From Quadrisphaera sp. DSM 44207 (GTDB taxonomy: Bacteria > Actinomycetota > Actinomycetes > Actinomycetales > Quadrisphaeraceae): a DNA stretch of 64,000 nucleotides. The stretch's first letter is position 1; the number at the start of each line of letters is the position of its first letter. The notes under the pieces were generated by a model, which saw only the letters and a list, made by a program, of their open reading frames with translations, ran no database searches and was not told where the DNA came from. The stretch is from assembly GCF_900101335.1 (NCBI RefSeq), contig NZ_FNKA01000001.1, positions 558,001 through 622,000 of the forward strand, in the 5' to 3' direction. This document shows positions 1 to 64,000 of this stretch, in pieces. The position numbers were made by a program, and so were the translations under genes.

Positions 1-1
1 T

Positions 2-1426
2 GCGCTGCTGCCCGCACCGCTGTCGCAGGACGACGTCCAGCACCTCGTGCGGCGCCTGACCTGGGGCGCGACGCCGACCCTGGTCGAGGAGGTGCGCCGC
101 GACCCGCAGGCATGGCTCGACGCCCAGCTCGAGCCCGCCGCGATCGACGACGCCGCGTGCGACGCCCTGGTGCGCCGCTTCGGCCGCCTGTCCTGGTCGA
201 TCCCGCAGACGCGCGGCGGCGGCTCGTTCGGCAACTACGACTCGATGTGGGAGCTGGGGCAGGCGACCCTGGCGCGGGCCACCTGGAGCCGCCGGCAGCT
301 GCTGGAGGTGGTGTGCGACTTCTGGTCCAACCACCTCAACGTCACCAACCCCGCCTCGGACGTGTGGGACAACCGCCACGACTACGACGCGACGGTGATC
401 CGCCCGCACGCGCTCGGCTCCTTCGACGCCATGCTGCTCGCCTCCGCCCGCCACCCGGCGATGCTGCGCTACCTGGACAACGCCACGAACACCCGCGGCG
501 CGCCCAACGAGAACTACGCCCGCGAGCTGCTGGAGCTGCACACCGTCGGCGTCGACGCCGGCTACGGCGAGGAGGGGGTGCGCGCGGCGGCCCGGGTGCT
601 CACCGGCGCCGCGGTCGACGACGCCACGGGCCTGTACCGCTACGACGAGCGCCGCCACGACCCCGGCGCCGCCGCGGTGATGGGGTGGAGCACCGGGGCG
701 CACAGCGCCGCGGACGGCCAGCGCGTGCAGGCCGACCTGGTGCGCCACCTCGCGCACCACCCGCGCACGGCCGCCACCATCGCGCGCAAGCTGTGCGTGC
801 GGTTCGTCGCCGACGACCCGCCGGCGGCGCTGGTGGAGCGCCTGGCCGCCACCTACCTCGCGCAGGGCACGCGCGTCGTCCCGGTGCTGCGCCAGCTCTT
901 CGCCAGCCCCGAGTTCTGGGCGGCCCGGCGCACCAAGACCCGCCGCCCGCTGGAGGGCTTCGTCGCCGCCGTGCGCGCGATCGGCTCCACCCCCGGCCCG
1001 AGCGGCCTCGGCGGCATGGACTACCTGTACTGGCAGGCCCGCGACATCGGGATGGCGCCGCTGGCGTGGGCCCCGCCCAACGGCTACCCCGACGTCGCCG
1101 TCGCCTGGCAGTCCGCCGGCGCCACGATGCGCCGCTGGAACAAGACCACCGAGGTCGTCAACGGCTGGTGGCCCGCGGACCTGCGCCGCGGTGACCTGGC
1201 CGTGCTGCTGCCCCGCCCGCTGCCCGACACGTTCGGCGAGGTCGTCGACGCCCTGCTCGCCCGCCTGCTGGGGCGCCCGGCCACGGCGCGCGAGCGCTCG
1301 GTGCTGCTGGCCTTCTGCGAGCGCTCGGCGGTCACCCCGCTGCGCGCGGACGACGAGTGGATCACCTGGCGCCTGCCCTCCGTCGTCCAGACGGTGCTGC
1401 ACGCCCCCGGACACATGGAGCGATGA
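2..1426 (+). CDS. DUF1800 family protein, 5' end outside window
   Basis: The reading frame is already open at base 2 and shows the family's N-terminal look (HLVRRLTWGATP) around bases 38-73, so the true start lies upstream; a GTG at 47 would cut into the domain. Family hallmarks visible are FWSNHLNV and NENYARELLELHTVG in the first half, and a C-terminal region of repeated Arg/Trp motifs (WAPPNGYPD). DUF1800 proteins have no settled function; they are usually encoded directly before a secreted DUF1501 protein, as here, where the stop overlaps the next start (ATGA). The pair is presumably cotranscribed and exported or envelope-associated, which is inference. The missing N-terminus prevents a check for a signal peptide. 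Confidence 0.88.
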   Translation, partial: ALLPAPLSQDDVQHLVRRLTWGATPTLVEEVRRDPQAWLDAQLEPAAIDDAACDALVRRFGRLSWSIPQTRGGGSFGNYDSMWELGQATLARATWSRRQLLEVVCDFWSNHLNVTNPASDVWDNRHDYDATVIRPHALGSFDAMLLASARHPAMLRYLDNATNTRGAPNENYARELLELHTVGVDAGYGEEGVRAAARVLTGAAVDDATGLYRYDERRHDPGAAAVMGWSTGAHSAADGQRVQADLVRHLAHHPRTAATIARKLCVRFVADDPPAALVERLAATYLAQGTRVVPVLRQLFASPEFWAARRTKTRRPLEGFVAAVRAIGSTPGPSGLGGMDYLYWQARDIGMAPLAWAPPNGYPDVAVAWQSAGATMRRWNKTTEVVNGWWPADLRRGDLAVLLPRPLPDTFGEVVDALLARLLGRPATARERSVLLAFCERSAVTPLRADDEWITWRLPSVVQTVLHAPGHMER

Positions 1427-2706
1427 CCGTGCCTGCGACCACGCTGCCCTGCACCTGCCCGGACGGCGGCCCGGGCGGCGGCCCCGGCGGCGGCCTGACC
1501 CGGCGCACCCTCCTGAAGGCCCTCGGCGGCGCGGCCCTCACGCTCGCGGCCACCGAGGCGGTGCACACCCGCGTCGCCCTGGCCGCACCCGGCTACACCG
1601 GCGACGTGCTCGTGGTGCTCTCCCTGCGCGGGGGCTTCGACGGGCTCTCGGCGATCGTGCCCGGCGGCGACCCCGACTACCGCCGCCTGCGGCCCACCAT
1701 CGGGATCCCGGCGTCCGCGCTGCTGCCCCTGGACTCCACCTTCGGCCTGCACCCGGCGCTGGCGCCGCTGCTGCCGCTGTGGCGCGCCGGCACGCTCGGC
1801 GCCGTGCAGGGGGTGGGCCAGCCGGACCCCACCCGCTCCCACTTCAAGGCGATGGAGGAGATGGAGCGGGCCGCGCCCGGCAGCGGCCTGCGCACCGGCT
1901 GGCTCGACCGCACCCTGGGCACCCGGGCCCCGGAGACCCCCCTCGCCGCGGTCTCGCTCGGCAGCCCCACCACGCCGGCGTCCCTGGTCGGGCCGTCCCA
2001 GGAGCTGACGGTCGGGTCGCTGGACGGCTTCGCGCTCGCCGGGCCCTGGAGCGCCGCGGAGCACGCGCGCTGGACGACGGCGCTGACCGAGCTGCACCGG
2101 GAGGGTCCGCCCACCGTGGCCGCCGCGGGCGCCCGGGCGCTGGAGGCGGCGCGCACCATCGCCGGGACGAGCGCCGCGCCCGGGGCGGCCTACCCCGCGG
2201 GCGACCTGGGCACCTGCCTGCGCGACGTGGCGCGCCTGGTCAAGGCGGACGTCGGCGTCCAGGTCGCCGCGGTCGACTACGGCGACTGGGACATGCACAA
2301 CGACCTCGGCCGCCACGACCGCGGGTGGATGCGGGACAAGCTGGCCGAGCTGGCGTCGGCGCTGGCCGCCTTCGCCGCCGACCTCGGCCCCCGCATGAGC
2401 GGGGTGACGCTGCTGACGCTGTCGGAGTTCGGCCGCCGCGCGGGCGAGAACGGCTCCGGCGGGCTGGACCACGGCCACGGCAACCTCGTGCTCATGATGG
2501 GCGGCGGCGTGGTCGGCGGCCGCGTGCACGGCCGGTGGCCCGGGCTGTCGACCACGGCCCTGGACGACGGCGCGCTCGCCGGCACCACCGACTTCCGCGG
2601 CATCGTCGGGGAGGTGCTGCAGAAGCGCTGCGGCGCCGGGTCGCTGGGCGACGTCTTCCCCGGCTTCTCCGGCGGCACGGGCCTGGGCCTCGTGCGCGCC
2701 CGCTGA
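1423..2706 (+). CDS. DUF1501 family secreted protein (Tat substrate)
   Basis: 427 residues. The N-terminus contains a twin-arginine export signal (LTRRTLLKALGGAALTLA, about residues 24-41) ending near VALA, so the protein is probably exported folded. DUF1501 proteins share the alkaline-phosphatase/sulfatase superfamily fold; visible conserved segments are LRGGFDGLS near residue 68, YGDWDMHND in the middle, and SEFGRRAGENGSGGLDHGHGN near residue 330. The ATG at 1423 overlaps the DUF1800 stop by 4 bp; a GTG two codons later is the alternative and would not alter the Tat signal. Function is unknown; catalytic activity has not been shown for the family in general. Ends 12 bp before the convergent DUF6541 gene. 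Confidence 0.9.
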   Translation: MTVPATTLPCTCPDGGPGGGPGGGLTRRTLLKALGGAALTLAATEAVHTRVALAAPGYTGDVLVVLSLRGGFDGLSAIVPGGDPDYRRLRPTIGIPASALLPLDSTFGLHPALAPLLPLWRAGTLGAVQGVGQPDPTRSHFKAMEEMERAAPGSGLRTGWLDRTLGTRAPETPLAAVSLGSPTTPASLVGPSQELTVGSLDGFALAGPWSAAEHARWTTALTELHREGPPTVAAAGARALEAARTIAGTSAAPGAAYPAGDLGTCLRDVARLVKADVGVQVAAVDYGDWDMHNDLGRHDRGWMRDKLAELASALAAFAADLGPRMSGVTLLTLSEFGRRAGENGSGGLDHGHGNLVLMMGGGVVGGRVHGRWPGLSTTALDDGALAGTTDFRGIVGEVLQKRCGAGSLGDVFPGFSGGTGLGLVRAR

Positions 2707-2718
2707 CCCGCCGCTGCC

Positions 2719-4908
2719 CTAGACCGGCTGGCCGGCGCAGGTGGTGAGCCGGTACAGGCGCGCGTCCCCGACCGCCGTCACGGGCGCGAAGGCGCCGGAG
2801 TCCGGCGCGGCGCGCACGCCGTCGAACCAGGCGGCCCGCGGCAGCCACTCGAAGTAGCGCTGGCCCGCCACCACCAGGTGCGTGACGCCGAGCTCGCGCA
2901 CGGCCGCGCACACGCCCGCGTCGGTGCCCACCTCGTGCAGGCGCGCCGCGACGAGGCGCTGCTGGTCGGTCCACGTCCCCGTGAAGTGCGTGAACAGGGG
3001 CCGGCGGTCCGCGAGCGCCATCATCAGGGCGCTGCCGTCGTAGGGGTCGTTGGCGACGACCGCGCCGGGCGGGACGGCGTCGCGCATCTGCGCGTACAGG
3101 GCGAGCTCCTGCGCGCTGACCAGCGGGCTGACGCTGCTGTCGCCCGAGGCGTACCCGGCGGTCAGCGCCTCGCGGGTGGAGGCCGCCCCGGAGCCGGGCG
3201 CCAGCAGCGCCACGACGGCGACCAGGAGGACGACCCCGGGCGAGGCCGCCGCCGAGCGCAGGCCCGGACGCCGTCCGAGCGCGTCCAGCCGCGCGCCCGC
3301 CAGCTCCAGCAGCCCTGCCAGGCCGGCGGCGGCCAGGACCACCGCCGGGACGGCGACCAGGGGCGCCAGGCGGTAGGCGTCGTTGTACCAGGGCCCGGTG
3401 AGCAGGTGGGTGTCCGTGGTCTGCGCGAGCACGTACAGGCCCGCGGCCGCGGCCCACGCCGCGACCAGCCACCGCTCGCGGCGCGCCCGCAGCAGCAGCA
3501 CCGCGCCCGCGAGCGCCAGCAGGCTCGCCCACGCGCCGCCCGGGCGGCCCTCCGGCGGAGCGCCCAGCAGCGCCTCCCCCACCGCCTGCGGCACGCTGGC
3601 GCGCGCGGGCCACACGTACGCCCCGACCGCCGCCAGGGTGGAGGAGCGCGCGACCAGCACTCCCGCCGCGGCGAGGACGACCAACGCCGCGGCCGCGGCC
3701 GCCCACAGCCGGGGCCGGGCGGCCGGGCGCCGCCAGGCGCGCCGCACCGCGCGCGCGAGCACCGCCGCCAGCAGGGGGCCGGCCAGCGCCGCGAGCGCGA
3801 ACAGGGCGCTGGGGTGCGCCAGCGCGAGGCCGACCAGCCCGCCCCCGGTGACGAGGGCGGCGACGCCCGGGTGCGGGCGCTCCCCGGCCGGTCCGCGCCC
3901 GAGCACGGCCAGCAGCGCCGCGAGCACGGCGGGCAGCAGCGCCGTGGCCAGCAGCACCGGGTAGACCACGCCCCAGACCAGCAGCAGCGTGGGGAAGGAC
4001 GGGAAGGCGGCGGCCAGGACGCCGGCGGCAGCGGCGGCGGCCGGCGCGTCGGGGAGCACCGAGCGGGTGAGCGCGACGACCGACAGCGGCCAGACCACCG
4101 CCGAGACCGCGAGCGCGACGACGTTGGTGGCGACCACCACGCCGCTGCCGCTCAGCTGCACCACGAGGGTGACCACGCCGTGCCACGCGGCCGGGTAGGG
4201 CGCGGGGGCGTCGGGGCTGGTGAGGCGGGCCAGGTGCAGGCTGGAGGCGTCCCCGGTCTCCAGCGCCAGGTGCACCGCGTTGAGGTGGAAGACGATGTCG
4301 TAGGCCTGCGAGACCAGGTCCGGGGACCAGATGCCGCGGCGCACCGCGACCGCGAGCAGCACCGCGCCCGTGCCCGCTCCCAGCAGGCCCGCCAGCAGGG
4401 CCGAGCGCTCCCGCCGGGCGGGGGCGGCCGCCCGGCGGGAGTCGCGCCGCAGCGCCGGCGTGCTGCCGGTCGCGGTGACGCTGCCCGTGGTGCTGCTGCT
4501 GCCTCGTGCGGCGACGACCGCGGCGAGGCCCGTCGTGATGCCGGTCGTGATGCCGGTGGTGATGCCGGTGGTGATGCCGGTCGTGATGCCCGTGCTCGTG
4601 CCCGTCGGCCGCGCGTGCCGCGGCAGCGACGGGCGCGGCGGCGGCGCGGGCCGGGCCACCGCGAGCACGGCCGCGACTGCGGCCGCGACCAGGGCCGTGA
4701 GCGCCAGCGGCGCGGTCGCGCTCCAGCGCAGGCCGACCGCGGGGGCGAGGACGGCGCTGACGGCGACCACGGCGACGGACAGCGGGGCGGCGCTGCCGAG
4801 GAGCAGCAGGCCGCGCAGGCGCAGCGCCGCGCCGAGCGCCAGCCCGGGCCCCAGCAGGACGGCGAGCGCGACGGCGAACACGCCGAACGCGTCGGTCCAC
4901 GCCGTCAC
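2719..4908 (-). CDS. DUF6541-like multi-pass membrane protein
   Basis: 729 residues, starting MTAWTDAFGVFAVALAVLLGPG. Roughly a dozen or more hydrophobic segments are spread over the first 560 residues, followed by a soluble C-terminal part with ANDPYDGSALMMALADRRPLF, a motif shared with the neighbouring 685-residue protein and typical of actinobacterial DUF6541 proteins. These resemble the membrane scaffold of GT-C glycosyltransferases, but no catalytic role is established. Between TM3 and TM4 (about residues 106-126) sits a low-complexity run of five TGIT units produced by a 12-bp tandem repeat. Together with the next gene it forms a duplicated pair on the minus strand, separated by 144 bp. 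Confidence 0.78.
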   Translation of the reverse strand: MTAWTDAFGVFAVALAVLLGPGLALGAALRLRGLLLLGSAAPLSVAVVAVSAVLAPAVGLRWSATAPLALTALVAAAVAAVLAVARPAPPPRPSLPRHARPTGTSTGITTGITTGITTGITTGITTGLAAVVAARGSSSTTGSVTATGSTPALRRDSRRAAAPARRERSALLAGLLGAGTGAVLLAVAVRRGIWSPDLVSQAYDIVFHLNAVHLALETGDASSLHLARLTSPDAPAPYPAAWHGVVTLVVQLSGSGVVVATNVVALAVSAVVWPLSVVALTRSVLPDAPAAAAAAGVLAAAFPSFPTLLLVWGVVYPVLLATALLPAVLAALLAVLGRGPAGERPHPGVAALVTGGGLVGLALAHPSALFALAALAGPLLAAVLARAVRRAWRRPAARPRLWAAAAAALVVLAAAGVLVARSSTLAAVGAYVWPARASVPQAVGEALLGAPPEGRPGGAWASLLALAGAVLLLRARRERWLVAAWAAAAGLYVLAQTTDTHLLTGPWYNDAYRLAPLVAVPAVVLAAAGLAGLLELAGARLDALGRRPGLRSAAASPGVVLLVAVVALLAPGSGAASTREALTAGYASGDSSVSPLVSAQELALYAQMRDAVPPGAVVANDPYDGSALMMALADRRPLFTHFTGTWTDQQRLVAARLHEVGTDAGVCAAVRELGVTHLVVAGQRYFEWLPRAAWFDGVRAAPDSGAFAPVTAVGDARLYRLTTCAGQPV
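4532..4591. repeat. 12-bp tandem repeat, five units, in frame
   Basis: Five consecutive units of the type GTCGTGATGCCG lie inside the DUF6541-like gene and encode TGIT repeats on the minus strand. The unit length keeps the reading frame whatever the copy number. Confidence 0.9.
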
Positions 4909-5052
4909 CGCAGCCGTCCCCGCCCCTTCCGGAAGCCCCGCGTCGCCCGAACGCGGCGCCGTGCACTCCCCGGCGGGGACGCTACCGGCGCCCGGCAGCC
5001 GCCGCGGGCTGTCGCGGGGATCCCCCTCGCCGGCCTCCCGGCTGCCGGCGCC

Positions 5053-7110
5053 TCAGGGCGCGCACGGGGTCCCCGGCACCAGCACCCGGTGCACCGAGGC
5101 GCCGCCCTGGCGGTCGACGAGCTCCAGGGAGCGCGCGGCGTCCAGGTCGGCGAAGCCCGGCGCGCGCTCGCGCCACGCCTGCACCGGCGTGGTGCCCGCG
5201 TACACCCAGCACACGCGCAGGGCGCGCAGCGCCTCCTGCACGGCGGGGTCGGTGTCGACGTCGTCCAGGCGCTCGAGCAGGACGGCGGCCTCGGGGGTCG
5301 GGTCCCCCGCGCTGTGGTGGACGAAGAGGGGCCGCACCCCGGCGAGGGCGTACATCCACGGCGAGCCGTCGACGGGGTCGTTGAGCACGCGGGCGCCCTC
5401 GGGCAGCCCGCGCCCGGCGAGGCGCTGCATCACGGCGCGCTCGTCGGGGCCCACGGTGCGGTCGGCGTACCCGGCCGCGAGGCGGACGACGGCCCGCTCC
5501 TGCGCCCCGACGGCCAGGGCGACCCAGGCCAGCACGGCGAGGCCGGCGGCCCCGGCCCGGACGGCGCGGCGGCGCCCGGCGGCCCAGGAGGCGACCCGGG
5601 AGTCGAGCCGGGAGGCGACGCGCGCCGCGGCGGCGCCCGTCATCACCGCGCCGAGGACGGCGACGAGCGCGACGAGCCGGTGCGGCTCGTTGTAGAAAAG
5701 CATCGTCACCGACCGCAGCGGGAGCGCGACGGGCGCGACCGCGACCACCGCCAGCAGCACCGCGACCAGCCACGCCAGCGCGAGCCACGCGGTGGCCCGG
5801 TGCGCGGCGGTCAGCACGAGCGCCCCGAGGAGCAGCGCGGCCAGGCCGACCTGCGGGGCCTGCACCGGCACGCCGTAGCCCAGCCCGGGACTGACCTGCA
5901 GCACCAGGCCCAGCACCTGCCCGAGCGCGGGCAGCGCGCCGTCCTCGGTGCGGAAGTCGTAGGCGGCCATGGCCTGGAGCGCGGGGAAGCGCTGCCGCGC
6001 CCGGTCGAGGGCCGCCAGCACGAACACGGCGACCAGCGCGACCGGCCAGGCGCCCAGGACCGCCTGCCGCCACGGCGGCCGCACCACCCGCCCCGCGCCC
6101 CAGGCCCCCGCCAGCAGCGCGACCACGGCCACCCCGGCCGGCTGGACGGCGGCCACCCCGACCAGGGCGAGCACGACGAGCACCCAGCTGCGGGCGTCCC
6201 CCAGCCCCGCGCCACCACCGCCGCTGCCACCGCCGCTGGCCCAGCCCTCGCCGCCCAGCAGGCGCCCCTCGAACGCCCGCACGGCGAGCGCACCGGCGAG
6301 CAGGGCGGTTGCGAGCGCCACCCCGTACGCCCACGCCGGGCGCCACCAGTGGTCGACGGGGAAGACCGTCGGCAGCACCGAGACCGCGGCGGCGACCGCC
6401 GCGCCCGCGCCCCTGCCGCGCGTCGCCGTCCAGGCCAGGGCCGCGGCGGCCAGCGGCAGCACCGCGCCGTACGCCACGAGCAGCAGCGCGTTCAGCACGG
6501 GCACCGCGCCGGCCCCCGTCAGGTCCACTCCCACGGCGGCCAGCGCGTGCAGCCCGGTCGGGTAGGCGCTGCCCACCTCGCGCCACCCCGCGCCGAGCAG
6601 CTCCGCGGGCGCCCGGGTGGGGTCGCTGCTGCCCGTGGCGGCGACCCAGGTGGTCAGGTTCGCGTGCCAGACGGCGTCCCACAGCTGGTCCACCGCGCCG
6701 AGGTCGACGCCGGCGCGCCCGGCGAGCACGGCCACGTACCCCGCCGCCGCCAGCACCCCCGCCGCCGCGACGAGCACCTGCCGGTCCGGGCGGGCGTGCA
6801 GGCGGGCGTGCAGGCGGGCGTGCAGGCGGGCGCGCCACGCTGGTGCGGGCACCGGGGAGGCGCGGCGGCGGCGCACCAGCGCGGCGACCACCGCGGGCGC
6901 GGCCAGGACGGCGGTGGTGGCGAGCAGGGCGCCCGGGCCCCACGCGGCCCCCAGGCGCGGGACGGCGACCGAGCCGGCCCCCACGACCCCGAGGGTGAGG
7001 ACGGGACCGAGCACGAGCGCCCACCCGGCCGGCACGCCGTGCGCGCGGGCCAGCAGCGCTCCGGGCGCCCACAGCACGGCGGCGGTGGTGAGCAGGACCA
7101 GCGCGCTCAC
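5053..7110 (-). CDS. DUF6541-like multi-pass membrane protein (second copy)
   Basis: 685 residues beginning MSALVLLTTAAVLWAPGALLARAHGVPAGW. Same architecture as the preceding paralogue: many hydrophobic helices, then a soluble C-terminal segment with VLNDPVDGSPWMYALAGVRPLFVHH, matching the NDPYDGSALM... segment of its neighbour. A periplasm-side WDAVWHANLTTWVA segment near residue 125 parallels YDIVFHLNAVHLAL in the paralogue, supporting duplication. A three-unit RLHA repeat lies near residues 93-105. No catalytic residues can be assigned. The order (two DUF6541 genes on the minus strand) suggests one transcription unit starting upstream of 7110. Confidence 0.78.
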   Translation of the reverse strand: MSALVLLTTAAVLWAPGALLARAHGVPAGWALVLGPVLTLGVVGAGSVAVPRLGAAWGPGALLATTAVLAAPAVVAALVRRRRASPVPAPAWRARLHARLHARLHARPDRQVLVAAAGVLAAAGYVAVLAGRAGVDLGAVDQLWDAVWHANLTTWVAATGSSDPTRAPAELLGAGWREVGSAYPTGLHALAAVGVDLTGAGAVPVLNALLLVAYGAVLPLAAAALAWTATRGRGAGAAVAAAVSVLPTVFPVDHWWRPAWAYGVALATALLAGALAVRAFEGRLLGGEGWASGGGSGGGGAGLGDARSWVLVVLALVGVAAVQPAGVAVVALLAGAWGAGRVVRPPWRQAVLGAWPVALVAVFVLAALDRARQRFPALQAMAAYDFRTEDGALPALGQVLGLVLQVSPGLGYGVPVQAPQVGLAALLLGALVLTAAHRATAWLALAWLVAVLLAVVAVAPVALPLRSVTMLFYNEPHRLVALVAVLGAVMTGAAAARVASRLDSRVASWAAGRRRAVRAGAAGLAVLAWVALAVGAQERAVVRLAAGYADRTVGPDERAVMQRLAGRGLPEGARVLNDPVDGSPWMYALAGVRPLFVHHSAGDPTPEAAVLLERLDDVDTDPAVQEALRALRVCWVYAGTTPVQAWRERAPGFADLDAARSLELVDRQGGASVHRVLVPGTPCAP
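6792..6827. repeat. 12-bp tandem repeat, three units, in frame
   Basis: Three units GGGCGTGCAGGC encode the RLHA repeats of the second DUF6541-like protein; a degenerate fourth follows. Confidence 0.85.
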
Positions 7111-7279
7111 GCCGGCCGCCCCACGGCCGCGACCCTACGCGGCTCCCCCGCGCCCCCCGCCCCTCGCACGCCCCCAGCCGCCCGTCACCCGCTCGCCGAG
7201 CGCTGACCTGTGGACCGTCGGCGCGGCGTGTCGCGTCTACGGGTCGACGCTCGACGAGCGCCCCGGCCGATCCGCGGCG

Positions 7280-8193
7280 TCACAGCGCCCGCTCCACCAG
7301 CAGCGGTACCGCGCAGGCGTTCAGGGTGTCCCGCCACGTGCACCGCACCACGGCGTGCCCGAGGGCGACCAGCGTGTTGGTGCGCCACCGGTCCCGGTGG
7401 AGGGCCTCGGGAGCGTCGTGGACGGTGCGGCCGTCGGCCTCCAGCAGCAGCAGCCCGGTCCGTCCGCGCCGCCGGGCGCGGAACGGCATGTCGGCGCGCA
7501 GGACAGGTGGCCGTGCTCGTCGCGCACCGGGAGCTGCAGCTCGTCCGGCGGCAGGCCCGCGTCCACGCAGCGCAGCCGCGCGCGGCTCTCCAGCGGCGAC
7601 TCGGCGCGCGCGTCAGCCAGCCCCCAGAGGTCCTGCACGGCGCGGCAGCCCCGTCGACCGGCCGCTCGGTGGGCGGCCTCGGCGAGGCCGCCCACGTCCA
7701 CGCACCCGGACCGCAGCGCGGAGTCCAGGACGGCGAGGGCGTCCGGACGCGGGAGCCGGGGCACCAGGTCGGCCAGCGTGCGCACCGCGCTGGTGACCGG
7801 GATGCCGCCCGCGTCGACGACGTCCTGCGCCGCCAGCTGCAGGCGGTGCACCGCCAGCCGCCTGCTGCCAGCCACCACGGAACCGCCGACGACGACGTCG
7901 ACGAGCCCCGTGCGGGGCACACCCGCGATGTCGTGCAGCGCGGCGGCGCTGCCCAGGCCGACGACCGCGCCGGGCACGGCCGCCACCGCCGAGCGCGCCC
8001 AGGAGCGCTGCAGGAGGTGCCCGGTGCGCGTCGGGTCCACCAGGTGGGTCCCGCGCAGCAGCGGCTCCCAAGCACCGGCGCGGAGGTGGCGCCGCACGAG
8101 CGCCCGCGAGGCGCCCGCCGCCGCCACGTCGCGCCACGTCAGCACCGCGTCCTGGCGCGCGGCCCGGGCGAGCAGGTGGTCCAGCACGTGCAC
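7280..8193 (-). pseudogene. DUF559/AbiEi-like protein, frameshifted
   Basis: Translation from a GTG at 8193 (VHVLDHLLARAARQDAVLTW) gives the usual N-terminal winged-helix-like and AbiEi-like body of actinobacterial DUF559 proteins through ESPLESRARLRCVDAGLP and LPVRDEHGHL. The frame then shifts near 7499-7508; the C-terminal endonuclease-like part (LLLLEADGRTVHDAPEALHRDRWRTNTL, then VVRCTWRD) continues in another frame and stops at 7280. A loss of one base would explain it. The unshifted frame instead runs into meaningless Pro/Ser/Arg-rich sequence to 7321. Either a recent pseudogene or a base-calling error. DUF559 proteins carry a very-short-patch-repair-like fold of unknown role. Confidence 0.75.
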
Positions 8194-8362
8194 CCGCTGG
8201 ATCCTCGAGCCCTCCGCCCCTGCCGCGCACCCGTCGTCGCGCGGCTGTGGACGACGGGACGCGCGCGCGCCCTGTGGGCGGCCGGTGCCGTCGAGCGAGC
8301 CCGTCGGGCAGGGCGCCGGGTCGGCCGTGCGCGCGAGCCGCGCCGCGCCGCAGACTGCTCGC

Positions 8363-9079
8363 ATGTGCGGTCGCTACGCCAGCTCGCGCCGGGACGCCGA
8401 CCTCGTCGAGGCCTTCGAGGTCGACGACGCGGTCGGCGAGGAGCTGCCCCCCTCCTACAACAAGGCGCCGACCCAGCCGGTGCGCGCCGTCGTGACCCGC
8501 CCGCCGCGCGAGGAGGACGGCGGCGCGCCGTCCCGGCAGCTGCGCACGCTGCGCTGGGGGCTCGTGCCGGCGTGGGCGAAGGACCCGAGGATCGGCAACC
8601 GCATGATCAACGCCCGCGTCGAGACGATCACGGAGAAGCCGGCGTTCAAGCGGGCCGCGGCCCGGCGCCGCCTCGTCGTCCCGGCCGACGGCTACTACGA
8701 GTGGGAGAAGAGGGAGGACGGCGCGAAGGTGCCGCACTTCCTGCACGCCGCCGACGACGGCCTGCTGGCCTTCGGCGGCCTCTACGAGCTGTGGCCCGAC
8801 CCGACCAAGGCGGAGGACGACCCCGACCGCTGGCTGTGGACCCTGACGATCATCACGACGCGGGCCACGGACGCCGCCGGGCGCATCCACGACCGCTCCC
8901 CGCTCGTCGTCCCGGCGGAGATGCTCGACGACTGGCTCGACCCGCAGCTGACCGACCTGGACCTCGTGCGCCAGCTGCTCGACGCCGTCCCGGAGCCGCA
9001 CCTGGTCACCCACGAGGTCTCTCCCGCGGTCAACAGCGTGCGCAACGACTCCCCCGACCTCCTCGCACCCGTGACGTGA
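8363..9079 (+). CDS. SOS response-associated peptidase (SRAP, HMCES/YedK family)
   Basis: 238 residues starting MCGRYASS. The catalytic Cys2, exposed after removal of Met1, forms a thiazolidine DNA-protein crosslink with abasic sites in single-stranded DNA in characterised family members, shielding them from strand breakage. Other family signatures visible: YNKAPTQPV near residue 33, LRWGLVPAWAKD near 62, MINARVETI near 80 with the active-site Asn and Arg/Glu, PADGYYEWEK near 110, and the C-terminal HDRSP and HEVSPAVN segments. Length is normal. It is divergent from the broken DUF559 gene (169 bp apart) and its stop overlaps the next start by 4 bp (GTGA), so the two are translationally coupled although functionally unrelated. 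Confidence 0.93.
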   Translation: MCGRYASSRRDADLVEAFEVDDAVGEELPPSYNKAPTQPVRAVVTRPPREEDGGAPSRQLRTLRWGLVPAWAKDPRIGNRMINARVETITEKPAFKRAAARRRLVVPADGYYEWEKREDGAKVPHFLHAADDGLLAFGGLYELWPDPTKAEDDPDRWLWTLTIITTRATDAAGRIHDRSPLVVPAEMLDDWLDPQLTDLDLVRQLLDAVPEPHLVTHEVSPAVNSVRNDSPDLLAPVT

Positions 9080-10668
9080 CCGGGACCGGGGCGCTGACGG
9101 ACGCCGCCGCCCGGCACGCGAGGGACGGGCGGGACGGGCGCCACGTGCCGGAGCGGCACGCGCGCCGCACCCGCGGCGGCGCGCTGTGGTGGACGGCGCT
9201 GTCGGTCGTCCTGGCGGCTCACGCCGCCCCCGCGGTGCACGACCTGCTCACCGCCCGCCTCTGGTTCGACGAGGCGTACAACCTCACGGTGCCCGTCAAC
9301 CTCGCGGCGGGCCGGGGCTACGCCAGCGACGGCAACCTCACGACGGCGTTCACGACCGGGGCCCTCGACCCCTTCGACGTGCGGATCTCCACGGGGCCGG
9401 TGGTGCTGCTGCCGATCGCGGCGCTGGTGGCCGCGGGCGTCGACCCGGTGCTCGCGGGCCGCGGCGTGGTCGCCGCGCACTACGCCCTCCTGCTCGCCGC
9501 CCTGCTCGCCCTCGGCCGCCGCCTGGCGGGGCGGTGGGTGGCGCTCGGCGTCGTCACGGCGCCCCTGCTGCTGCGCACCGCCGACGTCGAGGACCCGGTG
9601 CTCAGCCCCGTCGAGGTGGTGGGCGAGGTGCCCGCGGCGGCCTGGACCGTCCTCGCGCTCCTGGCGCTGCACCGGGGCCCGGCGCTCGCCGGCCTCTGCC
9701 TCGGGCTGGCGATCCAGTGCAAGCTGGTCGTCCTGCTCGCCGGGCCCGCCTTCCTGCTCGCGGCCGCCTGGGCCGTCAGCGGTCCGCCGCGCGCCCGGCT
9801 CGCCGCTGCCGGGCGCCTCTTCGCCGCCGCGGCCGCCCCGACGGTCCTCGTCGAGCTGGTGCAGCTGGCCTCCCTCGGCCCGGGCGGCTACGCGCGCAGG
9901 ACGCGGGACCTGCTCGCCTTCCTCGGCGAGGACTACGAGCCCGTGCCGGCGTCCGACAAGCTCGACCTGCTCCTCGACGTGTGGTCCCTGCCCCCCGGCG
10001 CGGTGGTGGCCGCGCTGCTGCTCCTGCTGGCCGCGCCCGCCGCCGTGCTGCTCTGGCGCGCCCGCCGGCCGGCGCCGGGGTGGGCGGCGTCGCCGGCGCG
10101 CCAGGCCGAGCTGCTCGCCGCCGCGCTCACGTCGGCCACCTGGCTGGCGTGGTGGCTGTCGAGCACCACGAACCCGCTGTGGATCCGCCACACCTACCTC
10201 GTGCTCGTCGCGCTCGTGCCCGTCCTCGTCGGCTTCGCCCTCGTCGCCCTCCGCGACCTCGCCGGGGCCCCGCAGCGGCCGGTGGCGGGAGCGTCCGGGG
10301 TCGTCGGCGTCCTCGCGGCCGGGGTCCTGGTGGTGGCCCCGTTCGCGCACGTCGCCGCGCGGGCCGGCCTGCCCGAGGACGAGCGGGGCGGGCTGGCGGC
10401 GCAGCGCGCCGTCGCGGACGCCGTGCGGGCCACCGGCGCCGACCGGCTGCAGGGGTACTGGGGCCCGACCACCGAGATCGCCGTGCTGGCCGGCGTGCGC
10501 ATGGTCCCCCTCGACGAGCAGCCGGCCGACCCCGCCGTCCCGCGCTACCTCGAGCAGGACCTCAGCACGCCGCAGGGCCGCGAGGCGGCCGGCGCCCAGC
10601 GGGCCGCGCTCTGCGGCGAGGTGGTCGTCGACGCGGAGGACGTCCTGCTCTGCTGGCCCCCCGGCTGA
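9076..10668 (+). CDS. GT39-like integral membrane glycosyltransferase
   Basis: 530 residues from GTG 9076, which overlaps the SRAP stop. A basic N-terminus (ARHARDGRDGRHVPERHARRTR) precedes the first membrane segment, followed by LWFDEAYN; an acidic Asp-Glu pair after TM1 is characteristic of GT-C/GT39 polyprenyl-phosphate sugar or mannosyl transferases. About ten further hydrophobic segments follow, and the C-terminal 120 residues are soluble (GYWGPTTEIAVLAGVRMVPLDE). It probably transfers a lipid-linked sugar on the outer face of the membrane; acceptor and donor cannot be told from sequence. No neighbour indicates a specific glycan. Confidence 0.72.
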   Translation: MTGTGALTDAAARHARDGRDGRHVPERHARRTRGGALWWTALSVVLAAHAAPAVHDLLTARLWFDEAYNLTVPVNLAAGRGYASDGNLTTAFTTGALDPFDVRISTGPVVLLPIAALVAAGVDPVLAGRGVVAAHYALLLAALLALGRRLAGRWVALGVVTAPLLLRTADVEDPVLSPVEVVGEVPAAAWTVLALLALHRGPALAGLCLGLAIQCKLVVLLAGPAFLLAAAWAVSGPPRARLAAAGRLFAAAAAPTVLVELVQLASLGPGGYARRTRDLLAFLGEDYEPVPASDKLDLLLDVWSLPPGAVVAALLLLLAAPAAVLLWRARRPAPGWAASPARQAELLAAALTSATWLAWWLSSTTNPLWIRHTYLVLVALVPVLVGFALVALRDLAGAPQRPVAGASGVVGVLAAGVLVVAPFAHVAARAGLPEDERGGLAAQRAVADAVRATGADRLQGYWGPTTEIAVLAGVRMVPLDEQPADPAVPRYLEQDLSTPQGREAAGAQRAALCGEVVVDAEDVLLCWPPG

Positions 10669-10686
10669 GCCGCCCCCGCTGCCGCG

Positions 10687-10728
10687 TCCCGGAGCTGTCG
10701 GGTCCCGGAGCTGTCGGTTCCCGGAGCT
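10687..10728. repeat. 16-bp direct repeat, three partial units
   Basis: TCCCGGAGCT recurs at 10687, 10703 and 10719 (period 16, with CGTCGG-type spacers) in the 71-bp gap just upstream of the small membrane protein. It also supplies GGAG motifs ahead of the GTG at 10740. Confidence 0.7.
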
Positions 10729-10739
10729 ACGGTGCCGCC

Positions 10740-11159
10740 GTGGGCGACCTGATCACGATCGTGGTCGGAGCCGTGGCGGGCGGCGTCTGCGGCTGGGTCG
10801 GCGCGCTGCTGTCCTTCCGCCGCGCTCGGCGCGCCCGCAGCGGGGACGACGCGGCGGAGGCGATCCGGGCGGCCATGGGCGCCGCGGCGCGGCTGCGCAG
10901 CCTCTACCAGGACGCCGCGATCGCCACCTGGGGCCGCGGGCCCTCCGACCGCGACCTCGCCGCCGCGGAGAACGAGTTCGTCGGCGCCTGCGACCGCTCG
11001 GCCGACGAGGAGCTGGCCCGGGCCGCGCGCGCGTACCTGCACGTCGGGCGCGCCTACGCCAGCGGCGACCAGGACACCGGCACGCTGGTCGAGGAGGCCG
11101 CCCGCGACGAGCTGGCCGCGCTGATGCGCCGGCTCGTGCGCGAGGCGCAGGCCCCGTGA
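10740..11159 (+). CDS. Small membrane-anchored protein of unknown function
   Basis: 139 residues from GTG 10740 (VGDLITIVVGAVAGGVCGWVGALLSF). One N-terminal hydrophobic helix of about 22 residues is followed by a basic stop-transfer stretch (RRARRARSG) and a cytosolic helical domain rich in Ala, Glu and Arg (AAENEFVGACDRSADEELARAARAYL). No family was recognised. The helical domain has no motif suggesting an enzyme. The GTG was chosen because the hydrophobic segment follows it directly and a GGAG lies about 15 bp upstream. Confidence 0.6.
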   Translation: MGDLITIVVGAVAGGVCGWVGALLSFRRARRARSGDDAAEAIRAAMGAAARLRSLYQDAAIATWGRGPSDRDLAAAENEFVGACDRSADEELARAARAYLHVGRAYASGDQDTGTLVEEAARDELAALMRRLVREAQAP

Positions 11160-11216
11160 CGGGCGCTGCGCACGGCGCAGGCCGCCTGACGGGTGAGCGC
11201 GCCGAGGCGCTGCGCG

Positions 11217-11522
11217 CTAGACGACGACCTCCGCGGCCGACATCCGCCGCACCGCGCCCGCCCGGCCCCGCCGGGTGGCCGCCTGGGCCACGCGGTCCCA
11301 GAACAGGTCGGGGGCGCCGACGAGCACCAGCTCGCGCGCCCCGCGCACCTCGAGCACCTCGCGCACCAGCTCGTCGGCGAAGGACGGCGAGCCGGACACC
11401 AGGTCGCGGCAGAAGACGACGGCCGGGCGGCCGCCGAGGTCGTCGCCCACGCGCTGGTCGTGCAGCAGCTGGCGCAGAGCGTCCCGGGTCCCCGCCAGCC
11501 GCGGGAGGACGATCTCCGTCAT
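11217..11522 (-). CDS. STAS-like domain protein (DUF4325)
   Basis: 101 residues, MTEIVLPRLAGTRDALRQLL. The segment VVFCRDLVSGSPSFADELVREVLEVRGA matches the DUF4325 pattern, in which a short beta-alpha core with a conserved SPSFADEL precedes the helix; DUF4325 proteins resemble STAS domains such as anti-anti-sigma factors. It lies 36 bp downstream of a HATPase gene on the same strand and almost certainly forms an operon with it. By analogy with SpoIIAB/SpoIIAA the ATPase may phosphorylate or bind this partner, but the conserved position here is not an obvious phosphorylatable STAS serine loop, so that is inference. Confidence 0.75.
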   Translation of the reverse strand: MTEIVLPRLAGTRDALRQLLHDQRVGDDLGGRPAVVFCRDLVSGSPSFADELVREVLEVRGARELVLVGAPDLFWDRVAQAATRRGRAGAVRRMSAAEVVV

Positions 11523-11558
11523 GTCGCTCCGTCCGTTAGCAGTGCGCTCCCCGGGCTG

Positions 11559-12422
11559 TCAAGGACGCGCAGCGGAAGAGTCTTCCACCCCGCTCGGACG
11601 ACGGCAAGGAAGGTCCCCCGCGCGGCGCACGAGCCCCTGCAGCAGCGTGCCGGGGAACGGCACCGGCCCGCGCGCGCTGCGCCGCTGCCCGCTCGCCACG
11701 CTCAGCGCGGCGTCCCCGGAGACCAGGTGCAGGTGCCCCCCGAGCGACGACAGGTGCTTGACGACGCTCGACAGCCCCGTGCCCCCGGTCTCCTCCGGCG
11801 TCTCGCTGACCCCCTCGCGCACGGCCATCTCCAGGGCCTGCGCGGCGTCGAGCGCCCCCCAGCGGCGCAGCGTCTGCAGCACCCCGACGCCGGAGTCGCC
11901 GACCGCGAACAGCAGCGAGCGCCCCTGGTCGCGCTTCTGCGCCGCCACGTACCCGTGGCAGCGGCGGGCGTGGCGCGGCACGTTGTCGGCGGCCTCCACG
12001 ACGCCGTCGTGCAGGGCGGCGGCGGCCACCGGGTCGACGGCCTCGACCGCCCGGTGCACCATCGCGGCCACCTCCTCCGCGCCGCGCGGCCCCTCGAAGC
12101 GGCGCAGCTCGACGAGGACGTCGTCGAGCGGGTGCTCGCGCACCACCGGCAGGTCGTGCTCGACGCCCGCGTCGTCGAGCACGCGCCCCAGCCGCATGCG
12201 CGCCAGGTAGCGCGCGACGGAGGGGTCCACCGGCGCGCGCAGCACCACGGGGCCCTCGGCCGCGGCCGCGTCGGCCAGCGCGGCGACGGCCACGAGGCCC
12301 AGCGGCTCGCAGTGCGCCATCCGGGTCAGGTCGATCAGGGTGCGCTCCGGGCACGCCCGGGGCCTCAGGCAGCTCAGCAGGCCGTCGCTCCCGAGCGGCC
12401 CGACGACGACGAGGTCCGGCAC
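11559..12422 (-). CDS. STAS-like plus HATPase protein, partner of DUF4325
   Basis: 287 residues from GTG 12422. Residues 25-90 look STAS-like (LIDLTRMAHCEPLGLVAVAAL ... VARYLARMRLG). Residues 135-240 form a GHKL ATPase domain: N-box HDGVVEAADNVPRHA, then DSGVGV (G1 Asp-x-Gly-x-Gly) and GGTGLSSVVKHL (G2). The last 45 residues are disordered and basic. Such fused STAS/HATPase proteins occur next to DUF4325 genes in diverse bacteria, and a regulatory switch resembling anti-sigma/anti-anti-sigma pairs is likely but not proven; no sigma-factor gene is adjacent. A GTGTAACAC palindrome (12430-12438) lies just ahead of the start and may be part of its promoter region. Confidence 0.75.
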   Translation of the reverse strand: MPDLVVVGPLGSDGLLSCLRPRACPERTLIDLTRMAHCEPLGLVAVAALADAAAAEGPVVLRAPVDPSVARYLARMRLGRVLDDAGVEHDLPVVREHPLDDVLVELRRFEGPRGAEEVAAMVHRAVEAVDPVAAAALHDGVVEAADNVPRHARRCHGYVAAQKRDQGRSLLFAVGDSGVGVLQTLRRWGALDAAQALEMAVREGVSETPEETGGTGLSSVVKHLSSLGGHLHLVSGDAALSVASGQRRSARGPVPFPGTLLQGLVRRAGDLPCRRPSGVEDSSAARP

Positions 12423-12507
12423 GCCCGCTGTGTAACACGCCGCACCGACACAGCAGCCGAGCGTGACAGCGCGGGGCCGGACAGCACGGGCCGGCCGCGG
12501 CGCCCCC

Positions 12508-13812
12508 TCAGGCCGCGCGCTCCTCGGCCCGCACCACGTGCACCGTGCCGAACTCGCCGTCGTAGCCGGGCTCGACGTCCACCTCGCCGGCGCGCACCCG
12601 GCGCAGCGCCTCCGCCACCAGCGGGCCGGCGTGCGCGGCGACGGCGTCCAGCGGCGCCTCGACCAGCACCGCCAGCTCGCTGCCGCACGCGGCGAGCAGC
12701 CGCTGCCGCACCGCGGCCACCCGCTTGGCGACCGGCCGGACGCCGAGCGCGTCCGCGACGACCTCGTCCAGCGGCACCAGCGAGGCGAAGCCCGGCGCGC
12801 CCTGCGGCCGGGAGCCGGCGGGCCGGTCGGCGAGGTCCTCCACCCGCGAGAGCACCCCGACGGTGACCCGCTTGCCGCACACCGGGCACAGCCCGCCGGC
12901 GCGCGCCGTCTCGGCCGGCGTCATCCGCACGCCGTGCTCGCGGTGCCCGTCCAGGTGGTACTTGCCCTCCTGCGGGAAGAACTCGACGGTGTCCACCAGC
13001 TGCGTCGGCGAGCCGGCCCGCTCGGCGGCGCGGGCCGGGCTGCCGGTGCGCAGCGCCTCGCGGAGGCCGTCGTAGGACAGCTCCCCGCGCAGCCGCGTCG
13101 CCTCCCGGGCCAGCGTGCGGGGCCCGTGCGCGTCGGAGCTGGACAGCAGCGCCACGCCGTCCAGGGAGCTGACGCGCCAGCACATCGCCGGGTCGGCCGA
13201 CAGGCCGGTCTCGGCGGCGAGCACGTGCGGGGTGAGGTCCCCGAAGCACTCCTGCAGGGAGTCGAACCCCGACCTCGACCCCAGGACGCCGAACCACGGG
13301 GTCCACACGTGGGCGGGGACCACGAGGGCGGTCGGCTCGACGCCCAGGGCGACCTCGAGCACCGCCCGCGCGCTGAGGGCCAGCGTCGGACGGCCGTCGA
13401 CGCCGAGGTCCGCGCCGCGCTCGGCCAGCGCCTGCGCGAAGGCCTCGGCGGCCTCCAGGGACGGCAGCATCACGAGCACGTGGACGCGCCGCGAGCGCCC
13501 GCCCTGCCGGTAGACGCAGGAGACCTCCACGCTGGGCAGGAACCGCGTCGCGCCGTCCCCGGCGCCGCGGCGGGCGTAGAGGCCCGGCTCGGCGGGCACG
13601 AGCTGCTCGCGAAGCTCCTCCCGCCACCGCGGGTGGGTGACGTCGCCGGTGCCCATCAGGCGCACGCCCTTCTCCCGCGCGGTGGCGTCGAGCACCGGCA
13701 GCGTGAGGTTGCGGGACGTCGCGTAGGCGTAGCGGGAGTGCACGTGCAGGTCGGCGTACCAGCTGCCGTCCTGCGCGAGGGCCGCCGCGGGCTCCTGGGT
13801 CGTCTGGGTCAT
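12508..13812 (-). CDS. Endonuclease Q family PHP-domain protein
   Basis: 434 residues, MTQTTQEPAAALAQDGSWYADLHVHSRYAYATSRN. The PHP metallophosphoesterase motifs are clear: DLHVHSRYAYATS (metal ligands), GTGDVTHP, LPSVEVSC, PAHVWTPWFG and SSSDAHG. A zinc-finger-type segment GGLCPVCGKRVTVGVLSRVEDLADRP follows around residue 305. This layout is that of archaeal EndoQ (and a few bacterial homologues), which nicks 5' of deaminated bases and abasic sites. The start ATG at 13812 gives a normal N-terminus directly before the PHP domain; further upstream in-frame sequence overlaps the divergent gene and is spurious. It stands alone and divergent to ggt. Confidence 0.83.
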   Translation of the reverse strand: MTQTTQEPAAALAQDGSWYADLHVHSRYAYATSRNLTLPVLDATAREKGVRLMGTGDVTHPRWREELREQLVPAEPGLYARRGAGDGATRFLPSVEVSCVYRQGGRSRRVHVLVMLPSLEAAEAFAQALAERGADLGVDGRPTLALSARAVLEVALGVEPTALVVPAHVWTPWFGVLGSRSGFDSLQECFGDLTPHVLAAETGLSADPAMCWRVSSLDGVALLSSSDAHGPRTLAREATRLRGELSYDGLREALRTGSPARAAERAGSPTQLVDTVEFFPQEGKYHLDGHREHGVRMTPAETARAGGLCPVCGKRVTVGVLSRVEDLADRPAGSRPQGAPGFASLVPLDEVVADALGVRPVAKRVAAVRQRLLAACGSELAVLVEAPLDAVAAHAGPLVAEALRRVRAGEVDVEPGYDGEFGTVHVVRAEERAA

Positions 13813-13987
13813 GACGTCCCGGTTCCCTGCACTCGCTGTCCGTAACAGCGGTGGCGCGTCAAGGTGCCCGGACGAGTCCGCCGGGACCTCGACGCGGCCC
13901 GGGCGCGGGCGTAGCGTCGTCCGGGCGACGCGGCGCACCCTCGCCCGCGCGGGGCGGGCGCTGCGGGTGCGCCGGTGGAGGTGCGCG

Positions 13988-15901
13988 ATGACCCGACGCT
14001 CCCGCCCGCTCGTGGCCCTGTGCGCCACGTCCCTGGCCGGCGCCCTGGCCGTGGGCTCCGCCGGCCCTGCAGCAGCTGGCGGCACCGCACCGGGCGCCCC
14101 CTCGCCCGGCTCCGGCGCCAGCTCCGGCGGCGCCGCTGGCTCCGGCGCCGGCTCCGGCGCCGGCCTGCCCGAGCCGCCGAAGGTGCCGGTGATGACGGGC
14201 GGCGGGGGCGCCGTCAGCAGCATCGACCCGTACGCCACCCAGGTGGGCATCGACGTCCTGGAGGCCGGCGGCAACGCCGCGGACGCCGCCGTGGCCACCG
14301 CCGCCGCGCTCGGCGTCACCGAGCCGTACTCGGCCGGCATCGGCGGCGGCGGGTTCTTCGTCCACTACGACGCCGGGACCGGCGAGGTGACGACGATCGA
14401 CGGGCGCGAGAGCGCGCCGGCGACCTTCACCGAGGACGTCTTCACCGGCGAGGGCGGGGAGGCGCTGGACTTCGACGCGGTCGTGAGCTCGGGCCTGTCG
14501 GTGGGGGTGCCGGGCACGCCGGCGCTGTGGGAGCGGGCCGTGCGCGAGCACGGCACGAGGCCGCTCGGGGAGCTGCTGCGCCCCGCCGAGCGCCTGGCGC
14601 GCCAGGGGTTCGTCGTCGACGAGACCTTCGCCGACCAGACGCGCGACAACGAGGAGCGCTTCCGCCTCTTCCCCGAGACGGTCGAGACCTACCTGCCGGG
14701 CGGGCAGGTGCCGGAGGTGGGCAGCACCTTCCGCAACCCCGACCTCGCGCGGGCCTACCGCGCGCTGCGCACGCAGGGCACCGACGCCCTCTACGACGGC
14801 CGCCTCGGGCGGGCCGTCGTCGACGCCGCGCGCGAGCCGCTCACCGCCGAGGGCGTCAGCGTCCTGCCGGGGCAGATCACGCGGGAGGACCTGCGCGCCT
14901 ACGAGGCGCTGGAGAAGGACCCGGTGCGCTCGCAGTACCGCGGCCTCGACGTCTACGGCATGACCGTGCCGGCGTCCGGGGGCATCGCCGTCGCCGAGAT
15001 CCTCAACCTCCTCGAGGCCTACGACGCGCGCACCGGCACCGCGCTGGGCGAGGTGGAGGAGGTCGACTACCTGCACCGCTTCGCCGAGGCGAGCGCGACG
15101 GCCTTCGCCGACCGCAACCGCTGGGTCGGCGACGTCGCGGACGTGCCGGTCGAGGAGCTGGTCTCCCAGGGGTTCGCCGACGAGCGCGCCTGCGCCCTCT
15201 TCGACCCGGCGCTCGCGCAGCCGCGGCCGCTGCCGTTCGGCGAGCCGGACGGGAACTACGCCGCGTGCGAGGCCGCCGGGACGACGGCGGCGCCGGTCGA
15301 GGACCAGGGCACCACCCACCTGACGGTCGCCGACCGGGAGGGGAACGTCGTCTCCTTCACGCTGACGATCGAGCAGACGGGCGGCTCGGGGATCACGGTG
15401 CCCGGCTACGGGTTCCTGCTCAACAACGAGCTGACCGACTTCAGCTTCACGCCCACCACCGAGGGCGTGCCCGACCCGAACCTGCCCGGCCCCGGCAAGC
15501 GGCCGCGCTCCTCGATGGCGCCGACGATCGTGCTGGACGACGGGGAGCCGGTGCTCGCCCTCGGCTCCCCCGGCGGCCCGAGGATCATCACGACCGTCGC
15601 CCAGGTGATCACCCGGCACGTGGACCGCGGGCTGCCGCTGGGAGAGGCGATCGCCGCGCCGCGCCTGTCCTCGCGCAACGGCTCCACGAGCCAGGCGGAG
15701 CCGGCGATCGTCGACGGGCCGCTCGGCGCGGCCCTGACCGCGCGCGGTCACGCGCTCGCGTCCACGGCGCAGATCGGCGCGGCGACCGGGATCCGGCTGC
15801 TGCCGGACGGCGGGTTCGAGGCGGCGACGGAGACGACGCGCCGCGGCGGCGGCGCGGCGGCCGTGGTCGACCCCGACGAGGCGGTCGAGCCGGCCGGGTG
15901 A
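13988..15901 (+). CDS. ggt: Gamma-glutamyltransferase (secreted)
   Basis: 637 residues from ATG 13988. An N-terminal signal peptide (MTRRSRPLVALCATSLAGALAV ... GPAAA) is followed by a Gly/Ser/Ala-rich linker, then the Ntn-hydrolase fold. The autocatalytic processing site is GTTHLTVADREGN; Thr442 should be the nucleophile and the new N-terminus of the small subunit. EQTGGSGI and GFLLNNELTDFSF are characteristic of the actinobacterial form, and RPRSSMAPTIVL and LGSPGGPRI form the substrate pocket. The enzyme transfers or hydrolyses the gamma-glutamyl group of glutathione-like peptides outside the membrane. It is divergent from the EndoQ gene with 175 bp between starts. Confidence 0.95.
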   Translation: MTRRSRPLVALCATSLAGALAVGSAGPAAAGGTAPGAPSPGSGASSGGAAGSGAGSGAGLPEPPKVPVMTGGGGAVSSIDPYATQVGIDVLEAGGNAADAAVATAAALGVTEPYSAGIGGGGFFVHYDAGTGEVTTIDGRESAPATFTEDVFTGEGGEALDFDAVVSSGLSVGVPGTPALWERAVREHGTRPLGELLRPAERLARQGFVVDETFADQTRDNEERFRLFPETVETYLPGGQVPEVGSTFRNPDLARAYRALRTQGTDALYDGRLGRAVVDAAREPLTAEGVSVLPGQITREDLRAYEALEKDPVRSQYRGLDVYGMTVPASGGIAVAEILNLLEAYDARTGTALGEVEEVDYLHRFAEASATAFADRNRWVGDVADVPVEELVSQGFADERACALFDPALAQPRPLPFGEPDGNYAACEAAGTTAAPVEDQGTTHLTVADREGNVVSFTLTIEQTGGSGITVPGYGFLLNNELTDFSFTPTTEGVPDPNLPGPGKRPRSSMAPTIVLDDGEPVLALGSPGGPRIITTVAQVITRHVDRGLPLGEAIAAPRLSSRNGSTSQAEPAIVDGPLGAALTARGHALASTAQIGAATGIRLLPDGGFEAATETTRRGGGAAAVVDPDEAVEPAG

Positions 15902-16173
15902 GGCGCGCCGCTCAACCGGTGAGGCCGGCGCGGCGCTCCGAGGGGGGCGGGGTGGCTGCTCGGACGCGCCCGCACCCGCCGGGGCGGGTCGGGCTCGGAC
16001 GCTGCGCCGGTACCCCGCCCGGCCGGGCCGAACCGCGGCACCGCACCCGACGACGGCGTCGTCCGCGTGCTGTCCACATGCTGGACGCCCGGGACGCCGT
16101 CGCGCCGGACGCTCCACAATGACCCGCGACGGGGTGGCGCTGCGCGCGCCGGTCCGGCGGGGGGAGGTCCGCG
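15902..16173. other. Intergenic region, no gene seen
   Basis: 272 bp between ggt and the phosphatase gene. I see no convincing gene, RNA or terminator; a purine-rich GGGGGGAGG at 16157-16165 serves as ribosome binding site for the GTG at 16174. Confidence 0.5.
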
Positions 16174-18795
16174 GTGGCGGCGAAGGGGTCCGGGAGGCGA
16201 CCGCCGCGACCCCGCGGGCGCACCGCGACCGGCGCGGCGGGCGGCGCCCCGGCGCGGCGCCTGAGCGCGGACCGCGAGCGCACCGAGGCCGCGCGGCGCC
16301 TGAGCACCCCGGTGGGCGCCCGCGCAGCGCTCGACCGCCTGGCCGCGCTGGCCTCCCGGCTGCTCGGGACGCCGTCCGCGCAGGTCTCCCTGCTCACGGA
16401 CGCGTACGCGGTCGCCGGCGGCGCCGGGCTCGCGACCGCCACCGTGGGCGACGTCGCGTCGCTGGAGGACGTCCTGTGCAGCGTCGCCGCGGTCTCCGGC
16501 GGCCCGCTCCTCGTCCCCGACGCCGCCGCCGACCCCCGGGTGCGGGACCTGCCGCCGGTGACCTCCGGCGTGGTCGCCGCCTACCTCGGGGTGCCGCTGG
16601 TGGCCGACGGCGGCCACGTCGTCGGGGTCCTCTGCGTCTTCGACATCTTCGCCCGCACCTGGACCCGCGCGGACGTCGCGGTGCTCGAGCGCCTGGCCGC
16701 CACGGCCGTCGCCGAGCTGGAGCTGGCCGCGGCGAGCAGCGAGGAGGACGCGCGGCGCGTCCTGTGGCAGCTGTCCGTGGACGCCGCCGGCATCGGCACC
16801 TGGGAGTGGGACCTGCTCACCAGCCGGCTGACCTGGGACGAGCGCACCCTGGAGGTCTTCGGCTACGACCGGGCCTCCTTCCCCGGCACCCTGCAGGCCT
16901 TCTACGACCGGGTGCACCCCGAGGACCTGGAGCGGGTGCGGCGGGCGATCGGGGCGTCCGTGGCCGCCGGGGGCACCTTCGAGGCGGACTACCGGGTCGT
17001 GCTGCCCGACGGCGGCACCCGCTCCCTCGCCGCCCGCGGGCGGGTGCTCGGCGACGAGGCGGGCGACGCGGTGCGCGTGCTCGGCGCCGTGTTCGAGACC
17101 ACCGCCGCCCGGGACGGCGAGAGCGGCCTCACGCGGGTGCTGGAGTCGATGGCGGCGTCCTTCTACGCCCTCGACCGCGACTGGCGGTTCACGTACGTCA
17201 ACGCCCAGGCGGAGCGGCTGCTGGGCCGCCCGCGCGCGCAGCTGCTCGGGAGCAGCATCTGGGAGCTGTTCCCCGCGGGCTCGGAGCTCGAGGCCGGCCA
17301 CCGCCGCGCGGTCGAGACCGGGCGGTCCGTCACGCTCGAGGCGCACCACCCCGCGCCCCTGGACGGCTGGTACGAGGTGCAGGCGTGGCCGGGCCCGGAG
17401 GGGCTGTCCGTGTGCGTCGTCGACGTCGCCGAGCGCCGCGCCGCGCAGGAGCGCGCCGCCCGGGCCGGGGACCGCGCGGCGCTGCTGGCCGCCGTCACCG
17501 CCGAGCTCGCGGGCACGCTGGAGGCGGGCGAGGCCGTCGGGCGCCTGGCGCACCTGGTCGTGCCGGCGCTGGCGGACTGGTGCGTCGTCACCCTCGTCGA
17601 CGACGAGCAGGCCTCGCGGCGCGGGCTGCGCGACGTCGGCTGGTGGCACGCCGTCCCCGGCCAGCGCGCCGCGGTGCAGGAGTACGTCGCGCACCGGCTG
17701 GCGGACCTGCACGACGCCTCGCACCTGACCCGCACCGTCGCCACGGGCCGGCCGTACGCCATCGGCTCCTCGGCGCGGGAGGTGCTGGCGGCGCGCCTGC
17801 GCCCGGGGCCGACGCGCCGGGCGCTGGAGCAGCTGGACCTGGAGTCGATCGTCGTGCTGCCGCTGCGCGGCCGCGAGCGCACGGTCGGCCTGCTCAGCCT
17901 GTGCAACGGGCGCGAGCGCAGCCCCATCACGCCCGAGGAGCTGGAGACGGCCCGCGCCGTCGCCGACCGCGCGGGCGTGGCGCTGGACAACGCGCGGCTG
18001 TACCGCCAGCAGCGCGCGATCGCCGAGGGCCTGCAGCGGGCGCTGCTGACCCCGCCACCGCAGCCGGAGGACCTCGAGGTCGCCGTCCGCTACACGCCCG
18101 CGGCGGAGTCCGCGCAGGTCGGCGGCGACTGGTACGACGCCTTCTCCCAGCCCGGCGGGTCGACGGTGCTCGTCATCGGCGACGTCCTCGGCCACGACAC
18201 GCAGGCGGCGGCCGCCATGGGGCAGGTGCGCTCGGTGCTGCGCACCGTGGGCGCGGTCGGGGACGACGGCCCGGCCGACGTGCTGCGCAAGGTCGACCAG
18301 GTGATGGAGACGCTGCGCATCGCCACCACGGCCACGGGGGTCGTCGCGCGCGTGCACCCGGCGGACAGCGGGCCCGAGCGCGGCACCCGGCGGCTGTGCT
18401 GGTCCAACGCCGGGCACCCCCCGCCGATGGTCGTGCACCCCGACGGCACCGCGACGGCCCTGGACGGGCGCGGCACGGACCTGCTGCTCGGCGTCCTGCC
18501 GCGGGCGCCGCGGCACGAGGAGGACGTCGTCCTGCCGGACGGCGCGACCGTGCTGCTCTACACGGACGGCCTGGTGGAGCGGCGCAGCCAGTCGCTGGAG
18601 CGGGGCCTGGAGCGGCTGCGGGAGGTCCTGGGCGACCTCGCCGGCCAGGACCTCCCGCTGGAGCAGCTGTGCGACGAACTGCTCGCCCGGATGCTGCCCC
18701 CGCAGTCGGAGGACGACGTCGCGCTCGTCGCCGTCCGGCTGCGCCCCCGCGAGCGCCCCCGCGAGCGCCCCCGGGAGCGGCTCGCGGGCCGGTGA
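16174..18795 (+). CDS. GAF-PAS-PAS-GAF-PP2C (SpoIIE-type) protein phosphatase
   Basis: 873 residues from GTG 16174, chosen for the strong Shine-Dalgarno ending 8 bp upstream. Domains in order: GAF (about 45-190; LVPDAAADPRV, VAAYLGVPL), PAS (200-310; GIGTWEWDLLTSRLTWDERTLEVFGYD), second PAS (320-425; FYALDRDWRFTYVNAQAERLLGR), second GAF (440-615), and a PPM/SpoIIE serine phosphatase (640-868; QVGGDWYDAF, VIGDVLGHD, NAGHPPPMV, LYTDGLVERR) with metal-binding Asp residues. No transmembrane segment, so it is a cytosolic signal sensor. Actinobacteria carry many such phosphatases acting on STAS anti-anti-sigma factors; its target is unknown. The C-terminus ends with a short RERP repeat. It converges with the following gene with only 4 bp between stops. 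Confidence 0.9.
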   Translation: MAAKGSGRRPPRPRGRTATGAAGGAPARRLSADRERTEAARRLSTPVGARAALDRLAALASRLLGTPSAQVSLLTDAYAVAGGAGLATATVGDVASLEDVLCSVAAVSGGPLLVPDAAADPRVRDLPPVTSGVVAAYLGVPLVADGGHVVGVLCVFDIFARTWTRADVAVLERLAATAVAELELAAASSEEDARRVLWQLSVDAAGIGTWEWDLLTSRLTWDERTLEVFGYDRASFPGTLQAFYDRVHPEDLERVRRAIGASVAAGGTFEADYRVVLPDGGTRSLAARGRVLGDEAGDAVRVLGAVFETTAARDGESGLTRVLESMAASFYALDRDWRFTYVNAQAERLLGRPRAQLLGSSIWELFPAGSELEAGHRRAVETGRSVTLEAHHPAPLDGWYEVQAWPGPEGLSVCVVDVAERRAAQERAARAGDRAALLAAVTAELAGTLEAGEAVGRLAHLVVPALADWCVVTLVDDEQASRRGLRDVGWWHAVPGQRAAVQEYVAHRLADLHDASHLTRTVATGRPYAIGSSAREVLAARLRPGPTRRALEQLDLESIVVLPLRGRERTVGLLSLCNGRERSPITPEELETARAVADRAGVALDNARLYRQQRAIAEGLQRALLTPPPQPEDLEVAVRYTPAAESAQVGGDWYDAFSQPGGSTVLVIGDVLGHDTQAAAAMGQVRSVLRTVGAVGDDGPADVLRKVDQVMETLRIATTATGVVARVHPADSGPERGTRRLCWSNAGHPPPMVVHPDGTATALDGRGTDLLLGVLPRAPRHEEDVVLPDGATVLLYTDGLVERRSQSLERGLERLREVLGDLAGQDLPLEQLCDELLARMLPPQSEDDVALVAVRLRPRERPRERPRERLAGR

Positions 18796-18799
18796 CGGG

Positions 18800-19291
18800 T
18801 CAGTGCAGGAAGCAGGCCGTGGGGTCGGTGTAGCTGTCGGCAGAGCGCGCGACGTCGTCGCCGACCGCCTTCTCGCCGCCGACGACGACCACGACGCACG
18901 GGCGCAGGCGCTCGAGCTCGGCCCGGGTCGCCTCCGGCAGCTCGGCGCGCCGGGTGAGCAGGAGCGGGCCGGCGCCGAGCGTGGAGGGGCCGACGCTCAG
19001 GGCGTCGGGGAAGGTCTCCCCGCTGGCCAGGTAGACGACGGGAGCGGTCTGCGGGTCCCAGGTGGCGCGGGAGACCTCGGCGGCGGTGGCGTAGCGGTCG
19101 GCGCCGGAGATCCGGAAGGTGTTCGCGCCGACGGCGCTCGCGGCGCTCAGGCCCTCGGGCAGGGCGGCGGCCGAGCGCTGCTCGGGCAGGGGCGCGGTCT
19201 TGCGGGCGTCGGCGGCGACGGCGACGCCGGCGGAGGCGACGATCACGGCGGTCGCGGCGGCGGTGGCGAGGGCGAGGCGAGGAGTGGTCAT
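18800..19291 (-). CDS. Short cell-wall-binding repeat 2 (CWB2) protein
   Basis: 163 residues from ATG 19291 (MTTPRLALATAAATAVIVASAGVAVAA), a Sec signal peptide. After a 30-residue linker there is one CWB2 unit, RISGADRYATAAEVSRATW ... VVYLASGETFPDALSVGPSTLGAGPLLLTRRAELP, and the end of the repeat, VVVVVGGEKAVGDDV. CWB2 domains usually occur in threes and anchor proteins non-covalently to cell-wall polymers; a lone, somewhat truncated repeat may bind poorly. No enzymatic module is attached. It lies 53 bp downstream of the flippase stop and converges with the phosphatase. Confidence 0.85.
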   Translation of the reverse strand: MTTPRLALATAAATAVIVASAGVAVAADARKTAPLPEQRSAAALPEGLSAASAVGANTFRISGADRYATAAEVSRATWDPQTAPVVYLASGETFPDALSVGPSTLGAGPLLLTRRAELPEATRAELERLRPCVVVVVGGEKAVGDDVARSADSYTDPTACFLH

Positions 19292-19344
19292 GTCGAGGAG
19301 GGTGGCTCCCGGGCGACCACGCTCGGTAGTCGCGCGGTGCCCCG

Positions 19345-20664
19345 TCACCCGCCCGGCGGTGACGCTGCGCTACGTCGAGCGGGAGCCGACGGCGTGGAGT
19401 GACGTCTAGTCACGACGACGCACCACAGAGCGACAGCCAGGACGCCGTCGCAGACGAGGCTGGAGACCACGGCGCCCGCCACCCCGAGGGAGGGGATCAG
19501 GGCCAGGTTCAGCAGCGCGTTGCCCACCGCCACCCCCGCCTGCCAGGCCGTGCGCACGCCCTGGTGCCCGGCGCCGGTCAGGGCGTCGGCGGCGAGGTGG
19601 TGGGCCGCCTTCAGCAGCGGCAGCACCGCGAGCGCCCGCAGCGCCCCGACCGAGGCGGCGTAGGACTCCCCCAGCAGCACGGGCACGAGGTCCGCGCCGA
19701 GCAGGAGCGCGAGGGAGGCCAGGGCGCACCACCCGAGGGCCGGGACGGCGAGGCGGCGGGCCACGCGCAGCGAGCCGGCCAGCCCGGCGGCGCCCTCGGC
19801 GAAGAAGCGCGGGTAGGCGGTCGCGAGCAGCGCGCGCAGGGGCGTGAGCGCCATGTCGACGACGCGGTACGCGGCGGTGTAGACGCCGGTGGCCTCCAGC
19901 GTCGACAGGCGCGCGAGCATCGCCTTGTCGAGGTCGTTGTAGACCGCCTGGCTCGCCAGCCCGCACGAGAACAGCAGACCGTCGCGCCACTGGCGCAGGT
20001 AGCGGCGCGCGTCGGCGCGCGCGGGGCCGAGGTCGCGGCGCACGAGGGCGACGACGGCGAGCGCGGCGAGCAGCGACGCCGCGGCGTGGGCGAGCGCCCA
20101 GGTGGTCAGGGGGCTCGCGAGCGGCCCGGCGAGCAGCAGCAGCGCCGCGGCCAGGCGCAGCCCGTGGAAGGCGAGCTGGAAGGCGGCGGTGCGCAGCATC
20201 CGCCCGCGGGCGGTGCAGACCCCGCCGGCGAGCTCGAGCAGCAGCGAGCCGACGAGGTCCGCGACGGCGACCGCCGCGATCACGAGGACGGGCACCCGCG
20301 CGGGCAGCAGCCACGCGGCCGCGGCGGTGACGACCGCGGTGGCCAGGGCTCCCCCGCCCGCCGTCACGGCGGCGGCGCCGGCGAACTCGGCCGCGGCGCG
20401 CTGCGGCTCGCGCACCACCGCGCGCACCAGCAGGTGCACCGCCCCCAGCGACGCGAACGGCACGGCGAGGGCCACGACGGCGAGGACGGCGGAGACGGCG
20501 CCGAAGCCGTCGGCCCCGAGCGCGCGGGCGAGGACGAGGAAGGACAGGCCCTGCAGCACCGCGCGCCCGGCGTGGCCGAGCAGCATCGCGCCGACGCCGC
20601 GGGCGAACGGGCTGCGGCGCAGCGCCCCCGCGCGGGTGAGCACCGACGTCGGCGGCGGGCTCAC
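19345..20664 (-). CDS. Oligosaccharide flippase family protein (Wzx/MATE-like)
   Basis: 439 residues from GTG 20664, overlapping the upstream glycosyltransferase stop (GTGA). Twelve or so hydrophobic segments; GHAGRAVLQGLSFLVLARALGADGFG at the N-terminus is the classic polysaccharide-exporter signature, and QAVYNDLDKAMLARLSTLEATGVYTAAYRVVD is the conserved TM7 region of actinobacterial flippases. It would move undecaprenyl-linked glycan units across the membrane. Cotranscribed with the GT4 gene, and probably with the second GT4 gene further upstream before vapBC intervened. Confidence 0.85.
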   Translation of the reverse strand: MSPPPTSVLTRAGALRRSPFARGVGAMLLGHAGRAVLQGLSFLVLARALGADGFGAVSAVLAVVALAVPFASLGAVHLLVRAVVREPQRAAAEFAGAAAVTAGGGALATAVVTAAAAWLLPARVPVLVIAAVAVADLVGSLLLELAGGVCTARGRMLRTAAFQLAFHGLRLAAALLLLAGPLASPLTTWALAHAAASLLAALAVVALVRRDLGPARADARRYLRQWRDGLLFSCGLASQAVYNDLDKAMLARLSTLEATGVYTAAYRVVDMALTPLRALLATAYPRFFAEGAAGLAGSLRVARRLAVPALGWCALASLALLLGADLVPVLLGESYAASVGALRALAVLPLLKAAHHLAADALTGAGHQGVRTAWQAGVAVGNALLNLALIPSLGVAGAVVSSLVCDGVLAVALWCVVVTRRHSTPSAPARRSAASPPGG

Positions 20665-21734
20665 CGCGCCGGCGCCGGCGCCAGCGCCCGCGCCCAGGCG
20701 CCGGTGACCGCCCGCGTGGAGAACTCCCGCGCGCGGGCGGCGTCGGCGCGGGCGAGGTCGGCGGCGGACGGCGGGGCGGCCAGCACGCGGGCGAGCGCGG
20801 CCGCGAGCGCCGGGCCGGACGCCTCCGCGGTGGCCCCCGGCACCAGGCGCGGCACGAGGTGCTCGCTCTGGGGGGTGCGGGCGGCGACGACGGGCACGTG
20901 CGCGGCCGCGGCCTCGAGCAGGGCGTAGCCGAAGGTCTCCGAGCGCGAGGTGTGCACGAGGGCGTCGGCGCGCGCGAGCAGCGCCGGCACCCGGTCGGTG
21001 AACCCGTGGAAGGTGACCCGGGCGTCCAGGCCCCGAGCGGCGGCCTCGGCGCGCAGGGCCGGCTCGTCCGGCCCTGTGCCGGCGACGTGCAGGTGCGCGC
21101 CCGGCGCGTGAGCGAGCAGGTCGAGCAGCAGCCGCGGGTTCTTCACGGGCTCCAGGCCGCCGACGGCGAGCAGCTGCGGGGGCGCGTCGTCCCGCGGCCC
21201 CCGCGGCGGTGCCGGCGCCTCGCGGACGACGTTCGCGATGACGCTGGTGCGCGCCGCCAGGCGCTCGTCCTGGGCGCGCAGGGCCGCGGCGACGGTCTCG
21301 CTGACGGCGACGACGGCGTCCGCGCGCCGCCGGTACAGCGGCAGCACGAGGTGGGCGACGAGCCGGAAGCCGCCGGAGGTGGCGGCGCGCTCGCGCGTGT
21401 AGGAGTGCTCCCAGGCGATCGTGCGGGTGCCGGCCGGGCGGCGCCACGGCAGGGCGCGCAGCCCCACCCAGATGCCGACGAGCACGACCACGGGCGCGTC
21501 GCTGCGCATCGCGTGGCGGGCCTCGACGAGCGAGCGCGCGAACGCCCGCGCCCGTGCCGTGCGGCTGCCGCGCCGCGCCGGCGCCGGGGGCGGGGTGAGC
21601 ACGCGCGCGCCGACGTCCAGGCCGGCCTCCCGCAGGGCGGCGACGGTGTCGGCGGCGGCCTTCTCCATGCCGCGCAGCGGCTCGGCGGCGGAGAGGACGA
21701 ACACCACCGACGGGGACGGCGGGGCGGTGCTCAC
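20661..21734 (-). CDS. Glycosyltransferase family 4
   Basis: 357 residues from GTG 21734 (VSTAPPSPSVVFVLSAAEPLRGMEKAAADTVAAL). Two Rossmann domains: an acceptor half, then LLAVGGLEPVKNPRLLLDLLAHAP and the C-terminal donor site HTSRSETFGYALLEAAAAHVPVVAA, with the E-x7-E element carried by SRSETFGYALLEA. The Gly-rich N-terminal loop is typical of GT4 enzymes that use nucleotide-sugars. It is predicted to add a sugar to a lipid-linked glycan exported by the following flippase. Acceptor and donor unknown. Another GTG three codons upstream is possible. Confidence 0.85.
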   Translation of the reverse strand: MSTAPPSPSVVFVLSAAEPLRGMEKAAADTVAALREAGLDVGARVLTPPPAPARRGSRTARARAFARSLVEARHAMRSDAPVVVLVGIWVGLRALPWRRPAGTRTIAWEHSYTRERAATSGGFRLVAHLVLPLYRRRADAVVAVSETVAAALRAQDERLAARTSVIANVVREAPAPPRGPRDDAPPQLLAVGGLEPVKNPRLLLDLLAHAPGAHLHVAGTGPDEPALRAEAAARGLDARVTFHGFTDRVPALLARADALVHTSRSETFGYALLEAAAAHVPVVAARTPQSEHLVPRLVPGATAEASGPALAAALARVLAAPPSAADLARADAARAREFSTRAVTGAWARALAPAPAR

Positions 21735-21842
21735 GGCCTGCACGCTACGGCGGGCTGCGAGGGTCGGTGTCCGGTTCGGGCGAAGCCGGCACCGCGTCGG
21801 GTCCGGGAGCGCGTCCGGTGGACGGAGCGGCGTCGAGCACCG

Positions 21843-21859
21843 GTGATGTGCACGATCAC
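21843..21859. promoter_or_regulatory. Candidate VapB operator
   Basis: GTGATGTGCACGATCAC is an inverted repeat (GTGAT...ATCAC around GTGCAC) 27 bp upstream of the vapB start. VapB antitoxins autorepress at such palindromes; this is a sequence-based proposal. Confidence 0.45.
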
Positions 21860-21886
21860 ACCGTTCGATACACACGGAGGCGGGCG

Positions 21887-22084
21887 ATGCGCACCGACAT
21901 CGAGATCGACGACGACCTGATGCGGGCCGCGCTGGAGGCCACGGGAGCAGCGACCAAGGAGGAGGCGGTCCGACTCGGTCTGGAGGCCCTGGTGCGCCTG
22001 CACCGGCAGAGGACGGTCCGCGAGCTGCGGGGCGGGGTGGCCCGGGAGGGCGACCTGGAGGGGTCGCGAGTCGACGCGCCGTGA
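21887..22084 (+). CDS. vapB: VapB-type antitoxin
   Basis: 65 residues, MRTDIEIDDDLMRAALEATG. The ribbon-helix-helix N-terminus and KEEAVRLGLEALVRLHRQRTVRELRGGVAREGDLE match the VapB subfamily whose partners are PIN-domain VapC toxins. A purine-rich GGAGGCGGG lies just upstream of the ATG. Its stop overlaps the start of the vapC remnant by 4 bp (GTGA), as in intact operons. Because the toxin is broken (see next entry) this is an orphan antitoxin that could still repress its promoter or neutralise a toxin encoded elsewhere. Confidence 0.85.
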   Translation: MRTDIEIDDDLMRAALEATGAATKEEAVRLGLEALVRLHRQRTVRELRGGVAREGDLEGSRVDAP

Positions 22085-22400
22085 TCGTCGTCGACTCGAG
22101 CGTCTGGATCGACGACTTCAACGGCGTTCCGACGCGGCAGACGGACGTCCTGGACGGCCCTCTGGGCGTGGAGTCCGTCGCTGCAGGCGATGTGATCTCC
22201 CCGTGGTCGAGATGCTGGGCGTCCCGGCGGCGCTGCGCAGCGCCGATGCCTACCGGACGCTGCGCCGCCGCGGCGTGACCGTCCGCAGGACCGTCGACGT
22301 GGTCATCGCGGCGGCGTGCATCGCCGGAGGCCACCAGCTCCTCTTCGCCGACCACGACTTCCAGCCCTTCGTCGACCACCTCGGACTCGATCCGGCCTGA
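22081..22400 (+). pseudogene. vapC: VapC PIN-domain toxin, internally deleted and frameshifted
   Basis: The first part (MIVVDSSVWIDDFNGVPTRQTDVLD) carries the first catalytic Asp of the PIN nuclease, and the last part, in another frame (VEMLGVPAALRSADAYRTLRRRGVTVRRTVDVVIAAAC ... LLFADHDFQPFVDHLGL), carries the third and fourth acidic positions. They meet near 22197-22205. Compared with the usual 130-residue VapC about 25 residues, including the second conserved acidic region after the GDxI segment, are missing and the frame is lost. No active RNase can be made. The 3' part also overlaps, antisense, the extended tail of the neighbouring glycosyltransferase. Confidence 0.8.
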
Positions 22401-23620
22401 CGGCGCGCCGCGGCGACGGCGTCAGCGACGGCGTCAGCGACGGCGTCCGCGGCGCGGGCGCCGACCGCGCGCAGCGAGTAGCGCTCGTCCGTCCACGCCG
22501 CCAGGCGCGCCCGCTCCTGCGGGGAGGGGCGGCCCGCCAGCGCCTCGCGCAGCGCCGCGGCGACCGCGTCGACGTCCCACGGCACCGCCCAGCCGAGGCG
22601 GTGCTCGCGCACGAGGTCGGCCACCGGCCCGGCCCCGGCGTAGAGCACCGGCGTGCCGCACGCGGTGGCGGCCAGCGGCTTGACGAGGAAGGCGAAGGCG
22701 TACTGGCTGTCCGGGCGCGAGGACGCCAGGCCGGCCCGCGCGCGGCGGGTGGCGGCGGCGACCTCCTCCAGCGCGACGAGCCCGGGGAAGGTGACGCGGC
22801 CGGGCACCAGCTGCGCGGCGCGGGCGCGCAGGGCCGGGACGTCGACGCCGCCGCCGTAGAAGACGGCCCGGGCGCCCGGGTGCTCGGGCAGCACGCGCCC
22901 GAGGGCCTCGACGAGGACGCCGGCGCCGTGGACCTCCGACATCGTCCCGGCGTAGACGAGGGTCGGCGGCTCGTCGTCCGGTGCCGCGTCGTCCGGTGCC
23001 GCGTCGGGGACGCCGGAGGCCGGTCGCAGCACGGCGGTGTCGACGCCGGTGCCCACCCGGACGACGCGCTCGGCCGGCACGCCGAGGTCGCGCAGGCGGG
23101 TGGCGTAGCCGTCGGAGACCGTCAGCACGCTCGCGGCGCCGCGCAGCGCCCACGACTCCCCGGCCCGCAGCAGCCGCAGCGCGGGCCCGCGCAGACCGGC
23201 CTCGGCGGCGGCGTAGGAGAGCAGGTCCGCGGCGTAGTAGACGTAGGGCACCCGGCGCAGGCCCGCGACGACGCGGACGACGACGCCCGTGGTCGGCGGC
23301 GGCTCGACGACCACGACGTCCGGGCGGCGCGCCAGCAGCAGCCGCGCGGCGAGCGGGACGTCGAAGCTCGCGTAGCGCAGGTAGCCGCGCACGTTGCCGC
23401 TGGCGTCGCGCAGCACGGGCCAGCGGCGCACGCGCACGCCGTCCAGCGGCGGCGCGGCGCCGGCCGTGCCGGCCGTGCCGCCCATGCCGCGGGGCAGCCG
23501 GGAGGTGAGGACCTCGACGGCGTGGCCGCGCTCGCGCAGGGCGCCGGCGAGCGCGGCGAGGCGCCAGGCGGCCGCGGCCGGCTCGGGCGCGAACAGCCGC
23601 GCGGCGATCACGACCCTCAC
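22250..23620 (-). CDS. Glycosyltransferase family 4 (WcaI-like)
   Basis: 456 residues from GTG 23620 (MRVVIAARLFAPEPAAAAWRLAALAGALRERGH), the typical start of WcaI-like GT4 enzymes. Signatures: YVYYAADLLSYAAAEAG, VSDGYATRLRDLGVPAERVVRVGTGVD, LVYAGTMSEVHGAGVLVEAL, and a donor-site region SSRPDSQYAFAFLVKPLAATACGTPV. The enzyme proper ends near residue 405; after an in-frame 12-bp repeat (ADAV three times, 22413-22448) the frame continues for about 50 residues antisense to the vapC remnant, giving a basic, Trp/Ser-rich tail unlike the family. Thus the native stop seems to have been lost or displaced. Likely part of the same glycan locus as the GT4/flippase pair downstream. Confidence 0.8.
   Translation of the reverse strand: MRVVIAARLFAPEPAAAAWRLAALAGALRERGHAVEVLTSRLPRGMGGTAGTAGAAPPLDGVRVRRWPVLRDASGNVRGYLRYASFDVPLAARLLLARRPDVVVVEPPPTTGVVVRVVAGLRRVPYVYYAADLLSYAAAEAGLRGPALRLLRAGESWALRGAASVLTVSDGYATRLRDLGVPAERVVRVGTGVDTAVLRPASGVPDAAPDDAAPDDEPPTLVYAGTMSEVHGAGVLVEALGRVLPEHPGARAVFYGGGVDVPALRARAAQLVPGRVTFPGLVALEEVAAATRRARAGLASSRPDSQYAFAFLVKPLAATACGTPVLYAGAGPVADLVREHRLGWAVPWDVDAVAAALREALAGRPSPQERARLAAWTDERYSLRAVGARAADAVADAVADAVAAARRQAGSSPRWSTKGWKSWSAKRSWWPPAMHAAAMTTSTVLRTVTPRRRSVR
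22413..22448. repeat. 12-bp tandem repeat, three units, in frame
   Basis: Units GCGACGGCGTCA (third ends CC) encode the ADAV repeats at the end of the WcaI-like glycosyltransferase domain. Confidence 0.85.
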
Positions 23621-23720
23621 GGGCGCGCCGTCGACAGGGGCTCGCGGGGCGCCACGACCATCCGGGGAGCATAGGCAGGGGCCCGGGCGGTGCGGGCGGA
23701 CTCGACGACGAGGCGCCGGG

Positions 23721-24299
23721 TCAGCGCACGGTGATGGTGGCGCTGACCACGCCCTCGCGCTGCTCCCCCGGGTCCTCCGGCGAGGCGCCCGGCACCAGCA
23801 GGACGGTGAAGGGGCTCTCGACGGCGTACCGGCCGGGCACGGGGTCGACGAGCATCACGTACCACCCGGAGAAGCCGGCGACGGCACCGTGGCCCACCTC
23901 CTCCGGCAGCGAGTCGTACCAGGACTCGAAGTCCAGGGCGTTGAGCTGGCCCTCGCCGTCCTCGTTCGCGAGCACCACCGGCCCGGCGGCCCGGGCCAGG
24001 CTCCCGCTCACGCCGCGCTCGCGCGTGGTGTCGACGAAGTGCAGGGCCACCTGGACGACGTCGCAGCGGTGCAGGTCCTCGGCGGCGTAGCCGGAGATCG
24101 TCGTGACGCTGCCGCCCGCGTCCAGGCCCGCGGCGGCCGCGTCGACGACCTCGGCCTGCACGGTCACGGAGACCGGCGGGCTGTCCGGGTCCAGCTCGGA
24201 GCACTCCGCGGTGCCGAAGGGCCCAGGCTCGGCCGCGCACCCGAGCAGCGCGGCACCGAGGAGGAGGACCAGCAGGCGGGGCGCGGCTCTCGGGCGCAC
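23721..24299 (-). CDS. Putative lipoprotein, function unknown
   Basis: 192 residues from GTG 24299. The N-terminus MRPRAAPRLLVLLLGAALLGCAAEPGP has an n-region, hydrophobic core and a lipobox LLGC, so the protein is probably lipidated at Cys21 and held on the outer face of the membrane. The mature part contains two further Cys (AECSELD, HRCDVVQ) that could pair. SGYAAEDLHRCDVVQVALHFVDTTRERG and FSGWYVMLVDPVPGRYAVESPF suggest a beta-sandwich; no family was recognised. It is separated from the GT4 start by 100 bp. Confidence 0.6.
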   Translation of the reverse strand: MRPRAAPRLLVLLLGAALLGCAAEPGPFGTAECSELDPDSPPVSVTVQAEVVDAAAAGLDAGGSVTTISGYAAEDLHRCDVVQVALHFVDTTRERGVSGSLARAAGPVVLANEDGEGQLNALDFESWYDSLPEEVGHGAVAGFSGWYVMLVDPVPGRYAVESPFTVLLVPGASPEDPGEQREGVVSATITVR

Positions 24300-24358
24300 C
24301 CGCGCACGCTACGCCCGCCGCTCAACGCGCCGGCGCGCCGCCGTCCCCCGCGTGCGCC

Positions 24359-24544
24359 TCAGGTGCGCGGAACACCCGGGCGCTGGACGGCCTCCTGAGG
24401 GCGGGGCGGGCGAGCGGAGACGTGCGGGCCGGCACCACCCTCGACGACGTCCACCTGCTCGTGGCGACCATGCCGACCGACCGGTGCGTCGACGTCCGTC
24501 GCCGGTGGGCCGAGCTGGTCCTCCCGGGCGTCCTCCAGCGATGA
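24359..24544 (+). pseudogene. TetR-type regulator, C-terminal remnant
   Basis: In the frame ending at TGA 24542-24544 the sequence RALDGLLRAGRASGDVRAGTTLDDVHLLVATMPTDRCVDVRRRWAELVLPGVLQR can be read in pieces; its LLxAGxASGxVRAxxTLDDV pattern and closing W-x-L-V-L-x-G-L are those of TetR C-terminal ligand domains. No start codon or DNA-binding domain precedes it, and the frame upstream is unrelated to any gene. It is too short for an independent protein. Read as a leftover of a deleted regulator; short homology is my only evidence. Confidence 0.45.
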
Positions 24545-24571
24545 CGCACCGGCGCACGCCTTCGTCCGGGC

Positions 24572-25168
24572 CTACTCGGAAGCAGGGGCCCTCGGGGCCG
24601 CGCGCACGTGCGCTCGCTCGCCCTGCTTGCCGATGAGGCTGAGGTACTCGACGGGGCCGGAGCTGGTGGCGCCGAACCAGTGCGGGGTGCGGGTGTCGAA
24701 CTCCGCGGCCTCCCCGGGCCTCAGGACCAGGTCGTGCTCGGCGAGGACGAGGCGCAGGGTGCCGTTGAGGACGTAGACCCAGTCGTAGCCCTCGTGGGTG
24801 CGCAGGTCGGGCTCGGCGTCGTCCTTCCCCGTCGGCAGGACGAACTTGTAGGCCTGGATCCCTCCGGGCCTGCGGGTCAGGGGCAGGATGACCGAGCCGT
24901 CGCTGCAGGGGATGGGCCGCAGGTTGATGCGGGGGTTCCCGGTGGGCGGGGCGTCGACGAGCTCGTCGAGCGTGACCCCGTAGGCGCGGGCGAGCGGGAG
25001 CAGCTGCTCCAGCGTGGGGCGTCGCAGACCCGCCTCGAGCCGGGACAGGGTGCTGGTGGAGATGCCGGTCTCCTCCGCGAGGTCGGCGAGCGTGACGTCG
25101 CGGCGCTGCCGCAGCTGCCTCAGCCTCGGCCCCACGGCGTCGAGGGTTCGGTCCGTCGAGTCGTCCAC
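24572..25168 (-). CDS. XRE-family regulator with C-terminal cupin
   Basis: 198 residues from GTG 25168 (VDDSTDRTLDAVGPRLRQLRQRRDVTLADLAEETG). Residues 14-70 are an HTH_3 domain (TLADLAEETGISTSTLSRLEAGLRRPTLEQL). Residues 90-185 are a single cupin (HEGYDWVYVLNGTLRLVLAEHDLVLRPGEAAEFDTRTPHWFG) that may bind a small ligand or metal. Such regulators control amino-acid, polyamine or phosphonate metabolism genes, none of which is adjacent, so autoregulation or a distant target is likely. Two adjoining palindromes lie 10-32 bp before its start. The opposite, divergent gene is the secreted acidic protein. Confidence 0.88.
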   Translation of the reverse strand: MDDSTDRTLDAVGPRLRQLRQRRDVTLADLAEETGISTSTLSRLEAGLRRPTLEQLLPLARAYGVTLDELVDAPPTGNPRINLRPIPCSDGSVILPLTRRPGGIQAYKFVLPTGKDDAEPDLRTHEGYDWVYVLNGTLRLVLAEHDLVLRPGEAAEFDTRTPHWFGATSSGPVEYLSLIGKQGERAHVRAAPRAPASE

Positions 25169-25177
25169 GCACCCATC

Positions 25178-25200
25178 TTGCCATTCGGCAACGGTGTTGC
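25178..25200. promoter_or_regulatory. Two overlapping palindromes, candidate XRE-cupin operator
   Basis: TTGCCATTCGGCAA (25178-25191) is a perfect inverted repeat (TTGCC/GGCAA, 4-bp loop), and GCAACGGTGTTGC (25188-25200; GCAAC/GTTGC, 3-bp loop) overlaps its right arm. Both lie in the divergent promoter region directly ahead of the regulator gene, the usual place for an autoregulatory site. Confidence 0.6.
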
Positions 25201-25410
25201 ACGGCCGCAGCGCGCACTCCGGTCGGGGGTCCTGCTGGACGGCGCGGCGCTCGACGCGCTCCACGGTCGCGGCGGGCCAGCGCCCGTCCCAGGCGGTGTC
25301 CTCGCCGTTCGCAGACGCCGCTGACCGTCCCGACAGCCCCTGCACAGGCGCAGGACCGAGCGTCCTCGGTGGAGGCCGGACGGACCGGCCGGACCGGAGG
25401 AGTTCATCCC

Positions 25411-26034
25411 ATGCGCACGAAGCTGCTGACCGCGACCGCCGCCGGCGCCCTCGCCCTGGCCGGCCTGGGGGTGGCCGGCCCCGCGCTGGCCGCGACCAGC
25501 ACGGAGGAGGCCGCGACCGCCGTCGCCTCGCAGGTGGACCGGATCGAGGAGGCCCTCTCGGGCCTGGTCTCCGACGGCTCGATCACCCAGGAGCAGGCCG
25601 ACGAGGTGGCCACCACCCTGGAGGAGGCCGGCCTCGGCGGTCCCGGTGGCCCTGGCGGCCGCGGGCCCGGCGGGCCCGGCGGGCCAGTCCTGGCGACCGC
25701 CGCCGAGGCCGTCGGCGTCAGCGAGGAGGAGCTGCGCACCGCGCTGGAGGCCGACGGCGCCACCCTCGCCTCGGTCGCCGAGGAGCACGGGGTCTCCCAG
25801 GACGACCTGGTCGCCGCCCTCGTCACCGCCGCGCAGGAGCGCCTCGCCCAGGCCGTCACCGACGGGGACCTCCCCCAGGAGGAGGCCGACGAGCGCCTGG
25901 CCGACCTGCAGGAGCGCATCACCGAGCATGTGACCAGCGAGCGGCCCGCCCCGCCGCGGGACGGCGAGCGCCCAGCCGCGCCCGGCGGGTCCTCCGAGTC
26001 CTCGACCGGCACTGCCGAGGACGACGCCGCCTGA
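25411..26034 (+). CDS. Secreted helical acidic protein (paralogue A)
   Basis: 207 residues, ATG 25411 with GGAGGAG 10 bp upstream. Sec signal peptide MRTKLLTATAAGALALAGLGVAGPALAA. The mature part has two helix-turn units with the pattern L-V-x-D-G-x-I-T-Q-E-Q-A-D-E (DGSITQEQADEVATTLEEAG and DGDLPQEEADERLADLQERI) separated by a Gly/Pro-rich linker and a helical hairpin (VGVSEEELRTALEADGATLASVAEEHGVSQDDL). Ends in a low-complexity Pro/Ser/Asp tail. A paralogue with the same plan lies at 44914-45645. The repeated units resemble small helical extracytoplasmic proteins of the DUF2680/YckD type; a function is not known. A terminator follows. Confidence 0.75.
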   Translation: MRTKLLTATAAGALALAGLGVAGPALAATSTEEAATAVASQVDRIEEALSGLVSDGSITQEQADEVATTLEEAGLGGPGGPGGRGPGGPGGPVLATAAEAVGVSEEELRTALEADGATLASVAEEHGVSQDDLVAALVTAAQERLAQAVTDGDLPQEEADERLADLQERITEHVTSERPAPPRDGERPAAPGGSSESSTGTAEDDAA

Positions 26035-26050
26035 CGACACACCCGCACCG

Positions 26051-26088
26051 CTGAGCGGCGCCGTCCTCCCCCGGACGGCGTCGCTCAG
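26051..26088. terminator. Bidirectional intrinsic terminator hairpin
   Basis: A 16-bp stem, CTGAGCGGCGCCGTCC with GGACGGCGTCGCTCAG (one G-T wobble), loop TCCCCC, lies between the convergent acidic-protein and PIG-L genes; the minus-strand stop codon (26085-26087) is inside the right arm. Confidence 0.7.
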
Positions 26089-27779
26089 GTCTGCGGGCTC
26101 ACCCCGAGCACGGCGTCCACGGCGACCAGCAGCTCCTCGGCCAGCACGCCCGGGCTCCCGATCCCGGTGACCGACGCGACGCGCGAGGCCCCGAGCCACC
26201 GCCCCGACGCCGGGTGCAGCTCGCCGGGCGGGGTCGGCAGCAGCGGACGGCGCGACCGGCCGGCCAGCGGCGCCGCGGCGACGGCGTCGACGAGGCTCGC
26301 GCCGCTGACGAGGTACCCGGCGGGAGCCGAGCCGAGGTCCAGGCCCGCGCCGCCGAGCGCCGCGCTCGACCGGCTCGCCGGTGCGCTCGCCCAGGCGAGC
26401 AGCGCGGCGGCGGTCTCGTAGCGGTCGGCCCCGGCGACCCTCCTCACCCCGTACCCGTCCGCGCCGAGGGCGGCGAGGACGGCGTCCGAGACGACGGCCG
26501 GCCCGCCGAGGACGACGACGTGCGAGGCGCCCAGCTGCCGGAGCGCGGCGGCCGTGGCGCCGGGCAGGGCGGCGGCGGTGGTCAGGAGCACGGGGAGGTC
26601 CGCGGCGAACGCGACCTGGCCGGCGACGAGCGCGTCGGCCGGGCTCGTGCCGCTGGCGAGCAGGACCGTGCGAGCGAACCTGGCGTCCGGCCCCGTGGCC
26701 GCGCCCCGCAGTCGGGCGCCCGCGAGGGCGACGGCGCGCGCGGTCTCGTAGCGGTCCGCCCCGCCGATGCGCACGACGGCCACGCCCGGCAGGGCCTCCT
26801 CCAGCGCCCGCAGCTGCGCGGCCGGGACGGCGGGAGGACCGCCGATGACGTGCAGCGTCGCGCCGCCGACCGGCGCCGGGCCGAACAGCTCCCGCGCGCT
26901 CGCGAGCGTGCTCGCCGGCAGCTGCGCCGCCGCGGTGAGCAGCACCGGGGCGTCCAGGGCGCCGGCCAGGTAGCTGGCGCTCAGGGCGTCGACGCCGGCG
27001 CGCTCGGCGTCGCCGTTGGCGAGCAGGACGTGCCGGACGCGCCCGGTCCGCTCGGCGGCGACGGCGCGCGCGAGCAGGGCGGCGGTCTCCCAGCGGTCGC
27101 GGCCGGCGATGCGCGGCTGCGCGGGGGCCGCGACCGGGCGGGCGGCCGGGCCCGGCTGCGAGGGCAGCGGCTCTGGCGGCGCACCGGCGCGGTCCTCGGT
27201 CACCCGGCTGGCGTGGCCGGCGGCGCGCAGGGCGGCGAACTCGGTCGGCACGGACGCGTGACCGAACGGCGCGTAGGCCTCGTCCGCGCGCCGCGCGGCG
27301 CCCGGGTCGGCCTGCAGCACCAGGACGCCGGAGCCGTCGAGGACCTCCGGGGCGGGCCGGGCGCCGGTGAGCACCGCCACCCCGGACGCCGCCAGCCCGG
27401 TGGCGACGGCGACGTGGTCGCGGTGGGAGTCGCTGGCGTGGCAGGCGGCGGAGTGCGTCGTGCCGGGTCCGCACCGCGCGTCCAGGACGAGGGCGAGCCC
27501 GACCAGCGAGGCCGCGCGGACGCCGCCGTCCGGCATCCGCAGGCGGACCACGACCGCGCCCGGCCCGGCGAGCGCCGCCCACGCGGCGTCCTGCTCGCCG
27601 GTGCGCACGGCGGCGACCTGCTCCGGCGTCATCCCCCGCGCCGGGCCGAGGCCGCTGGCCTCGCCGTCGGTGACGGCCACGAGGACCAGCCGGTCCCCGC
27701 GCCGGCGGGCGGCGGGAACGAGGGCGCACAGGCGCAGCACCTCGTCGTCGGGATGAGGGGCGTAGACGACCGTCGTCAC
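26085..27779 (-). CDS. PIG-L deacetylase fused to CWB2 cell-wall-binding repeats
   Basis: 564 residues from GTG 27779 (VTTVVYAPHPDDEVLRL). Residues 1-205 are a PIG-L (GlcNAc-PI/bacillithiol-type) deacetylase with zinc motif HPDDE and HRDH (SDSHRDHVAV). Residues 220-560 hold three CWB2 units (IAGRDRWETAAL, IGGADRYETARAVALAG, VAGADRYETAAAL, each followed by an [A/S]NG/SG-DAL segment). This places a de-N-acetylase on a wall-binding platform, plausibly acting on wall glycans. Oddly, no signal peptide is visible and no in-frame start with one exists upstream, so export is unexplained. Compare the exported PIG-L at 45777-46622. Alternative: a cytosolic enzyme whose repeats have another role. Confidence 0.87.
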   Translation of the reverse strand: MTTVVYAPHPDDEVLRLCALVPAARRRGDRLVLVAVTDGEASGLGPARGMTPEQVAAVRTGEQDAAWAALAGPGAVVVRLRMPDGGVRAASLVGLALVLDARCGPGTTHSAACHASDSHRDHVAVATGLAASGVAVLTGARPAPEVLDGSGVLVLQADPGAARRADEAYAPFGHASVPTEFAALRAAGHASRVTEDRAGAPPEPLPSQPGPAARPVAAPAQPRIAGRDRWETAALLARAVAAERTGRVRHVLLANGDAERAGVDALSASYLAGALDAPVLLTAAAQLPASTLASARELFGPAPVGGATLHVIGGPPAVPAAQLRALEEALPGVAVVRIGGADRYETARAVALAGARLRGAATGPDARFARTVLLASGTSPADALVAGQVAFAADLPVLLTTAAALPGATAAALRQLGASHVVVLGGPAVVSDAVLAALGADGYGVRRVAGADRYETAAALLAWASAPASRSSAALGGAGLDLGSAPAGYLVSGASLVDAVAAAPLAGRSRRPLLPTPPGELHPASGRWLGASRVASVTGIGSPGVLAEELLVAVDAVLGVSPQT

Positions 27780-27982
27780 CGGCGCCAGTGTTCCGCCGCC
27801 CGCGCGCAGCCGCGCGGGCGAGGTCGCGCACGCTGCGCAGCTCCCCCCGAGCCCCTCGGCGACTCACAGCAGATGCACAGCCGGCGGCGAGGGGCCCGAC
27901 AGGTCCGGCCCTCACGGTGAACCCACCCAGGTCCGCCCAGACCCCCGTTCCGCCCGGACCCGACACGACTCGAGGAGGCGCC

Positions 27983-29818
27983 GTGCGACGCCCGAGGAAG
28001 ACCCGGCACGCCGTCTCCGCCGTCCTGCTGATCGCCGTGCTGGCCAGCTGCTCCACAGCCAGCGCCCGCAGCACCGGCACCACGACCGAGACCGTCGTCG
28101 CCAGCGAGGTGGCCGCCGCCACCGGCGCCACCGCCGAGCAGGCGCTCGCGGCGAACCTGCAGCCGCACGACACGAGCGCGGCCGCCACCTGGGACGCCGC
28201 CGAGGAGGTCGCGATCACCCTGACCGGCGACTCCGCGCAGGTCGATCCCGCCCAGGCCGGCTCCGTGCAGGCCGGCTCCGCGCAGGCCGGCTCCGGCGCG
28301 GTCGTCGTCGAGGGCGGCACCGTGACGGTCACGGCGGCCGGCACGTACCGGATCAGCGGCACCCTCGCCGACGGCCAGGTCGTCGTCGACACCGAGGACG
28401 AGGGCGCGGTCAGGCTCGTCCTCGACGGCGCCGACATCACCTCCTCGACCACCTCGGCGATCGCTGTGACGAACGCCGACGAGGCGGTCGTCGTCCTCGA
28501 GGACGGCACGCGCAACCACCTGGCGGACGGCACGGACTACACCGCCGCGGACGGCGACGAGAGCGAGACCTCGACCGCGGACGAGCCGGACGCCGCCCTG
28601 CACAGCGCCGCGGACCTGACGGTCACCGGCACCGGGGAGCTCGTCGTCGAGGGCAACGCGAACGACGGCATCACGAGCGAGGACGGCCTCGTCATCGCCT
28701 CCGGCGTCCTCGGCGTGACGGCCGTCGACGACGGGATCCGCGGCGAGGACCACCTCGTCGTCCCGGGCGGCAGCGTGACCGTGACCGCCGGCGGCGACGG
28801 CCTGACCTCCGACGACGTCGAGGACCCCACCGCCGGCTACGTGCACCTCGCGGGCGGCGCGGTCGCGGTGACCTCCGGCGCGGACGGCGTCCAGGCCGCC
28901 ACCGACGTCGTCGTCACGGGCGGGGAGGTCACCGTCGCCTCCGGCGGCGGCAGCGGCACCTCCGTCGCCGAGGACGCCTCGGCCAAGGGCCTCGAGGGCG
29001 GGGTCGGCGTGGTCGTCGACGGCGGCACGGTCACCGTCGACGCCGCGGACGACGCCGTCCACTCCGACGGCGCCGTCAGCCTCCGGCAGGGCAGCCTCAG
29101 CCTGGCCAGCGCGGACGACGGCGTGCACGCCGAGACCGACCTCACCGTCGCCGGCGGCACCCTCGCCGTCGAGGCCCGCGAGGGCCTGGAGAGCGCCGCG
29201 ATCGGCATCAGCGGCGGCGACACCGCCCTGAGGACGTCCGACGACGGCGTCGACGTCGCCGACGGCGGCCGGCTGAGCATCACCGGCGGCACCACGGTGG
29301 TCGACGCGGACGGCGACGGGCTGGACTCCGACGGCACCGCCGCGATGAGCGGCGGCACGGTCGTGGTCAACGGCCCGAGCGAGGCCGGGAACGGCTCGGT
29401 CGACGTCGACGGCACCTTCGACGTCACCGGCGGGGTGCTGCTCGCCGCCGGCAGCGCGGGCATGGCGCTGGCCCCCGACGCGGCGTCCGCGCAGGGGTGG
29501 GTCTCCGTGACCTTCGACGAGGTGCAGCCGGCAGGTACCACGGTGCAGGTCCTCTCCAGCGACGGCGAGCTCGTGGCCACGTACACCGCGGACCAGGAGT
29601 TCCAGTCGCTGGTCCACTCCTCGGCCGACGTCACGGCCGGGGAGGAGCACCAGGTCCTCACCGGCGGCACGGCCACCGGCGAGAGCGTCGGCGGGCTGGC
29701 CGCCGGAGGGAACACCTCCGGCGCCACGCAGGCCCTGACCGTGACGGCCGGTGAGCACAGCGGCGGGACGGGGGGCGGTTCCGGCGGCTTCGGCGAGGAG
29801 CCGCCGGCGCGGGTGTGA
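27983..29818 (+). CDS. DUF4353 carbohydrate-binding-type lipoprotein (beta-helical)
   Basis: 611 residues from GTG 27983, with GAGGAGG 5 bp upstream. Lipobox LASC in [23 protein letters not shown], so an outer-face lipoprotein. Residues 75-560 are made of repeated Gly/Asp/Val strands ([79 protein letters not shown]) characteristic of the right-handed beta-helix of DUF4353, proteins frequently found beside CotH kinases and annotated as carbohydrate-binding. The C-terminus is disordered. A 15-bp tandem repeat (QAGSV/A units) lies at 28253-28294. It is divergent from the PIG-L/CWB2 gene; the two may share a promoter region. No CotH gene is present. Confidence 0.75.
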
Positions 29819-29925
29819 GCCGCGCGTCCGGCGGGGCTGGCGGCCTCAGCCACGTCACGCAGAGGCGGTGGCGAGCGAGGACGGCGGTACCGTTCCTGCA
29901 CGACGGAAAGGTGGTGGCACCAGGC

Positions 29926-30474
29926 ATGTCCGCCCTGCCGACGACCGCCCCTGGCACGGTGATGACCTGGGCCCAGTACGAAGCCCTCGGAGAGGACGTC
30001 CGCGGTGAGTACATCGACGGTCGCCTGGTCATGAGCCCCAGCCCCAGCCGCCTCCACCAGGCGGTGTGCTACCGCCTGACCGCGCTCCTGGAGGCGGCCC
30101 TGCCGTCCGACGGGTCGCTGAGCGTCACGGCGGGATGGGCGTGGAAGCCGGGCGCCGACGAGTTCGTCCCCGACGTGATGGTGCACCCCCGCACCGAGGA
30201 GAGCGCCCGGTTCACCGGCGCTCCGGCGCTGGTGGTCGAGGTCCTGTCCAGCAACCGGCACGACGACCTCGTGCTGAAATCCCTGCGCTACGCGGCCGCG
30301 GGGCTGCCGCACTACTGGATCGTGGACCCGCGAGACCGCGTCCTCGACGCCTTCGACCTCGCCGAGGGGCTGTACCGGCGCGTCGCGCAGGTCACCGAGG
30401 ACAGCGGCTCGACCCGGCTCGCTGCGGGCCCCGTGACGGTGTCCCTCGACCTGCGAGACCTGCTGCGCGACTGA
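29926..30474 (+). CDS. Uma2 family endonuclease (DUF820)
   Basis: 182 residues from ATG 29926 ([32 protein letters not shown]). The restriction-endonuclease-like fold is visible: [11 protein letters not shown], then [34 protein letters not shown], giving the PD-(D/E)xK-like Asp...Glu-x-Leu...Lys arrangement. Uma2 proteins are common in cyanobacteria and actinobacteria, often near transposons, with no established role. This copy sits 131 bp left of a complete IS5-family element. Confidence 0.88.
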
Positions 30475-30607
30475 CGCAGGACGAGGACGACGCACCGAGC
30501 GCGCGAGGCCCCCTGTCGCCTGCATGACGATGGACACCCGGTTTACATCACCCCCGCGAGGACGCCGGCACCCGGAGGTAGCGGTCAAGGGCCAGCGACT
30601 GCCCTTA

Positions 30608-31507
30608 GAAGACGTTGCAGATGTGCTGTAGCGATCTTGTTCGGGGCGGTCCAGCCTGTTGAGGCATGTCGTCCTCGGCGTCTTCTCCCGCCATGGACTC
30701 CGTCAGCGATGAGTTGTGGGCGCTGATCGAGCCCCTGATCCCACCGCGCCCGCCGGCGGTGAACGGTCGCACTGGGCGGCCCCGCCGCGATGACCGCGCG
30801 GCGCTGGAGGGCATCGTCTACGTCCTGCGCACCGGCATCGGCTGGGCGAAGCTGCCCGGCGGGCTCGGCTACGGGTCAGGGTGGACGTGCTGGCGGCGGC
30901 TGCGCGAGTGGCAGGACGCTGAGGTCTGGGAGGACGTCCACCGCCTGGTGCTGGACGAGCTGGCCCGGCGCGGGCAGCTGGACTGGTCTCGGTGCAGCCT
31001 GGACAGCGTCTCCGTGCGGGCCAAAAGGGGGGCCAGCTGATCGGCCCCAACCCCACTGACCGGGGCAAACGCGGCACCAAGTACCACCTGCTCGTCGACC
31101 GCAGCGGACAGCCGCTGAACATCGCGATCTCGGGGGCTAACCGGCACGACAGTGTGCTCCTCGAGCCGATCCTGGACTCCATGCCGGCGATCAAGGTCGG
31201 TGGCCGGGGCCATCCACGACGCCGGCCGATCAAGCTGCACGGGGACAAGGGGTATGACAACCGCCGCTGCCGGGCCTACCTGCGCCGGCGCGGGATCACC
31301 GCCCGCATCGCCCGGATCGGCATCGAGTCCTCGAAGCGCCTGGGACGCCACCGCTGGGTCCTCGAGCGCACCATCGGCTGGCTCCTGGCCTACAAGCGCC
31401 TCGCGCTCCGCTACGACCGCACCGAGAAGACGATCACCGCCTTGGCCCGGCTCGCCGTGGTCCTCATCGCCGCCCGACACCTCACCAGCGACTAATGCAA
31501 CGTCTTC
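30608..31507 (+). mobile_element. IS5-family insertion sequence, complete, 900 bp
   Basis: Ends are perfect 12-bp inverted repeats GAAGACGTTGCA (30608-30619) and TGCAACGTCTTC (31496-31507), directly flanked on both sides by TTA (30605-30607 and 31508-31510), the 3-bp TNA target duplication of IS1031/ISL2-group elements. One transposase in two overlapping frames fills it. The insertion lies between the Uma2 gene and the CWB2 gene and disrupts no recognised coding frame. Confidence 0.9.
30666..31495 (+). CDS. IS5-family transposase made by -1 frameshifting
   Basis: First frame 30666-31040 (MSSSASSPAMDSVSDELWALIEPL ... SLDSVSVRAKRGAS) and second frame ending 31495 (KGGQLIGPNPTDRGKRGTKYHLLVDRSG ...). 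The switch site AAAAGGGGGG (31023-31032) lets the ribosome slip back one base, from AGG GGG to AAG GGG, joining VRAK to GGQLIGPNP. The fused protein has the DDE elements: SLDSVSVRA (first Asp), SGANRHDSVLLEPI (second Asp), HGDKGYDNRRCR, and HRWVLERTIGWL (Glu). Programmed frameshifting is usual in this group, so it should be treated as intact, not as a pseudogene. Confidence 0.9.
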
Positions 31508-31545
31508 TTAGTGCTCGCCGTCCACGGCCGCCTGGGGCTGTAAAC

Positions 31546-31587
31546 AGCAGTGGCTCTCCCGCGCGGTCGCGCGGAAGAGCCACTGCT
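31546..31587. terminator. Hairpin terminator downstream of the large CWB2 gene
   Basis: Perfect 12-bp arms AGCAGTGGCTCT (31546-31557) and AGAGCCACTGCT (31576-31587), with an inner GC-rich stem CCGCGC/GCGCGG. On the minus strand it starts 16 bp after the CWB2 stop and is followed by GTTTAC; weak U-tract. Confidence 0.75.
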
Positions 31588-31602
31588 GATCAGTGCTGAC
31601 TG

Positions 31603-34224
31603 TCAGGCACCCGGAGCGACAACGGTCTTCGGCGTGACAGCCTTGCCGTCCACGTCGAGCCACTTCGCCGCGCCCGTGTCGGTCAGCTGGACCGACAGGA
31701 CGTCACCGGCAGCCCAGGTGGTGCTAGCGGTGGTCAGCGTCACCGAGGTCGAGGCGCCCGTGAGCGTCGTCGGGGTGGCGCTGACGTAGCCGATGCTGCT
31801 CACGGCGCCACCGGCGGTCGTCTTCGTGATGACGAAGTCGCTGGGAGCCGCCGCACCCGACAGGTACACCGGGTGGTTGAACGTGAGGGTCACGCTCGTC
31901 GTGGTGCTGGGGGCGGTCGGCTTCGCCACGCTGACCGGTGCCGCGGCCGCCACGGTGGACTTGATCCGGAACTCGGTGGTCGTGCCGTTGTCCACGACCG
32001 TGAGTGCGCCGGTCCGGCCGAGACCCTTGATCGCCTCGAGCTCCGCCTCGAACTGAGCGAAGCTCTTCTGGGCGTCGTTCACCCAGTAGGTGCTGGCCGT
32101 GTTGCCCGCATAGATCACCGTGCTGTAGTTCACAGTGGCCAGCGCGGTCGTGGTCTCTCCGAACAGGACGGCGGCGGTCTTAGCAGTGGTGTTGACGGTG
32201 GCAGCATCGATCTTGCCGCTCACGGACTTGCTCGTGAGCATGATCGAGGCCTTGGTGTTCGTGGTCGTGTCCGCGGACTGGTAGACGATCTCGTCACCGG
32301 CCGTCGCGGCGTCCTTGAACTCTGCCAGCGTCACCACGGAGCCGTCGACCTTGTAGGTGTAGCCGGTCGAGATGTCGACAGTACCCGTCGCGGAACCGGC
32401 GCCGGTGAAGAAGGTCAGCACGTTGGTCCCACTGACGGACTGGAACGTACCGGTGACGGACGCCGGAGCGGCGTTGACGAGGGTGAAGGTCTGGACGCCG
32501 TTCACCTTCTTGTAAGTGACTGCGTCGCCCACCGTTGCGGAGCTGGCGAGGGTGGTGTTGACCGATGCGGCGCCATCGATGGTCACCGAGTCACTGGCGC
32601 CCGCCGTGTAGGTGCCCAGCTTCGCGCCCGCGATGGTCTCGATCGTAAGAGCACCCGAGGAGTTGCCGGAGACCACGCCGGTCACGGTCTGGTTGGTGAG
32701 CGCGAAGGTCCGCGTCTTGCCGGTCGTGCCATCACCACCGGTGATGGCGATGGTGTCACCCTCGTTGAGGTTGGCCTCGAAGTCAGCCAGGGTGGCGCTG
32801 ACGCCGTCCACGGTGTACACGGCGGCGGTAGGCTTGTACGTGATCGCGCCGCTGATGGCCAGGCCGCTCACCGCGTCGAGGAACGCCACGTTCCCACCGG
32901 TGGTGTCGACACCCGCGGCGCCAGCCCCACCGACCAATCCGGCCAGGACGGTCTTGCTTGCGAGCGCCAGGGTCTGCTTGCCGGCGGAGTCCTTGGAGAC
33001 GGACACCACGTCACCGAGCGACAGCGCGTCCTTGAAAGCGCCGAAGGAGGCGCTGGCGCCGTCCACGGAGAAGGCATCGGTGGAGGCGATGGTGACCTCG
33101 ACGACCTTCTTCGTCGTCGGGTCCGAGTAGGAGAACTTGTTGTTCGTCAGGTTCAGGTCGACGACGGCGTAACCAGCGACCACGACGCCGACCGCAGCCT
33201 TGGTGGCCTCCTCGGCCGTCGCCTGGGCCACGGCAGCGGTGCCACCGAAGACCCAGCCCTTGCCGGTCAGCTTGGCGAAGTTCGCCTTGATGTAGTCCGT
33301 GGTGCTCTGGCCGAGGGCGTTGCCGCGGGTGAAGACGAGCGGGACGCCGTTGCCCTTGCCGGCGAGCGGAGCGGCGACGAGCGCGTCCGCGGCGTTGTTG
33401 TCGCCGCCGCCGACGAGGGCGAGGTCAGCGACGCTGAAGCCCTCCTTCTCGATGGCGTGCTGGGCGACCTTGATGGCCGTGCCCTGCCGGTCGACGTCGC
33501 TGAGGCGCGAGGTGGCGCCGAGGGCGAGAGCGGTGTCCTCGTCCACGACGGCGGTGCCACCGACGACGATGCGCTCCTTCTCGGCCAGGTCGCCCAGGGC
33601 CTTGGCGGTCGAGGCGGGCACCCTGCCGGTCTCGGTGAGGAGGATCGGGTACTTCTTCTTGTAGGACATGGGGCCCACGGCCAGCGCGTCGGCCGGCGCG
33701 TTGCCCGAGGCCACGAAGACCTTCTCCACCGCGGTGCCGCCGGCGGTGGCGACCTTGGCGGCGGTCTCGTAGCGGTCGGCACCGGCGAGGCGCTCGACGG
33801 TGTAGCCGGCGGCCTTCCAGTCGTTCTCGAGCTTCTGGGAGACGCGGGTGGTGCCGCCGACGATCCAGATGTTCTTGGCGCCCAGGCGCTTGATCTCGTC
33901 CAGCGTGATCTGGGCGGTGGAGTCGGTCTCCGTGTACAGGATCGGCGCGTTCTTCAGGCCGGCCGCGTAGGAGGCGGCGAGGCCGTCGACGGTCGCCCAG
34001 GCGTTGACGACGACGACGCCGCCGGCCTGGGTGCCGGCCGGGTAGGCGGCCTGGCTGGCCTTGACGGCGGTCTCGGTGCGGTCGGCACCGGCGACGCGCT
34101 GGTCGAACTTGAAGTTCGCGTCAGCGCTCGCGGCCCCGGCGAGGGCGACGCCGCCGGAGAGGCACACCGCGAGGGCCAGCGTCCCCGCTGCGGCGCGCTT
34201 CGCCATGGTCTTAGGAGCGTGCAA
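31603..34224 (-). CDS. Large CWB2 surface (S-layer-like) protein
   Basis: 873 residues. I place the start at TTG 34224: it follows GGAGG by 5 bp and gives MHAPKTMAKRAAAGTLALAVCLSGGVALAGAASA, a proper signal peptide; the in-frame ATG at 34206 has no ribosome site. Residues 35-310 contain three CWB2 units (RVAGADRTETAVKASQAA, RLAGADRYETAAKVATAG, RLSDVDRQGTAIKVAQHA) with ILYTETDS, ILLTETGR, LVFTRGNA partners. The rest is a long string of beta-rich 70-residue units (YTVDGVSATLADFEANLNEGDTI, YKVDGSVVTLAEFKDAATAGDEI, IDAATVNTTAKTAAVLFG) and a closing Ig-like domain. The many Lys and AAG codons are unlike the neighbours and fit a highly expressed surface protein. Probably forms or decorates the outer envelope; no enzymatic site seen. 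Confidence 0.88.
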   Translation of the reverse strand: MHAPKTMAKRAAAGTLALAVCLSGGVALAGAASADANFKFDQRVAGADRTETAVKASQAAYPAGTQAGGVVVVNAWATVDGLAASYAAGLKNAPILYTETDSTAQITLDEIKRLGAKNIWIVGGTTRVSQKLENDWKAAGYTVERLAGADRYETAAKVATAGGTAVEKVFVASGNAPADALAVGPMSYKKKYPILLTETGRVPASTAKALGDLAEKERIVVGGTAVVDEDTALALGATSRLSDVDRQGTAIKVAQHAIEKEGFSVADLALVGGGDNNAADALVAAPLAGKGNGVPLVFTRGNALGQSTTDYIKANFAKLTGKGWVFGGTAAVAQATAEEATKAAVGVVVAGYAVVDLNLTNNKFSYSDPTTKKVVEVTIASTDAFSVDGASASFGAFKDALSLGDVVSVSKDSAGKQTLALASKTVLAGLVGGAGAAGVDTTGGNVAFLDAVSGLAISGAITYKPTAAVYTVDGVSATLADFEANLNEGDTIAITGGDGTTGKTRTFALTNQTVTGVVSGNSSGALTIETIAGAKLGTYTAGASDSVTIDGAASVNTTLASSATVGDAVTYKKVNGVQTFTLVNAAPASVTGTFQSVSGTNVLTFFTGAGSATGTVDISTGYTYKVDGSVVTLAEFKDAATAGDEIVYQSADTTTNTKASIMLTSKSVSGKIDAATVNTTAKTAAVLFGETTTALATVNYSTVIYAGNTASTYWVNDAQKSFAQFEAELEAIKGLGRTGALTVVDNGTTTEFRIKSTVAAAAPVSVAKPTAPSTTTSVTLTFNHPVYLSGAAAPSDFVITKTTAGGAVSSIGYVSATPTTLTGASTSVTLTTASTTWAAGDVLSVQLTDTGAAKWLDVDGKAVTPKTVVAPGA

Positions 34225-34430
34225 CTCAGCCTCCAAAGGCATGATGGAAAGGGGACGGTCCCCGCCGGCCGACCCGGCGGTCCCAGGTCTTCCGGTCCGT
34301 TCGCCCGGGTCCCGGGTATCACGGACAGTGCTCAGGAGACACCTCTCGGTGATCCCCACGGCGAGGAAGCTACACACGACGGATTCACTCCGGGGCGTTT
34401 CTAAACATCGACACGCCGGCCGTCCGCAAT
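34225..34430 (-). promoter_or_regulatory. Structured 5' leader of the large CWB2 gene
   Basis: On the minus strand, reading toward the TTG start: CACCGAGAGGTG; then CCGCCGG-gtcgg-CCGGCGG; then GGGGACCGTCCCC followed by TTTCC. These short hairpins sit in about 200 bp with no gene. Only folding by eye; could be mRNA-stabilising or regulatory. A c-di-AMP riboswitch was considered but its core motifs were not found. Confidence 0.35.
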
Positions 34431-34667
34431 GTCCTCGTCGGGATTCGCCGAGAGTGCGCCGGATGTCCGCTTCGCCCTGGTCGGCTCCGGCCCGGCGGCG
34501 GCCCGGCGGCGGCTCGGCGGCGGGTCAGTGGCGGCTCGGTGGCGGCTCGGCGCCGGCTCTGCGGTGGCTCGGCGTCCGTGGCCGGCACCAGTTGCCGCAA
34601 ACCGTCTCCTGGGCCGGGTGCCGCTCCTTAACCTCGCGTCATCCCTGGAGCGCGACGTCTGGACGGC
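34431..34667. other. Gene-free GC repeat stretch between CWB2 and GT2 genes
   Basis: No coding frame supported. From about 34490 to 34575 the sequence is a run of GGCGGCTCGG/GGCGGCCCGG-like units. Promoters of the two divergent genes should lie in 34225-34667, but no clear -10/-35 was recognised. Confidence 0.5.
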
Positions 34668-35333
34668 ATGGACGACACCTGGCTGGTCATCCCCCTCTTC
34701 GAGGAGGCGGCCGTGGTCGGCGACGTCGTCTCCGCGGCGAAGGAGACCTTCCCGCGCGTCGTGTGCGTGGACGACGGCAGCAGCGACGACTCCGCCGCGG
34801 CCGCCGAGGGCGCCGGCGCGGTCGTCGTCCGGCACTCGATCAACCTCGGCCAGGGCGCGGCCCTGCAGACGGGCCTGGCCTACGCCCTGACCGACCCGCT
34901 GATGCGCTACGCCGTCACCTTCGACGCCGACGGGCAGCACCGCGTCGAGGACGCCGCCGCCATGGTCGCCCGGCTGCGCGCCGGGGAGGCCGACGCCGTC
35001 TTCGGCTCCCGCTTCCTCGACGGGCGCACGCAGCTGTCACCGCTCAAGCGCACGGTGCTGCGCGCGGGGGTCGCGTACTCCAACGCCACGACGGGCGTGC
35101 GGATGACGGACGCCCACAACGGCCTGCGCGCCCTCTCGCGGGACGTCGTCGCCTCGCTGCGCCTGACGCAGAACCGGATGGCGCACGCGAGCGAGCTCGT
35201 GGAGCAGGTGGGCCGCGGCGGCTGGCGCACCGTCGAGCACCCCGTCGAGATCCTCTACACCGACTACTCGCGCGCCAAGGGCCAGTCGGTCTGGAACTCC
35301 GTCAACATCCTCACCGAACTCCTCTTCCGGTAG
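34668..35333 (+). CDS. Glycosyltransferase family 2 (DPM1/DPG synthase type)
   Basis: 221 residues, MDDTWLVIPLFEEAAVVGDVV. GT-A fold: VVCVDDGSSDDS (nucleotide binding), TFDADGQHRVEDAAAMV (DxD-like DADGQ), FGSRFLDGR, and TDAHNGLRALSRDVV. Length and motifs fit dolichyl/polyprenyl-phosphate mannose or glucose synthases, which make lipid-linked sugar donors. The DUF2304 gene follows after 9 bp; this GT2+DUF2304 pair recurs widely in actinobacteria, where DUF2304 probably anchors or assists the transferase. Confidence 0.9.
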   Translation: MDDTWLVIPLFEEAAVVGDVVSAAKETFPRVVCVDDGSSDDSAAAAEGAGAVVVRHSINLGQGAALQTGLAYALTDPLMRYAVTFDADGQHRVEDAAAMVARLRAGEADAVFGSRFLDGRTQLSPLKRTVLRAGVAYSNATTGVRMTDAHNGLRALSRDVVASLRLTQNRMAHASELVEQVGRGGWRTVEHPVEILYTDYSRAKGQSVWNSVNILTELLFR

Positions 35334-35342
35334 GCGGTCACC

Positions 35343-35915
35343 GTGCTGATCAAGATGCTGCTCATGCTCGCCATCGGCGGGACCGCGCTGCTGCTGCTCA
35401 AGGGGCACCGCGGCCCGCGCCACCAGGCGATCCGCCGGCTGCTGCTGCTGGGGTTCACGGCCGCGACCGGCCTGTCGGTGCTCTTCCCCGAGGCGTGGAC
35501 GGCGACCGCCTCCTGGCTGGGCGTCGGCCGCGGCGCCGACCTGCTGCTCTACGCGCTGATCGTCGCGTTCCTCGGGTTCGTGGCGACGTCCTACCTGCGC
35601 TTCCGCGACCTGCAGCGGCAGATCACGATGCTGAGCCGGCGCCTGGCCCTCGACGAGGCGCCGCCCGCGCGCGCCGTCCCGGCCGCGGTGCCCGCTGCGG
35701 TGCCGGCTGCGGCGTCGGCCGGAGGACCGGCCGGCGGGTCGGCGGTGGCGCCGGCTGTGGCGTCGGCTGTGGCGTCGGCTGTGGCGTCGGCTGTGGCATC
35801 GGCGGGGGCCGACGACATCGGCGCCATCGCCGAGCTGGTGCGGGTGCGCCCGCGCCCGCCGGTCGAGGACGTCGTCCCCGGACTGCGCCTCGTCAGCCCG
35901 CCGCGGAGCCGCTGA
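35343..35915 (+). CDS. DUF2304 family membrane protein
   Basis: 190 residues from GTG 35343. Three hydrophobic helices (MLIKMLLMLAIGGTALLLL; LLLLGFTAATGLSVLF; ADLLLYALIVAFLGFVATSYL) then RFRDLQRQITMLSRRLALDEA, the conserved cytosolic segment of the family. The remaining 80 residues are a low-complexity Ala/Val/Pro/Ser linker with four in-frame 12-bp repeats (ASAV) and a short conserved-looking end. It probably works with the GT2 immediately upstream. Confidence 0.85.
   Translation: MLIKMLLMLAIGGTALLLLKGHRGPRHQAIRRLLLLGFTAATGLSVLFPEAWTATASWLGVGRGADLLLYALIVAFLGFVATSYLRFRDLQRQITMLSRRLALDEAPPARAVPAAVPAAVPAAASAGGPAGGSAVAPAVASAVASAVASAVASAGADDIGAIAELVRVRPRPPVEDVVPGLRLVSPPRSR
35753..35800. repeat. 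12-bp tandem repeat, four units, in frame
   Basis: Four units GGCTGTGGCGTC (last GGCTGTGGCATC) inside the DUF2304 gene, encoding AVAS repeats in the low-complexity linker. Confidence 0.9.
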
Positions 35916-35964
35916 CCACTCCCTCCTCCCCTTCCGCGCCCCTCCCCCCTCCCCTCCCCCCGTG

Positions 35965-36012
35965 GTGATCTTGCACGTCCGGACGGCTGGCTGTCCGGAC
36001 GTGCAAGATCAC
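35965..36012. terminator. Long perfect hairpin between convergent genes
   Basis: Arms 35965-35984 (GTGATCTTGCACGTCCGGAC) and 35993-36012 pair perfectly over 20 bp around GGCTGGCT. It lies 50 bp after the DUF2304 stop and 20 bp after the protease stop, so it can end both transcripts. The right side has no U-run. The unusually perfect stem could also be a dispersed palindromic element. Confidence 0.65.
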
Positions 36013-36032
36013 GACAGGGGGAGGGGGCGGCG

Positions 36033-39000
36033 TCAGGCCCGGACGCCGCTGCAGGAGGTGCTGCAGTCCACCGACCACAGGCCGCCGAGACCGGCGAAGG
36101 CCTTCGAGCGCACCAGCCGCTGGCCCCGGGGGCCCGTGGCGGTCACCGGCGTCGGGGCGGTGCTGGTCGGGGCGGTGCTGGTCAGGGCGGCGCTGGGCGC
36201 GGTGGACGGAGCCGTCGGAGGGGCCGTGCTCGGCGCGGTGGACGGCGCGGGCGCCGGTCCGGTCGGCGAGCCCGTCGGGGCCGGCGCCGCGGGCCCGCCG
36301 GGGCCGGTGTGCTCCAGCGCCCCGACGAGCGTCGAGGCCCTGCCGCCGGCGTAGACGGTGACGTCGAAGCGGCCGGGCGCGTGCGCCGGGGCGAGGAAGC
36401 GCAGCTGCGTCGCCGTGGCCACGAGCACCTGCGCGCTGCCGCTGGTGCCGATGCGCACCTGCGCGCCGGCCGGGATCGCCTCCCCCGTGACGACGACCGT
36501 GGTGCCGCCTGCGCTCGGCACCCGCGCCGGAGCGATGCCCGTGAGGCGGAACGCGCCCGTCGGCGGGTACGTGCGCGCCCCGCCGTCCGTCGGGGACGGC
36601 GCGCTGCCCGCGCCCGGCGCCGGCGTCCCGCTCGAGGGGCCGGTCGGGGCGGACGGCGCGGGGCCGGTGCCCGAGCCGCCGGTCGGGCTGCTGCCGGGGG
36701 CCGGCTGCGCGGCGCTCGGCGGCTGCGTCCTCAGGGCCGGAGTGGTGGCCGGACCCGTGGACGGCGCGGCGCCGGGCCGCGGGGCGCCGGCGGAGGGCGC
36801 CGGGCCGCCGGTGGGCGCGCTGGTCGGGGCGCTGGTCGGGGCGCTGGTGGACGGCGCGGTGCCGGGTCGCGGAGCGGCGGTGGGCGCCGAGGGCGTGCTG
36901 CCCGGCGCGGGGGCCCTGGTGCCCGGCGCGCCCGGTGCCGGGGCGCCCGGAGCGGGGTTGCTGGGCGCGGAGGCACCGGGCGCAGGGCCGCTCGGCGTCG
37001 AGCCGCTCGGGGCGGGGGTGCCGGGCGCGGGCTGGCCCGGAGCGGGCGCGCTCGCGCCCACCCGCAGCGGCGCGGCCCACCGGGAGCCGACGGGCGCGCC
37101 GTCCAGGAGCAGCTGCACGGTCAGGGCGTAGTCGCCCGAGGGCAGCTCGGTGGTGGGCGTCAGCGTCACCGCGCCGAGGTCGCGGGTGCCGAGGTCGAAC
37201 GCGACGGCGCCGTCGTCGTCCGTGGTGGCGGTCGCGCCGTCCAGGGTGACCGGCTGGTCCGCGACGGCCCACACCTCGCCCTCGTGCCGCATGCCCAGGC
37301 CGAGCCGCACCGACCACGCGCCCGTGCCGCGGGTGCTGCTGACCTCCAGGCGCGGGGTCGCGGTGCCCTCGGTCGCGGTCATGCCGGAGAACAGGACGAA
37401 GGCCTCCTCGGCGTCCGCGGGCAGGTGCGCGAGGCTCAGGCGCGCGCCCGTGACCGAGAGCCCGGTGAGCGCGCCGACGCGGTCGGCGTCCTGGAGGAGG
37501 GCGGCCTTGACCTGGGCGGCGGTCAGCGCCGGTCGCACGCCGGCGTACGCCTCGCGGTAGAGGGCGACGGCCGCGGCGACCTCCGGGGCGGCGAACGACG
37601 TGCCGCTGACGACCCGGTACCCGCCGTCGTTCCAGGTCGTGAAGACCGAGGTGCCGGGCGCGGACACGTCGACGCTCGTGGCGCCGTACGCGCTGAAGGA
37701 GCTGCGGGCGTCCGCGGCGGTGGTCGCGCCGACCGTGACGACGTTCTCCTCGGTCAGCGACGCGGGGTGGACGAGGGAGCGATCGCGGTCCTGGCCGTCG
37801 TTGCCCGCGGCGGCGACCACGAGGACGCCGCGCTCGGCCGCGTAGGCGACGGCGGAGCGCAGCTCCGCCAGCGGCCAGCCGCTCACCGCTCCGCCCCAGG
37901 AGGCGTTGACCACATCGGCGCCGTGGTCGACGGCGTAGCGGATCGCCTGGGCGCCGAGGACGACGTCCACGCTGCTGCCGCTGCCGATCACCAGCGGCAT
38001 GATCGCCACGCGCGGGGCGACACCGGCGGTGCCGTGGCCGTTGCCGGCGCGCGCGCCGACGACGCCGGAGACCGCGGCGCCGTGGCTGCCGTAGCTGCCG
38101 TTGTCGACGTCCGCGCTGTTCGCGGAGAAGTTCCAGCCGTGGCAGTCGCCGACCTTGCCGTTGCCGTCCGTGTCGGTCGCGCCGCAGGGCTCGGCGGGGT
38201 TCGTCCACAGGGCGCCGGCCAGGTCGGGGTGGTCGCTGTCGTAGCCGGTGTCGAGGACGGCGACGACGCGCGTGCGGCCGTCGGCCGCGGCCCAGGCGGA
38301 GGTGGCGTCGAGGTCCGCGTCGACGACGGCCTGCTGCTGGTGGGCGTTGGCGCCGGTGTTCTCGAGGTTCCACCCGTACCGCGCCCAGTAGGGGTCGGGG
38401 ATCGTGGACGCCGGGTCCGCCATCACGGGCACCTGCACGGAGGCGTCCGCGTCGACGACGCCGTCGAGGCGCTCGGCGGTGAGCAGGTCGAGGGAGCCGG
38501 CGACGAGCACGCGGCCGTCGTGCAGGCGCTGGGCGGTGGTGATGTCCGCGCGGGCGGTGAGGGCGGCGAGGGTGGCGTCGCTGACGCGCACGGCGACGGG
38601 GCCGGTCGTCGTGCCGTCGAGAGGGGCGACGGTGGTGGCGGTGCTGCCGCTCGTGTCGGTGCCGCTCGTGCCGGTGCCGCTCGTGCCGGTGGTGGCCCCG
38701 GCGGGCTGGTCGGCGGTCTGGCCGGCGGGCTGGCCGGTGCGGCGCTGGGCGTCGAGCAGCGGCTGCACGCGCTCGCGCGGGACGACGCCGTGGTCGGCGC
38801 CGCGCGCGACGTCGACGGCTCCGGCGTCGGTGACGTACCAGACGCGGACGCCGCCGTCGCGCAGCAGCTCGCCGCCGGCGCCGAGGGCGTCCTGCGCGGC
38901 CGTGAGCGCCGCCGCGTCGAGGCGGGGCAGGTCGGCGGGCGGGGCCGGCAGCGCGCTGGCGACCGCGGAGGCGAGGGCCGTGGTGGCGCTCGCCAGGGTG

Positions 39001-39314
39001 AGGGCGCCGGCAGGAGCCGCTGCGCTCGCTGCGCCGTCCGCTGCCGAGGCCGCTGCCGGGGCCGCTGCCGAGGCCGCTGCCGGGGCCGCTGCTGGGGTCG
39101 CTGCTGGGGTCGCTGCTGGGGTCGCTGCTCCGTCGGTGCCGGAGCCGGCCGGTGGGGGGTCGGTGCCGTACGTGAGGACGTAGCGGTGCAGGCCGTCGCC
39201 GGGGCCGAAGCCGGTGGCGACCTGGACCTCCAGCGGCGCGCTGACGGCCGCCGTCACCCCGCTGATCGCCGTGACGACGGCGACCGCCGCCCCGATGGCC
39301 CTGCTGCTGCGCAC
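36033..39314 (-). CDS. Secreted subtilisin-family (S8) serine protease with TIG domain
   Basis: 1093 residues from GTG 39314 (VRSSRAIGAAVAVVTAISGVTAAVSA, signal peptide); a GTG four codons earlier is possible. Residues 45-340 are a prodomain-like region with Ala/Pro repeats. Catalytic triad: Asp355 (LDTGYDSDHPDL), His411 (GSHGAAVSG) and Ser573 (SGTSFAAPE); oxyanion Asn in AAAGNDG. Residues 640-760 form a beta domain. From about 760 to 920 there is a Pro/Ala/Ser/Gly linker with 12- and 15-bp in-frame repeats, then a TIG/IPT domain (YPPTGAFRLTGIAPARVPSAGGTTVVVTGEAI), another Pro/Ser/Thr linker, and a short basic tail ending CSTSCSGVRA. The linkers suggest a wall-spanning extended protein. Confidence 0.9.
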   Translation of the reverse strand: MRSSRAIGAAVAVVTAISGVTAAVSAPLEVQVATGFGPGDGLHRYVLTYGTDPPPAGSGTDGAATPAATPAATPAAAPAAASAAAPAAASAADGAASAAAPAGALTLASATTALASAVASALPAPPADLPRLDAAALTAAQDALGAGGELLRDGGVRVWYVTDAGAVDVARGADHGVVPRERVQPLLDAQRRTGQPAGQTADQPAGATTGTSGTGTSGTDTSGSTATTVAPLDGTTTGPVAVRVSDATLAALTARADITTAQRLHDGRVLVAGSLDLLTAERLDGVVDADASVQVPVMADPASTIPDPYWARYGWNLENTGANAHQQQAVVDADLDATSAWAAADGRTRVVAVLDTGYDSDHPDLAGALWTNPAEPCGATDTDGNGKVGDCHGWNFSANSADVDNGSYGSHGAAVSGVVGARAGNGHGTAGVAPRVAIMPLVIGSGSSVDVVLGAQAIRYAVDHGADVVNASWGGAVSGWPLAELRSAVAYAAERGVLVVAAAGNDGQDRDRSLVHPASLTEENVVTVGATTAADARSSFSAYGATSVDVSAPGTSVFTTWNDGGYRVVSGTSFAAPEVAAAVALYREAYAGVRPALTAAQVKAALLQDADRVGALTGLSVTGARLSLAHLPADAEEAFVLFSGMTATEGTATPRLEVSSTRGTGAWSVRLGLGMRHEGEVWAVADQPVTLDGATATTDDDGAVAFDLGTRDLGAVTLTPTTELPSGDYALTVQLLLDGAPVGSRWAAPLRVGASAPAPGQPAPGTPAPSGSTPSGPAPGASAPSNPAPGAPAPGAPGTRAPAPGSTPSAPTAAPRPGTAPSTSAPTSAPTSAPTGGPAPSAGAPRPGAAPSTGPATTPALRTQPPSAAQPAPGSSPTGGSGTGPAPSAPTGPSSGTPAPGAGSAPSPTDGGARTYPPTGAFRLTGIAPARVPSAGGTTVVVTGEAIPAGAQVRIGTSGSAQVLVATATQLRFLAPAHAPGRFDVTVYAGGRASTLVGALEHTGPGGPAAPAPTGSPTGPAPAPSTAPSTAPPTAPSTAPSAALTSTAPTSTAPTPVTATGPRGQRLVRSKAFAGLGGLWSVDCSTSCSGVRA

Positions 39315-39559
39315 GTGCCCTCCCACCGCCGGACCGCCGGACGCCGCAGCGGCGCGAGCGTCGCGGCGGCGGGGCGGGCCCTCTCGAGTCCTGCAGCGCT
39401 GGTCGGGCCGGAGGGCGCCGGCGCTGAAGGACGGCCGGCGCCGTTCACCCGGCCGGAGCGGGTGCTGTCGCCCGTGCGGTGCAGCGGCGCGAGCGGTGGC
39501 GTGCGTCGTCCACAGACCGGCGGTGAGCGCCAGCGGAAAACCGCCCCGAGGCGCTAGGT

Positions 39560-39575
39560 TCGTACACGTGTTCGA
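39560..39575 (+). promoter_or_regulatory. Candidate LexA (SOS) box overlapping the DUF222 start
   Basis: TCGTACACGTGTTCGA matches the mycobacterial/actinobacterial LexA consensus TCGAAC-N4-GTTCGA with one mismatch (left half TCGTAC). The GTG start at 39568 lies inside it. 13E12-type DUF222/HNH genes in mycobacteria are known to carry such boxes at this position. Confidence 0.6.
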
Positions 39576-41165
39576 GACGGAGCCGAGCGGCCAGCACGCG
39601 GTGCTGCGCGCACGGGGCCTGGCGCTGGAGGCCGCGCGCCTGGTGCTGGGCTCGTCCGGGCTCTCGCTCACCACCAAGCAGGTGCGCTCGGCGACCCGGG
39701 CGCTGCACGAGGCGCGGCAGGCGCTGGAGGCGGCGCACCTGCACCTGGTGCGCCTGGCGCTCGACGCCGAGCCACCCGGACCTCGCCCCGGCGCCGCGAC
39801 CAGGGCCTTCCTCACGCGCGAGCTGGCGTCGGCTCGGGGCGCGCCCGCTCCGACGTGGACGCCGCCCGGGCCACCGACCCCGACCGCGGCGACCTCCCGG
39901 CGGTCGGGGCGGCCCTGGCGAGCGGGCAGGTCACGCGCGAGCACGTGGACGTCGCGGTGCGCACCCTGACGCACCTGCCGGCCGCGGTGGTGCGCCGGCG
40001 CGGCGCCGAGGTGGACGTCCTGCTCGCGGAGCAGGCGCGCTCCTTCGGCCTGTCGGAGGCCCGCACGCTGGCGCGGCACCTGCTGGCCGCGGTGGTACCC
40101 GACCCCGACGACCGGCTCGACCCGGAGTCGTCCGAGCGCCGCTGCTGGAGCCGCAGGGTCGACGCCACGGGCATGGTCGTGGTCACCGGCCAGCTCGACC
40201 CGGCAGGCGGGGCGCTGTACACCGCCGTGCTCGACCACCTGAGCGCCCCCGGGCGCCCGAGCGACCCGGCTGCGAGGGGCGGCGGTGCGGACGGCGGCGC
40301 GGACGGCGGTGCGGACGGCGGCGCTCCCCCGCTGCCCGGCGTGCTCGACGCGCGCAGCCCCGGGCAGCGCTACGCGGACGCGCAGGTGGAGATGGCGCGG
40401 CTCGCCGCCTCGGCGCTCGGCGTCGGCACCCGCGCGGCCGAGCCGCCCCGGGTGGTGGTGCACTGCACTCCCGAGCAGCTGTCGCCGCCCGAGCCCGGTG
40501 CTGGCGGCGCAGGTGCTGGCGGCGCGGGTTCAGGCGGCACGGGTGGAGCAGGCGCGAGCCCCGGGGCGGCGACGTGCGAGCAGACCGGTCCGCTGAGGCC
40601 CGGCGCCCTGCAGCGCCTCGTCTGCGACGCCGTCCTGGAGCGCGTCCTGCTCGACCGCCACGGGGCCGTCGTCGAGATGCGGGCGGTCGGCCGGTTCGCC
40701 ACCCGGGCGATGCGCCGGGCGCTGGCCTCCCGCGACGGCGGGTGCGTCTGGCCCGGCTGCTCGGCGCCGCCGTCCTGGTGCGACGCCCACCACGTCGTCT
40801 GGTGGACGCGCGGCGGCCCCACGGAGGTCGCGAACCTCGTCCTGCTCTGCCAGGCCCACCACACCGCCGTCCACACCGGTGAGTGGCAGATCACGATGCA
40901 CTCCGGCGTCCCGTGGTTCGTGCCGCCGCGGTGGGTGGACCCGCAGCAGCGGCCGGTGCGCAACACGTTGCACACCGCGATCGCGACGGCTCAGCGCTCC
41001 GGTCGAGCACTCTCGGCGGGTCAGCAGCTGGTCCTGCCGGGTGCTGCGCCTGCACCCCCGTCACCCGGTGGGCTCGCGCCGCCCGAAGGGCCGACGCCAC
41101 ACGACGGGCCAGCCTCGCGGCACGGCGAGCTGCCACCGCACGAGTCGCCCCCACGGGCCGCGTGA
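39568..41165 (+). pseudogene. DUF222/HNH endonuclease-domain protein, 1-nt frameshift
   Basis: First frame from GTG 39568 (VFETEPSGQHAVLRARGLALEAARLVLGSSGLSLTTKQV) covers the DUF222 N-terminus; at about 39830-39840 (CTCGGGGCG) the meaningful frame changes and continues MDAARATDPDRGDLPAVGAALASGQVTREHVDVAVRTL to 41165. Loss of one G in a G-run explains it. The second frame contains the C-terminal HNH nuclease (CVWPGCSAPPSWCDAHHVVWW ... LLCQAHHTAVH) with zinc Cys and His residues. Low-complexity Gly/Ala repeats sit at 40281-40316 and 40499-40555. A translation start inside the second frame (GTG 39855) would give a 436-residue truncated protein lacking the first third of DUF222. Mobile 13E12-like element of unknown role; DNA-damage induced by the box above. 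Confidence 0.75.
40281..40316. repeat. 12-bp tandem repeat, three units, in frame
   Basis: GGCGGTGCGGAC / GGCGGCGCGGAC units encode GGAD repeats in the DUF222/HNH gene. Confidence 0.85.
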
Positions 41166-41223
41166 GCCGTGCGACGCGGGTCCTGGGCGGCGCGGCACCC
41201 CGTGGTCCGGCACCCGGTGCCGC

Positions 41224-41268
41224 GACGCCCGATGGTGCGACGCCCGATGGTGCGACGCCCCGTGGTGC
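41224..41268. repeat. 15-bp tandem repeat, three units, non-coding
   Basis: GACGCCCGATGGTGC at 41224 and 41239 and a variant at 41254 fill part of the 129-bp gap between the DUF222/HNH gene and the convergent membrane protein. Confidence 0.85.
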
Positions 41269-41294
41269 AGCACTCGGGGCGCCGCACCACCGGC

Positions 41295-42692
41295 TCACCG
41301 GGACGCCTGGGACGGGACGGAGGCCGCTGCCCGCGCGTCCGGCAGCTCCGTCGGCAGCTCGATGCGGCGCGCGGCCGCCGCCCGCCGCCCCGTCGGCGCC
41401 GGGCGCACGCGTGCCGCGGCGACGAGGCACGCGAGCACGACGACGCCCGTGGCCGCGGGCAGGCTCCGGTAGGTGAAGAAGGCGTGGATCTGCGAGTGGT
41501 TGCTCATCACCTCGTACCAGGCGGGCACGACGAGCGCGGGCGCGGCGAGCGCGGCCGCGAGCGCCAGCCCGCGCCACCCGTGCCGCCGCACGGCCACCAC
41601 GAGCGCCGTGACGGCGACTCCGAGGGCCACCGCGATCACGAGCCCGGCCGTCGGCACGGTGTCCAGCCACGTCCGCAGGTTGGCGCGCGTCGGCGCCCCT
41701 GCGGCGTCCTCGACGAGCGTGCCGAACTGCCCGTCGAGCCGGAACCGGCCCACCTCGGCGACCCGGGCGAACACCCCCGGACCCTGCACCAGCGCGGCGA
41801 CGACCCACCGCGAGACCCACGTCACCCCGTACGCGACCGGCCACGCGGCCCCGGCGGCGGCCACCGCGCCGAGCACGGCCGGCAGGCGCGCGCCGCGGGC
41901 GTGCACCACCGCTCCGGCGACCGCGGCGCACATCGCCCACGACGTCGCCGGCACGGTGAGCAGGTCGACGTCGTTGAACACCGCCGCGGCCAGCCCCGCC
42001 CCGGCGGCGCCCGACGCCCACCCGCGGGAGGCGAGCACCGCCGTCCCGGCCACGCCGGCGGCCACCGCGGCCAGGGCGATGCCGTGCGTGAACGCCGTCG
42101 AGGGCAGGGCCACCGCGTTCGAGCCGACCGCGAGCGGCAGCACGAGCGCGAGCGCCGGCGCGCGCCCGAGGCGCCGCGAGAGCGCGGTGTGCGCCCACAG
42201 CACCGCGACCACGAGCAGCCCGGCGACGACCGTGCGCAGGCCCGTCACCCCGAGCAGCGCGAGCACGGGGCGGGTGAGCACCGAGTACCCGCTCCAGTAG
42301 CGGAAGTACGACGCCTCCGCGTGCAGCGCCTCCCCCGCCGCGAGCGCGCGGATCTGCGCGGCGCCGTCCTCGCACGAGCTGAGGCGGGGTCCGCCGGTGG
42401 CCAGGTGCCAGAGGCTGCGCGGGTCGTCGGGGGAGCTGACGCCGTACCCGAGGACGACGCACTCGGTGAAGCGGTCCGCGGTGCCGCCGAGGCCGTCGGG
42501 GGCGTAGGGGGCGCCGTACTCGCCGGAGTCCACGGCCCGCGCGAGCTGGGCGATGACCGGCCCGTTCGGCACGGCCTGCCCGGCGACGAGCAGCCCGAGG
42601 AAGAGCACCTGCAGCCCCAGCAGCGCGGCTCCCGCGAGCAGCAGCGTCCGCATCGCGCGCCTCAGCCCGGCGCGCGAGAGCGGGGCCCTCAC
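41295..42692 (-). CDS. Multi-pass membrane protein, function unknown
   Basis: 465 residues from GTG 42692, which overlaps the GT2 stop (GTGA); an ATG 13 codons later is the alternative. About ten hydrophobic segments: ALLGLQVLFLGLLVAG, VVAGLLVVAVLWAHTAL, LALVLPLAVGSNAVALP and others, with the polar loop YFRYWSGYSVLTRP near residue 140 and AWYEVMSNHSQIHAFFTYRSL near the C-terminus. The size and loop after TM1 resemble GT-C type transferases, but no DE pair was recognised. It is coupled to a GT2 gene, so a role in glycan assembly is likely. Confidence 0.65.
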   Translation of the reverse strand: MRAPLSRAGLRRAMRTLLLAGAALLGLQVLFLGLLVAGQAVPNGPVIAQLARAVDSGEYGAPYAPDGLGGTADRFTECVVLGYGVSSPDDPRSLWHLATGGPRLSSCEDGAAQIRALAAGEALHAEASYFRYWSGYSVLTRPVLALLGVTGLRTVVAGLLVVAVLWAHTALSRRLGRAPALALVLPLAVGSNAVALPSTAFTHGIALAAVAAGVAGTAVLASRGWASGAAGAGLAAAVFNDVDLLTVPATSWAMCAAVAGAVVHARGARLPAVLGAVAAAGAAWPVAYGVTWVSRWVVAALVQGPGVFARVAEVGRFRLDGQFGTLVEDAAGAPTRANLRTWLDTVPTAGLVIAVALGVAVTALVVAVRRHGWRGLALAAALAAPALVVPAWYEVMSNHSQIHAFFTYRSLPAATGVVVLACLVAAARVRPAPTGRRAAAARRIELPTELPDARAAASVPSQASR

Positions 42693-43663
42693 GAGTCGAC
42701 GCGGGAGCGCCGGGACGCCGCGCACGCCGGCGCCCGGTGGCTCAGGTACGCCAGGCGGGAGGCGTCGTCGCGGGCCCGACGGACGGCGTCCAGCACCACC
42801 CCGACCGCCGCGACCAGGGCCGCGAGCATGACGAGGGACGACGCGAGGACCGCCGTGGGGATGCGCGGCACCAGACCCGTGCGCGCGTGCTCCACGACGA
42901 CGGGGACGCCGAGCACGAGGGCCGCCAGCAGCAGGAGCCCGCCGAGGAGCGAGTGCACGAGCATCGGGCGCTCGTAGTGGGCCAGGCGCGCGATCCACGT
43001 GAGGATGCGCCAGCCGTCGCGGTACGTGCGCAGCTTGCTCTCGCTGCCCTCGGCGCGGTCGCGGAAGCCGACCGGCACCTCCCGCTGCGGCACGCGCAGG
43101 TGCACCGCGTGCACGGTCAGCTCCGTCTCGACCTCGAAGCCGTGGCTGAGCGCCGGGAAGGATTTCACGAACCGGTGCGACATGGCCCGGTAGCCGCTGA
43201 GCATGTCGGTCACGGGCGCGCCGAAGATGCCGCCGACGACGCGGTTGAGCGCCCGGTTGCCGGCCGCGTGCCCGCGCCGGTACGCCGTGAGGCTGCCCGC
43301 CTGGCGCACGCCGACGACGTGGTCGTACGGGCCCTCCTCCAGGGCGTCGACGAGGCGTCGGGCGGCGGTGGCGTCGTAGGTGTCGTCGCCGTCGATGAGC
43401 AGGTACGTGTCGGCCTCGACGTCCGCGAACGCCCGCCGGATCACGTTGCCCTTGCCCGGCCTGTGCTCGTGGCGCACCTGCGCGCCGCACAGGACGGCGA
43501 CCTCGGCCGTCTCGTCGGTGCTCGCGTTGTCGTAGACGTAGACCCGCGCCTCCGGCAGGGCCGTGCGCAGGTCGGTGACGACCCGGCCGATCGCGGCGGC
43601 CTCGTCCCGGCAGGGGATGATCACGGCGATGCGGTCGCGCTGCTCGGCGCGCAGGTCGGGCAC
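42689..43663 (-). CDS. Glycosyltransferase family 2 with C-terminal membrane helices
   Basis: 324 residues from GTG 43663. GT-A domain, residues 1-215: VIIPCRDEAAAIGRVV, YVYDNASTDETAEVA, LLIDGDDTYDATAARRLVDAL (DGDD nucleotide/metal site), TDMLSGYRAMSHRFVKSFPALSHGFEVETELTVHA (acceptor/QxxRW-like region). Two helices follow at about 235-290, which tether it to the membrane, as in polyprenyl-phosphate glycosyltransferases of the DPM/ArnC type. Cotranscribed with the membrane protein downstream. Confidence 0.88.
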   Translation of the reverse strand: MPDLRAEQRDRIAVIIPCRDEAAAIGRVVTDLRTALPEARVYVYDNASTDETAEVAVLCGAQVRHEHRPGKGNVIRRAFADVEADTYLLIDGDDTYDATAARRLVDALEEGPYDHVVGVRQAGSLTAYRRGHAAGNRALNRVVGGIFGAPVTDMLSGYRAMSHRFVKSFPALSHGFEVETELTVHAVHLRVPQREVPVGFRDRAEGSESKLRTYRDGWRILTWIARLAHYERPMLVHSLLGGLLLLAALVLGVPVVVEHARTGLVPRIPTAVLASSLVMLAALVAAVGVVLDAVRRARDDASRLAYLSHRAPACAASRRSRVDS

Positions 43664-43800
43664 ACGGGGACGATAGGCAGCGCGCTCGCGGGTGTCCGGC
43701 GTTTCGGCAGGCCCGCGCTGGTCCCGCCGCTGACCCCGGTTCGCGCAGCGCCTCCCAGGCCCGCGCTCCCCTGGCCCGCGCCGCCCTCACCACGGCGACC

Positions 43801-44788
43801 GTGCTGGTCGGCCTCGCCGCCACGGCCCTGCCCGCCCGGGCGCTGCCGTTCGAGCGCCTCGAGGGCGCCGACCGCTACGGCACCGTGGTGCGCATCAGCC
43901 AGGACTCCTTCCCGGACGGCGCAGACGCGGTCGTCGTCGCGAGCGGCGAGAGCCTCCCCGACGGGCTCGCCGCCGCGCCGGCCGCCGGCGCCTTCGGCGC
44001 TCCCCTGCTGCTCGTGCCGAGGACCACGACGCCGGACGCCGTGCTGGCGGAGCTGCGCCGGCTCCACCCGCAGCTGGTCGTCGTCGCAGGCGGAGACGGC
44101 GCCGTCCCGCAGCCGGTGTTCGACGAGCTGGCGCGCGAGGTCCCCGAGACCGAGCGGCTGTGGGGCACGGGCCGCTAAGAGACCGCCGCCGAGCTGGCCC
44201 TGACGACGAGCGCGCTGGTGGACGGCGAGGCGCCGCCGCCCGAGGTGCTCGTCGCCTCCGGCGAGGCGTTCCGGCTGCAGACCGGTACGAGACCGCCGCG
44301 AAGGTGACCGAGCGGCTCGGTCCGCTCGACCACGACCTGCTCGCCAGCGGCGTCGCCTTCCGCGACGCGCTCGCGGGTGCGGCCGTCGGCGCGCCGCTGC
44401 TGCTCAGCCGCCCCGACTGCCTCCCCACCGCGACGGCGGACGCCTACGGGCGACTCGGCCTCGCATCCGTCACAGCTCTAGGCGGCACCAGCGCACTGAG
44501 TGACACCGCCGCTCGTGGCGACAGGTGTCCGGTCGCTCCGGCACCCCTGCCTGCGCCTGGGACCTCCAGCGTCCGTGATGGCTCGTACCTGGTCGGCCGG
44601 ACCGTCCAACCAGGCCGCTACCGAGCCGAGGGCAGTCGCTCCTGCTCCTGGGAGCGTTCCTCGAGAGCGGGTGCACCCTGGCGGAGGTCATCGCCGATGA
44701 CCTCGTCTCCGGTCCGGCCGTGGTGCAGATCGCTGCCTCTGACGTGCTCTTCGAGAATCAGCGGTGTGGGGAGTGGGTCGAGCAGTGA
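43801..44788 (+). pseudogene. CWB2 repeat protein, decayed by stop codon, deletion and frameshift
   Basis: From GTG 43801 (VLVGLAATALPARA, a weak signal; the frame is open further upstream without a better start) one full CWB2 unit is read: RLEGADRYGTVVRISQDSF ... VVVASGESLPDGLAAAPAAGAFGAPLLLV. At 44176-44178 TAC became TAA inside GTGR[Y]ETAAELA. The second unit is lost between ASGEAF and DRYETAAKVTERL with a frame change near 44280. The tail (DGSYLVGRTVQPGRYRAEG ... LAEVIADDLVSGPAVVQIAASDVLFENQRCGEWVEQ) shifts frame again near 44640-44670 and ends at 44788. Three independent lesions mean it is not functional; the C-terminal part belongs to a small beta-domain family found with such proteins. 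Confidence 0.8.
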
Positions 44789-44848
44789 CCGTCGTCGGCT
44801 GGCCCGTCGATCGCACACCAGCGCCGGGCGTCGGCGGATGAGCGACGG

Positions 44849-44895
44849 GGAGGCGCCGCCGCAGGCCCCGGGATGAGCCCTGCGGCGGCGCCTCC
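44849..44895. terminator. Terminator hairpin of the second acidic-protein gene
   Basis: Perfect 17-bp arms GGAGGCGCCGCCGCAGG (44849-44865) and CCTGCGGCGGCGCCTCC (44879-44895). It is 18 bp past the minus-strand stop at 44914. Confidence 0.75.
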
Positions 44896-44913
44896 TACCT
44901 GCTGTGCCCGTGC

Positions 44914-45645
44914 TCAGGCGGCCGTGGTGGACCCGCCCGAGGAGGTCTCGAACACCGAGGACTCGACGTCGCCCTCGGAGGTGGAGCCGTCCGAGGAGTC
45001 CTCGCTGGACTCCTCCTCCGAGGAGTCCGACTCGTCGTCCCCGTCCCAGCCCCACGGGCCGCCGCGGTGACCGCCCCAGCCACCGCGGTCCCCGCGGTCG
45101 CCGAAGCCCTCCTCGACGAACTGCGTGACGCGGTCGGGCAGCTCGGCGAGGATCTCGTCCGCCTGCTCGCGCGTGAGGTCCTCGTCCGCGACGGCGTCCT
45201 CGATGCCCTCGGTCGCCTCCGCCACGAGGGCGTCGACCAGCTGGCTCGTCTCCACGCCCTTCTCCTCGGCCACCTCGGCGAGGCTGGCGCCGTCCTGCAG
45301 CGCGGTGCGCAGCTCCTCCTCCTCGATGCCGAGCGCCGTCGCGGCGGCCTCCAGGCCGCCCCACGGGCCGCCGTGCCCGCCGTGCCAGCCGCCCGGGCCG
45401 TGGCGCAGCGCGTCGGAGTCCTCGAGCGTCGAGGCGACCTCGTCCGCCTGCTCCTGCGTCAGCGTGCCGTCGCCGACCAGGCCGGCCAGCGCGTCCTTGA
45501 TCGCCTCGACGCGGTCGCTGATCGACGTGTCGTCGCTGCTCTCGGACGACGTCGTGGCGCTGGCGGCGGGCAGGCCGACCCCCAGCGCGGCGACGCCCAG
45601 CGCCCCGGCGACGGCCGCGGCGGCCGCCTTCCTGCTCATCCTCAT
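44914..45645 (-). CDS. Secreted helical acidic protein (paralogue B)
   Basis: 243 residues from ATG 45645 (MRMSRKAAAAAVAGALGVAALGVGLPAASA), with GGGAGAG upstream. Mature part: VEAIKDALAGLVGDGTLTQEQADEVASTLEDSD, then a Trp/Gly/His-rich linker (HGPGGWHGGHGGPWGG), a helical hairpin LGIEEEELRTALQDGASLAEVAEEKGVETSQL, a second DEDLTREQADEILAELPDRV unit, then a strongly acidic Ser/Asp/Glu tail. Order and motifs match the protein at 25411-26034, including TQEQADEV, EEELRTAL and LAxVAEE. Gly/His/Trp and acidic stretches might bind metals (inference). It has its own terminator and lies next to the exported PIG-L gene. Confidence 0.75.
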   Translation of the reverse strand: MRMSRKAAAAAVAGALGVAALGVGLPAASATTSSESSDDTSISDRVEAIKDALAGLVGDGTLTQEQADEVASTLEDSDALRHGPGGWHGGHGGPWGGLEAAATALGIEEEELRTALQDGASLAEVAEEKGVETSQLVDALVAEATEGIEDAVADEDLTREQADEILAELPDRVTQFVEEGFGDRGDRGGWGGHRGGPWGWDGDDESDSSEEESSEDSSDGSTSEGDVESSVFETSSGGSTTAA

Positions 45646-45776
45646 GGCACTCTCCCGTGCTCCGGCCCCGAGCGGTTCTCGGGACCCGTTCCACTCTCGG
45701 TCACGGAGCACAGGTGGCGCTGTGGTGGACCTGTGAAAACGGTGGGAACGCCTGTGAGCGGGAGCAGGCGGGGGTC

Positions 45777-46622
45777 TCACCCGTGCGCGAGGCACTGCGG
45801 CTGCGCCGCGAGCGCCTCGAAGGAGGCCGGCACCGAGCGGTACCCGAAGCCGTACGCGCCGGCGGCGGGGTTCCAGCCGCGGTAGCACTCGGCCGCGCGG
45901 CGCACCGCGTCGGCGGCGCCGGCCACGGCGTCCACCGGGCGCAGGCGCAGCCGCTCGGCGACGGTGGCGTCCTCCGCGCCGCGCTTGACGTACCAGCGCA
46001 CGTCGTCCACGGCGCCCTCGGCGCGCAGCTCGCGCAGCGCCCGCCCGCAGGCGGCGTGGTCCGGGTGCGGGTCCGTCCAGGACATGGTCCGGTGCGCCGC
46101 GCCCGGGTGGCGCGCGGCGACGTCGAGCACCAGCTGCCGCACGCCCTCGACGGTCACCGCCTCCAGCGGCCGGTGCACCACCGCGCTCAGGCGCCCGCCG
46201 CCGAAGGCGTTGTAGACCCCGCAGGCGGAGCGGAACTCCCGCTCGCGGGCCTCCGCGACGGCGTCCGGGGTCAGCCGCCCGTCGACCAGCGGCCCGAGGT
46301 AGCTCTCGAGGACGGGGTCGTGGCGGGTGTCGGAGACCGGGTCGGGCGCCTCGCCGTTGAGCAGGGCGAGCATCGACGGGGAGGCGGCGCGCGTGACGAG
46401 CACGACCACCGCGGCGCGCCCGCCGGCCAGCTCGGCGCACAGGTCCAGGCCCATGGAGAGGGTCTCGTCGTCCGCGTGCGGCACCCAGAACACCACGGGT
46501 GGCCCGCCTGCGGCCTGCGGCGGCTCCTCCTCGGGCAGGGCGGCCCGCGCCGCCGGCACCGCGAGACCCGCCGCACCGGCGAGGCCGGCCAGGCCGGAGG
46601 CGAGGAAGGAACGTCGCTCCAC
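45777..46622 (-). CDS. Exported PIG-L family deacetylase
   Basis: 281 residues from GTG 46622 (VERRSFLASGLAGLAGAAGLAVPAARAALP), a Tat-like signal (ERRSFL). Zinc-site motifs: VPHADDETLSMG and DPHPDHAAC; in this copy the first motif is HADDE rather than HPDDE. It is expected to remove acetyl groups from N-acetylglucosamine-type sugars outside the cell. Starts further upstream add only Pro/Gly/Arg-rich sequence with no signal character. Divergent from the oligopeptide operon (232 bp) and downstream of paralogue B with 131 bp between. Confidence 0.85.
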   Translation of the reverse strand: MERRSFLASGLAGLAGAAGLAVPAARAALPEEEPPQAAGGPPVVFWVPHADDETLSMGLDLCAELAGGRAAVVVLVTRAASPSMLALLNGEAPDPVSDTRHDPVLESYLGPLVDGRLTPDAVAEAREREFRSACGVYNAFGGGRLSAVVHRPLEAVTVEGVRQLVLDVAARHPGAAHRTMSWTDPHPDHAACGRALRELRAEGAVDDVRWYVKRGAEDATVAERLRLRPVDAVAGAADAVRRAAECYRGWNPAAGAYGFGYRSVPASFEALAAQPQCLAHG

Positions 46623-46854
46623 GGCTCGGGCCCCCTGCGCTCGCGGCGCACCGGGTCGGCGCCGTCCCCCTGACCACGGCCGGCGCACCCCCGCACCTGA
46701 CCCGCCGCCGGGGACGACCACCCGTCCGGGTGAACCCGGAGCGCGAGGTCACAGGGGGCGCGACGATCGGAGGAGCCGGCGCCCAGGGGTCGACGCGCCC
46801 GGGGAAGGGGTCCACGATCGGAGCCGGACCGAGTCCCGACCGCCGGAGGCCCCC

Positions 46855-48410
46855 GTGCGCTCAGCCCGTCCCACCGCCCTGACCGCCGCGGCGCTGCTGC
46901 TCCTGTCGGCCTGCTCCGGAGGGGGTGAGAGCGTCGACACCGGCACCGGCGGGGACGCCGGCGCGAGCGGCAGCGGCGGTGCTGGTGGTGGCGGCGGCAC
47001 GCTCGTCGCCGCGATCAGCGCGCAGCCGGATCAGCTCGACCCGCACGCGAGCAGCGCCTACCCCACGTTCCAGGTGCTGGAGAACGTCTACGACACCCTC
47101 GTCGTCCCGGCCGCCGAGGACCTCACGATGCAGCCCAGCCTCGCCAGCGGCTGGACGACGAGCGAGGACGGCCTGACGTGGACCTTCGCGCTGCGCGAGG
47201 GCGTGACCTTCCACGACGGCAGCACCTTCGACGCCGCCGACGTCGTGTACTCCTACGACCGGATCGTCGGCGAGGACCTGCCGAACGCCTACCGGTTCGC
47301 CACCGTCGCGGACGTCGTGGCGCAGGACCCGCAGACGGTCGTCGTGACCCTGACCCAGCCCACGCCGCACCTGCTGTCCCTGCTCGGCTCCTACAAGGGG
47401 ATGGCGATCCTGCCCGAGGGCGCCGCGGACAGCACCGACCTGGCCACCTCGGCGGTCGGCACCGGCCCGTTCACCCTGGAGGGCTCCGACCCCAGCGGCA
47501 CCACCCTGGCCGCCAACCCCGACTACTGGGGCGAGGCGCCGAGCATCGACGGCGTGGAGTTCCGCTACCTGACCGAGCCCGCGGCGGCGCTGACCGCGCT
47601 GCAGAGCGGCGAGGTGCAGTGGACGGACAACGTGCCCCCGCAGCAGATCGCCGCGCTGCAGGGCGACGACGCGGTGGAGCTGGCGACCACGCCGAGCGTG
47701 GACTACTGGTACCTGTCGATGAACTTCGCCCGGCCGCCGTTCGACGACCCGGCCGTGCGCCGGGCCGTGGCCACCGCGGTGGACCGGGCCGCGGTCACCG
47801 AGGCCGCCCGCTTCGAGGCCGCGCAGCCGAACCAGACGGCGATCCCGAGGGCAGCTTCTTCTCCAACGACTACGCGCCGTTCACCCCCGACCCCGAGGCC
47901 GCGCGCCAGCTGCTCGCCGACGCCGGCGTGACCACGCCCATCACGATGGGCCTGATGGTCACCGACGAGTACCCCGAGACGGTCACGGCGGCCCAGGTGA
48001 TCGCCAGCCAGCTCGAGCCGATCGGCATCCGGGTGGAGGTGGAGACCCTCGACTTCGCCACCTGGCTGGACCGCCAGGGCCAGGGCGACTTCGACGCCTT
48101 CCTGCTGGGGTGGCTGGGCAACGTCGATCCGTTCGAGTTCTACCACGCGCAGCACATCACGGACGGCTCGTTCAACTTCCAGGGCTACAGCGACCCGCAG
48201 GTCGACCAGCTGCTCACGAGCGCCGCGCGAGAGACCGACCAGGACGCCCGCAAGGCCCTCTACGACCAGGCCTCGCAGCTGATCGTGGACGACGTCTCCT
48301 ACCTGTACCTGTACAACCCCGACGTGGTGCAGGCGTGGGCGCCGGGCCTGGAGGGCTACACGATCCGCGCCGACCGGGCGATCGAGTTCGAGCGCGTGGT
48401 GCTGCCCTGA
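46855..48410 (+). pseudogene. ABC transporter substrate-binding lipoprotein (family 5), frameshifted
   Basis: GTG 46855 with GGAGG 5 bp upstream gives MRSARPTALTAAALLLLSACSGGG, a lipobox (LSAC). The first frame covers most of a DppA/OppA-type protein (LDPHASSAYPTFQVLENVYDTLV, TWTFALREGVTFHDGSTFDAADVVYSYDRI). Near 47846-47850 one G is missing in ATCCCGAGGGC: the expected IPEGSFFSND becomes PRAAS, and the remainder (SFFSNDYAPFTPDPEAARQLLADAGV ... VVLP) continues in another frame to 48410. All four following transporter genes are intact, so a base-calling error or a very recent mutation is plausible. It would deliver peptides or similar to the permeases. Confidence 0.85.
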
Positions 48411-49351
48411 CCGGCTACCTGCTGCGCCGCACCGGGCAGTCGGTGCTCGTGCTGCTCGGGGTCAGCGTGCTGGTCTTCGCCCTGGTGCACCTCGTGCCGG
48501 GCGACCCGGTGCGCCTCGCGCTGGGCACCCGCTTCTCCCAGGAGGCCTACGACGCCCTGCGCGAGCGCTCAGGGCTCGACCTGCCGCTGGTGCAGCAGTA
48601 CCTCACCTGGGCCGGCCGGGCCCTGACGGGCGACCTCGGCGTGAGCTTCCGCAGCGGCGAGCCGGTGACCCTGCTCATCCTCGAGCGCCTGCCCGCGACG
48701 CTGACCCTCGCGCTCGCGGCGATCCTCGTGGCGCTGCTCATCGCCGTCCCGCTCGGCACCGCCTCCGCGCTGCGCCCGCGCTCCCTCGTCGACTCCGCGG
48801 CCACGGTGGTCAGCCAGGCCGGCATCTCCATCCCGGACTTCTGGCTCGGCATCGTGCTGATCCTGCTCTTCGCCGGCACCCTCGGGTGGCTGCCGTCGGG
48901 CGGGTACGTGCCGCTGACCGAGGACCCGCTCGGGTGGGCCCAGCGCCTGGTGCTGCCGGCGTTCGTCACCGGCGTCGTCTCCGGCTCGGTGATCACCCGG
49001 TTCGTGCGCTCGAGCGTGCTGGAGGCGCTCGGCTCGGACCACGTGCGCACCGCGCGCGCCAAGGGCCTGCCGGCCCGCCAGGTGCTCACCTGGCACGTGC
49101 TGCGCAACGCGATGCTGCCCTTGGTGACGGTCACCGGCGTGCAGCTGGCGTACCTGCTCTCCGGCGTGGTCGTCGTCGAGATCGTCTTCGCCTGGCCGGG
49201 GCTGGGGCAGCTGGCCCTGCAGGCGGTGCAGGCGCGCGACTACCCGGTGCTGCAGGGCGCCGTGCTGCTCTTCGCGCTGGTCTTCCTGCTCGTCAACCTC
49301 GGCGTGGACCTGCTCTACGGCCGCCTCGACCCGCGGATCGCGCGGCGGTGA
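48407..49351 (+). CDS. Oligopeptide/dipeptide ABC permease, OppB/DppB type
   Basis: 314 residues. The natural-looking start LTGYLLRRTGQSVLVLLGVSVLVFALVHLVPGDP corresponds to a CTG at 48407 that overlaps the previous stop (CTGA), matching the ATGA/GTGA overlaps elsewhere; no ATG, GTG or TTG gives a comparable N-terminus, the next GTG being about 25 codons upstream in the other gene. Six TM helices; GSDHVRTARAKGLPARQVLTWHVLRNAMLPLV contains the EAA loop that contacts the ATPases, and GVVVVEIVFAWPGLGQL the conserved region. Rare CTG initiation is inferred. Confidence 0.9.
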   Translation: MTGYLLRRTGQSVLVLLGVSVLVFALVHLVPGDPVRLALGTRFSQEAYDALRERSGLDLPLVQQYLTWAGRALTGDLGVSFRSGEPVTLLILERLPATLTLALAAILVALLIAVPLGTASALRPRSLVDSAATVVSQAGISIPDFWLGIVLILLFAGTLGWLPSGGYVPLTEDPLGWAQRLVLPAFVTGVVSGSVITRFVRSSVLEALGSDHVRTARAKGLPARQVLTWHVLRNAMLPLVTVTGVQLAYLLSGVVVVEIVFAWPGLGQLALQAVQARDYPVLQGAVLLFALVFLLVNLGVDLLYGRLDPRIARR

Positions 49352-49380
49352 GCCGTGGCTGGTCAGGAGGTGAGCGGCTG

Positions 49381-50291
49381 ATGGGCGCGACGTCGCTGCG
49401 CCTGCTGCTGCGCAGCCCGACGGCGCTGTTCGCGACGGCGGTGCTGCTGCTCGTCGTCGTCGTGGCCCTGTTCGACGAGCAGCTGGCGCCGTCCGGCGCC
49501 AACGACGTCTCCGTGCCCGACCGGCTGCTGCCGCCGAGCCTGGAGCACCCCTTCGGCACCGACGAGCTGGGCCGCGACGTCCTCAGCCGGGTCGTGCTCG
49601 GCGCGGCCGTCTCGCTGCGGGTCGGGTTCGTCGCCGTCGGCATCGCGCTCGGAGTCGGCACGCTCGTCGGGCTGCTCGCCGGCTTCTACGGCCGCTGGGT
49701 GGACGACGCCCTCATGCGCACGATGGACGTCCTGTTCGCCTTCCCCGCGATCCTCCTGGCGATCGCCGTCCTCGCCGTGCTCGGGCCCGGGACGACGAAC
49801 GCGATGCTCGCCATCGGCGTCGTCTACGTCCCGATCTTCGCGCGGGTGACGCGGGCGGCCGTGCTCGGCGTGCGCGAGCAGGTGTTCGTGCGCGCCTCCC
49901 GCTCGGTCGGCGCCTCCGACCTGCGCCTGCTGACCCGGCACGTGCTGCCCAACGCCGCGCCCCCGATCCTCGTGCAGACCTCCGTCAGCCTCGCCTTCGC
50001 CGTCCTCGCGGAGGCCGCGCTGTCCTTCCTCGGCCTCGGCACGCAGCCGCCCGCGCCGTCGTGGGGGCGGATGCTCGCCGAGGGCCGCGGTTTCCTCGAG
50101 CTGGCGTGGTGGATGGCCGTCTTCCCCGGCCTGGCGATCTTCCTCACCGTGCTGTCGTTCAACCTGCTCGGCGACGCCCTGCGCGACGTCCTCGACCCGC
50201 GCCAGCGCACCCTCCTGGGCTCGACCGCCGCCACGACGGCGGCGACCCCGGGGCCCCCCGCGGCGCCCGCCGTCGCCGAGGAGGGCGAGCG

Positions 50292-50295
<4 letters not shown>
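49381..50295 (+). CDS. Oligopeptide/dipeptide ABC permease, OppC/DppC type
   Basis: 304 residues from ATG 49381, with GGAGGTGAG 7 bp upstream; a GTG at 49348 overlapping the OppB stop would add 11 residues. Segments [27 protein letters not shown] (family signature), [24 protein letters not shown], and the EAA loop [30 protein letters not shown] identify it. The C-terminus carries an Ala/Pro tail ([19 protein letters not shown]). Forms the membrane channel with OppB. Confidence 0.93.
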
Positions 50296-51397
<1,102 letters not shown>

Positions 51398-51401
<4 letters not shown>

Positions 51402-52474
51402 GCGACGTCCTCGTCTCCGCGCGGGGCCTGCAGGTGCACTTCCCCGTGCGCTCCGGGGTGCTGCGCCGCACCACCGGCGCGGTGCGCGCCGTCGACGGCG
51501 TCGACCTCGACGTCCTGCGCGGGGAGGCCCTGGGCCTGGTCGGGGAGTCCGGGTGCGGGAAGTCCACGCTCGGCGACGCGCTGCTGCGCCTGGTGGAGCC
51601 GACCGGCGGACGCGTCGTCTTCGACGGCGCGGACGTGACCGCGCTGAGCGGGCGGGCCCTGCGCTCGCTGCGCCGGCGCGCGGGCATGGTCTTCCAGGAC
51701 CCGTTCGCCTCCCTCGACCCCCGCCGCACCGTGGCGCAGACCGTCGCCGAGCCCCTCGAGGTGCACCGGCTGCGGGCAGGGAGGCGCGAGGTCGCCGCGC
51801 GCGTGGGCGAGCTGCTCGAGCTCGTCGGCCTCGACCCCGCGGTCGCCTCCCGCTACCCGCACGAGTTCTCCGGCGGGCAGCGCCAGCGCGTCGGCATCGC
51901 CCGCGCCCTGGCCGGCGAGCCGGACTTCCTCGTCTGCGACGAGGCCATCGCCTCCCTCGACGTCTCCGTGCAGGCGCAGGTGCTGAACCTGCTGCGGCGG
52001 CTGCAGCGCCAGCTCGGGCTGACGCTGCTGTTCATCTCCCACGACCTGGCCGCCGTGCGGCACCTGTCGGACCGCATCGCCGTGATGTACCTCGGCCGCG
52101 TCGTGGAGGTCGGGCCCGCCCGCCTGGTGGGCCGCGACCCGCAGATGCCCTACGCGCAGGCGCTGCTGTCCGCCGTCCCGGTGGCCGACCCCGTCCGGGA
52201 GCGGGCGCGCCAGCGGATCGTGCTGCGCGGCGACGTCCCCTCCCCCGCCGCCGTGCCGAGCGGCTGCCGCTTCCGCACCCGCTGCCCCTCCGCCTTCCAG
52301 CCCTGCCCGGACGTCGACCCCGCGCTGCAGCCGGTCGGCCCGCCCGGCTCCGGGCAGCTGGCGGCGTGCCACCTGCACGGGGTGGTCGGGACGCGCGCTC
52401 AGGCGGACGCGCAGGCCGCGGTCCCGGCGTCCTCGAAGTCCCCGCCCTCGACCGGGACGAACTCCCAGTCGTAG
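51398..52474 (+). CDS. Oligopeptide ABC ATPase, OppF/DppF type
   Basis: 358 residues from GTG 51398 (GTGA overlap with OppD; GGGAGGGAG upstream). Walker [12 protein letters not shown]-loop [15 protein letters not shown], signature [15 protein letters not shown], Walker [13 protein letters not shown]-loop [12 protein letters not shown]. The four-Cys oligopeptide domain includes [16 protein letters not shown]. The last 25 residues overlap, antisense, the convergent metallophosphoesterase gene by 76 bp; the family domain ends near ACHLHG before that. Second half of the ATPase heterodimer. Confidence 0.92.
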
Positions 52475-53412
52475 CGGTCCGGGTGCAGCGTCAGCGCCAG
52501 GACGCCGAACGTGTCGTTCTGGCGCACCTGCGTGGCCTCGTCGGGGTCGTCGAGGCCGTGGAAGCTGTCCCCGCCGGTGCCGACGACGAACGACGTCAGG
52601 CCCTGCTCGTCCTCGACCCCGTCCGCCGTCAGGGGCGCCGTGCGCTCGTAGTAGTGGGCGTGGGCGCCGAGGACGACGTCCGCTCCCGCGGCGTCGAGGA
52701 CCTCCCAGACGGCCTCCATGGAGTCCTCGTCACCGTGGTTGCCGTCCGAGGCGAAGCGGGGTCGGTGCGCGTAGGCCAGCGTGCACCGCGCGTCGCTGGC
52801 AGCGAGGTCCTCGCGCAGCCACTCCAGCTGCTCGGAGTCGTCGTCCAGGCACCCCCCGCACTCGCTGTCGAGGGCGACCACGTGCCACTCCCCCACCTCG
52901 AAGGAGCGCCAGGGCGCGTCCCGGTCGCCCGCGGCCGCGCCGAAGTAGGCGTAGTACCCGTCGCCGTCGTCGTCGCGCATCTCGTGGTTGCCGATCACCG
53001 GGTGGGTGACGTCCTTCAACCGCCCCCAGGTCGGGTCGTAGGAGGCCTCGAAGTCCTCGAGCTCACCGTCCGGGTACTGCAGGTCGCCGAGGGCGAGGAC
53101 GGCGTCCGGGTCCACCGACGCGGCGGCCTCGGCGGTCGCCGCGTGCTGGCAGGAGTCGTCCTCCACCGGCTCGTCCGGTGGGCAGGCGACGTCCCCGACG
53201 GCGACGACGACGGGCGCCCCGCCCGCGCCCGCGCTGCCCGCACCCGCGTCGTCCTGGGCCGCGCCGTCCTGGGTCGCGCCGGGGTCGCTGGCGGCCCCGC
53301 CGGCGGGCCCGGCGCGCTGGAGGGCGAGCGCTGAGGCGCCGAGCAGCACCACGGCCACGAGGATCCCCAGCGCGACCAGCACCCGCCTGCCCCGCGTCCG
53401 CGTTCCCGCCAC
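52399..53412 (-). CDS. Membrane-anchored metallophosphoesterase
   Basis: 337 residues from GTG 53412. N-terminal helix [23 protein letters not shown] acts as a signal anchor, then an Ala/Gly/Asp linker. Calcineurin-like motifs: [22 protein letters not shown] (GDxx), VIGNHEM (GNHE), and [10 protein letters not shown] (GHxH-like). CGGCLDDD and DSECGG hold extra cysteines. It probably hydrolyses phosphoesters outside the cell. It follows the alkaline phosphatase gene by 74 bp on the same strand, suggesting a phosphate-scavenging operon. Confidence 0.88.
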
Positions 53413-53486
53413 CCGGACATCCTGCCCGCGGGGCCGCGCCGCGGCACCGGCGCCGCCCCGCGGGCAGCGGCGCCGGTGCCGGACTC

Positions 53487-55304
53487 CTAGCGCCCGGCCT
53501 CGGGGAGCAGCGCGGGCGAGCTCGGCCGGCCCGGCGTGAGGTCCTCGACGACCACGTCGTCGGGGCGGGTCGGGGAGACCCGCCCCTGCGGGTAGGGCAG
53601 CGCGTCGCCGAAGAGCGTCCGGTACGCGAGGCGGTAGACGTCGACGTTGTCGAACCGGTCGTGCAGCTCCGCGTCCAGGACGTCGGCGTTCAGGCCCTCG
53701 GCCCGGGTGACGATGCCGCCGGAGAGGTCGTCGGTGGCGGCCCAGGCGACGCCGAACGGCAGGCGCTGGCCGAACTGGTCCGGCTCGGTCAGGAACGGCG
53801 CGGTGTCGCGGCCGTAGCGCCCGTCGAGGGTGTTCTGGGGAACCTCCGGCGTCGCCGGGTCCTCGTCGTCCTCCTCCAGGGCGGGGTTGACGTCGACGCT
53901 GCCGACGGTGGCGGGCACCTCCTCGTCGGCGTTGAAGCCGACGACCTCGATCCCGCCCGCCGCGCTGTCCGCGGCGGTCAGCACGAGGGTGTCCTCGTCC
54001 CGGCGCACCTGCTCGCGCGCCACCCCGATCATCCGGTCCGCGGAGCGCGCCTCGACCAGGGCGCCGATGGCGTTGTCGCTGTTGGCGAAGTTGTCGGTGC
54101 CCTCGACCTCCCACACGGTCGCGAAGGGCTTGCCCACCGCCTCCGCGTGCGCGCTCAGCACCGCGGTGGCGAGCTCCGCCATCTCCGGGGCCGTCGGCGG
54201 GCGGTAGCCGGGCGTGCCGGGCTCGGACCCGTAGAGGACCAGGTTCGTCTCCTTCGCGTCCTCCGGGACGCTCGGGTCCACCAGGCCGCGCTGGACCAGG
54301 GACTCCTCGGTCTCGGCGTTGAAGACGTCCGCGGCCGCGAACAGGGCCAGCACCTCCAGCCCGGCCGGGTCGACGTCGCCGGCGTCGACCGCCTCCTGCA
54401 GCGCCTCGAACTCCGCGCGGGTGCGGATCAGGGTGTACCCCTCGTCGACCGCCGCCTGGGCGAGGTTCAGCCCGTCGGTGCGCGCCCCGCCGGTCTGCGC
54501 CGGGTCCTCCGCCTGCTCCAGGGTGTCCCCGGCGGGGCGGTGGACGACGCAGGTGGTCGGGATCGTGGCCACGCCGCCGCCGTCGTCCTGCGCCGACAGG
54601 GCCGCCTCGACCTCCTCGGGGGTGCAGAAGGGCGTGCCCTCGGGGAAGAACAGCGCCTCGCCGCCGCCCATGATCACCACCGGGTCGGCGTCGGCCTCGT
54701 CGAACCCGGGGCGTCCCTGCACCTGCTGGCGCGCGATCTCCAGCGCGGCGGCGTCCGTGCGCTCCCCCACCTCGGTGAGGAACGCGGCGGTGCCCGGCTC
54801 GGCGACGTCGCCGTCGTTGACCACGCCGATCGGGTGCCCGGCGTTGCCGGCCTCGCGCAGCCAGCTGCCGGGGTAGCCGGACAGGCCGAGGATCGGGCGC
54901 GCCACCGCCTCGCCGTCCACGGTGTTGTCGCCGGCGAGGACGTCCTCGTCCCCGGTGTCCTGCCCGAAGGAGTCGGGCCCGTCGACCTTGAACCCGAACG
55001 CGTGCGTGGTGGCCCCGCCGTTGGAGGTGCCGACCAGCTGGTCCGCCATGTGCCCGCGGTAGGGCGCGGACTCCGCCAGGCGGTCCCACTGCAGGAGCCC
55101 GTCCGGGCCCTCCCAGTAGGCGCGCGCCGCGGACCAGTACGCCAGGTCCGTCCCGTCGGGGTGGATGAAGATCATGTTTCCGGTCCGGCCGCGGTCGCCG
55201 CCGGTGCCGGACGAGTCGCCGTCCGCGTGCTCCGCCAGCCCCGGTGCGAGACCCACCGCCCCCGCCACCGGCAGCGCCACGGCTGCCTGCCACCTCCGTC
55301 GCAC
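53487..55304 (-). CDS. Secreted alkaline phosphatase superfamily protein
   Basis: 605 residues from GTG 55304, with GGAGGGGG 7 bp upstream; signal VRRRWQAAVALPVAGAVGLAPGLA. Family features: NMIFIHPDGTDLAYWSAARAYW (first metal Asp region), LVGTSNGGATTHAFGFKVDGPDSFG (nucleophile Thr/Ser region GATTHAFG), VVIMGGGEALFFPEG, and DTLVLTAADSAAGGIEVVG in the C-terminal half. It resembles PhoA/PafA-like large phosphatases of actinobacteria. Likely removes phosphate from organic esters outside the membrane, jointly with the metallophosphoesterase. A Pho regulon is plausible but no PhoP box was recognised. Starts divergent from the DUF1622 pair (227 bp). Confidence 0.85.
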   Translation of the reverse strand: MRRRWQAAVALPVAGAVGLAPGLAEHADGDSSGTGGDRGRTGNMIFIHPDGTDLAYWSAARAYWEGPDGLLQWDRLAESAPYRGHMADQLVGTSNGGATTHAFGFKVDGPDSFGQDTGDEDVLAGDNTVDGEAVARPILGLSGYPGSWLREAGNAGHPIGVVNDGDVAEPGTAAFLTEVGERTDAAALEIARQQVQGRPGFDEADADPVVIMGGGEALFFPEGTPFCTPEEVEAALSAQDDGGGVATIPTTCVVHRPAGDTLEQAEDPAQTGGARTDGLNLAQAAVDEGYTLIRTRAEFEALQEAVDAGDVDPAGLEVLALFAAADVFNAETEESLVQRGLVDPSVPEDAKETNLVLYGSEPGTPGYRPPTAPEMAELATAVLSAHAEAVGKPFATVWEVEGTDNFANSDNAIGALVEARSADRMIGVAREQVRRDEDTLVLTAADSAAGGIEVVGFNADEEVPATVGSVDVNPALEEDDEDPATPEVPQNTLDGRYGRDTAPFLTEPDQFGQRLPFGVAWAATDDLSGGIVTRAEGLNADVLDAELHDRFDNVDVYRLAYRTLFGDALPYPQGRVSPTRPDDVVVEDLTPGRPSSPALLPEAGR

Positions 55305-55531
55305 GAGTGCACCCCCTCCGCTCGACACCCCGGTCCGGACGGCCCGGGCGCGCAGCACTCGACCAGCCCCCGTCGACGCCCGGGCGAACAGCGGAGGAAC
55401 GGACCGCGGTGCGCACCCGTCCGTCGCGCACGGCCGTGCGCCGTTCCAGTGTCCGCGCGCTCCGCCGCGCCCGCCTGGCGACGTCCGCCGGTGGTGGGTG
55501 AGGCGCCGCCGTCCCGGGGTAGGAGCGCGCC

Positions 55532-55945
55532 GTGGAGGGTGGAGGGTTCGATCTCGAGGAGGGCCTGGCGGACGTCGTCCAGGTGCTCGTGCTCGTGGTG
55601 GAGGCGTGCGGCGCCGCCGTGATCATCATCGGGGCGGTGTGGGCGTTCCTGCGGTTCGTCGTCCTGGGGCTGCGCCGCAGCAGCGCCCGCGGGTTCGTGC
55701 CGGTGCGACTCACGCTGGGGCGCTTCCTGGCCCTGGGGCTGGAGTTCCAGCTGGCCAGCGACATCCTCAGCACGGCCGTGGCGCCGTCCTGGGAGGAGCT
55801 GGGCAAGCTCGCGGCGGTCGCGGCGATCCGGACGGGGCTGAACTACTTCCTCGCCAAGGAGATCGCCGAGGAGCGCCGCCAGGTGGAGGAGGAGCAGCGC
55901 GGCGAGGGCGCGCAGTCCCGGGCGGGCACGCCGGCCCCGCCGTGA
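55532..55945 (+). CDS. DUF1622 family membrane protein
   Basis: 137 residues from GTG 55532. VVQVLVLVVEACGAAVIIIGAVWAFLRF is the conserved first helix pair; VRLTLGRFLALGLEFQLASDILSTAVAPSWEELGKLAAVAAIRTGLNYFLAKEI is the family core, with a charged, coiled tail (EERRQVEEEQRGEG). DUF1622 has no known function. Its stop overlaps the start of a second small membrane protein (GTGA). Confidence 0.85.
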   Translation: MEGGGFDLEEGLADVVQVLVLVVEACGAAVIIIGAVWAFLRFVVLGLRRSSARGFVPVRLTLGRFLALGLEFQLASDILSTAVAPSWEELGKLAAVAAIRTGLNYFLAKEIAEERRQVEEEQRGEGAQSRAGTPAPP

Positions 55946-56244
55946 CGGCGCTGCTGGACCTCGTGGCCCTCGGGATCACGGCCGCGGGCATCGCGGCCGC
56001 GGGCGTCGTGCTGGGCTCGACGCGCCGCCCCGCCGCGGCGCTGCCGGTCTTCCTCGAGTTCCTGCTCGCCGCGGGGCTGCTGCGCCTGGCCGGCGACCCG
56101 ACCTGGCAGCGGATCGTCACGACCGCCGTGATCGCGCTGCTGCGCAGCATGGTCGGGCGCGGGCTGCGCTACGGCGCCACCGCCTGGACGTCGGCCGCGT
56201 GGACCCACCCGGTGCCGCGGCGGCAGGCCCCGACCGAGCGCTGA
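55942..56244 (+). CDS. Small membrane protein, partner of DUF1622
   Basis: 100 residues from GTG 55942 (MTALLDLVALGITAAGIAAAGVVLG). Two to three hydrophobic helices; LPVFLEFLLAAGLLRLAGDPTWQRIVTTAVIALLRSMVGRGL resembles the core of DUF1622 (LEFxLAxxxL ... WxxxxxxxxIAxLRxMxxxxL), so it may be a diverged DUF1622-like half. Overlap with the preceding gene suggests a two-component membrane complex. No enzyme motif. Confidence 0.7.
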   Translation: MTALLDLVALGITAAGIAAAGVVLGSTRRPAAALPVFLEFLLAAGLLRLAGDPTWQRIVTTAVIALLRSMVGRGLRYGATAWTSAAWTHPVPRRQAPTER

Positions 56245-56259
56245 CCCCGACCGGGCGCT

Positions 56260-56300
56260 GACCCCGAGCGCAGGGCCACCAGGACCGCGCGCTCGGGGTC
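56260..56300. terminator. Hairpin between the DUF1622 pair and wrbA
   Basis: Arms GACCCCGAGCGC (56260-56271) and GCGCTCGGGGTC (56289-56300), 12 bp perfect, 17-nt loop; between convergent genes. Confidence 0.6.
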
Positions 56301-56330
56301 GTGCGCTCGGGGTCGTGCGCTCGGGGTCGT
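56289..56330. repeat. 14-bp tandem repeat, three units, non-coding
   Basis: GCGCTCGGGGTCGT is repeated at 56289, 56303 and 56317, with a broken fourth copy at 56331, ending at the wrbA stop region. Each unit can pair with the single complement at 56260-56271. Confidence 0.9.
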
Positions 56331-56334
56331 GCGC

Positions 56335-57024
56335 TCAGGACCGCGCGCTCACCCCGCCCACGCCGGCCTCCTCCGCTGCCTGCTCGGGGGAGTCGGCGTC
56401 GGTCGAGACCCGGGCCAGCCCGGCCTTGAGGGCCCGGGCGATCCGCACCACGCGCCGCGCCTGGTACGCCGCGGCCGCCAGCTCCACCTCACCGGGCGGG
56501 GTCGCCCCGTTGTTGCTGGTGTGGGAGGTGCCGTAGGGGTTGCCGGCCTGGAACTGGATCGGGTCGGTGTAGCCGGGCGCCACGAGGATCCCGCCCCAGT
56601 GCGCGATGACGTTGTTCAGCGAGAGCAGGGTCGACTCGTGGCCGCCGTGAGCGGTGCCGATCGAGGTGAACGAGGAGTAGACCTTGTCGGCCAGCTTCCC
56701 CTGCGCCCACAGCCCGCCCGTGGTGTCGATGAACTGCTTCAGCTGCGCCGCCGGCAGCCCGTACCGGGTCGGGGTGCCGAAGAGGACGGCGTCGGCGACC
56801 TCGAGGTCCTCCAGGGAGGCCTCGGGCACGTCCTGGGTCTCCTGGCGGTGGGCGGCCCAGCCCTGGTTGCTGGCGATGGCCTCCTCGGGCGCCAGCTCGT
56901 GCACCTTGCGCAGGCGCACTTGAGCCCCCTCGGCCTCGGCGGCCTCCGCCACGGCCCGCGCCAGGCGGTGCACGCTGCCGGTGGCGCTGTAGTAGATGAT
57001 CGAGACGGTCAGCTGGTCGGCCAT
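56335..57024 (-). CDS. wrbA: NAD(P)H:quinone oxidoreductase WrbA
   Basis: 229 residues, MADQLTVSIIYYSATGSVHRLARAV. The flavodoxin-like FMN loop SATGSVHRLA is followed by DAVLFGTPTRYG, FIDTTGGLWAQGKLADKVYSSFTSIGTAHGGHESTLLSL and PYGTSHTSNNGATPP, all WrbA signatures. It reduces quinones by two electrons using NAD(P)H, as a tetramer in the cytosol. The C-terminus has an extra Glu/Ala tail. Its promoter region contains a perfect palindrome, suggesting a MarR-type repressor. Confidence 0.94.
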   Translation of the reverse strand: MADQLTVSIIYYSATGSVHRLARAVAEAAEAEGAQVRLRKVHELAPEEAIASNQGWAAHRQETQDVPEASLEDLEVADAVLFGTPTRYGLPAAQLKQFIDTTGGLWAQGKLADKVYSSFTSIGTAHGGHESTLLSLNNVIAHWGGILVAPGYTDPIQFQAGNPYGTSHTSNNGATPPGEVELAAAAYQARRVVRIARALKAGLARVSTDADSPEQAAEEAGVGGVSARS

Positions 57025-57078
57025 GGCGGTCCTCTCGTCGGTGCCGTCCTGCGGCGGGCAGGACGCCCGCCGAGCAGT

Positions 57079-57094
57079 CGTTGAAGCCTCAACG
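57079..57094. promoter_or_regulatory. Palindromic operator candidate ahead of wrbA
   Basis: CGTTGAAGCCTCAACG is a perfect 6-bp-arm palindrome with a 4-bp loop, 55 bp upstream of the wrbA start and touching the stop of the next gene. TTGA...TCAA arms are of MarR-like type; no regulator gene is adjacent. Confidence 0.5.
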
Positions 57095-57709
57095 TACGGT
57101 CCGTCCCCGCCGTCCGCTCGCGGAGCCGGGACCCGACCGACGGCCCGGGCCCCGGGCCAGGTCGCGCATCGCCGTCAGGTAGCGGCGGGTGTAGTGCCGC
57201 TGCACCGCGCGCGAGAGCGGCGGCAGCACCCGGGCGTCGAGGGTCTGCAGCGCGGAGAACACCGTGAGGCGGAAGACCACGGCGCCGGACGCCGCGCGCT
57301 CGACGACGAAGGCCTCCTCGCCCCGCTCGGGATGGCCCGGCAGGGTTCCGTAGGCGAAGCCGCGCCGGTCCGGCTCGTGCACGGTGCGCACGACCCGGCA
57401 CGGGGCCAGCCGCCACAGCGGCCCCAGGGGGACGGCCAGCACCACCGTCGTCCCCGGCTGGGCGGCGGGGGTGCCCGCCCGCACCAGGAGCCCCGCCCGC
57501 GAGTGCATGCGCCACCCGAGCAGCTGCTCCGCCGCCCGCGCGAACGCCTCCTCACCGCGGCCGAGGGGGACCTCCCGCCGCACGTGCGCGTAGCCGGAGG
57601 GCAGGTCGCCCGCGGTCGCGCCCACCTCCGGGTAGGTGAGGTCCTGGCCCTCGGCGTGCTCCAGGGCCGCCTGCAGCCGGACCGGCGAGGGACGGCCGAT
57701 GCTGAGCAC
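57089..57709 (-). CDS. DUF1990 family protein
   Basis: 206 residues from GTG 57709 (VLSIGRPSPVRLQAALEHAEGQDLTYPEVGAT). Family signatures: LTYPEVGAT, GYAHVRREVPLGRGEEAFARAAEQLLGWRMH and VFSALQTLDARVLPPLSRAVQRHYTRRYLTAM. DUF1990 proteins are frequently close to lipid or sugar metabolism genes but have no proven role. Ends 64 bp upstream of wrbA on the same strand. Confidence 0.88.
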   Translation of the reverse strand: MLSIGRPSPVRLQAALEHAEGQDLTYPEVGATAGDLPSGYAHVRREVPLGRGEEAFARAAEQLLGWRMHSRAGLLVRAGTPAAQPGTTVVLAVPLGPLWRLAPCRVVRTVHEPDRRGFAYGTLPGHPERGEEAFVVERAASGAVVFRLTVFSALQTLDARVLPPLSRAVQRHYTRRYLTAMRDLARGPGRRSGPGSASGRRGRTVR

Positions 57710-57740
57710 CCGACCACCCTGGCACCCCGCGATCGTGCCG

Positions 57741-59303
57741 TCATGCTGCGGGGCCGCGGCTCCGGGAGGCCCTGGTCGGGCGAGGCGGTCGCGCCACCGC
57801 GGCGAGCGCGGCGAGGGCGAGCGCTGCCTGCGCCGCGAGCAGGAGCGGTGGCGCGCTGGCGACCAGCAGCGCGACGACCACGGGCACCGAGCCGACCACC
57901 GCCAGGTCGGGGCCCTGGGCCAGCACCGCGCCGGCGCCCGGCGGGACCGCGCCCATCGGGGTGGACACGAGCGGCCCCGCGAAGTCCGGCAGGGCGCGGT
58001 ACGCGGCGCGCACGGCCGCGGCTGCCCACACCGGGGCGGCGAGCGCGCCCAGCAGCAGCCACTCGCCGCCACCCGGGGAGCGCCCGGCCACCGCCGCGAA
58101 GACCACCAGCGACCACCCCACGAGCACCAGGGTCGGCACCACCAGGCGGCAGCGGCGCACGGCGTGCTGGCCCAGCGGCAGCAGGGCGTCGAGGACGGGG
58201 ACCACCTGGGCCTGGCGGGCGCCGTCCGCCGTCGCCAGCGCCGCCGCGTAGGCGCCGACGAGGACGGCGCCGACGGTCAGCCACGGCGAGGGCTGCGCGA
58301 CGGCCACCGCCGCCACCGCCAGGCAGGCGGTGGCGGCCAGCTGGACCAGGTGGCGGGGCGTGCGGGCCAGGAGCAGGGCGTCGGAGGTGATCAGGGCCAG
58401 GGCCGGGCGCCACGCTCGCGGTGCGCGCGCGAGCCACGGCATCGACGCGGAGGTGCGGCGCTGGGAGCGCTGGGTCCGCTCGGTCAGGGCCCGGCCCAGG
58501 GCGCGCGTGTCCAGGGACAGCACCGCCTCCAGGGCCTGGCCGGTCACCGACCCGCGCTCGCGCAGGGCGGCGTCGCGGATCAGGCAGGAGCGGCGGTCGA
58601 GGACTGCCGCGAGGACGCCCGCGAGGAGCACCGCCGCCGCCGCGGCGGCGAGGACGCCGTCCTCCACCGGCGCGGGGAGCTCGGCGCCGGCCAGGGCGAG
58701 GAGGACCCCGGCGAGCGGGACGGCGCCCAGCGCGACATCCGCCGCCGTGCGGGCCCGCCGGGCGGTGGTCGGACCGGCCTGGGCGAGACCGAGGCCGAGC
58801 ACGACCGCGCTGGCCGTCCCGGCGCCGGCGACGGCGCTGAGCGCGAGGACGCGCAGGCCCGGCGCCGGAGCGAGGGCGAGGGCCGTCGCGGCCCCCAGCG
58901 GAGCCCCCAGCACCGCCGCCGCCGCGGGCCAGCGCAGCACCGCCGGGCGCAGGAGGGAGCGCCGGTCCGCCGGCAGGGGCAGCCACCACGCCGCCTCGGG
59001 AGCCGACAGCGAGACCGGGCCCAGGCGCGCCGCCAGGCCCGCGAGCGCTGCCAGGGTCGCCAGGGCGAGCAGGAGCGTGATCCACCCGGGGTCGAGGCCG
59101 GCGCCCGGGGGCGCGGGCCGCGCGGCGGCGCCGGCGCCCGTCTCGGCGGATACCGACAGCACCATCGCGCTCGACAGCACCAGTGCCACCAGCGCCGTGT
59201 ACACCTCGGTGAGCAGCTCAGACCACCCGCCCGTGGACCGCGAGGAGGAGGACCGCCGGGTCCATCGGCGCAGGGCTCGCCCGCTCGGGACGCCGGCGCT
59301 CAC
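57741..59303 (-). CDS. DUF6297 membrane protein (ABC transporter permease partner)
   Basis: 520 residues from GTG 59303, overlapping the ATPase stop (GTGA). An N-terminal soluble region ([39 protein letters not shown]) precedes about ten hydrophobic helices; APEAAWWLPLPADRRSLLRPAV is the conserved segment of the actinobacterial DUF6297 family. It forms an exporter or integral membrane ABC system with the preceding ATPase. Substrate unknown. Confidence 0.75.
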   Translation of the reverse strand: MSAGVPSGRALRRWTRRSSSSRSTGGWSELLTEVYTALVALVLSSAMVLSVSAETGAGAAARPAPPGAGLDPGWITLLLALATLAALAGLAARLGPVSLSAPEAAWWLPLPADRRSLLRPAVLRWPAAAAVLGAPLGAATALALAPAPGLRVLALSAVAGAGTASAVVLGLGLAQAGPTTARRARTAADVALGAVPLAGVLLALAGAELPAPVEDGVLAAAAAAVLLAGVLAAVLDRRSCLIRDAALRERGSVTGQALEAVLSLDTRALGRALTERTQRSQRRTSASMPWLARAPRAWRPALALITSDALLLARTPRHLVQLAATACLAVAAVAVAQPSPWLTVGAVLVGAYAAALATADGARQAQVVPVLDALLPLGQHAVRRCRLVVPTLVLVGWSLVVFAAVAGRSPGGGEWLLLGALAAPVWAAAAVRAAYRALPDFAGPLVSTPMGAVPPGAGAVLAQGPDLAVVGSVPVVVALLVASAPPLLLAAQAALALAALAAVARPPRPTRASRSRGPAA

Positions 59304-59995
59304 AGGGCCTCGATCGCGGCGGCGGCCGCGTCGGGCTCGACGACCTCGGCCGAGCCCTCGGTGATCAGCAGCCCGCAGGTGGCGGCCCCGAGCACGACCG
59401 CGGGGTCGTGGGTCGCGAGCAGCACCGCTCCCCCGATCTCGCGCTCCTCGACCAGCCGCCGGATCAGCGCGCGGCGCATGCCGGCGTCCAGGCGCTGCTC
59501 GGGCTCGTCGAGGACCAGCAGCGAGCGGGGCCGGGCGAGGGCCGCGGCCAGGAGCAGGCGGCGGCGCTGGCCGGAGGACAGCGCCGCCGGCAGCGCCTCC
59601 GCGCGGGCGGTCAGCCCGAACTCCTCGAGCAGGGCGTCCACCACCTCGGCGGGCTCCCCGACCCCGTGGCCGCAGCAGGTGAGCAGCAGGTGCTCGCGCG
59701 CGGTGAGAGCGGGGAAGAACGCGTCGTCCCCGAGGTCGGCGGCCACGGCGGCGCGGAACTCGACGGATCGCTCGTCCACGTCGCGTCCCAGCACCTGCAG
59801 CTGGCCGGCGAGCGGGTCGAGCAGGCCGACGACCGTGCGCAGCAGCGTGGACTTCCCGGCGCCGTTGGCGCCCACGACCGCCACGGCGTCCCCCGGGCGC
59901 ACCGCGAACGTGACCGGCGGGCACACGGGCAGGTCGTGACCGATCCCGAGCTCCACGGCCCTGACCAGCTCACCGCCCGCCCCCGGTGCGACCAC
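59300..59995 (-). CDS. ABC transporter ATP-binding protein
   Basis: 231 residues from GTG 59995 ([32 protein letters not shown]); longer starts would overlap the chemoreceptor promoter and add Pro-rich filler. Walker [11 protein letters not shown], signature [15 protein letters not shown], Walker [16 protein letters not shown]-loop LATHDPAVV. It powers the DUF6297 membrane protein directly downstream. Confidence 0.88.
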
Positions 59996-60167
59996 GGGCG
60001 ACGACCCTAGAGGAGGCGGTCCTGGAGGCGCGGCCGTGGACGGCGGCCCTGGAGCAGCGGCCGGGTCCGGCTGCGGGCTCAAGGCCGCGGGCGAAGCGGC
60101 CGACATCACCGAGGAGCGCAGGGCGCCCCGGCCCTGCAGCACCGCCCGGAGCCCTGGAGCCGCGCCC

Positions 60168-61766
60168 GTGAACCTGTCCCGCCTGAAGGTCGGCCACCGC
60201 ATCGCGGCCGGCTTCGCCCTCGTGATCTTCGCCATGGTGGCCGTCACGGCCCTGGGCGTCAGCCGCGTCGGGCAGATCAACGACCACCTGACGACGATCA
60301 ACGACGTCAACGCCGTCAAGCAGCGCTACGCGATCAACTTCCGCGGCAGCGTCCACGACCGAGCGATCAGCCTGCGCGACGTCGTCCTCGCGCAGACCCC
60401 GCAGGAGGTGCAGGCGTCCCTGGACGAGATCGACGCGCTGGCCGCGAAGTACGCCGAGTCCGCCGAGCCGATGGCCGCGCTCTTCGCCGACCCCGCCGCG
60501 ACCACCGAGGAGGAGAAGGCCGCGCTGGCCGAGATCCAGCGCGTGGAGGGCGTGGGGCTGCCCCTGATCCAGCAGGTCAGCGACCTGCGCACGGCCGGTG
60601 AGACGGAGCAGGCGCGCGCGCTGCTGCAGGAGCAGGCCGCGCCGGTGTTCACCGAGTGGCTCGCGGCGATCAACGTGCTCATCGACCTCGAGGAGGCGAT
60701 GAACACGGTGCAGGCGCGCGACGCGCGCGCCATCGGCGACGGGTTCCTCGTCGTCATGCTCGTCGTGACCGCCGCGGCCACGGCGCTCGCCTCCGTGGTG
60801 GCCTGGCGCGTCGCGCGCAGCATCACCCGGCCCATGGCCGAGGCGGTCGCGCTCTTCGAGGCCGTCGCGGACGGCGACCTGACCCGTCGGCTGGACAGCG
60901 CCTCCAAGGACGGACTGGGCGAGATGGGGGCCCACGTCAACCGGGCGCTGGAGAAGGTCGGCGGCGTGATGAGCGCCGTGGGCGCCGGCGCGCAGAGCCT
61001 CGCGGCGACGAGCGGGCGCATCGACGAGGTGTCCTCCCGCATCGCCGCCCGCGTGGGCGAGTCCTCGTCGCAGACCGCGGTCGTGGCCACGGCCGCCGAG
61101 GAGGTCTCGCGCAACGTGCAGACCGTGGCCGCGGGCACCGAGGAGATGGGCGCCAGCATCCGGGAGATCGCCACCAACGCCAACGAGGCGGCCGGTGTCG
61201 CCTCCCGGGCGGTGAGCGTGGCGTCCTCGGCCACCAGCACGGTCGCGAAGCTGGGCGAGTCCTCCGCCGAGATCGGCGACGTCGTGAAGGTGATCACCTC
61301 CATCGCGGAGCAGACGAACCTGCTCGCCCTGAACGCCACCATCGAAGCGGCGCGGGCCGGTGAGGCCGGCAAGGGGTTCGCCGTCGTCGCCAACGAGGTC
61401 AAGGAGCTGGCCCAGGAGACGGCCAAGGCCACCGAGGACATCGCCGCCCGGGTGGAGACGATCCAGGCCGACACCACCGGCGCGGTGGAGGCGATCGAGG
61501 AGATCTCCTCGATCATCACCTCCATCAGCGACTTCCAGACCACCATCGCCTCGGCGGTGGAGGAGCAGACCGCCACCACCGGGGAGATGTCCCGCTCGGT
61601 GGCCGAGGCGGCCAGCGGGTCCGGCGAGATCGCGGCCAACGTCGTGGGGGTCGCGGCGTCGGCGCAGGCCATGACCGAGTCCGTCGCGGACTCGCGGGAC
61701 GCCGTGGCGCAGCTGGCGGAGGTCTCCGGCGAGCTGCAGCGCCTCGCGGCCCAGTTCCGGGTCTGA
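60168..61766 (+). CDS. Methyl-accepting chemotaxis protein
   Basis: 532 residues from GTG 60168 ([32 protein letters not shown]1). Residues 33-188 are a periplasmic-side four-helix-bundle sensor; TM2 at about 188-210 ([21 protein letters not shown]); HAMP 211-263 ([26 protein letters not shown]); signalling domain 300-500 with the hairpin [35 protein letters not shown]. Ligand unknown. It is a lone receptor; no che genes are in the window. Confidence 0.92.
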
Positions 61767-61783
61767 GACCCGGCCCGACCAGG

Positions 61784-61823
61784 AGCGGGGCCGCGCGACC
61801 ACCCGGTCGCGCGGCCCCGCTCC
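61784..61823. terminator. Strong hairpin terminator after the chemoreceptor
   Basis: Perfect 18-bp stem (GAGCGGGGCCGCGCGACC, 61784-61801; arm 61806-61823) closed by a 4-nt loop ACCC, between the chemoreceptor and the convergent DUF202 genes. Confidence 0.85.
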
Positions 61824-61824
61824 C

Positions 61825-62235
61825 TCACGTCCTCACCGCGCAGACCACCAGCGCGAGGGCCAGCAGCCCTGTGCCGGAGCACACCGCCGTCGTGACCGCG
61901 AGCAGCCGTCCGTCGGGCAGGTGTCCGCCGGTCGGCTGCCCGTCGAGCGGCTGCCCGTCGAGTGGCTGCCCGCGCGTGCCGGCGCTCCCCGTCAGCCGCG
62001 CGGAGGTGGTCGCGTAGCGGCGGGCGCCCGCCATCCACACCCCGGCGGCCACCAGCAGGCCGACGAGCGCCGCGGCGTGCGCCACCGCGCCGACGTGCAC
62101 GGCCAGCAGCCGCCCGCCGCCGACCGCGGCGACGACGAGCGCGAGCGCGGTGCGCCGCCACGACAGCGCCGTGCGCTCCGGCTGCAGGCCGGGGTCGAAG
62201 ACCCCTCCGCGCTCCCCCGCCCGCCCCGGTGCCAC
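61825..62235 (-). CDS. DUF202 family membrane protein
   Basis: 136 residues from GTG 62235. FDPGLQPERTALSWRRTAL is the DUF202 hallmark at residues 12-30, followed by helices ALVVAAVGGGRLLAVHVG and ALVGLLVAAGVWMAG; a Gly/Gln/Pro/Leu linker repeat (GQPLD) separates the last helix. It follows the other DUF202 gene by 4 bp. No known function. Confidence 0.85.
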   Translation of the reverse strand: MAPGRAGERGGVFDPGLQPERTALSWRRTALALVVAAVGGGRLLAVHVGAVAHAAALVGLLVAAGVWMAGARRYATTSARLTGSAGTRGQPLDGQPLDGQPTGGHLPDGRLLAVTTAVCSGTGLLALALVVCAVRT

Positions 62236-62239
62236 CGCC

Positions 62240-62632
62240 TCACCCCAGCAGCAGACCGAGGACGACGAGCACCCCGGCGACGAGGACGCCGAGGGCCAGC
62301 GGGCCCGACAGGCGCACCGCCGGCAGGGGCCGGCCCTCGCGCAGCGCCGTCTCGATGCTCACCCACCCCAGCCACGCCTGCAGCGGTGCCAGCGCGCCCA
62401 GGACGACGAGCAGCAGCGCCGCGGCCAGGCGCAGCCGCGGCTGCAGCGGCAGGCTCAGCGCCTCCAGCGCCACGCCCGCCGCCATCAGGGCCAGCGCCGT
62501 GCGCACCCAGGAGAGGAAGGTGCGCTCGTTCGCCAGCGAGAAGCGCGGGTCCGGCTCGGTGCCGCGCGCGTAGACCCACCGCGGCCAGCGCCGGTCGCCG
62601 CCCGGGTGCGCGTCGGGGGGTGCCTCGCTCAC
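62240..62632 (-). CDS. YidH/DUF202 family membrane protein
   Basis: 130 residues from GTG 62632 (VSEAPPDAHPGGDRRWPRWVYARGTEPD). PRFSLANERTFLSWVRTALALMAAGVALE is the YidH/DUF202 core, with two further helices and short arms. It forms a tandem pair with the preceding-listed DUF202 gene, a common arrangement; such proteins may be complex partners in the membrane. Confidence 0.88.
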   Translation of the reverse strand: MSEAPPDAHPGGDRRWPRWVYARGTEPDPRFSLANERTFLSWVRTALALMAAGVALEALSLPLQPRLRLAAALLLVVLGALAPLQAWLGWVSIETALREGRPLPAVRLSGPLALGVLVAGVLVVLGLLLG

Positions 62633-62737
62633 GCGCCCACCCTGCCCGGCCGCGGTGGGCGGGCGCGGGGTGGGTACGGGACGTGCACCGGGGCCCGCCC
62701 CGGGTGAGGCGAGGGCGAGACGACGCGAGGAGACCAC

Positions 62738-63928
62738 GTGCCCGGGACCTGGCTGCTGGGGCGCCCTTCCGGCGCGGTGCAGGAGGAGAGGGCGCCGCGC
62801 GCTGTCCTCGTGGCGGTGGAGGAGCGCCCCGGCGCCGCCTCCGAGGCGCTCGACGAGCTCGCGCGCCTCGCCGAGACCGACGGCCTGCACGTCGCGGCCC
62901 GCGTCACCCAGCGCCTGCCTCACCCGGACCCGGCGACCTTCATCGGCTCGGGCAAGGTCGCCGAGGTGCGCGAGCGCGTCGCGGCCGAGTCCGCGGACGT
63001 CGTCCTCGTCGACGCCGAGCTGACCCCGGGGCAGCTGCGCAACCTCGAGGACGGCGTGGGCGCGAGGGTGGCCGACCGCACCGCCCTGATCCTCGACATC
63101 TTCGCCGAGCACGCCCGCTCCAGCGAGGGCCGCGCGCAGGTCGAGCTCGCCCAGCTGGCCTACCAGCTGCCGCGCCTGACCGGGCAGGGCCGGTCGATGT
63201 CCCGGGTCGGCGGCGGCCGGGTCGCCGGCGGCGCGGGCATCGGCGTGCGCGGTCCCGGTGAGCAGCGCCTCGAGACCGAGCGCCGGCGCCTGCGCCAGCG
63301 CATGGGGGCCCTGCGGCGGCAGGTCGCCGAGACCGGACGGCGCCGCGCGACCACGCGCGCGCGGCGCGAGCGCCAGCGGGTCCCGTCGGTGGCGATCACC
63401 GGGTACACCAACGCCGGCAAGTCCAGCCTGCTCAACGCGCTGACCGGCGCCGACGCCCTGGTGCAGGACCAGCTGTTCGCCACCCTCGACCCCACGGTGC
63501 GGCGCCTCCGCCTGCCCGACGGCACCACGGTGACCCTGACGGACACCGTCGGCTTCGTGCGGCACCTGCCGCACCAGCTCGTCGACGCCTTCCGCTCCAC
63601 GCTCGAGGAGGTCGCCGCCGCGGACCTCGTCCTCCACGTGGTCGACGCCTCCGCGCCCGACGCGATGGCGCAGGTGACCGCCGTGCGCGGGGTGCTGTAC
63701 GAGATCGGGGCCAGCGACGTGCCGGAGCTGCTGGTGCTGGACAAGGCGGACGTCGCCCCGCCGGAGTGGCTGCAGGCCCTGCGGGCCGCCCACCCCGGCG
63801 CGCTGGCGGTCTCCGCGGTGACGGGGCAGGGGCTGGACGAGCTGCGCGCGGCCCTCGCGGAGCGGCTGGGCGGGCAGCGGCAGGGCGGCCAGCGGCTGGG
63901 CGGGCAGCGGCAGGCGTCCGCCGGCTGA
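62738..63928 (+). CDS. hflX: Ribosome-associated GTPase HflX
   Basis: 396 residues from GTG 62738. N-terminal HflX domain (AVLVAVEERPG, FIGSGKVAEVRERV, QLAYQLPRLTGQG, GGRVAGGAGIGVRGPGE), helical hairpin (QRLETERRRLRQRMGALRRQ), then GTPase: G1 GYTNAGKSSLLNAL, G2/G3 FATLDPTVR and DTVGFVRHLPHQLVDAF, G4 LVLDKADV. G4 is normally NKxD; here the first residue is Asp. HflX splits stalled 70S ribosomes and binds GTP. The C-terminus is a 15-bp repeat (GGQRQ). It is not in an operon with a methyltransferase or miaA here. Confidence 0.93.
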   Translation: MPGTWLLGRPSGAVQEERAPRAVLVAVEERPGAASEALDELARLAETDGLHVAARVTQRLPHPDPATFIGSGKVAEVRERVAAESADVVLVDAELTPGQLRNLEDGVGARVADRTALILDIFAEHARSSEGRAQVELAQLAYQLPRLTGQGRSMSRVGGGRVAGGAGIGVRGPGEQRLETERRRLRQRMGALRRQVAETGRRRATTRARRERQRVPSVAITGYTNAGKSSLLNALTGADALVQDQLFATLDPTVRRLRLPDGTTVTLTDTVGFVRHLPHQLVDAFRSTLEEVAAADLVLHVVDASAPDAMAQVTAVRGVLYEIGASDVPELLVLDKADVAPPEWLQALRAAHPGALAVSAVTGQGLDELRAALAERLGGQRQGGQRLGGQRQASAG

Positions 63929-63967
63929 CTGCTGACGACCGCACCCGCCTCGGCCTAGCGTTCCGCC

Positions 63968-64000
63968 ATGGCGCACCGCAACGACCCGGAGGTCATCCGG
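63968..64000 (+). CDS. Start of an unidentified gene, cut by window end
   Basis: ATG 63968 reads MAHRNDPEVIR to the window edge, 40 bp after hflX. A function cannot be assigned from 11 residues. Confidence 0.35.
   Translation, partial: MAHRNDPEVIR

Follow-up and report, generated by a model that had tools for sequence, protein, structure and literature searches.

The mycobacterial SOS box and a LexA regulon that includes 13E12/HNH genes were reportedly described by Davis in 2002 and by Smollett in 2012. For M. tuberculosis, the accessible part of PMC4181829 lists 13E12/HNH genes as LexA targets, which for this species bears out the statement, made in a preliminary description of the locus studied here, that mycobacterial DUF222/HNH genes are under LexA control. 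In the same organism, five putative HNH endonucleases respond to mitomycin in a RecA-dependent manner (PMC8151990, in excerpt). The consensus of PafBC-type (RecA-NDp) promoters is given as tTGTCRgtg-8nt-TannnT in the available portion of PMC5656591, and some mycobacterial genes, recA included, carry both a RecA-NDp motif and an SOS box, as stated in an excerpt of PMC8223512. The M. tuberculosis lexA gene is leaderless, with its start codon at the transcription start, according to the accessible text of PMC2897130.

Here we compare these systems to a locus in a stretch of 64 kb of DNA, the whole of which is termed the window. In common with the mycobacterial LexA regulon, the locus has the operator consensus TCGAACN4GTTCGA and the gene family, but the operator is fused to a leaderless-type -10 and start codon, and the gene is broken: its 3' ORF matches the 13E12/DUF222-HNH family (PF02720) and its N-terminus lies out of frame. 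The motif and spacing of the PafBC/RecA-NDp promoter are shared by many DUF222 genes, among them five of the five orthologues read; compared to the promoter as it appears in the excerpt of PMC5656591, however, DUF222 genes combine the element with a LexA operator in several registers, and the window copy has lost it. Dual LexA/PafBC control is already known in mycobacteria, and recA of the host genome likewise has both site types; the available text of PMC8223512 on this subject mentions neither DUF222 genes nor a start-codon operator. Like the window gene in our model, for which a leaderless start is predicted, M. tuberculosis lexA is a leaderless actinobacterial SOS gene, but the excerpt of PMC2897130 does not place its SOS box on the start codon. 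In titles and abstract openings of the open-licence literature, no description was found of the embedded register or of its spread outside mycobacteria, although an overlap of box and start codon at M. tuberculosis 13E12 genes may already be recorded.

A candidate operator on the start codon

The locus comprises the following features.

39509..39515, plus strand: TCCACAG, 58-59 bases upstream of the GTG, also in G011 and G012
39539..39546, plus strand: site of the former PafBC (RecA-NDp) element, AACCGCCC here where orthologues have TGTCGGTG
39555..39560, plus strand: -10 hexamer TAGGTT (TAnnnT), its last T being box position 1, 7 bases before the GTG
39560..39575, no strand: putative LexA-type operator TCGTACACGTGTTCGA, one mismatch, backed by enrichment and register at DUF222 genes
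39568..39570, plus strand: start codon GTG, at box positions 9-11 and thus within the operator, presumably leaderless, backed by the N-terminal homology of its frame in relatives
39568..39969, plus strand: 5' ORF of 133 codons, the original N-terminus of the DUF222 protein with an out-of-frame tail, without Pfam match
39815..39850, plus strand: approximate stretch of frame loss, net -1 compared to G006
39855..41165, plus strand: 3' ORF of 436 aa, most of DUF222 and the HNH domain in another frame (Pfam, alignment)
40782..40877, plus strand: HNH nuclease motif region (Pfam HNH)

The preliminary description had reported an actinobacterial SOS box with one mismatch that overlaps GTG 39568, and both points hold. 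TCGTACACGTGTTCGA departs from TCGAACN4GTTCGA only at position 4, is the sole site with at most one mismatch on either strand of the 64 kb, and has the GTG at its positions 9-11. By chance, 0.07 such sites are expected per window and 7 of 100 dinucleotide shuffles contain one; at up to two mismatches the pattern is commoner by chance, with 1.09 sites expected. The arrangement TAGGTT-N7-GTG has the spacing of a leaderless promoter, i.e. a -10 TAnnnT located 6-7 bases before the start, and no clear -35 was recognised by eye at the window promoter. A perfect box on a start codon makes the protein begin with MF[E/D] or VF[E/D], and the product of the 5' ORF begins VFE. Judged by its sequence, 39560-39575 is a putative LexA-type operator that follows a promoter design found widely at DUF222 genes, here located on a broken gene. 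Specifically, we assign a probability of about 0.7 to the reading that it represents a start-codon-embedded LexA operator lying over the leaderless promoter core of a DUF222/HNH (13E12-like) gene.

State of the DUF222/HNH gene

The 3' ORF matches PF02720 (DUF222) with an E-value of 2.5e-21 and 76.7 bits, the cut-off being 24.4. Its HNH region scores 20.9 bits, just below the Pfam cut-off of 21.4, and retains in the alignment the Cys and His that are conserved among aligned relatives. The 5' ORF product matches the N-termini of DUF222 proteins in 8 of 297 genomes and the 3' ORF product the remainder of these proteins in 13 of 13 family genomes, the own genome being included in both counts. As relatives have both parts in a single frame, the window copy is, by this comparison, frameshifted. 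In G006 the N- and C-terminal matches start 270 bases apart in one frame, compared to 269 for the same residues in the window, and G006, G011, G012 and G001, translated over the first 140 codons, each show one uninterrupted frame; therefore a net one base is apparently missing at around 39815-39850. The GC3-high frame changes at about 39800-39860.

The preliminary description took GTG 39568 as the start of a DUF222 gene. This is supported in that the GTG is the probable original start, yet as the sequence stands the frame that it opens closes at 39969 without reaching the DUF222 domain, which lies in another frame, and no single open frame runs from the start codon through the HNH domain. Because the gene is frame-broken, no claim is made of selection on its product. 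A tblastn search with the N-terminal 97 residues against a plasmid collection found nothing.

The break may have arisen through decay or through an assembly error. The latter, with the gene in fact intact, is a serious though less favoured option, to which we give around one chance in three: a single base would suffice, and the same window has a second probable frameshift, at 7504. Both breaks, however, fall in accessory nuclease-like genes, the other neighbouring segments that were tested against Pfam (a part of the genes) belonging to different families. Broken DUF222 genes with intact operators occur elsewhere too (L393 and L399), and the PafBC element of the window copy is also gone, as decay would predict.

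Promoters of five orthologues

The promoters of the orthologues in G011, G012, G001, G009 and G006 were read. All five have TGTCGGTG exactly 8 bases before the -10 and a GTG at N7 after it; TAGGTT is present at the same spacing in four, and G006 has CAGAGT instead. The register of the box is kept, with 2 mismatches in G011, 2 in G012, 4 in G001, 3 in G009 and 3 in G006, and the 16-mer of G011, the nearest relative by box, differs from that of the window in one base of 16. TCCACAG is located at -59 in the window and at -58 in G011 and G012, an anchor suggesting that the promoters are homologous; a search over 120 bases did not find it in the remaining three. Where a TGTCRGTG-type motif would be expected, 8 bases ahead of the -10, the window reads AACCGCCC, and compared to the five orthologues the PafBC element is, on this alignment, lost. 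Since the boxes of the nearest orthologues are weaker, this lineage may have acquired its operator recently or have only a weak one, and since the PafBC element is gone and no clear -35 is seen, the window promoter may be dead.

LexA- and PafBC-type sites in the host genome

The genome (3.2 Mb, 4 contigs) has one lexA and a single DUF222 gene, so that the comparison of upstream regions among its DUF222 genes, suggested in the preliminary description, has no second member. The pattern TCGNACN4GTNCGA occurs 8 times compared to once for the reversed pattern, and the looser LexA pattern with up to two mismatches 176 times compared to 94. Boxes like that of the window are present at core SOS genes of the same genome, namely lexA, recA and an error-prone-polymerase-like gene. 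The site in the window is one of the 8, and two more lie upstream of the lexA match. Another precedes the error-prone DNA polymerase-like gene, which is partial in its locus; the others adjoin genes without known SOS role. Three boxes in total precede the lexA match, one with a mismatch outside the stricter pattern, and two of the three contain the half-site TCGTAC, as in the window. An additional one-mismatch LexA-type box lies upstream of recA. The PafBC-type pattern TGTCRG-N10-TAnnnT was found 19 times compared to once in reverse, and two WYL genes located about 1 kb apart are probably pafBC.

Two further observations concern single sites of this genome. The recA gene carries a LexA-type box together with a PafBC-type site (G000:C2:68384 and 68465), and the LexA-type boxes at G000:C2:738007 and G000:C3:747665 precede a dihydroxyacetone kinase gene (L017) and a contig-end ORF (L003).

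LexA boxes at DUF222 genes across the phylum

DUF222 genes in three sets were searched for boxes over a region that begins 200 bases ahead of the open frame and reaches slightly into the domain, with control palindromes for comparison. The order set consists of 134 genes from 41 genomes, the own genome included, taken by score among the matches listed and excluding genes cut by contig ends and the tail of that list. The phylum set holds 87 of 88 genes fetched, chosen among the matches listed, with one end-cut gene dropped, and the named set 70 of 80 loci, the 10 that begin near a contig end being excluded. Some genes belong to more than one set, and sister genes do not count as independent cases.

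In the order set, among the matches listed, perfect boxes are present at 15 of 134 genes, boxes with at most one mismatch at 27 and boxes with at most two at 49; 60 permuted half-site palindromes give control means of 0.02, 0.13 and 1.98, with maxima of 1, 2 and 12, and the reversed pattern gave none at up to one mismatch and 2 at up to two. As control palindromes reach 12 genes at two mismatches, our claims rest mainly on one mismatch. At this threshold, boxes are present at 24 of 36 genes of family f22 among the matches listed (control mean 0.03, maximum 2), a family which we suspect to be the mycobacteria, and at 25 of 51 genes from 17 other families among the matches listed (control mean 0.10, maximum 1), rising in the latter to 35 of 51 at two mismatches, again among the matches listed. 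The signal is weaker in the named set, many members of which are, by their genera, Microbacteriaceae: 4 of 70 at one mismatch (control 0.10) and 12 of 70 at two (control 1.28). Of 198 genomes sampled across the phylum, 75 have DUF222 at all, among the matches listed, and 85 of the 134 order-set genes (among the matches listed) and 58 of the 70 named-set genes have no box at up to two mismatches.

The linkage had been proposed to extend beyond mycobacteria, and the boxes in the order set and in the 17 other families, far above the controls, agree with this. Going by these promoters, the DUF222-LexA linkage is phylum-wide and reaches far beyond any single genus.

Related but different palindromes, ending in CTTCGA, lie about 56 bases before a candidate start of some Herbiconiux and Corynebacterium-like DUF222 genes (L243, L264 and L272).

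Register of the operator relative to the start codon

Of the 119 distinct boxes found at up to two mismatches, positions 9-11 read ATG or GTG in 70. This codon is both in frame and open in 40 of them, in frame yet closed in 2 and out of frame in 28. The share in frame, 42 of 70 compared to one third expected, corresponds to p = 4.4e-6, uncorrected for kinship. A TAnnnT that ends on box position 1 accompanies 24 of 48 boxes with an in-frame start compared to 4 of 71 others, and the combination of this -10 with an in-frame start at positions 9-11 is seen in 23 of the 119 boxes. A leaderless-type start was assigned to 128 of 221 DUF222 genes; in the window-like register, 26 of these 128 have a LexA match with up to two mismatches and 21 with up to one, compared to at most 8 of 128 at any other offset from -40 to +40 and 0 for the reversed pattern. 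Further preferred places of the box are located 11, 21 and 38 bases more upstream.

RTG at box positions 9-11, taken alone, was considered as proof of an embedded start and dropped, 28 of the 70 being out of frame and 2 closed. Moreover, position 10 is already a T in the LexA motif that PMC4181829 gives for M. tuberculosis.

These data bear on the reading that the 16-mer is promoter and start-codon context only, its likeness to a LexA box being partly luck in the window copy. The orthologues, which keep the -10, the N7 spacing and the GTG as their 16-mers drift to 2-4 mismatches, speak for such a reading, as do the core ACGTG, supplied by the start codon, and the occurrence of a site somewhere in 7 of 100 shuffled windows. 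However, the match of 21 of 128 leaderless-type genes within one mismatch in the exact register, where the reversed pattern gives none even at two, argues for a genuine operator, as does the half-site upstream of the start, which matches though it is non-coding, and the G011 box with its 1 differing base of 16. We thus regard context alone as an unlikely explanation, and return to the embedded operator.

The 221 genes fall into promoter classes as follows: start inside the box (A) in 32, -10 after the box (B) in 21, box before a PafBC element (C) in 12, -10 inside the box (D) in 9, PafBC element only in 42, box elsewhere in 36 and neither in 69. A quick tree of 87 rows, used only for the scatter of the classes as its deep branches are weak, contains 29 class changes, which suggests that the classes were gained and lost repeatedly.

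The composite TANNNTCGAACNNRTGTTCGA (TAnnnT, box and RTG) occurs in 42 of 396 phylum genomes, and its reverse in 0. Of 30 composite sites that were read, one per genome, 17 lead to DUF222; in 15 cases the domain is in frame with the start inside the box, and L393 and L399 are broken. Five others lead to UvrD-helicase-like genes, one to an Eco57I-type methylase (L373) and seven to genes to which no family was assigned. Another 20 chosen sites, nine from one genome, lead to DUF222 in 14 cases, to UvrD-like genes in two, to RuvC in one and to no family in three. Pfam confirmed UvrD in 3 of 3 tested among the seven UvrD-like genes, as well as RuvC and L373; L376 and L387 gave no Pfam match. This recurrence of the same start-codon operator at related actinobacterial genes suggests a common, compact damage switch.

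Several individual loci are of note in their own right. Embedded operators at UvrD-like helicases, ruvC and an Eco57I-type methylase are found in L388, L390, L392, L395, L396, L417, L418, L403 and L373, of which Pfam was run for L388, L390, L418, L403 and L373 only. In G311 (2.5 Mb; L375, L401-L409) the composite pattern is matched 31 times and DUF222 genes number 20, and the 10 of its sites that were read lead to 9 DUF222 genes and one ruvC. DUF222 genes with perfect embedded operators include the frame-broken L393 and L399, and L383, which stops early.

PafBC elements at DUF222 genes

The motif TGTCRGTG, allowing up to one mismatch, was sought before an exact TAnnnT at spacings of 2 to 15. 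At spacing 8 it precedes 50 of 134 order-set genes, among the matches listed; other spacings reach at most 2 and the opposite strand 0. In 40 of the 48 PafBC-type genes for which a start was found, an in-frame start lies 6-7 bases after the -10. The element is present at 21 of 36 genes of f22, at 3 of 51 genes of the other families (both among the matches listed) and at 7 of 70 named loci. By a looser rule it is found at 62 of 134 order-set genes among the matches listed, 18 of which also have a box with up to two mismatches. CCACAG was also sought as a conserved motif ahead of the element; its signal is weak, since in 56 promoters it occurs 10 times at -27 to -29.

The prevalence of this motif at spacing 8, including the five orthologues read, could indicate that PafBC governs the DUF222 family and that LexA plays no part at the window gene, the more so as the genome has the WYL gene pair and the 19 PafBC-type sites described above. 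However, the window copy is without the element, 31 of 134 order-set genes (among the matches listed) have a LexA box with up to two mismatches and no PafBC element, and in the 17 other families, among the matches listed, the element is found at 3 of 51 genes compared to 35 of 51 with such a box. An exclusive role of PafBC is accordingly improbable.

Proposed mechanism

For the embedded LexA operator, we propose the following sequence of events. Transcription would begin at or beside GTG 39568, a triplet that serves as first codon and also forms the centre of the operator. A LexA dimer bound there would extend over the -10 at its downstream edge, the start point and the initial codons, and thereby block open-complex formation. 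Once DNA is damaged, LexA would cleave itself under stimulation by RecA and leave the promoter free, yielding a leaderless mRNA. In the orthologues, PafBC activation and LexA derepression may act together on one promoter. The window copy would be decaying, or misassembled in one base; as the net loss of one base cuts the frame, derepression would here yield only a short, probably useless peptide. LexA binding, leaderless transcription and damage induction, as well as the loss of function of the window copy, are what we infer from the arrangement of these elements. A programmed frame change that restores the full-length protein is highly improbable: both parts are retained with high GC3 in their own frames, but G006, G011, G012 and G001 are uninterrupted over the first 140 codons and no known slippery heptamer was recognised by eye.

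With slightly better than even confidence, we extend the embedded-operator model to Actinomycetota as a whole. The nucleases of the DUF222-HNH family, joined in some lineages by ruvC and by uvrD-like helicases, would share a compact damage switch, in which a LexA operator abuts the -10 and contains the leaderless start codon. On the family's PafBC promoter, operators would have been gained repeatedly in at least four registers, which would place a presumed sequence-specific nuclease, composed of a ParB/Noc-like helical domain and HNH, under two damage sensors at once; single copies would decay, and the switch outlive the gene. If correct, many DUF222 genes of as yet unassigned function could be classified as damage-induced from their promoters alone, and true DUF222 start codons corrected to the RTG inside the box. 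The embedded operator would also provide a test case for a repressor whose site doubles as the first codon of a leaderless mRNA.

Predicted structure of the DUF222-HNH protein

The AlphaFold2 model of the intact orthologue L203 (49 sequences; pLDDT 83.8) is helical in its N-terminal part and has an HNH domain at the C-terminus. For neither L203 nor its N-terminal domain did Foldseek find a PDB match with E at or below 0.001, and the searches of solved structures and of NCBIfam yielded weak HNH hits or unrelated ones but no relative of DUF222. In VIA-align, ParB/Noc/Spo0J DNA-binding domains ranked at the top for L203 (12 rows, Z 7.0-9.1, 94-112 residues, 2.4-4.0 A), followed by IscB, Cap5 and McrA-type HNH domains with Z of about 6. 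The N-terminal domain alone (pLDDT 92.4) again gave twelve ParB/Noc/Spo0J rows with Z 6.9-9.0, the next being at 4.0 or below. The resemblance of residues 50-182 of the L203 model to ParB/Noc/Spo0J DNA-binding domains, which neither sequence search nor Foldseek found for the DUF222 N-terminal domain, is taken as a lead only, because Z below about 13 for helical folds may reflect a common arrangement. The frame break of the window copy falls within this ParB/Noc/Spo0J-like N-terminal part.

Finally, a second probable frameshifted gene is located in the window at 7283-8220 on the minus strand, with the break at 7504 according to the GC3 map and Pfam. Its segment 7504-8220 resembles an AbiEi_4-like N-terminus and 7283-7504, in a different frame, a REase MTES_1575-like C-terminus, both with Pfam scores below the curated cut-offs.
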